This document shows positions 1 to 39,968 of a stretch of DNA of 39,968 nucleotides, piece after piece. The DNA lies in assembly GCA_003645535.1 (NCBI GenBank), contig QNFP01000010.1, positions 1 through 39,968 on the forward strand. Direction: 5' to 3'. How positions within the stretch are numbered: the stretch's first letter is position 1; each line of letters begins with the position of its first letter. The notes beneath the pieces were generated by a model. That model saw only the letters and a list, made by a program, of their open reading frames with translations, did no database searches and was not told where the DNA came from. The translations under genes and the position numbers were made by a program. This DNA is from Gammaproteobacteria bacterium (GTDB lineage: Bacteria > Pseudomonadota > Gammaproteobacteria > Pseudomonadales > Porticoccaceae).

Positions 1-783
1 ATCGACAAAGTGGCTGAGAAACAAATTGCCATCCGCATCAAAAGCCAGGTTATCAATACCGGGTCTTACTTTTGCAATCACAGTCTTCGCGCCAGTGTCT
101 GTATCTATTTTTACTACTTCGCCATTACCCGCCTGGGGTGAAACCAGCTCCCCACCCGGCGTAAACTTGGCGGCCGTCGGGTGAAACAAACCCTCAGTTA
201 CTTTTTCCAGCTCACCAGTTTCGAGGTCGGCACGCCAGATTTCCCCTTCCGGCACCAGCGGGAAATACAACTTACCATCGGGCCCACCCGCCAGGGCATT
301 AGGGCCGGACAGGTTGTCGGCGATCTGTCGAGGTGGCCGGTCATCGTGAGGATAAAGCTCAAATAATCGACCACCGGGACGATGCTCATCGATAAACAGC
401 CGGTCATTGAATACTGTCACGCCGTTAGCTGACGGTAAACCATCGGAGACAATGGTGACTTCGCCATTGGGCTTACGCATACTCACCTGCTCACTCATTA
501 CCTCGGTGGAATACATATTGCCCTGGGAGTCAAAAGCGACGTCATCGGGACCGGTAATCGGGCCGCCGTTGGGAGCAATCACTTCATGCTCACCCGTTGT
601 CGTATCGATGGCAGTCACCTGGCTACCCATAGCCTGCGCCACATAGAGTCGGCCATCGGTGCCAAATTGCATGCCATTAGCACCAAAAAGTGCGCTGGGT
701 GGCGTTACTTGAGTTAACTGCCAGCCTTTGGCTAATTGTGGGGTCACTGCCTGCTCGCCATGTATTGCTATAAACCTGTTCAT
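1..783 (-). CDS. SMP-30/gluconolactonase-type beta-propeller protein (3' end outside window)
   Basis: This reading frame is absent from the ORF track because it runs off the left edge. It gives 261 residues without a stop, starting MNRFIAIHGEQAV. Repeated blade-like segments (GANGMQFGTDGRLYVAQ, GPDDVAFDSQGNMYSTE, GPNALAGGPDGKLYF, IDNLAFDADGNLFLSH) are typical of the SMP-30/gluconolactonase/LRE beta-propeller family, whose members are often metal-dependent lactonases. The start is supported by AAGGGTGA six bases upstream. There is no signal peptide, so it is probably cytoplasmic. The substrate cannot be inferred. The family is clear, and only the C-terminus is missing. Confidence 0.85.
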   Translation of the reverse strand, partial: MNRFIAIHGEQAVTPQLAKGWQLTQVTPPSALFGANGMQFGTDGRLYVAQAMGSQVTAIDTTTGEHEVIAPNGGPITGPDDVAFDSQGNMYSTEVMSEQVSMRKPNGEVTIVSDGLPSANGVTVFNDRLFIDEHRPGGRLFELYPHDDRPPRQIADNLSGPNALAGGPDGKLYFPLVPEGEIWRADLETGELEKVTEGLFHPTAAKFTPGGELVSPQAGNGEVVKIDTDTGAKTVIAKVRPGIDNLAFDADGNLFLSHFVD

Positions 784-1192
784 GATTATTCACCCTTAAT
801 TATTAGTTGCTCAATTGTGCACACACTGGCCTGACACCGCCATGAAAAATTTATGGGATACGAACGAGCATTATCGACGGAACAAGATGGAACAAAAAGC
901 GGGATGCACGCTGCGTAACGACAATCATCAAGCCATCAAAAGACCATAAACTGTTTGTCTACAAGCGAATTTATACAAAAAAAGGCATCTGTCAGGGGAC
1001 GGTGGTTCCTGCCGCTCTTCTCCAAAGCGATCGATCATAGACTGGTCGCAATGAAACCTGGAGCTGAAGCCCCTGGGTACGGTTTACAAAGACCTGAAAT
1101 AGAACATCGGCCGCCTGTGGGAGTGATTGAGACTCATGCCATCATCTAAGCGATCTATATACTTCGTGTTTTTGCCTTTTATTGAACATGGG
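784..1192. other. Intergenic region without a recognisable gene
   Basis: This stretch separates two minus-strand genes. The small frames in it (955..1149 plus, 1084..1275 minus) have no Shine-Dalgarno sequence or family signature that I recognise. It includes the leader of the propeller gene. A GGGGACGGTGGTTCC stretch near 998 vaguely recalls sequences that flank REP-associated elements, but there is no partner copy or clear stem. Confidence 0.4.
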
Positions 1193-1819
1193 TTATTGGA
1201 TATAGGCCTGTTTGTCGACAGGTTGTTTGTCGGCAGGTACTGCCAGCACTCCCAGACCAAGATTAATAATCTCACGCATAATGGCGGGTTCAGTTTTTAT
1301 TTTGCAGTGCATTCTGAGTCCGCTCGCCAGTGTCACAAGATAATCAGCTAGCTCGCCTGCCGTCTTATCCACTCTGATAAGCCCCAGTTTGCTCGCCTGT
1401 TCCAATCTCTTAATAAACAGTCTACGTAGCAAGCCCACTTGCTTCGAAGCTTTCTCGGCTAACTGCGGCCGTGTATGGCTTAACTCAGCGATGGTGTTAA
1501 AAGCCAGGCAACCCCGCTCGCGAATCTCAGCACCTTCATGTAAAGCAAAATCCTCCAGAAAACATCGAATCGCCTCAATCGGCTCGTCTTTGCCGGTTAA
1601 GTTCGATCGCATAATTACCGACTGATAGCGGCCATAGCCATCCATGACGTTTCGAAATAACCCTTCCTTATCACCAAAAGCTGCGTATAGACTGCCGCGA
1701 TTTAACTGCATGGCCTCCAATAGCTTTTCGATGGTGGTCGATTCATAGCCATCTCTCCAGAACAGATGTAGAGCAGCCTCCAGAACTTCGGTGCGATCAT
1801 ACTCGGGAAGGCGGGCCAT
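1193..1819 (-). CDS. TetR/AcrR-family transcriptional regulator
   Basis: The 208-residue length is typical of TetR repressors. Residues about 8-55 form the DNA-binding domain, with the helix-turn-helix and the signature TTIEKLLEAMQLNRGSLYAAFGDKEGLF. The C-terminal part is the usual divergent ligand-binding/dimerisation domain, so the inducer is unknown. It resembles NemR/ComR-like TetR proteins (LFWRDGYESTT, GCLAFNTIAEL). It lies upstream of the beta-propeller gene on the same strand but about 400 bp away, so control of that gene is only a guess. The last residues carry a repeated pentapeptide (PADKQ-PVDKQ) encoded by a 15-bp tandem repeat. Confidence 0.9.
   Translation of the reverse strand: MARLPEYDRTEVLEAALHLFWRDGYESTTIEKLLEAMQLNRGSLYAAFGDKEGLFRNVMDGYGRYQSVIMRSNLTGKDEPIEAIRCFLEDFALHEGAEIRERGCLAFNTIAELSHTRPQLAEKASKQVGLLRRLFIKRLEQASKLGLIRVDKTAGELADYLVTLASGLRMHCKIKTEPAIMREIINLGLGVLAVPADKQPVDKQAYIQ
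1208..1237. repeat. 15-bp tandem repeat at the 3' end of the TetR gene
   Basis: Two adjacent copies, CTGTTTGTCGACAGG and TTGTTTGTCGGCAGG, match at 13 of 15 bases. They are in frame and encode PADKQ/PVDKQ just before the stop codon. This suggests a short slippage duplication that extended the C-terminus. Confidence 0.75.
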
Positions 1820-1929
1820 ATTTGAATAGCTCTCTTAATAATTATGCCTCCTAATATACCATTTTTTAATAACCAGGGATAAACCATTAACAACTGAGCT
1901 TTCTGGTCAGCTATTCATGTGCAACCAGT

Positions 1930-2514
1930 TCACTTATAAAAAGCCTGGGAATTATCGGAGTGGTCAGTTATATCCCGTACGCCTTTGAGTTCTGGAATTC
2001 GCTCCAGCAGGGTTTTTTCGACGCCATCCTTAAGTGTGACGTCAGCCATGCCGCAACCCTGACAACCACCACCAAACTGCAACACGGCGATATCGCCGTC
2101 CATTTCTTCGAGGGTGACATTGCCGCCATGGGCGGCAAGTCCGGGATTAACTTCATCGTAAAGCACGTAGTTTATTTTGTCTTCCACTGGACTGTCATCG
2201 GCCACCTGTGGAAGGCGGGAATTAGGGGCTCGAATGCTCAATTGACCGCCGAGTTTATCGGCAGAAAAATCCACCTTGGCATCTTCCAGAAATTTCAAGC
2301 TACGTTTTTCAATATAGGCTGTGAACCCGTTCAGCGGTAATGCAATATCATCATCCTGTTCTTCACCAGGCTTGTTATAAGCGATACAGGTCTCGGCCTT
2401 AGGCGTGCCTGGGTCAGCAATAAACAGGCGTATGCCCATACCTTCGCATTCCTGCTTTACCAGTAATTCAGCAAGATACTTCTGCGCTGATTCAGTAATT
2501 TCGACGTCAGCCAT
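1930..2514 (-). CDS. nfuA: Fe-S biogenesis protein NfuA
   Basis: NfuA carries a [4Fe-4S] cluster and delivers it to apo-proteins, mainly under oxidative stress or iron limitation. The N-terminal half is the degenerate A-type carrier domain. The C-terminal half is the Nfu domain with the cluster-binding motif [20 protein letters not shown] (CxxC). About 194 residues is the usual size. The ORF track starts nine bases further upstream (MAIMADVE). I prefer the second ATG because GAGG lies about ten bases before it but practically touches the first. The gene is divergent from the mechanosensitive channel gene. The leader begins with 14-bp tandem repeats just upstream of the start. Confidence 0.95.
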
Positions 2515-2885
2515 AATTGCCATACCTCATAATTTCGGTACTACGGTTTAGGTACCTTGACTTAGGTACCCCAGGTCAGGTACCCAGATTTAAGTGCCCG
2601 AGTTTAGATCATCAGCAAAACCTATACCCGAGTAATTTAGTCATGTATTCTATCAGCGAAAAATGCGGCGCACAATAGCAAAGCATTGGTCGCGTCAGAG
2701 ATATGAGCAGAGCAGGTTTGTAGTACGCGATGGACACACAGATAATGTAATATGTCATTCACGCACACCGGTATTGGCGACAGTTATTTCTGGTCGTGGC
2801 TCGGAAGATTTATGATCAGAGGCTCGCTAACAGTAAAGTATGTCCTCTCCAGTAATGTTCTACACAGACATCAAACTATAAAAAT
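2515..2885. other. Divergent intergenic region between nfuA and the mechanosensitive channel gene
   Basis: About 370 bp that must hold promoters for both divergent genes. Apart from the 14-bp tandem repeats beside nfuA I see no small gene, tRNA or terminator. No confident sigma-70 box was picked by eye. Confidence 0.4.
2537..2606. repeat. 14-bp tandem repeat array (GGTACC-headed, five units)
   Basis: Five consecutive units have an exact 14-base period: ggtactacggttta, ggtaccttgactta, ggtaccccaggtca, ggtacccagattta, agtgcccgagttta. The approximate consensus is GGTACCnnGnTTTA. The head is conserved and the middle is diverged. The array ends 14 bp upstream of the longest nfuA frame, so it lies in its promoter or leader. 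A similar 14-bp GGTACT array occurs near 20.3 kb. Confidence 0.85.
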
Positions 2886-5800
2886 ATGCGCATAGGGAAA
2901 AAGACCTTAGTTCTATTTTTGACGGCAGGACTATCCGTGACTTCGAGTATTGCTGCCGAGCAAGTGACGGAACTCAGTCAGCAACTAATAGAAAAGAAGA
3001 TCAGCACATTACAGTCAGACGGCGTCAGCGACGACGATGAAGCGCTGAGCGGCTACCGAAAGGCAGGGGCCTGGCTGAGTAAAGCAGCTACTCATAAAAA
3101 CAATGAAATAAGTTATGTCACGGCTTTAACTAACGGGCCAATACGCGAAGCTGAGACCGTAGCACGCATGGAAACTGCGGAACAACAGGTACTTCCCAGC
3201 GACGACGATTATAAAGAGCTGTCCTATCAGGAACTCAAAGCACTACTAGTTATCAAAAAAAGCGCACTTGCTGAAGCTACCAGTGCGCGGGAAAATATCG
3301 AGAAACAGCTAGCCGCTCGAGAAACAAATGCCCGGCAAATACGTGACCGCCTGACAGCGATTAACCTGCGTGTGAGTGAATTGCCGGACTCAATGGGAAT
3401 AATCGACCCCATGGCCCCTCCCACTCCGCTCGAAGCCCAGCAGTGGGAAACTGCGAGTGAGCTTCATGCACTTAGTGCCGAACGGCGTGAACTGGAAGCC
3501 AGATTAAGTAGCCAGTCTGTACGCTACAGTAATTATCGCGTGGAGCGGGAAGAGTTAACACAGCGTGTTGATCGAAGGTCGCAAACGATTCGGGTACTAG
3601 AAGAAGTACTAGCCAGGAGTGAGCTGTCTGGGGTGAATCTAGACGATATAGCCATCGATTCGGATGATCCTGCCTTTCCAATTGCGCAAAAGTTAGTAGC
3701 AAGCGGTATCCACTTAAAAGAACAGACCGTGGAATTGGCTGATCAACTTAAAACTACTCTGGCCCAACGCGATGAAGTAAATCGCCGTAGTCGATTGCTT
3801 AATGAGCGTTTTACCACCGCGCGCCGAATCGTTGATTTCGCAAGTGATAGTCAGATCCTGGGCAACATTCTACTGGTATATTGGCATGAGATTCCCACAT
3901 TTGAAATGGCGGATATGACTGGCGAGCTTTCACGCACAACCAGCGATACAGTGATTAATCGCATTGGGCACGAGAAAGACCGATTGGCATTGGTGAATGC
4001 CCCCATGTTTGTAGCACGCCAGATCGATCAGGCTGATATTGATCCCAGCCTGGTTACGGAAGATGTCCGAGATATACTGGTTGACCTGACTCGTTCGATC
4101 CGCGATCGACTATCAAAAACAATTACAATGGAATCTGCATTCATAGAGGCATCTCGAGGGCTCGACACCGGTTATCGACGCCTGACACAGCTTATCGACG
4201 AATACAGAACATTTCTCGGTGGCCTGATTCTTTGGGTGCCTAGTCGCCCTTCTGTATTAGATCTTAGTTTTCGCGGGTTGCCGGACGAGATAGCACAGTT
4301 AACGCAAACACTCAAAGATCTGCGGGCAGGTGCGGCGAGACCGGTGGTCTGTGTTATATGGTTTCTATGTGCGCTAGGCCTTTTACTTTTAACTCGACGC
4401 ATAAAAAGCACCCGAACAGCTCTCAACAAGAAGATCACACGGCTACGTGATGACTCGATACACTACACCGTAGGCGCGTTGATGCTCAGCGCACTCAGGG
4501 CCTTACCACTGCCTTTATTACTGATGGCATTTAGCGCACTGTTTTCCAGAGCAGCGACACCCTTTGCTGGCGCTTTATCCAACACATTCGAAAGCCTGGT
4601 TGCTGTTAGCTTTGCACTTGTATTTATCCGGGTTGTCTGCGAAAAATCAGGTGTTGCCCGGGTTCATTTCCAGTGGACCGAAGCAGCATGCGACCGCATG
4701 GAAAATCAAATGGGCTGGCTCATCCGTTGGTGTTTGCCGACGGTGGGGCTAACGTTGATAGTGCTGCAGATAGAGGCTATAGACGCAACCTTAGGCAGGT
4801 TAATGTTGTTGCTGATATTCGCATTTGTGAGTGTTCGCGAGATCCGGGAGTTACGGCGGCCAGTAAAGCCAGACCAGCAGAGTGTGATGATAGTAGAGCC
4901 GCGACGCGTACGATGGATAGCGCTGTTTGCCATGGGTATGCTATTTCTGGCGATTGCCGATGGGCACATCTATTCTGTTGGTCTTGTCGTTCAAAGTGGT
5001 GTCGATACGTTATGGGTAATAATTATTTTCGACCTCCTTTATGCATTACTCATGCGCTGGCTCAATATCGCACGTCGCCGCTTGCACCTGAAAGAACTGC
5101 TAGCGTCGCGGAAAGAATCGGAGGGCAGTGATAGCGGGCTCGATGATGATCAGCTTGATCTTGGCGAGCTCAGCGCCACTACATCACAGTTGGTGAAAGT
5201 GGGCATAGCTGCGGCAGGCATTGTGACTCTGGTGTACATTTGGTCACCCCTGTTACCTATGTTAGATGTACTGGAAAAAGTGACACTGTGGACAACGTCA
5301 AGTCTCGTTGATGGAGAACCAGTGATTTCACCGATCACATTGGAAACCCTGGTTATCGTATTATTTCTGGGACTTGTGACATTCTATGGAGCTCGTACTT
5401 TACCCGCGCTAGTGGAACTAGTGATGCGCAGTCGGGCAGGCATAACTACAGGCACTTATTACACTGCCAGTACTTTATTGAGTTACCTGATAATCAGCAG
5501 CGGGACGATTGCAGTAGCCTCTACGCTCGGTCTGAACTGGTCGCAGTTACAGTGGTTGGTGGCCGCGTTAGGTGTTGGCATCGGCTTTGGTTTGCAGGAA
5601 ATCGTCGCCAATTTTTTTAGCGGCCTGATTATCCTGTTTGAGCGTCCGATCCGGGTTGGCGATGTTGTTACGGTTGGCGAAAGCGAAGGGGTCGTGACGC
5701 GAATACGAATCAGGGCAACAACCATAAGGGACTGGGATGGAAAGGAACTGCTAGTGCCGAATAAAGAATTTATCACTGGGCGCTTGCTTAACTGGACGCT

Positions 5801-6167
5801 GTCGGATTCGACCACACGTATCGTCGTTAATGTGGGCATTGCCTACGGCAGTAATGTCGAACAGGCGCTGACGATATTAAATGAAGTTGTTGTTGACCAC
5901 GCCGATGTACTCGACGAACCACCACCAATGATCATTTTCAACGAATTCGGTGACAATGCGCTGCAACTTTCTGCACGTTGTTTTGTCCGTTCTTTCGATG
6001 ATCGCTGGCCTGTCCTCACCGCTCTTCATCGAATGATTTATGCACGCTTCGAAGAGGCAGGGATCGTTATCTCATTTCCACAGCATGATGTGCATTTCGA
6101 TTCAGAAAAACCGATTCGGATTGCTATAGAAGACGGGCAAGCAGCCCCTGGCCAGGGGCTTATCTGA
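2886..6167 (+). CDS. Large mechanosensitive channel protein (MscK/MscM type)
   Basis: Channels of this type open under hypo-osmotic membrane tension and release solutes. The 1093 residues match the roughly 1100 of MscK/MscM. A signal peptide (MRIGKKTLVLFLTAGLSVTS, probable cleavage after IAA) is followed by a long periplasmic coiled-coil-rich region to about residue 480. About ten further hydrophobic helices follow from there. The conserved MscS pore helix and beta domain (ALGVGIGFGLQEIVANFFSG, LFERPIRVGDVVTVG) lie near 880-980. The C-terminal cytoplasmic part includes FNEFGDNALQL. There is no obvious Shine-Dalgarno sequence before the ATG. MscK and MscM cannot be told apart by eye. The frame stays open for 40 codons after the TGA stop. 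Confidence 0.92.
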   Translation: MRIGKKTLVLFLTAGLSVTSSIAAEQVTELSQQLIEKKISTLQSDGVSDDDEALSGYRKAGAWLSKAATHKNNEISYVTALTNGPIREAETVARMETAEQQVLPSDDDYKELSYQELKALLVIKKSALAEATSARENIEKQLAARETNARQIRDRLTAINLRVSELPDSMGIIDPMAPPTPLEAQQWETASELHALSAERRELEARLSSQSVRYSNYRVEREELTQRVDRRSQTIRVLEEVLARSELSGVNLDDIAIDSDDPAFPIAQKLVASGIHLKEQTVELADQLKTTLAQRDEVNRRSRLLNERFTTARRIVDFASDSQILGNILLVYWHEIPTFEMADMTGELSRTTSDTVINRIGHEKDRLALVNAPMFVARQIDQADIDPSLVTEDVRDILVDLTRSIRDRLSKTITMESAFIEASRGLDTGYRRLTQLIDEYRTFLGGLILWVPSRPSVLDLSFRGLPDEIAQLTQTLKDLRAGAARPVVCVIWFLCALGLLLLTRRIKSTRTALNKKITRLRDDSIHYTVGALMLSALRALPLPLLLMAFSALFSRAATPFAGALSNTFESLVAVSFALVFIRVVCEKSGVARVHFQWTEAACDRMENQMGWLIRWCLPTVGLTLIVLQIEAIDATLGRLMLLLIFAFVSVREIRELRRPVKPDQQSVMIVEPRRVRWIALFAMGMLFLAIADGHIYSVGLVVQSGVDTLWVIIIFDLLYALLMRWLNIARRRLHLKELLASRKESEGSDSGLDDDQLDLGELSATTSQLVKVGIAAAGIVTLVYIWSPLLPMLDVLEKVTLWTTSSLVDGEPVISPITLETLVIVLFLGLVTFYGARTLPALVELVMRSRAGITTGTYYTASTLLSYLIISSGTIAVASTLGLNWSQLQWLVAALGVGIGFGLQEIVANFFSGLIILFERPIRVGDVVTVGESEGVVTRIRIRATTIRDWDGKELLVPNKEFITGRLLNWTLSDSTTRIVVNVGIAYGSNVEQALTILNEVVVDHADVLDEPPPMIIFNEFGDNALQLSARCFVRSFDDRWPVLTALHRMIYARFEEAGIVISFPQHDVHFDSEKPIRIAIEDGQAAPGQGLI
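6143..6160. repeat. 18-bp perfect palindrome at the 3' end of the mechanosensitive channel gene
   Basis: AGCCCCTGGCCAGGGGCT is perfectly self-complementary and lies in the last codons before the TGA. It could fold as a 7-bp GC-rich stem with a GGCC loop. No T-run follows, so it is not a standard intrinsic terminator. Confidence 0.6.
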
Positions 6168-6335
6168 ACAGTTGATAAACCTGGACCTGTTAGCACCACG
6201 TTTACAGCTTCAGAGGTGACAGATGCCGCGGCTTTAGAAGCTGCTGACTTCAAACAATTCCTGCAAGCCACAGGCGGTACCATTTGTTAAACTACGCGCC
6301 CTTTTAAATTTGCGCCAGGCTTCGGATACATAACG

Positions 6336-9300
6336 TTGAATAATCGCCAGCAAAGAATCTCCGCTCTACATCGGGCCACCTCGGACAGGATTTTATTCCT
6401 GGACGGTGCCATGGGCACTGTTATTCAACAATATAAACTCAGCGAAGCCGATTATCGCGGTGATCGGCTGGCGAACATTGAGCAGGATCAGGCGGGCAAT
6501 AACGATATATTGACGTTGACCCAGACAGATATTATTCGCGATATCCACCTTGCTTATTTGAAGGCCGGGGCCGATATCATCGAAACTAATACTTTCAATG
6601 CGACGGTTATTTCCCAGGCTGATTTCTCTACCGAGGATCTGGTTTACGAACTCAATTTTGCTGGTGCGCAGGTTGCGCGAGAAGCTGCTGATGAAATCAG
6701 TCGAGCTACTCCTGATAAATTACGTTGGGTAGCAGGTGTTGTTGGGCCGACCAGCCGAACGGCGTCAATCTCATCAGATGTAAACGATCCGGGGGCGCGC
6801 AACACCAGTTTCGGCGAGCTCGCCGACAACTACCGCCTGGCCACCCGCGCTTTGATCGAGGGTGGAGCAGATATCATTTTGATCGAAACTATATTCGATA
6901 CGCTCAATGCCAAAGCTGCTGTCTTTGCTGTGCAGGATGTCTTTACGGAACTCGGTTTAGAGCTGCCGATAATGATTTCTGGAACGATTACCGACGCCAG
7001 TGGCCGCACCCTGTCGGGACAAACACCCGAGGCATTCTGGAACAGCCTGGCTCATGCCCGCCCTTTTTCTATCGGCTTTAACTGTGCACTGGGTGCTCGC
7101 CAATTGCGCCCCCATATCGAAGAATTGGCGAAAGTTTGTCCGCTACCGGTAAGTGCCCATCCCAATGCGGGACTCCCCAATGAATTTGGCGAATATGATG
7201 AACAGCCACATGAAACAGCTGAAATCATCGCTGAGTTTGCCCGGGACCAGCTGGTCAATATTGTTGGTGGTTGTTGTGGCACAACGCCGGAGCATATCGA
7301 AGCTATTTGCGCGGCTGTCGGCAAATTTAAACCACGCTCATTACCGGATATCGCTCCGGCGTGCCGGCTTGCGGGGCTAGAACCTTTTAATATCACCAGC
7401 GACTCGCTATTCGTGAATATAGGCGAGCGGTGTAATGTCACCGGCTCGGCACGTTTTAAACGACTAATACTTGAGGACGATTACGACACGGCATTGAGCG
7501 TTGCGCGGGATCAGGTCGAAAGCGGCGCGCAGATTATCGACGTTAATGTTGACGAAGGTATGCTGGACGGCGAGGTGGCAATGACTACCTTCCTTAAACT
7601 GGTGGCGTCGGAACCCGATATTTCCAGAATCCCATTGATGGTCGATTCCTCCAGGTGGAGCGTTATAGAAAAGGGTCTGCAGTGTATCCAGGGTAAACCC
7701 ATCGTCAATTCCATCAGCCTGAAAGAAGGAGAGGAAGTTTTTTTGGCGCAGGCCAGGCTTTGTCTTCGCTATGGTGCTGCCGTTGTGGTAATGGCCTTTG
7801 ATACCGACGGACAGGCAGATAATTTGCAGCGTCGCATCGACATCTGTCAACGCAGTTACCAGTTGCTGGTCAATAAGGTGGGTTTTGCAACCGAAGATAT
7901 TATTTTTGATCCCAATGTTTTTGCCGTCGCGACCGGCATCGAAGAACACAATAATTATGCCGTGGACTTCATAGAGGCGACCGCCTGGATTAACGCGCAA
8001 TTGCCGGGCGCACTGATTTCCGGTGGTATCAGTAACGTGTCATTTTCGTTTCGCGGTAACAATGCGGTACGGGAGGCCATTCATTCGGTGTTTTTATACC
8101 ATGCTATTCGCTCAGGGCTTAGCATGGGTATCGTTAATGCTGGTCAGCTTGCTGTTTACGATAATCTGCCGGATTCACTGCGTGAAGCGGTCGAGGCAGT
8201 TATCCTCAATAAATCTTCAGAGGCTACCGAAAATTTGCTCGAAATTGCCGAACAATATCGTGGAGATGGCGGAACGCAAACCAAAAAGGAAGATCTACAA
8301 TGGCGACAATGGCCGGTTGCGAAGCGCCTTGAACACGCGCTGGTAAAGGGTATAACCACTTACATAGAAGAGGATAGTGAAGCAGCACGACAGGAAGCAG
8401 AGCGTCCACTGCATGTTATCGAAGGGCCGCTGATGGATGGCATGAATGTCGTTGGCGACCTGTTTGGCGAGGGCAAGATGTTCTTGCCTCAGGTGGTCAA
8501 GTCAGCCCGTGTTATGAAGCAGGCAGTAGCCTACCTGCAACCTTATGTCGAAGCAGAAAAGCAGGATGGTGCCCGCAGCAGTAACGGTAAAATCCTGATG
8601 GCGACTGTTAAAGGCGATGTACACGACATTGGTAAAAATATCGTCGGTGTGGTGCTGCAGTGTAATAACTTTGAGGTCATCGACCTCGGCGTCATGGTGC
8701 CCAGCGAGCGGATACTGGAAACGGCCAGGCAGGAAAATGTCGATATTATTGGTCTGTCCGGCCTTATTACACCGTCGCTGGACGAAATGGTTCATGTTGC
8801 CGGGGAGATGGAGCGTCAGGGTTTTAATTTACCTTTGCTGATTGGTGGTGCGACTACTTCGAAAGCACATACCGCTGTAAAAATTGATCCTCAATATCAT
8901 CGCGCACAGGCAATTTACGTGGCTGACGCTTCGCGCGCTGTGGGCGTGGCCAGTAAGCTGATTAACCAGGACTCACGCAAGGATTACTACGCTGACATCA
9001 GCGCTGAATATGAAAAAGTGCGTGAGCGCCGAGCGAAGCGCCAACCTCGCGATAAAGTCGTGTCCTATGAACAGGCTATGGATCAGGGCCTGGCAATTGA
9101 CTGGTCGAATTATACGCCGCATCAGCCTCGGCAGTTGGGTGTTCAGGTCTTTTACGACTACCCGATGGCCGAACTGGTCGCCACCATTGACTGGACGCCC
9201 TTTTTTATTACCTGGAATCTGATCGGCAAATATCCAAAAATCCTGGATGATGAAGTGATCGGAGAGGCGGCACGAAATCTCTTTGACGATGCGCAGGTTA

Positions 9301-10085
9301 TGCTCAGGGATCTTGTAGAAAATAAACGCCTGCAAGCCAATGGTGTCATAGGCCTATGGCCGGCTAACTGCGTTAACCATGATGACATTGAAGTTTACTC
9401 TGACGATTCACGCAGCAAAGTTATTGCTACGCTACATCACCTTCGCCAACAACTCAGAAAATCGAGCGAATCAGACGCGCTGCTGTCATTGGCCGATTTT
9501 ATAATGCCCAAAGAGCTTAATAAAATTGATTATATTGGCGGCTTTGCGGTAACCACTGGTATCCGGGCGGATGAACTCGCTGCAGAATATGAAGCCAGGG
9601 GCGATGATTACAATGCGATCATGGTCAAAGCCCTCGCTGACCGGTTGGCAGAATCGTTTGCCGAACACATGCACCATAAAGTTCGCACCGAACTATGGGC
9701 ATATGCTGTCGACGAAACATTGAATAATGAAGAACTCATTAAGGAAAAATATCAGGGTATTCGCCCGGCACCAGGGTACCCTGCCTGTCCTGATCATACT
9801 GAGAAAACAGCACTTTTTGAGTTGTTAAATGCTGAAAAAAATACCGGTATTAAGTTAACTGAAAACCACGCAATGCACCCTGCTGCATCAATCAGCGGCT
9901 GGTATTTTAGCCATCCAGAGTCGCGTTATTTCAATGTGGGCAAAATTTATCCTGATCAGGTAGCCAGCCTTGCGCAACGTAAAGGTATTGCGGCATCCCA
10001 GGTTGAGCGCGAATTGAACGCCATACTCGCCTACCAACCTGGATCAGACAACGATAAAAAAACAGTGGGAAATATAGATAATTAG
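6336..10085 (+). CDS. metH: Cobalamin-dependent methionine synthase MetH
   Basis: MetH transfers a methyl group from 5-methyltetrahydrofolate to homocysteine through cobalamin. All modules are present in order. The homocysteine domain starts at LDGAMGT and has zinc cysteines in FNCALGA and GGCCGTT. The folate (pterin-binding) domain includes [16 protein letters not shown]. The cap is followed by the B12 domain with DVHDIGKN, whose histidine is the lower cobalt ligand. The C-terminal activation (SAM-binding) domain includes [15 protein letters not shown]. The length of 1249 is close to the E. coli enzyme (about 1227). The start is a TTG with a weak ribosome-binding site, and I see no better ATG nearby. 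No cobalamin riboswitch was recognised in the short leader. It shares methionine supply with the downstream sulfite reductase. Confidence 0.97.
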
Positions 10086-10133
10086 CCTATGCGCTGCTAA
10101 TAAATATTAGCTCGGCCCAGGGGATATAATGTC

Positions 10134-10155
10134 AAAAAAGGCAGCGCCGGCTGCC
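10134..10155 (-). terminator. Intrinsic terminator of the small membrane-protein gene
   Basis: Read on the minus strand this is GGCAGC-CGGC-GCTGCC followed by TTTTTT, a 6-bp GC-rich stem with a four-base loop and a U-tract. It lies 24 bp after the stop codon of the 37-residue ORF and points in that gene's direction. Confidence 0.8.
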
Positions 10156-10178
10156 CTCCAGATATAGCGTTAATTAAA

Positions 10179-10292
10179 CTACATGCGGCTTAACCAGACC
10201 ACTACGCTTGTAATTACCACCGCTATCAATGCCAGCGCTGCCATCGCGTCAGCAAAACCGTCTTCATCTCTACCGGTATTATCTTCACTCAT
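10179..10292 (-). CDS. Small single-pass membrane protein, 37 residues
   Basis: This gene is not in the ORF track. The minus strand encodes 37 residues: an acidic N-terminus (MSEDNTGRDEDGFADAMA), then one hydrophobic helix (ALALIAVVITSVVVWLSRM). A full AGGAGGA Shine-Dalgarno sequence lies eight bases before the ATG, and an intrinsic terminator follows the stop. Together these make a real gene likely. The charge pattern suggests an acidic N-terminal tail and the helix in the inner membrane, but the topology is not certain. I do not recognise a family. It stands alone on the minus strand between metH and cysI, and its promoter region is shared with cysI. Confidence 0.75.
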   Translation of the reverse strand: MSEDNTGRDEDGFADAMAALALIAVVITSVVVWLSRM

Positions 10293-10402
10293 ACTGCACT
10301 TCCTCCTACGTTTGCCCATTTAAAAGCCGCGCATTCTATCAATATGTCTTTCAGGTGTCTGCCCTTATTACCATTTCCAACGACATTATAAATAAACAGT
10401 TT

Positions 10403-10431
10403 TTTACCTATATGGCTGACAAGGATATTAT
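10403..10431 (+). promoter_or_regulatory. Candidate sigma-70 promoter for cysI
   Basis: TTTACC and TATTAT are separated by 17 bases, about 105 bp upstream of the cysI start. The -10 box matches five of six consensus bases and the -35 box four of six. No CysB site was identified. Confidence 0.35.
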
Positions 10432-10535
10432 GCCGCATCGGCAGGGCACGGTGAAAAAGCACAATCTTGTGTGCGGCTGAGCAAATTTTGGCCAGGCAAT
10501 CCGTCTGGTTAATTTAAGTAGGTAAGCCAGACTTT

Positions 10536-12191
10536 ATGTATATATATGACCATCACGATAAAACCCTGTTAAGGGAACGCGTTACCCAGTTTCGCAGGCA
10601 AACCGAATCCTTTCTGGCCGGGGATCTAGCAGAAGATGAATTCCTGCCCCTGCGTCTGCAAAATGGTCTGTATATTCAGCGCCTGGCGCCTATGCTACGC
10701 ATTAACATCCCTTACGGTATGTTATCGTCTAATCAGTTACGCAAGCTCGCACATATCACGCGAACTTACGACAAGGGTTATGCACATTTTACGACTCGAC
10801 AAAATATCCAGCTCAACTGGCCTCAACTTGAGGAAGTACCGGATATTCTTGCTGAACTCGCTGAAGTCGATATGCATGCTATCCAGAGCAGCGGCAATTG
10901 CATTCGCAATATAACCTCCGACGAGTTCGCCGGGATAAGTACGGATGAAACTGAGGATCCTCGCCCCTGGTGCGAAATTATTCGCCAATGGTCAACACTA
11001 CATCCGGAATTCGCATTTTTGCCACGCAAGTTCAAGATAGCTGTTACTGGCTCTGAGGGTGATCGCGCCGCTACCCAGGTTCATGACATCGGCCTGCAAT
11101 TAGTGAAAGGCCCCAGCAGCGAAATCGGCTTCCAGGTTCTAGTCGGCGGAGGAATGGGCCGCACCCCTGTGATCGGCACCGTGATCAAAAACTTCCTGCC
11201 CGCTGTACACCTGCTCACTTACCTGGAGGCCATATTACGGGTGTATAACCGTTACGGCCGTCGGGACAACAAATACAAAGCCCGTATCAAAATACTTGTA
11301 AAAGCATGGACACCTGAGGTTTTCACTCAAAAAGTAGAAGAAGAGTGGCTTCGCGCAAAAAATGGCCCCGCAACATTAACAGATACCGAAATTGCCCGGG
11401 CAAAATCATTTTTCACTGCGCCAGCTTATGAAAAAAATACCGACTGCCCCGACCAACTGACAATGCCAGAGCAGCCTGTTGCCTTTACACGGTGGTGTGA
11501 CAGAAATGTAAAGCAGCACAAAACACCAGGTTATTGTGCTGTTTTTCTTTCCCTAAAGCCCACCGGTGTCGCCCCAGGTGATGTCACCGAACAACAGCTG
11601 GAATCCATTGCGGAACTTGCTGACAACTACAGTTTTGGTGAAGTCCGCGTCACACATCAGCAAAATGTGGTGTTGGCCGATGTCAAACAAAAGGATTTAC
11701 CAGCGTTGTGGGTTGAGGCAAAGAAAATGGGTTTTGCAACACCGAACGTAGGTACGTTAACGGACATGATTTGCTGCCCCGGTGGTGATTTCTGCTCACT
11801 GGCCAATGCCAAATCAATTCCGGTGGCGGAAGCAATTCAGCGATGTTTTGATGACATGGACTACCTCTATGACATTGGCGACGTCAGCCTCAATATCTCA
11901 GGATGCATGAATGCCTGCGGACACCACCATATTGGTAATATTGGCATTCTCGGTGTCGATAAAAAGGGCCTGGAGTTTTATCAGATCCAGCTCGGTGGAA
12001 GTGCCGGCAGCGATGCAGCACTTGGCAGCGTACTCGGGCCTTCTTTCTTTGCCAGTGAAGTACCGGAGGTAATAGCGAAAATTCTGCAGGTCTATGTAGA
12101 CCATCGAATTGACGGCGAACGTTTTTTCGACACACAACGACGTATCGGTATAACCCCTTTCAAGGAGTGCATCTATGCAAAAGCTGCTTGA
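10536..12191 (+). CDS. cysI: Assimilatory sulfite (nitrite/sulfite) reductase hemoprotein, CysI type
   Basis: This enzyme reduces sulfite to sulfide with six electrons, using siroheme and a [4Fe-4S] cluster. The cluster cysteines are seen in CCPGGDFCSLA and ISGCMNACGHHH. The two ferredoxin-like half-domains and the siroheme-binding repeats are present (YDKGYAHFTTRQNIQLNWP, RKFKIAVTGSEGDRAA, VLVGGGMGRTP). The 551 residues closely resemble the Pseudomonas one-subunit enzyme (MYVYDEYD-like N-terminus) rather than the enterobacterial CysJI pair. Its electron donor is not visible here. The last 17 bp overlap the DUF934 gene, indicating an operon with translational coupling. Nitrite reduction is an alternative, but the DUF934 partner favours sulfite. 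Confidence 0.93.
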   Translation: MYIYDHHDKTLLRERVTQFRRQTESFLAGDLAEDEFLPLRLQNGLYIQRLAPMLRINIPYGMLSSNQLRKLAHITRTYDKGYAHFTTRQNIQLNWPQLEEVPDILAELAEVDMHAIQSSGNCIRNITSDEFAGISTDETEDPRPWCEIIRQWSTLHPEFAFLPRKFKIAVTGSEGDRAATQVHDIGLQLVKGPSSEIGFQVLVGGGMGRTPVIGTVIKNFLPAVHLLTYLEAILRVYNRYGRRDNKYKARIKILVKAWTPEVFTQKVEEEWLRAKNGPATLTDTEIARAKSFFTAPAYEKNTDCPDQLTMPEQPVAFTRWCDRNVKQHKTPGYCAVFLSLKPTGVAPGDVTEQQLESIAELADNYSFGEVRVTHQQNVVLADVKQKDLPALWVEAKKMGFATPNVGTLTDMICCPGGDFCSLANAKSIPVAEAIQRCFDDMDYLYDIGDVSLNISGCMNACGHHHIGNIGILGVDKKGLEFYQIQLGGSAGSDAALGSVLGPSFFASEVPEVIAKILQVYVDHRIDGERFFDTQRRIGITPFKECIYAKAA

Positions 12192-12687
12192 TAAAGATGG
12201 CAATGTGCTAAGCGAAGACCCCTGGCAGATTATGCCTCGAGGCTTTGACGGAATGTTAAACAGCGACCATATGTTGGTGCCAGTGCAATACTGGCTGGAT
12301 ACTCTCCCAGATAGTGATGCTAACTCGGTCTGTAATGATCAACATGCGAGTGGTATATGGCTAGATAGCGATATCGAACTTGAGCCTCTCGCTGATCATA
12401 TATCTACATGGGATTGTATCGGCATTCATTTTCAGACATTTATGGATGGCCGGGGATTTTCTCTGGCGAGGCTTCTCAGGGAGCAATATAATTACCGGGG
12501 CGAGCTCAGGGCCTTTGGTAATATTATCCCCGACCAGTTTTACTACCTCGCCCGCTGTGGGTTCGATACGTTTTTGCTTGAAGATTACAGCCCGGATTTT
12601 GACCCACTGCCCTACCTCAACAATTTCACTGTAAGCTACCAGGGTAGCGTCGATCAGCCGCAACCACTATTCAGACGCAGAACCTGA
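12175..12687 (+). CDS. DUF934 family protein, partner of CysI
   Basis: The 170-residue protein has the DUF934 core, including HISTWDCIGIHFQTFMDGRG, FSLARLLREQYNYRGELRAF and RCGFDTFLLE. The family is usually encoded directly after Pseudomonas-type cysI and is thought to support sulfite reduction, though its biochemical role is unproven as far as I know. The ATG lies inside the end of cysI with AAGGAG ten bases before it. No membrane segment or signal peptide is seen, so it is cytoplasmic. The downstream sequence is T-rich but shows no clear terminator stem. Confidence 0.9.
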   Translation: MQKLLDKDGNVLSEDPWQIMPRGFDGMLNSDHMLVPVQYWLDTLPDSDANSVCNDQHASGIWLDSDIELEPLADHISTWDCIGIHFQTFMDGRGFSLARLLREQYNYRGELRAFGNIIPDQFYYLARCGFDTFLLEDYSPDFDPLPYLNNFTVSYQGSVDQPQPLFRRRT

Positions 12688-12761
12688 TTTTTTATTGTAA
12701 AAATTTATTTTTGTGTTTATGCCTCGTTCTGGGCAAAATACCGTTTTAACGGAATAATGCC

Positions 12762-13928
12762 GTGGACGACACTGTATTTCACTCGTTTTTCCTCATATTT
12801 ACTGGCGCAGCTGTGGTTGCTTCAATGGCTCTATACGGACGCCAGCCCATGCTTGTGGCCTATATTGTGCTCGGAGGCCTGCTCGGGCCTTACGGCTCCG
12901 GACTCGTTCCCGACGTCAAGCTAATCGCTGACATTTCCCACATTGGCATTATCTTCCTTTTATTTCTGCTCGGCCTTGATATGCAACCTCAGGCCCTGTT
13001 TGGCGTTTTCAAAAAAGTCACCCTTGTCACGCTCATCAGCGCAATAATTTTTGCCATGGTTGGCTATGGAGTTGGGTACCTGTTTGGCTTCACTCAGCTA
13101 GAAAACATAATCATCGGCAGCGCCATGATGTTTTCCAGCACCATAATCGGGATAAAACTATTACCCACAACCATCTTGCACCACCGTCATGTCGGCGAAA
13201 TGATGATCGGCATGTTATTGGTCCAGGATTTTCTTGCCATCTTTGTGTTGCTTATATTACTTAGCGGCGGTGACGGTTCGGTAGATGTGGGACAGATTGG
13301 AATCGCCCTGCTGGCACTGCCCATTTTGGTTGGCCTGTGCGTCACAGCCGTGCGCTATTTATTACTACCTTTATTTACACGGTTTGATCGTATGGGGGAA
13401 TATGTTTTTCTGCTTGCCATCGGCTGGTGTCTCGGCGTTGCAGAGCTCGCCGAATTAGTCAATTTATCCCGAGAGATAGGTGCTTTTATCGCCGGCATCA
13501 CCATTGCTACCAGCCCAATAGCAAAACATATTGCACTTAGTCTAAAACCGCTACGCGACTTTTTTCTTATCCTCTTCTTTTTCTCTCTGGGTGCGCAGTT
13601 TAACCTGACTCTGCTGCCGGACATCATTGCACCAGCTCTATTGCTGGGCGGCAGTATGTTGGTGATAAAGCCTCTGGTCTTTCGCTTTTTGCTGCGCCAG
13701 CAAAGCGAGAAAAATGCCCTGGCATGGGATCTTGGCTTCAGGCTAGGTCAGATTAGTGAGTTTTCACTGTTAATTGCCTATGTGGCGTTCAGTGCATCCT
13801 TAATCAGTAACCTGGCATCTCACCTAATCCAGGCAGCCGCAATCCTGACCTTCCTGTTATCAAGCTATGTTGTGGTATTAAATTTCCCCAATCCTATCGC
13901 TATCAAAGAGGAACTACGTAGAGACTAA
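12762..13928 (+). CDS. CPA2-family monovalent cation:proton antiporter (KefB/KefC-like membrane domain)
   Basis: An inner-membrane exchanger of 388 residues with about 12 hydrophobic segments. Typical features are the early AYIVLGGLLGPYGSGLVPD and DISHIGIIFLLFLLGLDMQP motifs, and later LVQDFLAIFVLL and LSREIGAFIAGITIATSP. Unlike KefB/KefC it has no C-terminal RCK/TrkA-N domain, so glutathione or nucleotide gating through that domain is not expected. The start is a GTG with a weak GGA upstream. The ATG five bases before it is out of frame. The gene converges with sohB, only 22 bp away. The ion specificity (K+ or Na+) cannot be decided. Confidence 0.88.
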   Translation: MDDTVFHSFFLIFTGAAVVASMALYGRQPMLVAYIVLGGLLGPYGSGLVPDVKLIADISHIGIIFLLFLLGLDMQPQALFGVFKKVTLVTLISAIIFAMVGYGVGYLFGFTQLENIIIGSAMMFSSTIIGIKLLPTTILHHRHVGEMMIGMLLVQDFLAIFVLLILLSGGDGSVDVGQIGIALLALPILVGLCVTAVRYLLLPLFTRFDRMGEYVFLLAIGWCLGVAELAELVNLSREIGAFIAGITIATSPIAKHIALSLKPLRDFFLILFFFSLGAQFNLTLLPDIIAPALLLGGSMLVIKPLVFRFLLRQQSEKNALAWDLGFRLGQISEFSLLIAYVAFSASLISNLASHLIQAAAILTFLLSSYVVVLNFPNPIAIKEELRRD

Positions 13929-13950
13929 AGACATTAACCCCATAGCAAGA

Positions 13951-14991
13951 TCAGAAGTAGTGATGAGATTTTGATAAACGGTTGATCCATCGCACCAGCA
14001 AACGATCGCTTGTTTCTTCGACCGCAATACCAAATTTTTCTGGCAAGGTTTTTTTCTCTATATAATGTACTTCAAAGACACTGCGATCCTTCGCCAGGGC
14101 TGTTAAATATTCATCACTGGTTTTAATGTCATCTACCAGACCTATTTGTTGCGCTCTGCTACCGTACCAAATCTCACCAGTAGCTACCTCCTCGATATCC
14201 AGTTTTTGTCTTCGTTCAGCAACGTATTCTTTAAACAAATCATGAATATCTTCCATATCCTGACGAAACTTATCTCTACCTTCTTCAGTATTTTCTCCCA
14301 ATACTGTCAGGGTACGCTTGTATTTGCCTGCCGTAATCAGCTCGACGTCCACATCATGACGCTTTAACAGCCTGTTAATATTGGGGATTTGGGCAACGAC
14401 GCCAATAGAGCCGATAATAGCAAAGGGTGCAGCCACAACTTTGTCCGCCACACACGCCATCATATAGCCACCGCTCGCTGCAACCTTATCGACGCAGATG
14501 GTTAACGAAATATTCTGCTTTCTAATTCTGTCCAGCTGACTAGCTGCAAGTCCATAACTGTGAACCATACCGCCGCTGCTTTCCAGCTTAACAACCACTT
14601 CATCATCTGATTTCACCTGTGCAAGTATCGCCGTTATTTCTTCACGTAGGGCAGCTACCGCCGAAGCCCGTAAATCACCATGAAAATTTAATACAAACGT
14701 CCTTCCTCCCTGAGACTCAGCAATATCCTTCGTTGTTTTTTTTGCGGATAGCTTATCTCTCTTTTTCCTCTCCTTTATTGCACTTTTTTTCTCATGGGGA
14801 GGCAATATAGATTCTGCAAAAGTATCCTCGTTTTTTTTTAATTTTTCACTAAGAGATGTTACTTCAATATGTCCCTTATCTTTTGGTTTTGCCCTGGATG
14901 CACCGGCTATCAGCGCAATAAGCACTCCAAAACTGAGCAAAACCGTTATTATCTTTGCCAGAAAAAGACCGTAATCAGTTACAAAATCCAA
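13951..14991 (-). CDS. sohB: Inner-membrane serine peptidase SohB
   Basis: A 346-residue S49-family peptidase. An N-terminal membrane helix (residues about 9-30, LFLAKIITVLLSFGVLIALI) precedes a charged Lys/Glu-rich linker, which is followed by the SohB-specific N-terminal part and the peptidase fold from about residue 95. The nucleophile is the serine in DKVAASGGYMMACVAD, and the general base is the lysine in ITAGKYKRTLTVLGEN. The active site probably faces the periplasm. AGGAG precedes the ATG. It is followed on the same strand by no close gene. It may be co-transcribed with the upstream unknown membrane protein, which is 32 bp away. Confidence 0.95.
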   Translation of the reverse strand: MDFVTDYGLFLAKIITVLLSFGVLIALIAGASRAKPKDKGHIEVTSLSEKLKKNEDTFAESILPPHEKKSAIKERKKRDKLSAKKTTKDIAESQGGRTFVLNFHGDLRASAVAALREEITAILAQVKSDDEVVVKLESSGGMVHSYGLAASQLDRIRKQNISLTICVDKVAASGGYMMACVADKVVAAPFAIIGSIGVVAQIPNINRLLKRHDVDVELITAGKYKRTLTVLGENTEEGRDKFRQDMEDIHDLFKEYVAERRQKLDIEEVATGEIWYGSRAQQIGLVDDIKTSDEYLTALAKDRSVFEVHYIEKKTLPEKFGIAVEETSDRLLVRWINRLSKSHHYF

Positions 14992-15023
14992 AAATTATCT
15001 CCTGTTGGTTCATACATACCGGG

Positions 15024-15662
15024 TCAGGGGGCATTATCCGCCACCCGACTCTTTTCTGCCACCAAACCGAGGTTAGTCAGGTTTACTATATAAACTGTCT
15101 TATCTGTTACTGGCTTTTTCATAGTGCTGGTAACTTGCAGGGAAATAAACCTGTCGATCCACGGTATTTTTTTCAGGAATGGCCATGAATCGATCAAGTC
15201 ACTACTGGTATGTAATAACTCAGCAGACCTTTCTATGCTGGCGGCCTTACGGGATGTAACATTCAGTGCATAAAAATATTCCAGCCTGATCATTGGCTCG
15301 ATATCCCTAAACATATGTTTGTTCAACCTAAGTACCCGTGCATCAAGTTGCCAATAGTCACCTGTTAATTTCTGGATATATTCGTGGCCCATGTGGTCTT
15401 TAACATGGGCACTAAACTGACCGTCAGATTCGCGTCTGAAATGCACCACTGCCGCCGGTTTGCCATCTGACAGATAATGGTAGGACGCCATATCCAGCCC
15501 TGAGAAGATAGCCAGTCCCCCACCACTGAGAAAAACAAGGCATAGCAATAGCACTAACAGTTGGTTAAATACTTTGTACTTCCAGAGCATACGCACAGCG
15601 ACAAAACACAATATCCCTCCTGGTATCACCAGGCTCAGGGTGAGAACATTTAGTTTATCCAT
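15024..15662 (-). CDS. Uncharacterised two-helix membrane protein
   Basis: 212 residues. Two hydrophobic segments lie near residues 7-25 and 34-55, followed by a soluble domain of about 150 residues that I do not recognise (LTGDYWQLDARVLRLNKHMF, MIRLEYFYALNVTSRKAAS). From the orientation of the helices the soluble part could face either side. A GGGAG Shine-Dalgarno sequence precedes the ATG. It sits immediately upstream of sohB on the same strand, so joint transcription with the peptidase is likely. Similar Pseudomonas proteins are, I think, labelled as efflux-pump related, but nothing in this sequence supports transport. Confidence 0.75.
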   Translation of the reverse strand: MDKLNVLTLSLVIPGGILCFVAVRMLWKYKVFNQLLVLLLCLVFLSGGGLAIFSGLDMASYHYLSDGKPAAVVHFRRESDGQFSAHVKDHMGHEYIQKLTGDYWQLDARVLRLNKHMFRDIEPMIRLEYFYALNVTSRKAASIERSAELLHTSSDLIDSWPFLKKIPWIDRFISLQVTSTMKKPVTDKTVYIVNLTNLGLVAEKSRVADNAP

Positions 15663-16060
15663 GACACTCCCTATAAGGAGGCTGATTACTTCTCAACGCA
15701 GCTAGTTACGGTTTGAAATGGGTTCATTCAAAGCAATAATCGCACATATTACACGGTATATTTATCGGGCCTGGCTCTACCCAAATCACTTAATGGGAAA
15801 GTCCCGGCAAACCAGAACCTGCGCGGTGAAATACTGTAGGTACGAAGTGTACTGGGTACTTTAAACAACTGCACAAACCTGGAGTGTACGGTTTCATGAA
15901 TGAATTCCGTAGAGCTTAGTCAGGGGCCGAGAACGTCACGTAAAGCAGTGGCCGGGAGTTACACCAAAAGTGGGTCCTTTTGGCCAGGCAAAAAATTAGA
16001 CTTCGTGTATTTCAAATCCCGGTTTATGTGTCGATCAAAGGTTCTTTTAGCGCATTTCCT
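15663..16060. other. Intergenic region between fimL and the unknown membrane-protein gene
   Basis: About 400 bp downstream of fimL with no convincing coding frame. It contains an imperfect stem (CCAAAAG...CTTTTGG near 15964-15983) without a T-run. Two GGTAC words 16 bp apart (15839, 15855) may be a decayed relative of the GGTAC repeats elsewhere. Otherwise I see nothing. Confidence 0.35.
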
Positions 16061-17731
16061 CTATACACCCAGAGAATGCAAACATTCACTCGCAATATCC
16101 AATGGAGCCTCATCTTCTTGATGGCCCGATTTACAATTGGAAATATAGTATTCAAGGCAGGCAATGCTATCCGCAAAAACCTCCCAGTAATTTTCTACCA
16201 ACCGCTCAGATTCACTCGAAAACAGTAATTCTTTTACAAAAACAAGACACTGCGCAGTCAGATCTGCGAGTCGATCCAGCCCGATAATACGAGCGCTACC
16301 GGTAACAACCTGGAAAGCTGACTCGAGCTCTGGCAGGACTTCTTCCCCGGAATAACCCGAGGAGACGTCGCCAAGCAACTCCTTTATTTCGCTGAGATGT
16401 ATCTCGGACTCACCCATAACTGCAAGTTGTGCGGTTTTAAGCAGACTGTCCTGCAAAATTTCGGTTAATGGCCTGTTCTCCCACATTTCTGCTTCCGTCC
16501 TGGTAGCTGGGGCATGATTGAATTCAACCAGGGCACACTCAGCCTGCAAAATAGTATCGATAAAATCAGCTATCATTTCCGGGGGCAGTTCGCTGTCAGG
16601 TCTATTCGATTGCAAACGTGTACTGTGCTGCGCGAAACACCTCGACAGACCCCGAAAGCCTGCTTGCTCCCACAGTGAAGCAATACTTTCAAACACCAGG
16701 TGCAAATCCGCAACTATAGTTCTAGCGCCCTCTCTATTTTCTTCCTGGGTACCATCGAGCAGAGACCGTGCATCTTGAAGTAACTCTTTTAAAGTCTGAA
16801 ATGTTTGCTGGCTATCTTCATCCGACCGATCGTAAAGAGATTCCCTTATGGTACTGATATCCTGTTCGGAAAAATCAAGCTCTGGAATACCAGCTCTTGT
16901 TCTTCGCTCTCTTTCTTCATCGTCACTCGCCTCAAACAAGGCCACAAGACTGACAAATGCCCGCCATAAGCCTTCTGGGTAGGGGTTACGCCCTTCGCCA
17001 GGATTTTCTGCGGCAAGAAGTCTCAGTTGCTTTTCAACTGCTGCGAGCAGACGCACACGTTCCACCTGCAGATCCAGCCTACCTTCAGCAAATGCTCTGA
17101 GCACAAGACCGATCACCCACCAGTAGTCCTTCTCCATCACCAGCAAGGCAATATTTTGCAAACGCTGAGCAACTCGGTAAAGAATAACAAAGGCTTTCTT
17201 ACGGTTATTATCCCGAATAATATCAAGCAGACCGAACTGATAGAGGTGTAGTAAACGTTTGACATCATCCCGTTGTTCGCCGGCAAGAGGATTAGAAGCA
17301 ACTTCTTTATCAAAAGGTGGCCACGAAACATTCGTTAAGCAATGATACTCATAAAGTGGGGGTTTACCGCGTAAACGTCTAAACGCAGTCATTTCGGGCA
17401 ATAAAATGCAGGCATTTTCTTTTTTGGCAACAACAATAGCGGCGGCAAGTTTGTCGGCTGTATCTAAACTACTAGCCAAAAGACTGGTGAGCGCTTCTTT
17501 ATCAACTTCATTAGCCAAAGCTGCTTCAATGGATAAAACCATTTCGTCAGCCAACTGCCGCAAGCCATCCAGACCAGCGATAATGCACACCCCACGAATT
17601 TGTTTAATCGCATCATTTAATGGATCGAGGTGCTCAGCATCAAGCTGCGCGGCCATGGCCTGAGCCTCTTTTATGGCAAAGCCAAGTTCTGTGTCGAGCA
17701 GATCGATAACATGGTTATTTAATGTGTGCAT
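16061..17731 (-). CDS. fimL: Pilus/cAMP regulator FimL (ChpA N-terminal homologue with degenerate Hpt domains)
   Basis: The 556 residues resemble the N-terminal part of the chemotaxis kinase ChpA and match FimL in size as I recall it. In P. aeruginosa FimL helps activate cAMP synthesis and type IV pilus twitching with PilG and FimV. Two Hpt-like helical bundles are visible. In the first, the phospho-acceptor position of HxxKG reads K43-QIRG. In the second, Q474-VVTGSARIIGL replaces the histidine, so neither can be phosphorylated. No kinase, CheW or receiver domain is present and none is expected for FimL, so the short length does not mean truncation. dnaQ lies upstream. No other Chp gene is nearby. 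A CRP-like palindrome lies about 190 bp upstream. Confidence 0.85.
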   Translation of the reverse strand: MHTLNNHVIDLLDTELGFAIKEAQAMAAQLDAEHLDPLNDAIKQIRGVCIIAGLDGLRQLADEMVLSIEAALANEVDKEALTSLLASSLDTADKLAAAIVVAKKENACILLPEMTAFRRLRGKPPLYEYHCLTNVSWPPFDKEVASNPLAGEQRDDVKRLLHLYQFGLLDIIRDNNRKKAFVILYRVAQRLQNIALLVMEKDYWWVIGLVLRAFAEGRLDLQVERVRLLAAVEKQLRLLAAENPGEGRNPYPEGLWRAFVSLVALFEASDDEERERRTRAGIPELDFSEQDISTIRESLYDRSDEDSQQTFQTLKELLQDARSLLDGTQEENREGARTIVADLHLVFESIASLWEQAGFRGLSRCFAQHSTRLQSNRPDSELPPEMIADFIDTILQAECALVEFNHAPATRTEAEMWENRPLTEILQDSLLKTAQLAVMGESEIHLSEIKELLGDVSSGYSGEEVLPELESAFQVVTGSARIIGLDRLADLTAQCLVFVKELLFSSESERLVENYWEVFADSIACLEYYISNCKSGHQEDEAPLDIASECLHSLGV

Positions 17732-18171
17732 GGGGACAATGCCAACCCAATCGTTAATCTATGATGAAAGTTCTTTATAATCATATAGTTCAAAAAATAA
17801 TATAAAATTATTCTATCATGATACAACGCTTTGGTATGAGTTCATAGCTGATGATATTTTACTTTTGTGAGCTACACCCCAGCACAAAAATACGCAGATA
17901 ATATCAACTATTTTTAGTGAACGACGTCACAGTTCATGATTATTTTGCATTCAATTGTAAGCAATAGTACAGACAGCGATCATTATTGGCCGATATTTCG
18001 TGGAGCAATATTTTTGTCGGGTCGTCTGATTCTTGACGAGGCACAGCAATTAGATCTGGGCGTGGGTGGGATAATTCGTTGCTCAGAGACTCCATTAGTA
18101 CTAGTCGCCAACTTGCGCTATCGTGCAGGCGATTTGCTGGGATATTGCGGCAACCTTCACAGGCTGCCTGC
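17732..18171. other. Intergenic region between dnaQ and fimL
   Basis: About 440 bp. The part next to fimL is very AT-rich and presumably holds its promoter. The plus-strand frame 17936..18280 (114 codons) begins here but runs antisense into the dnaQ end and matches no family I know. A CRP-like site is listed separately. Confidence 0.4.
17912..17935. promoter_or_regulatory. Candidate CRP/Vfr-type binding site upstream of fimL
   Basis: TTTTAGTGAACGACGTCACAGTTC contains a GTGA-N6-TCAC core with exact CRP spacing and an extended right half (TCACA). It lies about 185 bp upstream of the fimL start. The match is by eye only. Confidence 0.35.
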
Positions 18172-18897
18172 CTACTTATTCGATTCTGGTGGGCCGTGCC
18201 ACAGCCCTGGTTTACCGCTGGCGGACTCAATAGCCATAACCCTCCTGCGATGCGCCGCAAGCTCGGCATCATCGGCATAGAGAACCTTAAGCGGCTGTCT
18301 ACTGTCATCAAGGCGAGTAACACTTCTGCTTGCACCGATTGATTGCATGGAGTTTTCGCCGCCCAGGCTTAAATCGCCCTGGCCACCGGTCATCAACAAA
18401 TAAACATCGGTAAGAATTTCTGCATCAAGTAACGCACCATGCAGAGTTCTCTGCGAATTATCTACATGGTAACGCTTACACAGTGCGTCCAGACTGTTAC
18501 GTTGTCCTGGGTGGAGTTGTCGTGCCAACACCAGTGTATCTGTGATGGCACACTGGCTCTCAATTAGAAAATCGTCTCGGCCCATCCGCGCAAATTCATG
18601 ATTTATAAAACCAACATCAAAGGGGGCATTATGAATAATCAGTTCCGCATTGCTAACAAACTCCAAAAACTCGTCGGCAATAGCTTTAAATACTGGTTTG
18701 CCCTCCAGATCATCATGAGTAATACCATGGACCTCCATGGCTCCTGCGTCTATCTCCCGCTCTGGATTAATGTAACGATGAAAATGATTATTGGTAAGAC
18801 GCCTGTTTACCAGCTCTACACAACCAATTTCTATAATGCGATGATCCTGACTCCATTCCAGCCCGGTCGTTTCAGTGTCGAGAACTACTTGCCTCAT
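18172..18897 (-). CDS. dnaQ: DNA polymerase III epsilon subunit (3'-5' proofreading exonuclease)
   Basis: DnaQ removes misincorporated nucleotides within the Pol III core. Of 241 residues, the DEDDh exonuclease motifs are visible: DTETTGL (Exo I), [13 protein letters not shown] (Exo II) and [15 protein letters not shown] (Exo III, with the catalytic His and Asp). The C-terminal tail that binds the alpha subunit follows. The ATG overlaps the rnhA stop by four bases (TTATGA), so translation is coupled. The rnhA-dnaQ pair is usually divergent in E. coli but is arranged in tandem here, as I recall for Pseudomonas. Confidence 0.96.
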
Positions 18898-19349
18898 AAC
18901 GCCGCCAGCATGTCATCAATCGCAATGTTTGCCAGCCGATCAGCAATTTCGTTCTCGCGATGACCGCTGTGCCCTTTAACCCAGTGCCAGGTCACCTTAT
19001 GGCGCTCGGCAACAGATTCTAGGCGCTGCCACAGGTCCTTATTTTTTACTGGTTTTTTGGCAGCTGTCTTCCAGCCACGTTTTTTCCAGTTGGGTAACCA
19101 TTCGGTAATGCCTTTACGCACATATTCAGAATCAGATGTTAAATCAACCCGACAGGGTTCTTTAAGCACCGTCAAAGCCTTTATCGCTGCCATCAACTCC
19201 ATGCGATTATTAGTCGTCTCTGGCTCGCTGCCGTACATCTCCTTTTCGATACTATCACTACGCAGCAGCACTCCCCAGCCTCCTGGACCGGGATTACCCC
19301 TACACGCCCCATCGGTAAAAACCTCTACATGTTTCTTCACTATATTCAT
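18894..19349 (-). CDS. rnhA: Ribonuclease HI
   Basis: RNase HI cuts the RNA strand of RNA-DNA hybrids (R-loops, primers). The 151 residues have the standard active site: Asp in [16 protein letters not shown], Glu in [10 protein letters not shown], Asp in LTSDSEYV, and the last acidic residue in [13 protein letters not shown]. The basic handle region ([20 protein letters not shown]) and the His of HWVKGHSGH are present. It lies between the YafS-like methyltransferase (11 bp spacing) and dnaQ (4-bp overlap), so the three form one operon. Confidence 0.97.
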
Positions 19350-19360
19350 TACTCTTCGTT

Positions 19361-20149
19361 TTAGGCACTGTCCTTATCAACTGTTTTCAACCCAGCAAAC
19401 GCCGGCACTTTGACAGGGGGCCAACGAGTCTGGCGCACCGGGGTCAACGGCACTACCTGTTTACGCGCAACTATGACAAAAAATGCCCCTGCTGAAATAC
19501 GTCTTCTAATCCACCCAGACAACTGTCGATCTCGATTTATCTGGCTATCGCGCATACCTTTCATTGCACCACCCCGATCGGCAGTAACAATCTGAAAACC
19601 AATTAGTTGCAACCAGTCGACCAATCGCGCCATGCGTAAACTATGATGCCGCCAAACCTGTTGCGTAGAAAACGAACCCGCTGCCCACTTTGCGAAACCA
19701 AACAGGCTAAAAGGATTAAACGCAATAATTATTATGTGACCACCAGCCGCAACTACTCGGGCAACCTCATTTAATAATTTGTGGGGCTCAGGAGAAAATT
19801 CCAGCGCATGATGCAAAAGCACAACATCCAGAGTATTGGATGGCAGTGGCAATGTTTGATAGTCGCACACGCAAGCGGCATTGCTATCAAAAACGGGCGC
19901 CAGAATTAACTTATGCTCCTGTTGCAGACCCGTTAACAGGCTGTGAGCAGGAGAAATACCTAACTGTGCAGCCCGATACCCCGGCACATTGAATATGCCA
20001 CCAGAACTAATTTGCATTTCGTGATGAAATAAATACTGCCCCATCGGGGTCGCCAGCCAGTTGACCAGGCCTGCCTGAGACTCCATGAGAGTAGGCACCT
20101 GAAACTTGGTGATGAGTCTATCGAGAGCTTTTGGGCCGGATTTCAACAA
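19361..20149 (-). CDS. SAM-dependent methyltransferase, YafS-like
   Basis: A 262-residue class I methyltransferase fold. The region around [20 protein letters not shown] corresponds to the mid-fold motif, and [20 protein letters not shown] to the later strand. The first SAM-binding motif is weak, as is common in this family. An N-terminal segment ([17 protein letters not shown]) is typical of E. coli YafS and Pseudomonas homologues encoded next to rnhA. The substrate is unknown. It heads the rnhA-dnaQ operon and is divergent from the mltD-like gene. Confidence 0.88.
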
Positions 20150-20251
20150 TATCTCACCTGTTTTAATGACTTATACACCCAAGTCATTATATTATGTGCA
20201 AACTTGCTTTTGGAAGTACTCTGCCAAAGCTAAAAACCTAAACTACAGGGC

Positions 20252-20328
20252 GGTACTCTTAAGCCAGTGAACCGGTACTTTTAGCGGCTACTGTTAAGCC
20301 GGTACTGTTAAGCCGGTACTGTTTCGTC
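20252..20328. repeat. 14-bp tandem repeat array (GGTACTGTTAAGCC)
   Basis: Three copies run in exact 14-base steps from 20287: gctactgttaagcc, ggtactgttaagcc, ggtactgtttcgtc. They are preceded by less regular GGTACT copies at 20252 (ggtactcttaagcc plus 8 bp) and 20274 (13 bp). The unit length and GGTAC head match the array upstream of nfuA. Confidence 0.85.
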
Positions 20329-20401
20329 AAAAGCAAGCACATAGGACAAATGGTTTATCGATCTCCTGTGAATGCGCGCACAGTAATTTTATTGGAAATA
20401 A

Positions 20402-20427
20402 GCATAATTCGACCATTGCAATTATGC
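20402..20427. promoter_or_regulatory. Perfect inverted repeat GCATAATT-N10-AATTATGC
   Basis: Two 8-bp arms with a 10-base spacer, about 120 bp upstream of the mltD-like gene. It could be an operator or part of the divergent control region. No known regulator is assigned. Confidence 0.4.
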
Positions 20428-20467
20428 ATAATCGAACGCGGAAATTTAAGATCGAAACCGCGCGCCT

Positions 20468-20489
20468 AATCAAATATAATCATTTGATT
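20468..20489. promoter_or_regulatory. Perfect inverted repeat AATCAAAT-N6-ATTTGATT
   Basis: A 22-bp operator-like palindrome 55 bp upstream of the mltD-like start, where it would overlap or border the promoter. Its half-sites are inverted relative to an FNR box, so I do not assign FNR. Confidence 0.45.
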
Positions 20490-20544
20490 CAATAAGTTAA
20501 ATTATATTTTTAAAATTAACATTAAGTGTGGTTTCTATTCTTCT

Positions 20545-21657
20545 ATGATACTTAAAACCTTAATGCCCGCATTCCTTTTGCCGGTTATATTATTTGGCTG
20601 CAATGGGCAGTCATATCACGCCAATTCCAGTAGTGCTTCGACGCCTGCGGCTATCAAGGCATCACCCTCAAATGCAACGGGAACCGCAACAGCAAAAGGA
20701 TCGTCAACCTCGTTCGGCGGCGATAAATCTAAATCCGCTGAAACCACACTTAAGCAAGCGATCACTAACACAAAGATACTAACATCAAAGGACCTGGTTG
20801 CCAGTGACACCGATACGGGCAAAGCTAAACCTGAAAAAATGGAAAACTTGTGGGTGCAGCTTGCCAACAATCAGCATTTTGCGGACAACGGAGCACACCC
20901 ACGTATTGACCGCTACCTGCGCCGATATACAAATAATCAGGCTTACTTTGATCGCACTATGAAGCGTGCTTTTCTTTATATGCCCTATATATCGGCGCAA
21001 ATAAAAGAAAGAGGACTGCCCGCTGAGCTGGTGTTGCTGCCCTTTATCGAAAGCGCCTACAATCCATTTGCCTATTCCTCCGGTGGAGCAGCTGGCCTCT
21101 GGCAGTTCATGCCATCCACTGCAAAGGCTTTAGGGCTAACTCGTAGCTCATGGTATGACGGACGCAGGGACGTTATTGCATCGACCAAAGCAGCGCTCAC
21201 CTACCTGGAATATTTGCATAAGCGTTTTGATGGAGACTGGCTGATTGCTCTTGCTGCCTATAATGGCGGAGAAGGGAGACTGAGCAGGGCAATTCGGGAA
21301 AATCGCTCTAAGGGGTTGAAGACTGACTATTGGTCGCTAAACCTTTCCAAAGAAACCGAAGCCTATATACCTCACTTCCTTGCACTAACCAGGGTCATAA
21401 CGAATACAGGTACGTACGGAGTTAACATCCCTCACCTGGACAATGACATAAATTTTAGCATTACCAAGCTCGAAAAACCCATCGATTTACAACGAGCTGC
21501 CAAATTAGCAGGCATAGAAGTCGACACACTTTACATGCTTAACCCCGGCTTACTGCGCAAAGCCATCCCACCGTCAGGTTCGTTCAATTTGATATTACCG
21601 ACCAGGGCAGCAACAACGTTGAAAGCTCGTTCTACTAGCGGCCCAGGAACTAGTTAA
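20545..21657 (+). CDS. mltD: MltD-like membrane-bound lytic transglycosylase without C-terminal LysM repeats
   Basis: This lipoprotein cleaves peptidoglycan glycan strands to anhydro-muropeptides at the outer membrane. The signal peptide ends in the lipobox LFGC (Cys19). A low-complexity Ser/Ala/Thr linker runs to about residue 90. The SLT domain has the catalytic Glu in LVLLPFIESAYNPFA, then GAAGLWQFMPSTAKALGL and ALAAYNGGEGRL. The MltD-specific segment after it (IDLQRAAKLAGIEVDTLYML) is present. Only 370 residues are found compared with 450-530 in E. coli and Pseudomonas MltD, because the usual C-terminal LysM repeats are missing, and the sequence after the stop shows no LysM remnant. Confidence 0.9.
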   Translation: MILKTLMPAFLLPVILFGCNGQSYHANSSSASTPAAIKASPSNATGTATAKGSSTSFGGDKSKSAETTLKQAITNTKILTSKDLVASDTDTGKAKPEKMENLWVQLANNQHFADNGAHPRIDRYLRRYTNNQAYFDRTMKRAFLYMPYISAQIKERGLPAELVLLPFIESAYNPFAYSSGGAAGLWQFMPSTAKALGLTRSSWYDGRRDVIASTKAALTYLEYLHKRFDGDWLIALAAYNGGEGRLSRAIRENRSKGLKTDYWSLNLSKETEAYIPHFLALTRVITNTGTYGVNIPHLDNDINFSITKLEKPIDLQRAAKLAGIEVDTLYMLNPGLLRKAIPPSGSFNLILPTRAATTLKARSTSGPGTS

Positions 21658-21800
21658 CGCCCAGCGGCAATATATCGCTCGACCAGGAGCTGCTTTTAAC
21701 AATATTTGTGGGCTGCATACTTTTTCAAAGCAAGAAGGCTACGGCAGTGAATTAGACTCCCTGAGCGCCAGCCTCAGGCCCTTACCATATTCTCGATCAG

Positions 21801-21826
21801 TTAAGCCCTTCAATTAAGTCCTTCAA
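21801..21826. repeat. 13-bp tandem duplication across the ppiD stop codon
   Basis: TTAAGCCCTTCAA is followed directly by TTAAGTCCTTCAA (12 of 13 identical). The ppiD stop codon lies at the junction, so the duplication reproduced the end of the gene (codons for EGLN) downstream of the stop. Confidence 0.75.
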
Positions 21827-23681
21827 TTTTGGCTATTGCAACCAAACTAGTCCCGTAGGATCGGTACTCCCTCTGCGCTCGAGTTGTCTGTATTGAACCT
21901 CGCAAGTTACGTTGCTGTTCGGCGGGAATGCCGTCAAGTCGGCCAGGCGCTACTTTAGTCAGCGACAATACGACATAGTCCCCTTCACCAGACATAAAAC
22001 TTGTCACACGCGGTAAAACACTACGGGCTGGCAGAGCAAAAGCCTGATCCCTGACTCCCGCATCAACCATACCGCCGAAGCGGCGGGTATCAATACTCAC
22101 CTGCCAGGACAAACCCTCCTGTTTTGCAAGCTCTTCGACATCAGCTCCCGAGCGTACCTGTTCAAGAATTTTTTCGCCCTTATCCATAACCATCTGCTCA
22201 GCAAGCTCTACCTGAAGGCTGTCCGCTATAATTTGGCGAACCTCATCAAACGGTAATGTCCTGACCGGCAATAACTCCCGTAACTTTATAACTACAAACC
22301 GAGTCGGATCCAGTTCAAGCACATCACTAGCGTAGCCTTCCTGAAGAACTCCCTTCTCAAAAGCGGCACTCAACACATTGGGAAAAGTGGCTATATCTTC
22401 TCCACCTGCTCTTGAAAAGGGCAGAGAAGTTTTAACTGAAATATTCAGTTCATCACCTACTTCCGACAGAGACTCGGCGTTATACGATAATTCGCGCAGT
22501 CTATCGATTCTCTCTGGCAATAACTGTTCGGCGAGTTGAGTTTTCAGCTCTCCTCTGATGCGATCACTTTCCTGCTCATAAACAGGCGCAGCTTCTTTTT
22601 CAGCCAGGCGAATCAGATGGCTTCCACTGTCAGTTGCCACGGGAGAAGAAACCTGTCCAACTTCTAAGCCAGCCAATGCATCTGCGAAAGCTTCTGGAAA
22701 AGCACCAGGATCCACATAACCAAGATCGCCGCCTTGTTCTGCACTACCGGAATCATCGCTGTATTCCTGTGCCAGTTTGTTAAATGCCTCTCCTGCCGCC
22801 AACTTTGCCTGCACTTCTTCAATTCGCTGTTCGTTTACTGCATCATCCCCATTAGCAAACAGAATATGCTCTACACGACTACGCGCGGAACTTGCCTGCT
22901 CCTTCGACTCGGCATCAAACTGCGCTTGCACCATCTCCTCATCAACTGTGATTTCTGCCATTAAGTCGTCAACCCTGAGCTCCAGATAGTCGATAACCAC
23001 TTGCTCCTCAGTCTTGTAGGTCGCTTTATTTTGTTCGTAATGTGCCTCTATTATTGAGTCTTCGATCACTAGTGTCTCTCGCACATCAGCAACCGGAAGG
23101 GTCAGGTAATAGTAATCCCTTTTTTGCTCCAGTAATTGCGCAGCAAGTTCAAGATCCTGACTGGTAACAATACCCGTCCCCCCAACACCCGAAGCTATTT
23201 GTGAAATCAACATATTAGCTTCCAGAAAGTCCTGGTAGCTATTCTGTGTATACCCCATCTGACGAAGTGCGAACTCATAGGCATCACGATCGAAACGCCC
23301 CTCTATCTGAAACTCATCAATGCTCTTAAGCAGTTCTGCATAAGCGATATCAGCAACCCCCAGGCCGACTTTATTGGCGCGTTGGACCAATACTTTTTGA
23401 CGTATCAGTTGATGACTAACCGAGGCTCGCAATAACTCATCATCAAGCATTGCCGGGTTTAAATTATCGTATTGAGCAAACAACCGCTGTTTATAAATGG
23501 CAAGTGCACGATCTACCTCTAGCCTGGTAATATTTTCTCCATTAACACTCAACTCTGCCTCAGCAGCGGAACCACCGAGAAAAATCTGATCTATGCCGAC
23601 CAGTGCAAACGGTATTGAAATGAGGACGACTATAAACACTGCCGTCCCCTTCAAGTTGTCTCGAAAATCCTGAAGCATCAC
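21810..23681 (-). CDS. ppiD: Periplasmic folding chaperone / peptidyl-prolyl isomerase-like protein PpiD
   Basis: PpiD is anchored in the inner membrane near the SecYEG translocon and assists newly exported proteins. Of 623 residues, one N-terminal helix (GTAVFIVVLISIPFALVGID) anchors it. A SurA-N-like chaperone domain follows (about 40-200). The parvulin (PPIC) domain lies near 265-365, with VEHILF, AQEYSDDSGSAEQGGDLGYV and GSHLIRLAEK. A second long C-terminal chaperone part follows. The frame begins with two ATGs, either of which may be used. It lies 80 bp downstream of hupB, separated by a large palindrome. Confidence 0.95.
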   Translation of the reverse strand: MMLQDFRDNLKGTAVFIVVLISIPFALVGIDQIFLGGSAAEAELSVNGENITRLEVDRALAIYKQRLFAQYDNLNPAMLDDELLRASVSHQLIRQKVLVQRANKVGLGVADIAYAELLKSIDEFQIEGRFDRDAYEFALRQMGYTQNSYQDFLEANMLISQIASGVGGTGIVTSQDLELAAQLLEQKRDYYYLTLPVADVRETLVIEDSIIEAHYEQNKATYKTEEQVVIDYLELRVDDLMAEITVDEEMVQAQFDAESKEQASSARSRVEHILFANGDDAVNEQRIEEVQAKLAAGEAFNKLAQEYSDDSGSAEQGGDLGYVDPGAFPEAFADALAGLEVGQVSSPVATDSGSHLIRLAEKEAAPVYEQESDRIRGELKTQLAEQLLPERIDRLRELSYNAESLSEVGDELNISVKTSLPFSRAGGEDIATFPNVLSAAFEKGVLQEGYASDVLELDPTRFVVIKLRELLPVRTLPFDEVRQIIADSLQVELAEQMVMDKGEKILEQVRSGADVEELAKQEGLSWQVSIDTRRFGGMVDAGVRDQAFALPARSVLPRVTSFMSGEGDYVVLSLTKVAPGRLDGIPAEQQRNLRGSIQTTRAQREYRSYGTSLVAIAKIEGLN

Positions 23682-23705
23682 AAACCCTTATCTATCGTAC
23701 AAACG

Positions 23706-23735
23706 AATACAGGCGCATTATAATGCGCCTGTATT
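23706..23735 (-). terminator. 30-bp perfect palindrome between hupB and ppiD, probable terminator/attenuator
   Basis: AATACAGGCGCATTATAATGCGCCTGTATT is perfectly self-complementary, giving a stem of about 13 bp with a four-base loop. It lies 26 bp after hupB and 24 bp before ppiD. The following minus-strand sequence (CGTTTGT) is only weakly U-rich, so partial termination is more likely than a full stop. Confidence 0.55.
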
Positions 23736-23761
23736 TAATGTTGTTTTCTTAAAGTATTAGC

Positions 23762-24040
23762 TTAATTAACCGATTCCTTTAATGCTTTGCCCGCTTTAAA
23801 ACCAGGCACATTAGCCGCGCGGATATCTATTTCTTCACCAGTCCGTGGGTTCCTGCCCTTCCTCGCGGGACGATGCTTGACAGAAAAGGTACCAAACCCC
23901 ACCAATGAAACAGGGTCACCTTTTTTTAATGTCCCTGTGATTGCGTCAATCGCTGCATCCAGGGCCCTACTGGCAGAAGATTTAGATAGATCAGCAGCCT
24001 CGGCAATCTCGTCAACAAGTTCAGTTTTATTCACATTCAA
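23762..24040 (-). CDS. hupB: DNA-binding protein HU-beta
   Basis: A nucleoid protein that bends and constrains DNA as a dimer. The 92 residues are the standard length, with an N-terminal helical dimer region ([20 protein letters not shown]) and the beta-arm signature [20 protein letters not shown]. The proline that intercalates in the arm tip is visible in [10 protein letters not shown]. The lon-hupB-ppiD order is the classical gammaproteobacterial one. No independent promoter was assigned, although the 176-bp gap from lon makes one likely. Confidence 0.96.
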
Positions 24041-24216
24041 CCCCTTTATTTCGTTTATTTGCGGTTATTTCAATTTTTTAACAGCTATTACAGTCACATA
24101 CCGGCCAGCGACCTCCTTTTCCCACTGAGCCTACGGAGGATAAAGCTACGCTACTATCTACGGCCTGTGGATTTATACCAACATGTCCACACAGGGTCAA
24201 GCGGGCTCTGCCTCAA

Positions 24217-26646
24217 TCAGTGAGTACTAACCCGTGCGACCGAACTTTTCCCATCTTTTTCCTCTGCACCGTTGGTGGAAGCCTTAAAATAATCTTCGTC
24301 AGACATCGGTGTAGGTGCCTCCTGCAGAGCAATTTCGAGTACTTCATCAATCCACAGAACCGGATGGATTTCCATATCAGCCTTGATATTGTCGGGAATC
24401 TCCTTCAGGTCACGCTCATTGCCCTTGGGTATAATCACTTTTTTAATACCGCCTCGATGCGCAGCAAGTAACTTTTCCTTGAGACCACCGATTTTTAAGA
24501 CTTCTCCGCGTAAGGTGATTTCGCCGGTCATGGCCACATCTGCACGCACAGGTATCTGCGTCAACACCGACACCAACGCAGTGCACATGCCGATACCTGC
24601 ACTCGGTCCATCCTTTGGTGTTGCGCCTTCGGGTACGTGAATATGCAGATCAAAATCATGATGGAAATCCCGTTCAATACCCAATACTTGCGCACGGCTA
24701 CGCACAACCGTCAGTGCCGCCTGAATAGATTCCTGCATAACATCGCCAAGGGAGCCGGTTTTAATGATGTTACCTTTACCAGGTACCGCTGACGATTCAA
24801 TGGTCAGTAGTTCACCACCAACAGATGTCCAGGCGAGGCCCGTCACCTGGCCAATCTGGTTTTGATCTTCAGCTCGCCCAAAATCAAATTTGTACACGCC
24901 CAGCATCTCTTCCAAATCAGAGCCACTCACCGAAGCGGACTCTTCTTTATCGATTTGCACATGTTTGGTAACAACTTTACGGCAAATTTTTGCAATTTCT
25001 CGCTCCAGGCCACGCACTCCCGCTTCTCGCGTGTAATATCGGACTATATCCCTCATTGCGGACTCATCAACTTCAAGCTCGCCAGCTTTCAGACCATTAG
25101 CCTTAAGTTGCTTAGGCAGCAGATATTTTTCCGCAATATTGACCTTTTCTTCCTCTGTGTAGCCGGGAATCCTGATAACCTCCATGCGATCAAGTAGCGG
25201 ACCAGGAATATCCATTGAGTTTGAAGTGCAGATGAACATCACTTCGGAGAGGTCGTAATCCACCTCCAGGTAATGATCGTTAAAGGTATTATTTTGTTCG
25301 GGATCGAGCACTTCAAGCAGGGCCGAAGCCGGGTCACCGCGATGATCCATACCCATCTTGTCAATTTCATCCAACAAAAACAGCGGGTTTTTCACGCCTG
25401 TTTTAGAAATTTTCTGTATTAATTTCCCCGGCAAAGAGCCGATATATGTACGCCTATGCCCCCTGATCTCAGCCTCGTCACGAACGCCCCCCAGGGACAT
25501 ACGGATAAATTTACGCCCAGTGGCGCGGGCGATCGACTCACCCAAAGACGTTTTACCAACACCGGGAGGTCCAACTAGGCATAAAACGGGGCCTTTAAGC
25601 TTCTTAACCCGTTTCTGGACCGCCAGAAATTCCAGGATGCGCTCCTTTACTTCATCCAGACCATAATGATCCTCATTGAGAATACGTTCGGCCCGCTCCA
25701 GATCGTGACGAACTTTTGATCTTTTCTTCCAGGGTACGCTAACCATCCAGTCCAGGTAACCACGCAGCACCGATGCCTCCGCAGACATTGGCGACATCAT
25801 TTTTAGTTTATTTAATTCAGATTTGGCCTTGTCCAGAGCCAGTTTAGGCATACCAGAGCCAGCCACCTTTTCTTCTAACTGGTCCATATCACTGGGCACT
25901 TCATCCATATCCCCCAGTTCCTTCTGTATCGCCTTCATCTGTTCGTTGAGGTAGTACTCACGCTGGCTCTTTTCCATCTGTTTTTTGACTCGCCCGCGAA
26001 TTTTCTGCTCTACACCGGCTACGTCAAGTTCAGCCTCCATAAGCACCAGTAACTTCTCAACCCTTTCTGTTTCATCAACAATTTCAAGAATTTCCTGTTT
26101 TTGCACAAGGCTTAACGACATATGCGTAGCAATTGTGTCTACCTGCCGGCCAGGCTCTTCAATACCGGCCACCGTCGTTACCACCTCAGAAGGTATTTTC
26201 TTGCTAGTGCCAACATATTTCTCAAAACGCGTATTTAGCACTCGAACCAGGCCCTGGGACTCTTCCGGCGCGATTTCATGGCCATGAATCACATCGTAAT
26301 CTGCCATAAAAAAATCATTGGTTTCATCTATGGACAAAATATTGACCCGCTCAGCTCCCTCGACTAGCACCTTAACAGTGCCGTCAGGCAGCTTAAGCAT
26401 TTGTAGCACGGTCGCTAATGTGCCAACGCTGTACACATCAGCTGCCTGGGGATCGTCGCAGGAAGCGTCTTTTTGAGCCACTAAAACGACCTGCTTTTGC
26501 TGGGCCATTACTTCATCAAGAGCCAAAATTGACCGTTCTCTTCCTACAAAGAGCGGAATAACCATTTGAGGAAAAACCACAACATCACGCAACGGCAACA
26601 TTGGCAACCGCCCGGCAGAAGTTTCTTTCTGGTTTTCTTCAGTCAT
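24217..26646 (-). CDS. lon: ATP-dependent protease Lon
   Basis: A cytoplasmic AAA+ protease that degrades misfolded and regulatory proteins. The 809 residues cover the N-terminal substrate domain ([20 protein letters not shown]), a central coiled-coil, the AAA+ module with Walker [11 protein letters not shown] and Walker [10 protein letters not shown], and the protease domain. The catalytic serine is in [13 protein letters not shown] and the lysine in [20 protein letters not shown] sigma-32-type promoter lies just upstream and is separated from clpX by an intrinsic terminator, so lon is transcribed as its own heat-shock unit. Confidence 0.98.
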
Positions 26647-26690
26647 ATAAACCTCACTTCAAATCATTTACTTAAGTGCAAACTATTAAA

Positions 26691-26720
26691 AATGTGGGGG
26701 TTGCGAGCAAAAATACAAGC
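26691..26720 (-). promoter_or_regulatory. Sigma-32-like heat-shock promoter of lon
   Basis: On the minus strand GCTTGTAT and CCCCCACATT lie about 13 bases apart, close to the heat-shock consensus CTTGAAA / CCCCATnT. The -10 element is about 45 bp before the lon ATG and lies after the clpX terminator. Confidence 0.55.
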
Positions 26721-26730
26721 TCTATAAAAC

Positions 26731-26758
26731 AAAAAAGGACCCTTCAGGGTCCTTTTTT
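26731..26758 (-). terminator. Intrinsic terminator of clpX
   Basis: The minus strand reads AAAAAAGGACCC-TGAA-GGGTCCTTTTTT, a 12-bp perfect stem (six G:C-rich pairs plus an A:T extension) with a U-tract. It starts at the last base of the clpX TGA. The symmetric A/T tails would also allow termination from the other side. Confidence 0.92.
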
Positions 26759-28041
26759 CAGGCTTCTTCGCTCGCCACCTTCATCGGTTCAGAATTCTCA
26801 TAGACCAGCAGTGGCTCAGAATCACCGTTAATAGAGGCACTATCCACAACGACCTTATGGACATCCTTCTTGTCAGGAATTTCGTACATAGTATCCAGTA
26901 ATACGTTTTCAATAATGGAACGCAGCCCCCTGGCACCGGTCTTTCGCTCCAGGGCTTTCTCAGCGATCGCCTCGAGCGCATCCCTACGTATATCCAGCTC
27001 CACACCTTCCATTTCAAACAGCATTGCGTATTGCTTGATAAGCGAGTTTTTCGGCTCTACAAGAATATTTACCAGGGCATCCTTGTCTAGTTCATCCAGG
27101 GTCGCAATCACTGGCAGGCGGCCAACAAACTCTGGGATCAAACCAAAACGGATAAGGTCTTCAGGCTCCAGGTCAGCTAGTGTTTCACCAATATTAGGCT
27201 GCTCGGATTTGCTTTGCACTGTAGCTCCAAAGCCAATACCACTTTTCTCTGAGCGACCCTGAATAATCTTTTCAAGGCCGGAAAATGCACCACCACAGAT
27301 GAACAGCATATTTGCGGTGTCTACCTGCAAAAACTCCTGCTGAGGATGCTTACGGCCACCCTGAGGTGGTACGGACGCAACGGTGCCCTCAATCAGTTTA
27401 AGCAGTGCCTGCTGTACACCTTCTCCAGAAACGTCACGAGTGATTGATGGATTATCAGATTTGCGCGAAATCTTGTCGATTTCATCGATATATACGATGC
27501 CATTTTGGGCCTTTTCCACATCGTAATCACACTTTTGTAGCAATTTCTGGATTATATTTTCAACATCCTCGCCTACATACCCAGCTTCAGTCAACGTGGT
27601 GGCATCGGCAATAGTAAACGGCACATTGAGCAATCTAGCCAGCGTCTCTGCCAACAGTGTTTTTCCGCTGCCAGTCGGTCCTACCAGCAAAATATTACTT
27701 TTTCCTAATTCGACATCACTACGTATTGACTGAGCACTTACCTGCAATCTTTTGTAGTGGTTATATACAGCCACCGATAGTATCTTTTTGGCCCGCTGCT
27801 GATCGATGACGTACTGATCGAGAATCGACTTAATTTCTAACGGCGTCGGAAGTTTTTCGACAGTCTCCTCCGACTTGGCCTCCTGCATTTCTTCTGAAAT
27901 TATATCGTTACAGAGGTCAACGCACTCATCGCAAATAAAAACCGAAGGTCCGGCAATAAGTTTACGTACTTCGTGCTGGCTTTTGCCGCAAAAAGAACAG
28001 TAAAGAAGCTTTTCCTTATCATCATTATTTTGTTCGCTCAC
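26758..28041 (-). CDS. clpX: ATP-dependent Clp protease unfoldase subunit ClpX
   Basis: ClpX unfolds tagged proteins and feeds them to ClpP. The 427 residues begin with the zinc-binding dimer domain (Cys15, Cys18, Cys37, Cys40: [18 protein letters not shown]). The AAA+ core follows, with Walker [12 protein letters not shown] and Walker [11 protein letters not shown]. The ClpP-docking IGF-type loop is visible as GIGFGATV. The start is GTG, preceded by a GAGAGGG ribosome-binding stretch. clpP lies 89 bp upstream on the same strand. The stop codon is the first element of the terminator stem. Confidence 0.98.
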
Positions 28042-28130
28042 ACTACCACCCTCTCAAACAGAACAATATTGCTATATTTCAACAAGTTAAACACTTGTCG
28101 CAAATTAATCATTAAAAAATCGTATACTCT

Positions 28131-28760
28131 CTAGGCGCGCTTGTCCAATACTTCATCGACGATGCCATAAGACAGGGCCTCCTCGGCATCCATAAAATTG
28201 TCGCGCTCGGTATCTTCAGCAATTTTTTTCAACGATTGTCCAGTGTGAAAAGCGAGCCTCTCATTGAGCCTTTCCCTTATTTTGAGGATTTCCTGTGCAT
28301 GGATGTGGATATCAGTTGCCTGGCCCTGAGCACCGCCGCTGGGCTGATGGATCATGCAGCGAGAATTAGGTAAATTATATCGTTTACCTTTGGCGCCGGC
28401 GGCCAGCAAAAATGCACCCATGCTTGCTGCCTGCCCAATGCACATAGTGCTCACCTCGGGCTTGATGAATTGCATCGTGTCATAAATTGCAAGGCCTGCT
28501 GTTACCGACCCGCCGGGCGAATTGATATATAGATGTATATCTTTATCGGGATTCTCGGACTCAAGAAACAGCAACTGGGCGACAATCAAATTGGCCATGT
28601 AATCTTCGATGGGACCAACGATAAAAATTACTCTTTCTTTTAACAGCCGCGAATAGATGTCATAGGCACGCTCACCACGAGCCGTTTGCTCGACCACCAT
28701 TGGCACCAGTCCACCAGCACCCTGTATATTCAACGCATACTTCAATTCATCGTGAGCCAT
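28131..28760 (-). CDS. clpP: ATP-dependent Clp protease proteolytic subunit ClpP
   Basis: A serine protease that forms the two-ring chamber used by ClpX or ClpA. Of 209 residues, the catalytic serine is Ser113 in [14 protein letters not shown] and the histidine is His138 in [11 protein letters not shown]. The oxyanion loop [11 protein letters not shown] is intact. The short N-terminal propeptide (about 14 residues) is typical. A sigma-70-like promoter precedes it, and clpX follows. Confidence 0.98.
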
Positions 28761-28790
28761 ATAAAAGCCTCTATATAGGAAAATTTAATA

Positions 28791-28818
28791 ATTGTATCTT
28801 TGCAGGCTAATAAGGCAA
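28791..28818 (-). promoter_or_regulatory. Candidate sigma-70 promoter of clpP
   Basis: TTGCCT and TACAAT are 16 bases apart on the minus strand, with the -10 element 30 bp before the clpP ATG. The 5' leader would be very short. No heat-shock consensus was seen here. Confidence 0.45.
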
Positions 28819-28878
28819 GCACTACCATTACAATCCTGGCCCACTCGCTTTATATTACGCCAATAGACTGGAGCTACA

Positions 28879-30225
28879 TTAATCGTCGTCGGACTTTGGC
28901 TCGTCCGGCGTCTCTGGCTCGTCTGGCTCGTCCGGCTTCAGGGCATCTTCGTAACTAGCTGGTTCATCACTGACCTGTGCGCAAGACGTCAGATAATCCA
29001 CCACCTGCTCTTCCATAACTGCAGATTGAACCCCGTTTAGTGCCTGCTCATTGCTGTAATAATATTGCACCACCTGATCTGGCTGGTCATAGGTGGCCGC
29101 CATCTCTTCGATTTGAACCCGTACTTTGTCAGCATCGACCTCAAGCTCAGCAAAACGAGTGATCTCGGCGACCAGCAAGCCCAGGGTAACCCTTCTTTCC
29201 GCCTCTGCAAAAAATAGTTCATCTGGAAAAATGGATGCGTCAAATTGTTGGCCAGCGCCAAACTGAGAAACCATCTGCTGACGCAGTCCGGCTATTTCGC
29301 TGCCAACCAGAGCTTTTGGTACTTCAATATCGTGGAGGTCACTCAGGGCCTTAAACATACGTCCTTTGACCTTGGCCTTTATAGCCCGTCCGAGCTCGCG
29401 CTCCATATTGCTGAGCACCTCTTTACGAAATGCCTCTTCGCCACCCTCTTTCACTCCAAATTGAGCAAAAAGCTCGTCATCCAGCTCAGGAAACTGCTGT
29501 TCGTTAACCGAATTTACCTTGATATAGAACTCAACTGCGGCACCTTTAAGGTCTTCCGCCTGGTAGTCTTCAGGAAAGGTCAAAGGAACTGTCTTTTCTT
29601 CACCAGCCGACATCCCTGTAATTGCATCTTCAAAACCATGCACCATACGTCCCGAACCCAGCACCAGATCAGAACCTTCAGCCTGTCCGCCTTCAAATTC
29701 CTGGCCATCCCTGGTGCCTCTGTAATCAATGTTAACTCTATCCTGCTCAGCGGCAGCCCGGTCAACTTCCTCCCAGCTAGCTCTTTGTTGGCGGATACTC
29801 TGTATTACCTTGTCAGTATCTTCTTCGCTGATATCAACTACCGGTTGAGCAACACTAATGCTGGCAAGATCTACAAGCTCGATTTCAGGATAAACTTCAA
29901 ACGTAGCAACGTATTCAAGATCCTTCCCCTGCTCATTTTTTATTTCCTCGATGTCTGGCTGACCCGCCGGACGCACGTCTTCCTGAGATATTGCCTCGTA
30001 GAATGAGCGGTTCACTACCTCACCGACTACTTCCTGACGCACCCCAGCACCAAAACGCTGACGCACCACCTTGAACGGCACCTTACCCGGCCGAAAGCCA
30101 GACAACTGCACTGAGCGGGCAGACTCCTGCAGCTTTGCAGTCACTTTTTCATCAACTTCTTCAGCGGATACGCCTACTGTTAAACGCCGTTCCAACCCGG
30201 AAGTTTTCTCGATGGAAACCTGCAT
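28879..30225 (-). CDS. tig: Trigger factor (ribosome-associated chaperone)
   Basis: Trigger factor binds at the ribosome exit tunnel and shields nascent chains. The 448 residues contain the N-terminal ribosome-binding domain with signature GFRPGKVPFKVVRQRFG, the FKBP-type isomerase domain around 160-245 (VNIDYRGTRDGQEFEGG), and the C-terminal chaperone arms. The extreme C-terminus is an acidic Pro-rich tail (DEPDEPETPDEPKSDDD) encoded by 9-bp tandem repeats. It stands upstream of clpP with 118 bp between and follows tRNA-Leu. Confidence 0.97.
   Translation of the reverse strand: MQVSIEKTSGLERRLTVGVSAEEVDEKVTAKLQESARSVQLSGFRPGKVPFKVVRQRFGAGVRQEVVGEVVNRSFYEAISQEDVRPAGQPDIEEIKNEQGKDLEYVATFEVYPEIELVDLASISVAQPVVDISEEDTDKVIQSIRQQRASWEEVDRAAAEQDRVNIDYRGTRDGQEFEGGQAEGSDLVLGSGRMVHGFEDAITGMSAGEEKTVPLTFPEDYQAEDLKGAAVEFYIKVNSVNEQQFPELDDELFAQFGVKEGGEEAFRKEVLSNMERELGRAIKAKVKGRMFKALSDLHDIEVPKALVGSEIAGLRQQMVSQFGAGQQFDASIFPDELFFAEAERRVTLGLLVAEITRFAELEVDADKVRVQIEEMAATYDQPDQVVQYYYSNEQALNGVQSAVMEEQVVDYLTSCAQVSDEPASYEDALKPDEPDEPETPDEPKSDDD
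28898..28933. repeat. 9-bp tandem repeats at the 3' end of tig
   Basis: Four in-frame 9-base units, GGCTCGTCC GGCGTCTCT GGCTCGTCT GGCTCGTCC, encode the P-D/E-E/T acidic tail of trigger factor. This is a slippage-prone end that could vary in length between strains. Confidence 0.7.
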
Positions 30226-30297
30226 GAATTTTCCTCAATACGTGTATAAAAAATCTTATGAAGTGCTTCGCTTCGGTGAAACACATTGCATATTAAT

Positions 30298-30382
<85 letters not shown>

Positions 30383-30499
30383 CTACGTTCTCACAGCCGT
30401 CCAGGACTGAGCCCTCAAAAAAGGGTGCAGATTTTGCCACACCACCAGGCACTGGGCAACCTGATCATGCACTTATCCAAATTGTTGTCGGCCCGCAAC

Positions 30500-31864
30500 C
30501 TACCGGGGGAATGACACAAGCACCACGCACGGCCCCACTGACAAATTACGAAATTCAATGTCTTCACAATAAGCAGGAACAAATACTGCCTGTTCACTGC
30601 TTATTTTCCGCACCCCGAAACCTAAGGTACCCACCACTGCAATGACCAACGCATAAGACTCAATTTTTGGCAGCAACCAGCTGGCATCCTTCTCAAGCGT
30701 AATTCGCTGCACTGCAAAGTCAGGGAAGCTCACGATCTGCTCTCGTTTTACTGCCTCGCCATCCTCTAAAACTGTCAGACCCTGGGCTTCGGCTGGATCC
30801 AAAATCATTAGCTCAACAGCTTCGTTGGTATCCCAGGACTTTTGAGTTAGTACCTTCTGTGCAAAAGAAAGAATTTTTCGTTCATAGGCAGGAGTTTGAA
30901 ATTCCACCGTGCGCACACCGTGTTGTAAAGCATGGGGCATTAGCAACGGCACTTTTACAACATCTCCCACCTGCAGCGGCATTAGCTGAGTAAAACTGTC
31001 CATAGCCTCTCTCAAGAGGGCCTCCGTCTCACGTAACTCACCGGGCACCTCTCCATGCCACTGCTTTGCCTGAAGCGCCGGCACTGGCTCATCAGGCGCT
31101 ATACCATCACGCTTGCGCATACCATCGATGAGCACATCGACTTGTTTTCGAACTCCGCGGTAGGCTTTCACAGCGTCCCGGTAGGCCGACCGAAACGCCC
31201 TGTCATTATCGAATCGTTTGCGCATCTCGTCTGAAAAACCATAGCGAATACCGCCAATGCCATCCGGCCATGCTTCTTTGTCCACATGTGTAACCACATA
31301 GACTTCGCGCTTTTCCTGATGAAGCTCGAAATAGAGATCGCCGTACACCGGATCAGGCAGTGGGTCGAGAATTTTTAGCAAATTAGGCGGCTGATCGCCA
31401 ACTCCTGTTAAATAGCCCGGCAAAATGCCGATAAGCCAGGCCAGTGGAACAGCATAATTACCATCGCTGACAAGAGACAATCCTCTTTGTTCGATACCTG
31501 TGTACCAGATTTCCTGCCCCCAGGGTTTAGGGATGCTAACCGGCTCCAGTTTCAATGGCTGGGAAAGATCAACCAGGGGTACTTGGCACGCGCGAGCCAG
31601 ATCGGTAAGCGCAGCCTGGGAAATTTCCACTCCTGCTAAGGCATTCACTGCCGCCGCAACTACCGGCTCGTTTGCTTCGGCAACTAACAGCCAAATCTTG
31701 CCATGCTCATTATCGTCCGCTAGCGCTACCACCAGCAGCTGTATTTGCGGACTATCAGGTAAATACCACTGTCTAAAATTGTAAAAAAAAGCAGTGGAGC
31801 CGCCTTTTCCCAGTGCGGACAGGATTTCCGTGGCTTGCTCTCCCTGCATTACTCGAAGCGCCAT
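30500..31864 (-). CDS. Type I phosphomannose isomerase-like cupin protein
   Basis: The 454 residues resemble class I mannose-6-phosphate isomerase in parts. PKPWGQEIWYTGIEQRGLS is the PMI-type beginning of the catalytic domain. DLYFELHQEKREVYVVTHVD takes the place of the usual QVHP and TExWYVL segments. VPLLMPHALQHGVRTVEFQT matches the VPxGxxHA...E motif. Metal ligands are therefore only partly recognisable. The first 100 residues form an extra N-terminal domain, and the last 100 residues another cupin-like lobe. A real isomerase, a related sugar-phosphate enzyme or a non-catalytic homologue are all possible. No sugar genes are adjacent. It starts at ATG and overlaps nothing. Confidence 0.6.
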   Translation of the reverse strand: MALRVMQGEQATEILSALGKGGSTAFFYNFRQWYLPDSPQIQLLVVALADDNEHGKIWLLVAEANEPVVAAAVNALAGVEISQAALTDLARACQVPLVDLSQPLKLEPVSIPKPWGQEIWYTGIEQRGLSLVSDGNYAVPLAWLIGILPGYLTGVGDQPPNLLKILDPLPDPVYGDLYFELHQEKREVYVVTHVDKEAWPDGIGGIRYGFSDEMRKRFDNDRAFRSAYRDAVKAYRGVRKQVDVLIDGMRKRDGIAPDEPVPALQAKQWHGEVPGELRETEALLREAMDSFTQLMPLQVGDVVKVPLLMPHALQHGVRTVEFQTPAYERKILSFAQKVLTQKSWDTNEAVELMILDPAEAQGLTVLEDGEAVKREQIVSFPDFAVQRITLEKDASWLLPKIESYALVIAVVGTLGFGVRKISSEQAVFVPAYCEDIEFRNLSVGPCVVLVSFPR

Positions 31865-32102
31865 AGTTATACTCTGTTAGTTGACACCAAAATACTACCA
31901 AATTGGCCCGTGATCAGACACCATTCGCAGGATCAAAGCAGCAAAATATGAACATATTGTTGATGGCCAAAGCCGCAGCTTTGTAATTTGCTGGTATTCT
32001 CGGCAAGCTCGCAGCTGCCTCCTTGCTCCTGACACCTTACTCATGATCAGGGAATATCAATCCTTTACATTTATCTCAACTATCAATCAGCGCAACTAAC
32101 GA

Positions 32103-33266
32103 TCAGTGCAATCGAGGATCCCGAAACCCAAACCAGGCTATTACTGCAGCTATAGCGCATAAAAAGGAAGCAGTTCCAAAAACAAACTCGGCACCCTCAG
32201 ACCAGTATCTACCGGCCAAAAAGGAACCCAACGCACCACCAATTCCAAAACTGACCGCTCCATAAAGGGCCTGACCACCACCCTGGGTACTGGGCTTAAA
32301 CAGTCGCCGAATCGTATCGATAGCAGCCGCATGAAAAGTACCAAAGGTAAACGCGTGCAAACACTGCGCAAATATCAGCAAGCCAAACCAGTGACTGCCA
32401 TAACCTATAATAAACCAGCGCAGCGCAGCCAATACGAGACTCGCGATCAATACAGTACGAATTCCAAAACTGAGCAGCAGGTTGTGCATAACTATAAAAA
32501 CAACCACTTCGGCAACAACTCCAATTGACCACAACATACCAATAGCAGTACGCGTATAACCCAGCTCCTCCATGTAGATACTGAAAAAGCTGTAGTAGGC
32601 CCCATGGGCAATTTGCAAAAGGATACCGGCACACAGGAAAGCCAGCACCGAACCCTGCATGGCCGCCCGCCACAGGCTATCACGCTGTACCCGAGTGCCT
32701 TCCTCCAGAGGTTTTGGAATAGTCAGGCTACTCAAAAAAATAGTTGCTAATAGCCCGAGAGCCAACCACGGAAAAGTATCGATCCCCGCGTTTTCATATA
32801 GCTTGCCAGCACCTGTCACCGCGATAATAAAGCCAACCGAGCCCCATAAGCGCAAGCGGCTATAGCGCTCAGGTTTATCCGCCAGGTAATTGAGCGTAAT
32901 AACTTCGTGCTGAGGTAGAACGGCATTCCAGAAAAAGCTATAGCTGACCATAACTATGGCTAACCACCAAAACCCGTCGTCAATAAACACGCCGGTAAAA
33001 CAGATAAAGCCCAGCAACGAACCGAGCTGAATGATACCGAGGCGACGGCCAGTAGTGTCCGCCAGCCAACTCCAGATATTGGGCGCCACAACCTTGGTAA
33101 GCATAGGGATGGCCAGCAAAGCACCTATGTGCTCGGCATCAAAGCCCGCATTCTGCAAATAGAGTGGCCAATAGGGAAACATGCCCCCTAACAGGGCGAA
33201 ATAGAAAAAATAGAACCCGGAGAGCCGCCAGTACGGTACTACAGTGGTGGTCCCTCCGCTCAACAC
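32103..33266 (-). CDS. MFS transporter, phenylpropionate-permease-like family
   Basis: The 387 residues form about 12 membrane helices. The first begins at YWRLSGFYFFYFALLGGMFP, a motif of the HcaT-like / MFS_1-like group, together with ADTTGRRLGIIQ after helix 2. The start is a GTG that directly follows the aroC TAG (TAGGTG), so translation is coupled to aroC. A TTG three bases later is the alternative start. Pseudomonas also has an MFS gene next to aroC, as I recall. The substrate is unknown. Confidence 0.87.
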   Translation of the reverse strand: MLSGGTTTVVPYWRLSGFYFFYFALLGGMFPYWPLYLQNAGFDAEHIGALLAIPMLTKVVAPNIWSWLADTTGRRLGIIQLGSLLGFICFTGVFIDDGFWWLAIVMVSYSFFWNAVLPQHEVITLNYLADKPERYSRLRLWGSVGFIIAVTGAGKLYENAGIDTFPWLALGLLATIFLSSLTIPKPLEEGTRVQRDSLWRAAMQGSVLAFLCAGILLQIAHGAYYSFFSIYMEELGYTRTAIGMLWSIGVVAEVVVFIVMHNLLLSFGIRTVLIASLVLAALRWFIIGYGSHWFGLLIFAQCLHAFTFGTFHAAAIDTIRRLFKPSTQGGGQALYGAVSFGIGGALGSFLAGRYWSEGAEFVFGTASFLCAIAAVIAWFGFRDPRLH

Positions 33267-34370
33267 CTAACTGGAAATTTCAGGCGGAATAATTAGATTC
33301 GTGCCAGGCCGCTCGCCGGTCTGGCCTCTATGGCGTAAGGCGTGATCCATCAACACCAGCGCGAGCATCGCCTCGGCAATAGGTGTTGCACGAATGCCAA
33401 CACACGGGTCATGCCTGCCAGTTGTGGAGACTTCGACCGACTTACCGCTCACATCGACAGATCGTCCCGGGATGCGCAGACTGGAGGTAGGTTTCAACGC
33501 GAGGTGGGCAGTAATCGTCTGCCCCGTTGAGATACCACCTACGACGCCTCCGGCGTGGTTTGACAGGAAACCCTCGGGCGTCATTTCATCGCGATGTTCA
33601 GTGCCCTTTTGCTCTACACAGGCGAAACCATCGCCAATCTCGACCCCCTTGACTGCATTAATTCCCATTAGCGCGCCGGCAATTTCTGCATCGAGTCGGT
33701 CAAATACCGGCTCGCCCCAACCCGGCGGTACGCCACGTGCGGTAACGGTCACTCTGGCACCGATGGAATTCCCTTCCTTTACCAGTGTCTGCATAAATGC
33801 TTCCATTTCAGCTACTTTGTCTGCATCCGGGCAGAAAAACGGATTGTTGGCAATCTCATCCCAGTCCACTTTCTCTATGGCAATAGGCCCAAGCTGGCTA
33901 AGATAACCCCTGATTTCTACGTCATATTGTTCCTGCAAATATTTTTTGGCTATGCCCCCGGCAGCAACCCGCATGGCGGTTTCACGGGCCGATGCGCGTC
34001 CGCCCCCCCGATAATCCCGTACACCGTATTTTTGCATATAGGTGTAATCGGCGTGGGCTGGTCTGTACAAATCCTTGATGGCACCATAGTCCTTAGAGCG
34101 TTGGTCAGTGTTTTCAATCAGCAGACCAATTGGCGTGCCCGTGGTTTTACCTTCGAACACGCCAGATAAAATACGCACACAATCAGCTTCTCGACGCTGA
34201 GTTGTATAGCGAGACTGTCCGGGCTTACGGCGATCCAGATCATGTTGCAAGTCAGCTTCGCACAATTCAAGCCCCGGTGGGCAACCATCAATAATGCAGC
34301 CAAGCGCTGGCCCGTGACTCTCGCCAAAAGTAGTTACTGTAAATATTTTCCCTACGGTATTACCTGACAC
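33267..34370 (-). CDS. aroC: Chorismate synthase
   Basis: AroC converts 5-enolpyruvylshikimate-3-phosphate to chorismate with reduced FMN, the last shared step to aromatic amino acids and folate. The 367 residues show the signatures [28 protein letters not shown] and [20 protein letters not shown]. The size is standard. Its end abuts the MFS gene. prmB lies about 100 bp upstream on the same strand, probably in the same transcript. Confidence 0.98.
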
Positions 34371-34474
34371 CCCTTACCTCTATGATGATTAACTATCGAT
34401 TTGATTACGTTGATTCATTATAAACGCTGCACAGCCATTTCTGAGTTCTTTGATGCAGATATCCATCGATATAT

Positions 34475-35383
34475 CTACCCCAAACAGTCTGCACAGGCAA
34501 TCAGGTCCTGACGATACAGGATGAAGACACCCTGCCCACCACGTTCAAAGTCCAGCCAGTTAAAAGGCACACCGGGAAATTCTTCTTCTAAATGTTCACG
34601 GCTATTCCCCACCTCAACGCACAAACAACCCTTTTCAGATAAATATTCTGCGGCTTCACGTAACAGGCGTCGAGTGAAGTCAAGGCCATCTCGTCCGGAC
34701 GCTAGTGCCAGCTTTGGTTCATGCCGGTATTCCTCGGGCATCATCGACAAATCATCAGCATCTACATAGGGTGGGTTAGCAACAATGAAATCAAAACACT
34801 CACTGACAGCTGCAAACAAATCAGACTCGACGGTCGTCACCCTCTCACCTACCTCATGCTCTGCTATATTTTTCTCTGCCACGGCCAGCGCGTCCCTGGA
34901 TATATCACTTAACAGCACCTGAGCATCAGGAAAGGCCAGCGCGCAGGCTATACCAATACAGCCCGAGCCAGTACACAGATCCAGAATACGTTGCGGCTGA
35001 ATGTATAACCAGGGTGCAAATTCACTTTCAATTAACTCAGCAATCGGTGAGCGAGGAATCAGCACCCTGTCATCAACGTGAAACTTCAAACCCGCAAACC
35101 AGCTCTCACCGATCAAATACGGTGTCGGGACACGTTGACCTATCCGTTGTTCAAATATGTCGGCAACAGCATCTTTTTCAGCATCGGTCAGCCGTGCATC
35201 CAGCACTTCAAGCTTACTGTACGGGGATAGATGCAAACTATGTAATACCAGCGCAGTGGCCTCGTCCCAGGCGTTATCCGTGCCATGGCCAAAATACAAA
35301 CCAGCGCGATTAAACGAACTTGCACCGTAGCGAATATAATCGCGAACCGTATTCAACTGTTCTTTAATTGAACTATCTAACAA
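34475..35383 (-). CDS. prmB: Ribosomal protein L3 glutamine methyltransferase PrmB
   Basis: PrmB methylates a glutamine of ribosomal protein uL3. Of 302 residues, the N-terminal helical domain runs to about 110. The SAM-binding motif I is [19 protein letters not shown], and the substrate-binding signature of the glutamine methyltransferases is NPPYVDADD. The similar HemK/PrmC enzyme for release factors is usually next to prfA, whereas the neighbour aroC points to PrmB. It is divergent from folE across 125 bp. Confidence 0.94.
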
Positions 35384-35508
35384 CGCACATCACCTGCATA
35401 AAAAGTGCCTATTTTAACCTTTAGATAGAAAATAAATCTTTACCTTTTTAACAAGTTATCATAGGGTATCCGGCCTTTTTATAGCCGCATTAAAAATGCC
35501 GATTATCT

Positions 35509-36048
35509 ATGAAAGATGCATACGCTAGGATTATTGAGCATATTGGAGAAGACCTTTCCCGACCCGGGCTGATAAATACACCGGAGCGTGCTGCCAAGGC
35601 ATTTGAATTCCTCACTAGTGGTTATCACCAAAATATCGATGAGGTTGTCAATGAAGCACTATTTCCCAGTGATTCGAGCGAAATGGTCATCGTCAAGGAT
35701 ATTGAGCTCTACTCTTTATGTGAACATCATCTGTTGCCGTTTGTAGGCAAGGCCCACGTCTCTTACATTCCCAATGGCATGGTACTCGGCCTTTCCAAGG
35801 TAGCCAGAGTAGTTGACATGTTTGCGCGACGCCTGCAGATCCAGGAAAACCTCGCCACACAGATTGCCACCACCATAGAAGAAGTGACCGGTGCATTAGG
35901 TGTGGGTGTCATTCTGGAAGCCAAGCATATGTGTATGATGATGCGCGGTGTAGAAAAGCAAAACTCTACGATGAAAACTTCCGCGATGCTGGGTGTTTTC
36001 CGTAGCAGTCAGACGACACGTCAGGAGTTTTTATCCTTAATCCAGTAG
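35509..36048 (+). CDS. folE: GTP cyclohydrolase I
   Basis: FolE opens GTP to 7,8-dihydroneopterin triphosphate, the first step of folate synthesis. The 179 residues have zinc ligands Cys71 and His74 ([14 protein letters not shown]) and Cys142 ([14 protein letters not shown]). The basic [11 protein letters not shown] helix is conserved. It is a short FolE-I form. The gene is divergent from prmB. The stop codon lies in the first unit of a 16-bp tandem repeat. Together with aroC it supplies folate precursors. Confidence 0.97.
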
Positions 36049-36100
36049 ACGCTTAAACCAATAGACTCCTAATCCAATAGACTCCTAATCCAACAGATCA
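36042..36100. repeat. 16-bp tandem repeat beginning at the folE stop codon
   Basis: Units are ccagtagacgcttaaa (holding the TAG stop), then two identical copies of ccaatagactcctaat, then a partial ccaacagatcagg. The period is exactly 16. The repeats create extra TAG and TAA codons after the stop. Confidence 0.8.
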
Positions 36101-36114
36101 GGCCGCCCTGAACC

Positions 36115-36582
36115 TTAACTGCCCGGCATCTGTAACCAGGCCAAATCGGCATAGCCGGGCGATATCGCCTCGGTTTCCAGTGCGACCAGCCAGGCCGGCT
36201 CAATCGCCCGCAGTTGTGAATCACCCACCAACGCACTGAGCACATTGCCAATGAATGGTTGATGAGTAACCAGTAATGCAGCTACTGGATTCAGCTTATT
36301 GAGCAAACCAGCCAGCACCGTAATATTACTGTCGGGTGTCAGCTCATCACAGACAAGTAACTCACCCTGGAAGTTAAGTCGTTCACTGACTATGCCCGCA
36401 GTCTGACGCGTGCGGAGATAAGGGCTGGTAATGATCATTTCCAGATCACCAAGTACGGCTTCACGACGGTCTATCACTGCCGCCACCTGCCGACGCCCCT
36501 GTTCGGTCAACGGCCGCTCAGCATCAGCGCCGGCACCAGCTACATTAACGGCCATACCATGGCGCATAAAATACAGTTTCAT
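36115..36582 (-). CDS. sixA: Phosphohistidine phosphatase SixA
   Basis: SixA removes phosphate from histidine residues of phosphorelay proteins, such as the Hpt domain of ArcB or the PTS-Ntr proteins. The 155 residues contain the histidine-phosphatase RHG motif (MKLYFMRHGMA, His8) and the second catalytic histidine in LLVTHQPFIGN. It follows gpsA with a 39-bp gap, so a gpsA-sixA transcript is likely. The target cannot be told from the window. Confidence 0.92.
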   Translation of the reverse strand: MKLYFMRHGMAVNVAGAGADAERPLTEQGRRQVAAVIDRREAVLGDLEMIITSPYLRTRQTAGIVSERLNFQGELLVCDELTPDSNITVLAGLLNKLNPVAALLVTHQPFIGNVLSALVGDSQLRAIEPAWLVALETEAISPGYADLAWLQMPGS

Positions 36583-36621
36583 TCCTTAACTAGCTGCCCT
36601 GATTAACCATGTTTACAAAAG

Positions 36622-37641
36622 CTACTGAACGCGGAACTCAACATCTTCTGTCTGAGTTGATACCATCATCGTCTTTATGACATCGCTAATCGATGCACCG
36701 TTAAACATAACTTCGTAGAGCCCGGTAACCAGCGGCATATATATATCCAGTTCATCGGCCTTTAGTTTGACGGTGCGTGTGGTGTTAACGCCTTCCGCCA
36801 CTTGCCCCACTTCTTCAATCGCTTCTTCCAGCGATTTACCCCGGCCCAATGCCTGGCCAATACGATAATTTCGACTCAGCGGCGAAGTACACGTTACAAA
36901 CAGATCGCCCACCCCGCTCAAGCCGATAAAGGTCATGGGATCAGCTCCAAGACGCGTTGCAAAACGAGTCATTTCCGCAAGACTCCTGGTGATAAGCATA
37001 CTCATCGTGTTTTGCCCGAGGTCCATGGCTGAAGCAATTCCCGCTGCTATCGCATATATATTCTTAAGTGCTCCTGCCAGCTCAACACCAAACATATCGT
37101 GATTTGCATAAACTCTGAAAAACGTGGTCCCCAATATTTTCTGTACCGTGCTACATAGCCCCTCATCAGCGCTGGCGATCACCGTCGCAGTTAATTCCTG
37201 ACGAGCAACCTCTCGCGCCAGGTTGGGGCCACTGATCACCCCCACTCTGGGCTGGTCAAGCTCTTCTGTAAGCACGCTACTCATTAACCTGAACGTATCA
37301 CCCTCTATACCCTTGGCAGTGCTGACCGCCATAGTGCCCGGCTCGATAAAATCTGCAGCATGCCGACAAACATCGCGAAATGCTTTGCTCGGCACCGAAA
37401 AGAACACCAACTTTGCACCATGTAGAGCCACCGCCAGGTCTGAGGTGATATGCAGGCGCTTATCGAGCTTATACCCAGGCAAATAGCGATCATTCTCGTG
37501 GTGGCGCCGACAGCGTTGTACATTCTCTTCATCACGCATCCACAAGGTAGTGTGCGCACCGTTGGCAGCGATCATATTAGCTATCGCGGTGCCAAAGCTA
37601 CCGCCGCCTAATACCGTAATGTTGTTATTTTTTTCAGTCAT
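36622..37641 (-). CDS. gpsA: Glycerol-3-phosphate dehydrogenase [NAD(P)+]
   Basis: GpsA makes sn-glycerol-3-phosphate from dihydroxyacetone phosphate for phospholipid synthesis. The 339 residues carry the Rossmann NAD motif ITVLGGGSFGTAIANM, the catalytic lysine in AGALKNIYAIAAGIA, and GLSGVGDLFVTCTS. The length and motifs are standard. It lies between htpG and sixA on the same strand, and the 129-bp gap from htpG suggests its own promoter. Confidence 0.97.
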   Translation of the reverse strand: MTEKNNNITVLGGGSFGTAIANMIAANGAHTTLWMRDEENVQRCRRHHENDRYLPGYKLDKRLHITSDLAVALHGAKLVFFSVPSKAFRDVCRHAADFIEPGTMAVSTAKGIEGDTFRLMSSVLTEELDQPRVGVISGPNLAREVARQELTATVIASADEGLCSTVQKILGTTFFRVYANHDMFGVELAGALKNIYAIAAGIASAMDLGQNTMSMLITRSLAEMTRFATRLGADPMTFIGLSGVGDLFVTCTSPLSRNYRIGQALGRGKSLEEAIEEVGQVAEGVNTTRTVKLKADELDIYMPLVTGLYEVMFNGASISDVIKTMMVSTQTEDVEFRVQ

Positions 37642-37770
37642 TAACCATTCACTATGGCGACAGTAAAGTCATTATCAGGACGGTCCGGCCTTCCATTACT
37701 GGTTTGCGTCGGCAGGCTGCAACCCTACAGCCTCCCGGGGTCTGTTATCATCCAATTAGTGTTAACTGCC

Positions 37771-39684
37771 CTAAAGTAATCGATTGATACGCTGTACAAA
37801 CAGGGCCGGATTATCCAGCTGTTCACCAGCGGACAATGCTGCCTGATCGTACAATATACCCACAAGATCTTCCGTCTTTTCTTTATCCGCCTCAGTTTCG
37901 AGACGTGATACCAGTTTGTGGGCCATATTGACTTCCAGTATGGGCTTGCTTTCTGGTACGGGCTGGCCTGCAGCCTCCATTATCTTTCTCATTTGTACGC
38001 TAACATCCCCCTGCCCAAGCACCAGACAGGCAGGAGACTCAGTCAGTCGCTTGGTAACCCTTACATCCTCTACTTTATCACCCAGTACTGACTTGATGAC
38101 TTCCAGCACTTTTTCCTTGAGCTCAACACCTTTTTCATCATCGGCATCATCTGATTTATCACCGCCCAGCTCACCCAGATCCAGCTCGCCACGACTAATA
38201 TCCTGCAATGGTTTGCCATCGAACTCAGGGATACCTGACATAGCCCATTCATCAATCCGTTCGCTCAACAAAAGCACCTCGATACCCTGTTTACGGAACA
38301 CTTCGAGATAAGCACTGTTGCGTGCTGCCACCTCAGTTTCAGCGATGAGATAATAGATTTTCTCCTGCCCAGTTTTCATGGCAGCGACATAATCAGCCAG
38401 AGATATCGATTCAGTTTCGCCGCGCGTTGTCGCAAATCTCAGCAAGCCGGCAATCTTTTCACGATTAACGAAATCTTCGGCGGGACCCTCTTTCAATACA
38501 GCACCAAAAGCCTGCCATACCTGCGCATAATCGTCCGGTTTCTCTGCGGCCATGGTTTCCAGCAAATCAAGAACTCGTTTAGTGAGTGCGGAACGGATGG
38601 AATCGACCGCTGGGCTGCTCTGCAATATTTCCCTGGACACATTGAGCGGAAGATCAGCGCAGTCCACAATACCTTTGATAAAGCGTAGATACAGCGGCAA
38701 AAACTGTTCGGCATCATCCATAATAAATGTGCGTTGAATGTACAGTTTTAAACCGCGGGCGGTATCGCGGTTATAAAGATCAAAGGGCGCGTGACTGGGC
38801 ACATAAACCAGGCTGGTGTAATCCAGCTTGCCTTCTACCCGATTGTGGCTCCAGGCCAACGGATTTTCAAAATCGTGGGAGATATGTTTATAAAACTCCT
38901 GATAGTCGCCATCTTCTATATCTTTTTTTGAACGTGTCCATAATGCGGTGGCTGAATTTACTCGCTCAAATTCGGGCACATCAACAATATCTTCTTCCTG
39001 CTCTTTGCCTTCCTCATCCACGGAGGGTGGCGGTGCGGGCTTAAGCATTTCCACGGGCACCGCAATATGATCGGAATACTTCTTGACCAGGCTGCGTAAG
39101 CGCCAGTCATTACCATACTCTTTTGCATCATCTTTCAGATGCAATGTGACTGTGGTGCCTCGATGAGGCCGATCCACGTTTTCCACGGTAAATTCAGACT
39201 CGCCATCGCAACTCCAACGTACACCCTCGTCAGCCTTGTCTCCGGCTCGACGCGACTCAACGGTAAGTTTGTCTGCTACCAGAAAACCAGAATAAAATCC
39301 CACACCAAACTGGCCGATCAGATGTGAGTCTTTCTGCTGATCACCACTTAGAGAGCCCAGGAACTCTGCCGTACCAGAGCGTGCGATAGTGCCGAGGTTG
39401 GCAACAATTTCATCACGATTCATACCAATGCCATTATCTGACACGGTGATAAGACCAGCTTCCTCATCAACTTCGATTTGAACCTTGAGATCGCTTTCAC
39501 CCTCGTACAATTCTTCTTTTTCCAACGCCTCAAATCGCAGCTTGTCGCAGGCATCCGATGCATTAGAGATCAATTCGCGTAAAAATATATCGCGATTGCT
39601 GTACAACGAATGAATCATCAAATGCAGTAATTGCTTGGCTTCCGTCTGAAAGCCCATGGTTTCTGTTTGTGCAGCTGCGGACAT
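37771..39684 (-). CDS. htpG: Chaperone HtpG (Hsp90)
   Basis: HtpG is the cytoplasmic Hsp90, an ATP-driven dimeric chaperone. The 637 residues include the GHKL ATPase domain with [32 protein letters not shown] and [12 protein letters not shown]. The middle and C-terminal dimerisation domains follow ([11 protein letters not shown]). The ORF start ([17 protein letters not shown]) is accepted because the first Met is preceded by a plausible AGGAG (AACAGGAGTAGGGT). A near-perfect sigma-32 promoter lies 70-100 bp upstream. Confidence 0.98.
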
Positions 39685-39753
39685 ACCCTACTCCTGTTTA
39701 AGATTTACTTTACAGATTACGACTGTCGGCCAGTGACCGAAATTTGGAGTACA

Positions 39754-39781
39754 CAATGGGGGCAATTCATCATTTTTCAAG
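39754..39781 (-). promoter_or_regulatory. Sigma-32 heat-shock promoter of htpG
   Basis: On the minus strand CTTGAAA and CCCCATTG are separated by 13 bases. The -35 element is an exact consensus match, and the -10 element differs only at its last base from CCCCATnT. It lies 70-97 bp before the htpG ATG. This is the strongest regulatory site in the window. Confidence 0.9.
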
Positions 39782-39820
39782 CCGATGAATTGCCGGTCAG
39801 ACGCTTTTCCGCATTCAAGA

Positions 39821-39968
39821 TCAGCTTTTTCCGGGCAACTCCGCTATGGCATAACCCCTGGCTGATAATTCATCATCCTGATTGGTAGCAATAATGCTGA
39901 ATTCAACATAGTTTTTATTGTCTTCCTGGAATTTTCGCATTACCTCTCCATTAAGGTACACCGTGTCC
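39821..39968 (-). CDS. C-terminus of a probable MaoC-like/hotdog-fold protein (5' end outside window)
   Basis: The minus strand is open from the window edge for 48 complete codons to a TGA. The segment (TVYLNGEVMRKFQEDNKNYV, then EFSIIATNQDDELSARGYAIAELPGK) resembles the final beta-strands of MaoC-type hydratase or related hotdog domains, which often end in a LP motif. The family assignment is weak because only the tail is visible. It is absent from the ORF track because it lacks a start inside the window. The htpG promoter lies after its stop. Confidence 0.5.
   Translation of the reverse strand, partial: DTVYLNGEVMRKFQEDNKNYVEFSIIATNQDDELSARGYAIAELPGKS

Follow-up and report, generated by a model that had tools for sequence, protein, structure and literature searches.

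The 450-nt gap between metH and cysI in the window, by which we mean the whole 39,968-nt stretch of a Porticoccaceae (Gammaproteobacteria) genome analysed here, contains on its minus strand the reading frame of what is, judged by its conservation, a genuine stand-alone gene for a member of a 37-residue protein family. As regards function, the reading that we prefer, with a probability of roughly 0.6, is that of a single-span inner-membrane accessory protein, constitutively produced and docked on a larger membrane partner, for which the peptidase SohB would be a candidate only. The features to which the argument refers are the following:

6336..10085, plus strand: metH, the convergent neighbour (Pfam Met_synt_B12 and others)
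10134..10155, minus strand: putative intrinsic terminator for the small gene (hairpin at 10155-10140 and T6 at 10139-10134)
10179..10292, minus strand: the small gene, unnamed 37-residue membrane protein family (from the reading frame and homologues; stop codon within the coordinates)
10301..10307, minus strand: Shine-Dalgarno site of the small gene, AGGAGGA, read from the sequence, 8 nt upstream of the ATG
10333..10361, minus strand: putative sigma70-type promoter of the small gene (sequence scan; conserved upstream of relatives)
10536..12191, plus strand: cysI, the divergent neighbour (Pfam NIR_SIR)
12175..12687, plus strand: DUF934 gene, following cysI (Pfam)
12762..13928, plus strand: Na_H_Exchanger-family (KefB-like) antiporter gene, at the end of the cassette (Pfam)
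13951..14991, minus strand: sohB-like peptidase S49 gene (Pfam), on the strand of the small gene and upstream of it

The product of the small gene (window 10179-10292, minus strand, 37 residues) is MSEDNTGRDEDGFADAMAALALIAVVITSVVVWLSRM. A mechanical list of open reading frames (ORFs) begins the gene at 10319, nine codons upstream, which would yield 46 residues; the 37-residue start is favoured, because the Shine-Dalgarno site and the homologues both agree with it. A preliminary description of this DNA had placed the ribosome-binding site at a good distance from the start, as the positions listed above bear out, and a purine-rich site occupies the equivalent position in most relatives of the gene. 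It is nonetheless essential to recognize that the length of the frame is no evidence in itself, since dinucleotide shuffling of the 450-nt gap produced an ATG frame of at least 37 codons in 1383 of 2000 cases. What is unusual is the combination: such a frame came together with a strong ribosome site in 10/2000 shuffles and with a membrane helix in 38/2000, and a strong Shine-Dalgarno site plus a membrane helix fell within one ORF in 1/2000. It is conservation, as set out below, that settles that this is a real gene, and with it the preliminary claim that a small membrane-protein gene between metH and cysI had been missed by the ORF track.

The predicted transcription unit is equally compact. 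The putative promoter, which the preliminary description overlooked, consists of a -35 element CAGACA (10361-10356), a 17-nt spacer and an extended -10 element TG-N-TAGAAT (10338-10333). The motif TTGNTANAAT is present in 37/129 upstream regions of the small gene, against 0.6 in shuffles, and the promoter is conserved in relatives, including those devoid of cysI, in which it is unchanged. At the other end, some 23 nt separate the TAA from the stem-loop GGCAGC-CGGC-GCTGCC (10140-10155), which is followed by six T residues (10139-10134) in the direction of the small gene and folds at -17.5 kcal/mol (z = -2.25), so that the own-direction intrinsic terminator proposed earlier holds up for this locus. 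A simple terminator scan of the window did not return it, probably as the T run can join the stem through G-T pairs. As a simple search recovered terminators in just 26/82 homologous loci, this element is not a general feature of the family. Taken from these signals, the transcript would measure about 190 nt and carry a short leader.

The protein is composed of an acidic N-terminal head (residues 1-14), a membrane helix from about residue 15 to 34 and a short C-terminal tail; one helix and an acidic part had thus been correctly noticed before, but the acidic part, formerly taken for a tail, is the N-terminal head, with the helix C-terminal to it. AlphaFold models a single helix over residues 7-36, with pLDDT >90 over most of it. 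Across 129 distinct homologues, the median length is 37 residues and the mean hydropathy of the best 19 residues is 2.6. D15 is found in 129/129 of these proteins, and D11, A16, A18 and W33 are kept in 124, 117, 123 and 126, respectively, giving the family consensus D[SG]x[AV]DAxA-(14 residues)-W[LV]S. A near-invariant Asp and, 18 residues further on, a Trp mark the two edges of the helix predicted to span the membrane. The conserved positions do not define a significant helical face (moment p = 0.08). The head is free to vary in sequence and length, and the frame is kept through these changes in head length.

Pairwise comparison of close relatives (94 pairs) gives 1293 synonymous differences over 2368 sites and 407 non-synonymous differences over 7883 sites, and the differences distribute over the three codon positions as 274/142/1284, which places 1284 of 1700 at the third. 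The resulting pN/pS of about 0.09-0.095 is descriptive and not a test, since the pairs share members and are not phylogenetically independent, although it is very one-sided. The unequal rates, which the preliminary description had named as a check, indicate strong purifying selection on the protein.

With regard to distribution, tblastn with a loose cut-off, the other check named beforehand, detected relatives in 108/145 related genomes, and the gene stays beside cysI and metH across most of the order, divergent from the former and convergent with the latter. A profile search of the order found the protein in 209/392 genomes at E <= 0.1 (191/353 good genomes; about 150 at E < 1e-7). The arrangement divergent from cysI is seen in Pseudomonas protegens, P. 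fluorescens, P. syringae and P. brassicacearum, as well as in Stutzerimonas stutzeri, Marinobacter, Gilvimarinus, Spongiibacter and Porticoccaceae; the gene is not at the cysI site in Burkholderiales, Halomonas, Salinicola, Marinomonas and one Oleispira MAG. A second order, with genomes of 0.7-1.8 Mb, carries the protein in 76/101 genomes (33/39 good ones) and in all 18 genera, and a further gammaproteobacterial family outside the order carries it in 10/14 genomes. In a class-wide draw (n=274), 10 genomes match, 8 of them outside the order and two of these weakly, and in a phylum-wide draw (n=249) the protein occurs solely within the window's own order; outside that order it is, by these draws, rare. 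The plasmid collection yielded no match. Overall, conservation indicates that hundreds of marine and Pseudomonas-type bacteria retain the family and that selection on it is strong.

These proteins have no evident counterpart among described families. Searches of Pfam, NCBIfam and the PDB with single members and profiles gave chance-level matches only, and 59 family members compared with the Pfam and NCBIfam libraries had no significant match. Open-access papers were searched for small proteins next to cysI/metH or sohB, and none was found to describe this one. Some members may well appear in RefSeq under the label 'hypothetical protein'. In terms of build, however, the protein is of a familiar type. 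AcrZ, MgtS and YohP-type proteins are single-span small membrane proteins, some of which have large membrane partners; the protein resembles them in its single span, whereas no sequence relation was found. More generally, it corresponds to the single-span membrane microproteins, a class based on function and not on homology, in having no more than 50 residues and one hydrophobic helix, and in being conserved under purifying selection and presumably translated. The family is, as far as these searches tell, an undescribed one of this known kind. CydX/CbdX, the 37-residue subunit of cytochrome bd oxidase (PMC4325964), is alike in its length of about 37 residues, its one membrane helix and its having long been missed by annotation. 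Unlike CydX, the small gene has no cydAB next to it in the loci examined (the neighbours in the loci read being sohB, acuI, cysI, kefB, metH, nadA, ccm or others) but stands alone with its own predicted promoter, and the 59 members gave no significant CydX-family match in Pfam or NCBIfam. CcoM, a 36-residue subunit of the cbb3 oxidase of Pseudomonas stutzeri (PMC10433244), is similar in length, in its one helix and in its Pseudomonas host; in contrast, the small gene also occurs in a genome (G307) without a CcmF match. In a copy of the PDB that may lack the CcoM chain, neither the homologue from Stutzerimonas nor the profile of the family found a related chain, and CcoM is compared here by description.

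The stretch from D15 to W33 approximates one membrane thickness and there are small residues near D15. Small accessory subunits such as CydX are built in this way, hence the proposal of a docking accessory protein. The small gene would be transcribed constitutively from its own sigma70 promoter, the transcript in this locus presumably ending at its own terminator. From the distribution of charge, the head, which is charged, would be cytoplasmic and the tail, short and uncharged, periplasmic. The protein probably lacks enzymatic activity, the head being too variable for catalysis. Instead, the helix may dock on a larger inner-membrane protein, with the small residues A16 and A18, together with D11/D15, at the interface, and act as an accessory or stabilising subunit in the manner of CydX or AcrZ.

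Which protein this partner might be can be approached through gene order. Wherever both genes are in range (44/44 loci), the small gene has sohB upstream on its own strand; because these loci are related by descent, and hence not phylogenetically independent, and because sohB is common, this linkage is a lead and not proof. The interval between the two genes usually holds either the cysI-DUF934-antiporter cassette on the opposite strand, as in the window, or an acuI-like gene, and shrinks to 107 nt in genome G017 and 147 nt in G307. The usual arrangement in the second order, sohB followed by the acuI-like gene and the small gene almost without gaps, is an apparent operon. Elsewhere the genes are further apart: about 6 kb in G636, and 48 kb on the same contig in G566, a genome whose one antiporter match is distant and in which acuI, cysI and metH have no match. 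AcuI was consequently rejected as an obligatory partner, given that G566 carries the small protein. In contrast, sohB was found in the tested small-protein genomes lacking the other neighbours, and is, in the gene orders compared, the most persistent neighbour found across two orders. It also occurs at cysI loci without the small gene (L161 and L184), so SohB is not everywhere in need of the small protein. On gene order, SohB, a membrane-anchored S49 peptidase, is the best single candidate for the partner, even so a tentative and rather doubtful one. Slightly more speculative still is the idea that the protein may be the founding member of a hitherto undescribed family of SohB accessory subunits which would control the assembly or substrate access of this peptidase and be kept even in very streamlined bacteria.

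Among the other explanations, the one that survives best gives the protein a part in cytochrome c maturation or in a c-type respiratory complex, in the way of CcmD or CcoM. It arises from seven loci of one gammaproteobacterial family outside the order, in which ccmH-ccmI or ccmC-ccmE precede the small gene on its own strand; in several of these, it is within a few tens of nt of the ccm genes. Furthermore, CcmH is above the cut-off in 12/13 tested small-protein genomes and CcmF is present in 344/353 good genomes of the order, although the near universality of CcmF renders its co-occurrence with the small protein uninformative, and genomes that lack the small protein have Ccm just as often. Moreover, the 3-8 kb loci inspected in Pseudomonadales and the second order show no ccm genes beside the small gene, and G307 has the small protein (locus L064) while showing no CcmF match and a sub-cut-off CcmH match. 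This genome (5.2 Mb, 100% complete, 2 contigs) differs in its CcmF/CcmH state from nearly all of the order. We consider this explanation unlikely.

Far less probable, and largely refuted, is the sulfur or methionine role guessed at in the preliminary description, according to which the protein would help CysI, MetH or the KefB-like antiporter. The prevailing position of the gene in the order, between cysI and metH, speaks for it. However, among 21 genomes in which different genes flank the small one, 16 are without cysI, 8 without metH and 4 without an antiporter match, and G017 and G636 keep the protein in the absence of all three; the promoter is unaltered where cysI is missing, and Betaproteobacteria (Burkholderiales) possess cysI-DUF934 with no small gene beside cysI. 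Where cysI-DUF934 is missing, the small gene faces the antiporter gene or comes after sohB. Sulfite reductase, methionine synthase and the KefB-like antiporter were thus rejected as obligatory partners, since genomes without them keep the protein. As gene order indicates, the adjacency to metH and cysI reflects an old arrangement in which both are dispensable for the small gene. Several particulars of these loci can be recorded alongside. The DUF934 gene overlaps cysI by 17 nt, a pairing kept in the cysI loci read, Burkholderiales included. Seven loci, each from a different genome among the relatives of the window's family, have lost cysI-DUF934 and kept the KefB-like antiporter gene that comes after them; no cysI was found in these seven genomes, which are therefore predicted to depend on reduced sulfur. 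In nine loci from part of the window's family, nadA comes close after the small gene on the same strand and may be co-transcribed with it.

A type I toxin-like peptide is more improbable again: the protein is indeed a small hydrophobic peptide with one membrane helix, and its short predicted transcript has its own promoter and terminator, yet its distribution is not the sporadic and often multicopy one of such toxins, as genome G000 has one copy and the gene is conserved order-wide at a fixed place under strong purifying selection; its strong Shine-Dalgarno site and short leader also speak against a toxin. A search for a conserved antisense RNA, confined to Rfam, found none. Least credible of all is a small regulatory RNA or cysI leader region with an incidental open frame, which a transcript of the predicted size would resemble in RNA-seq, but which is at odds with the prevalence of third-position changes, the preservation of the frame in heads of different length and the absence of an Rfam family.

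The protein belongs to a 37-residue type that has no Pfam or NCBIfam family and is kept in Pseudomonas, Marinobacter, related gammaproteobacteria and an order of small genomes. Its distribution and the selection acting on it suggest a housekeeping membrane role left unnamed by automatic annotation, and thanks to named relatives in tractable genera, with the gene in a fixed place, the family is open to genetic study.
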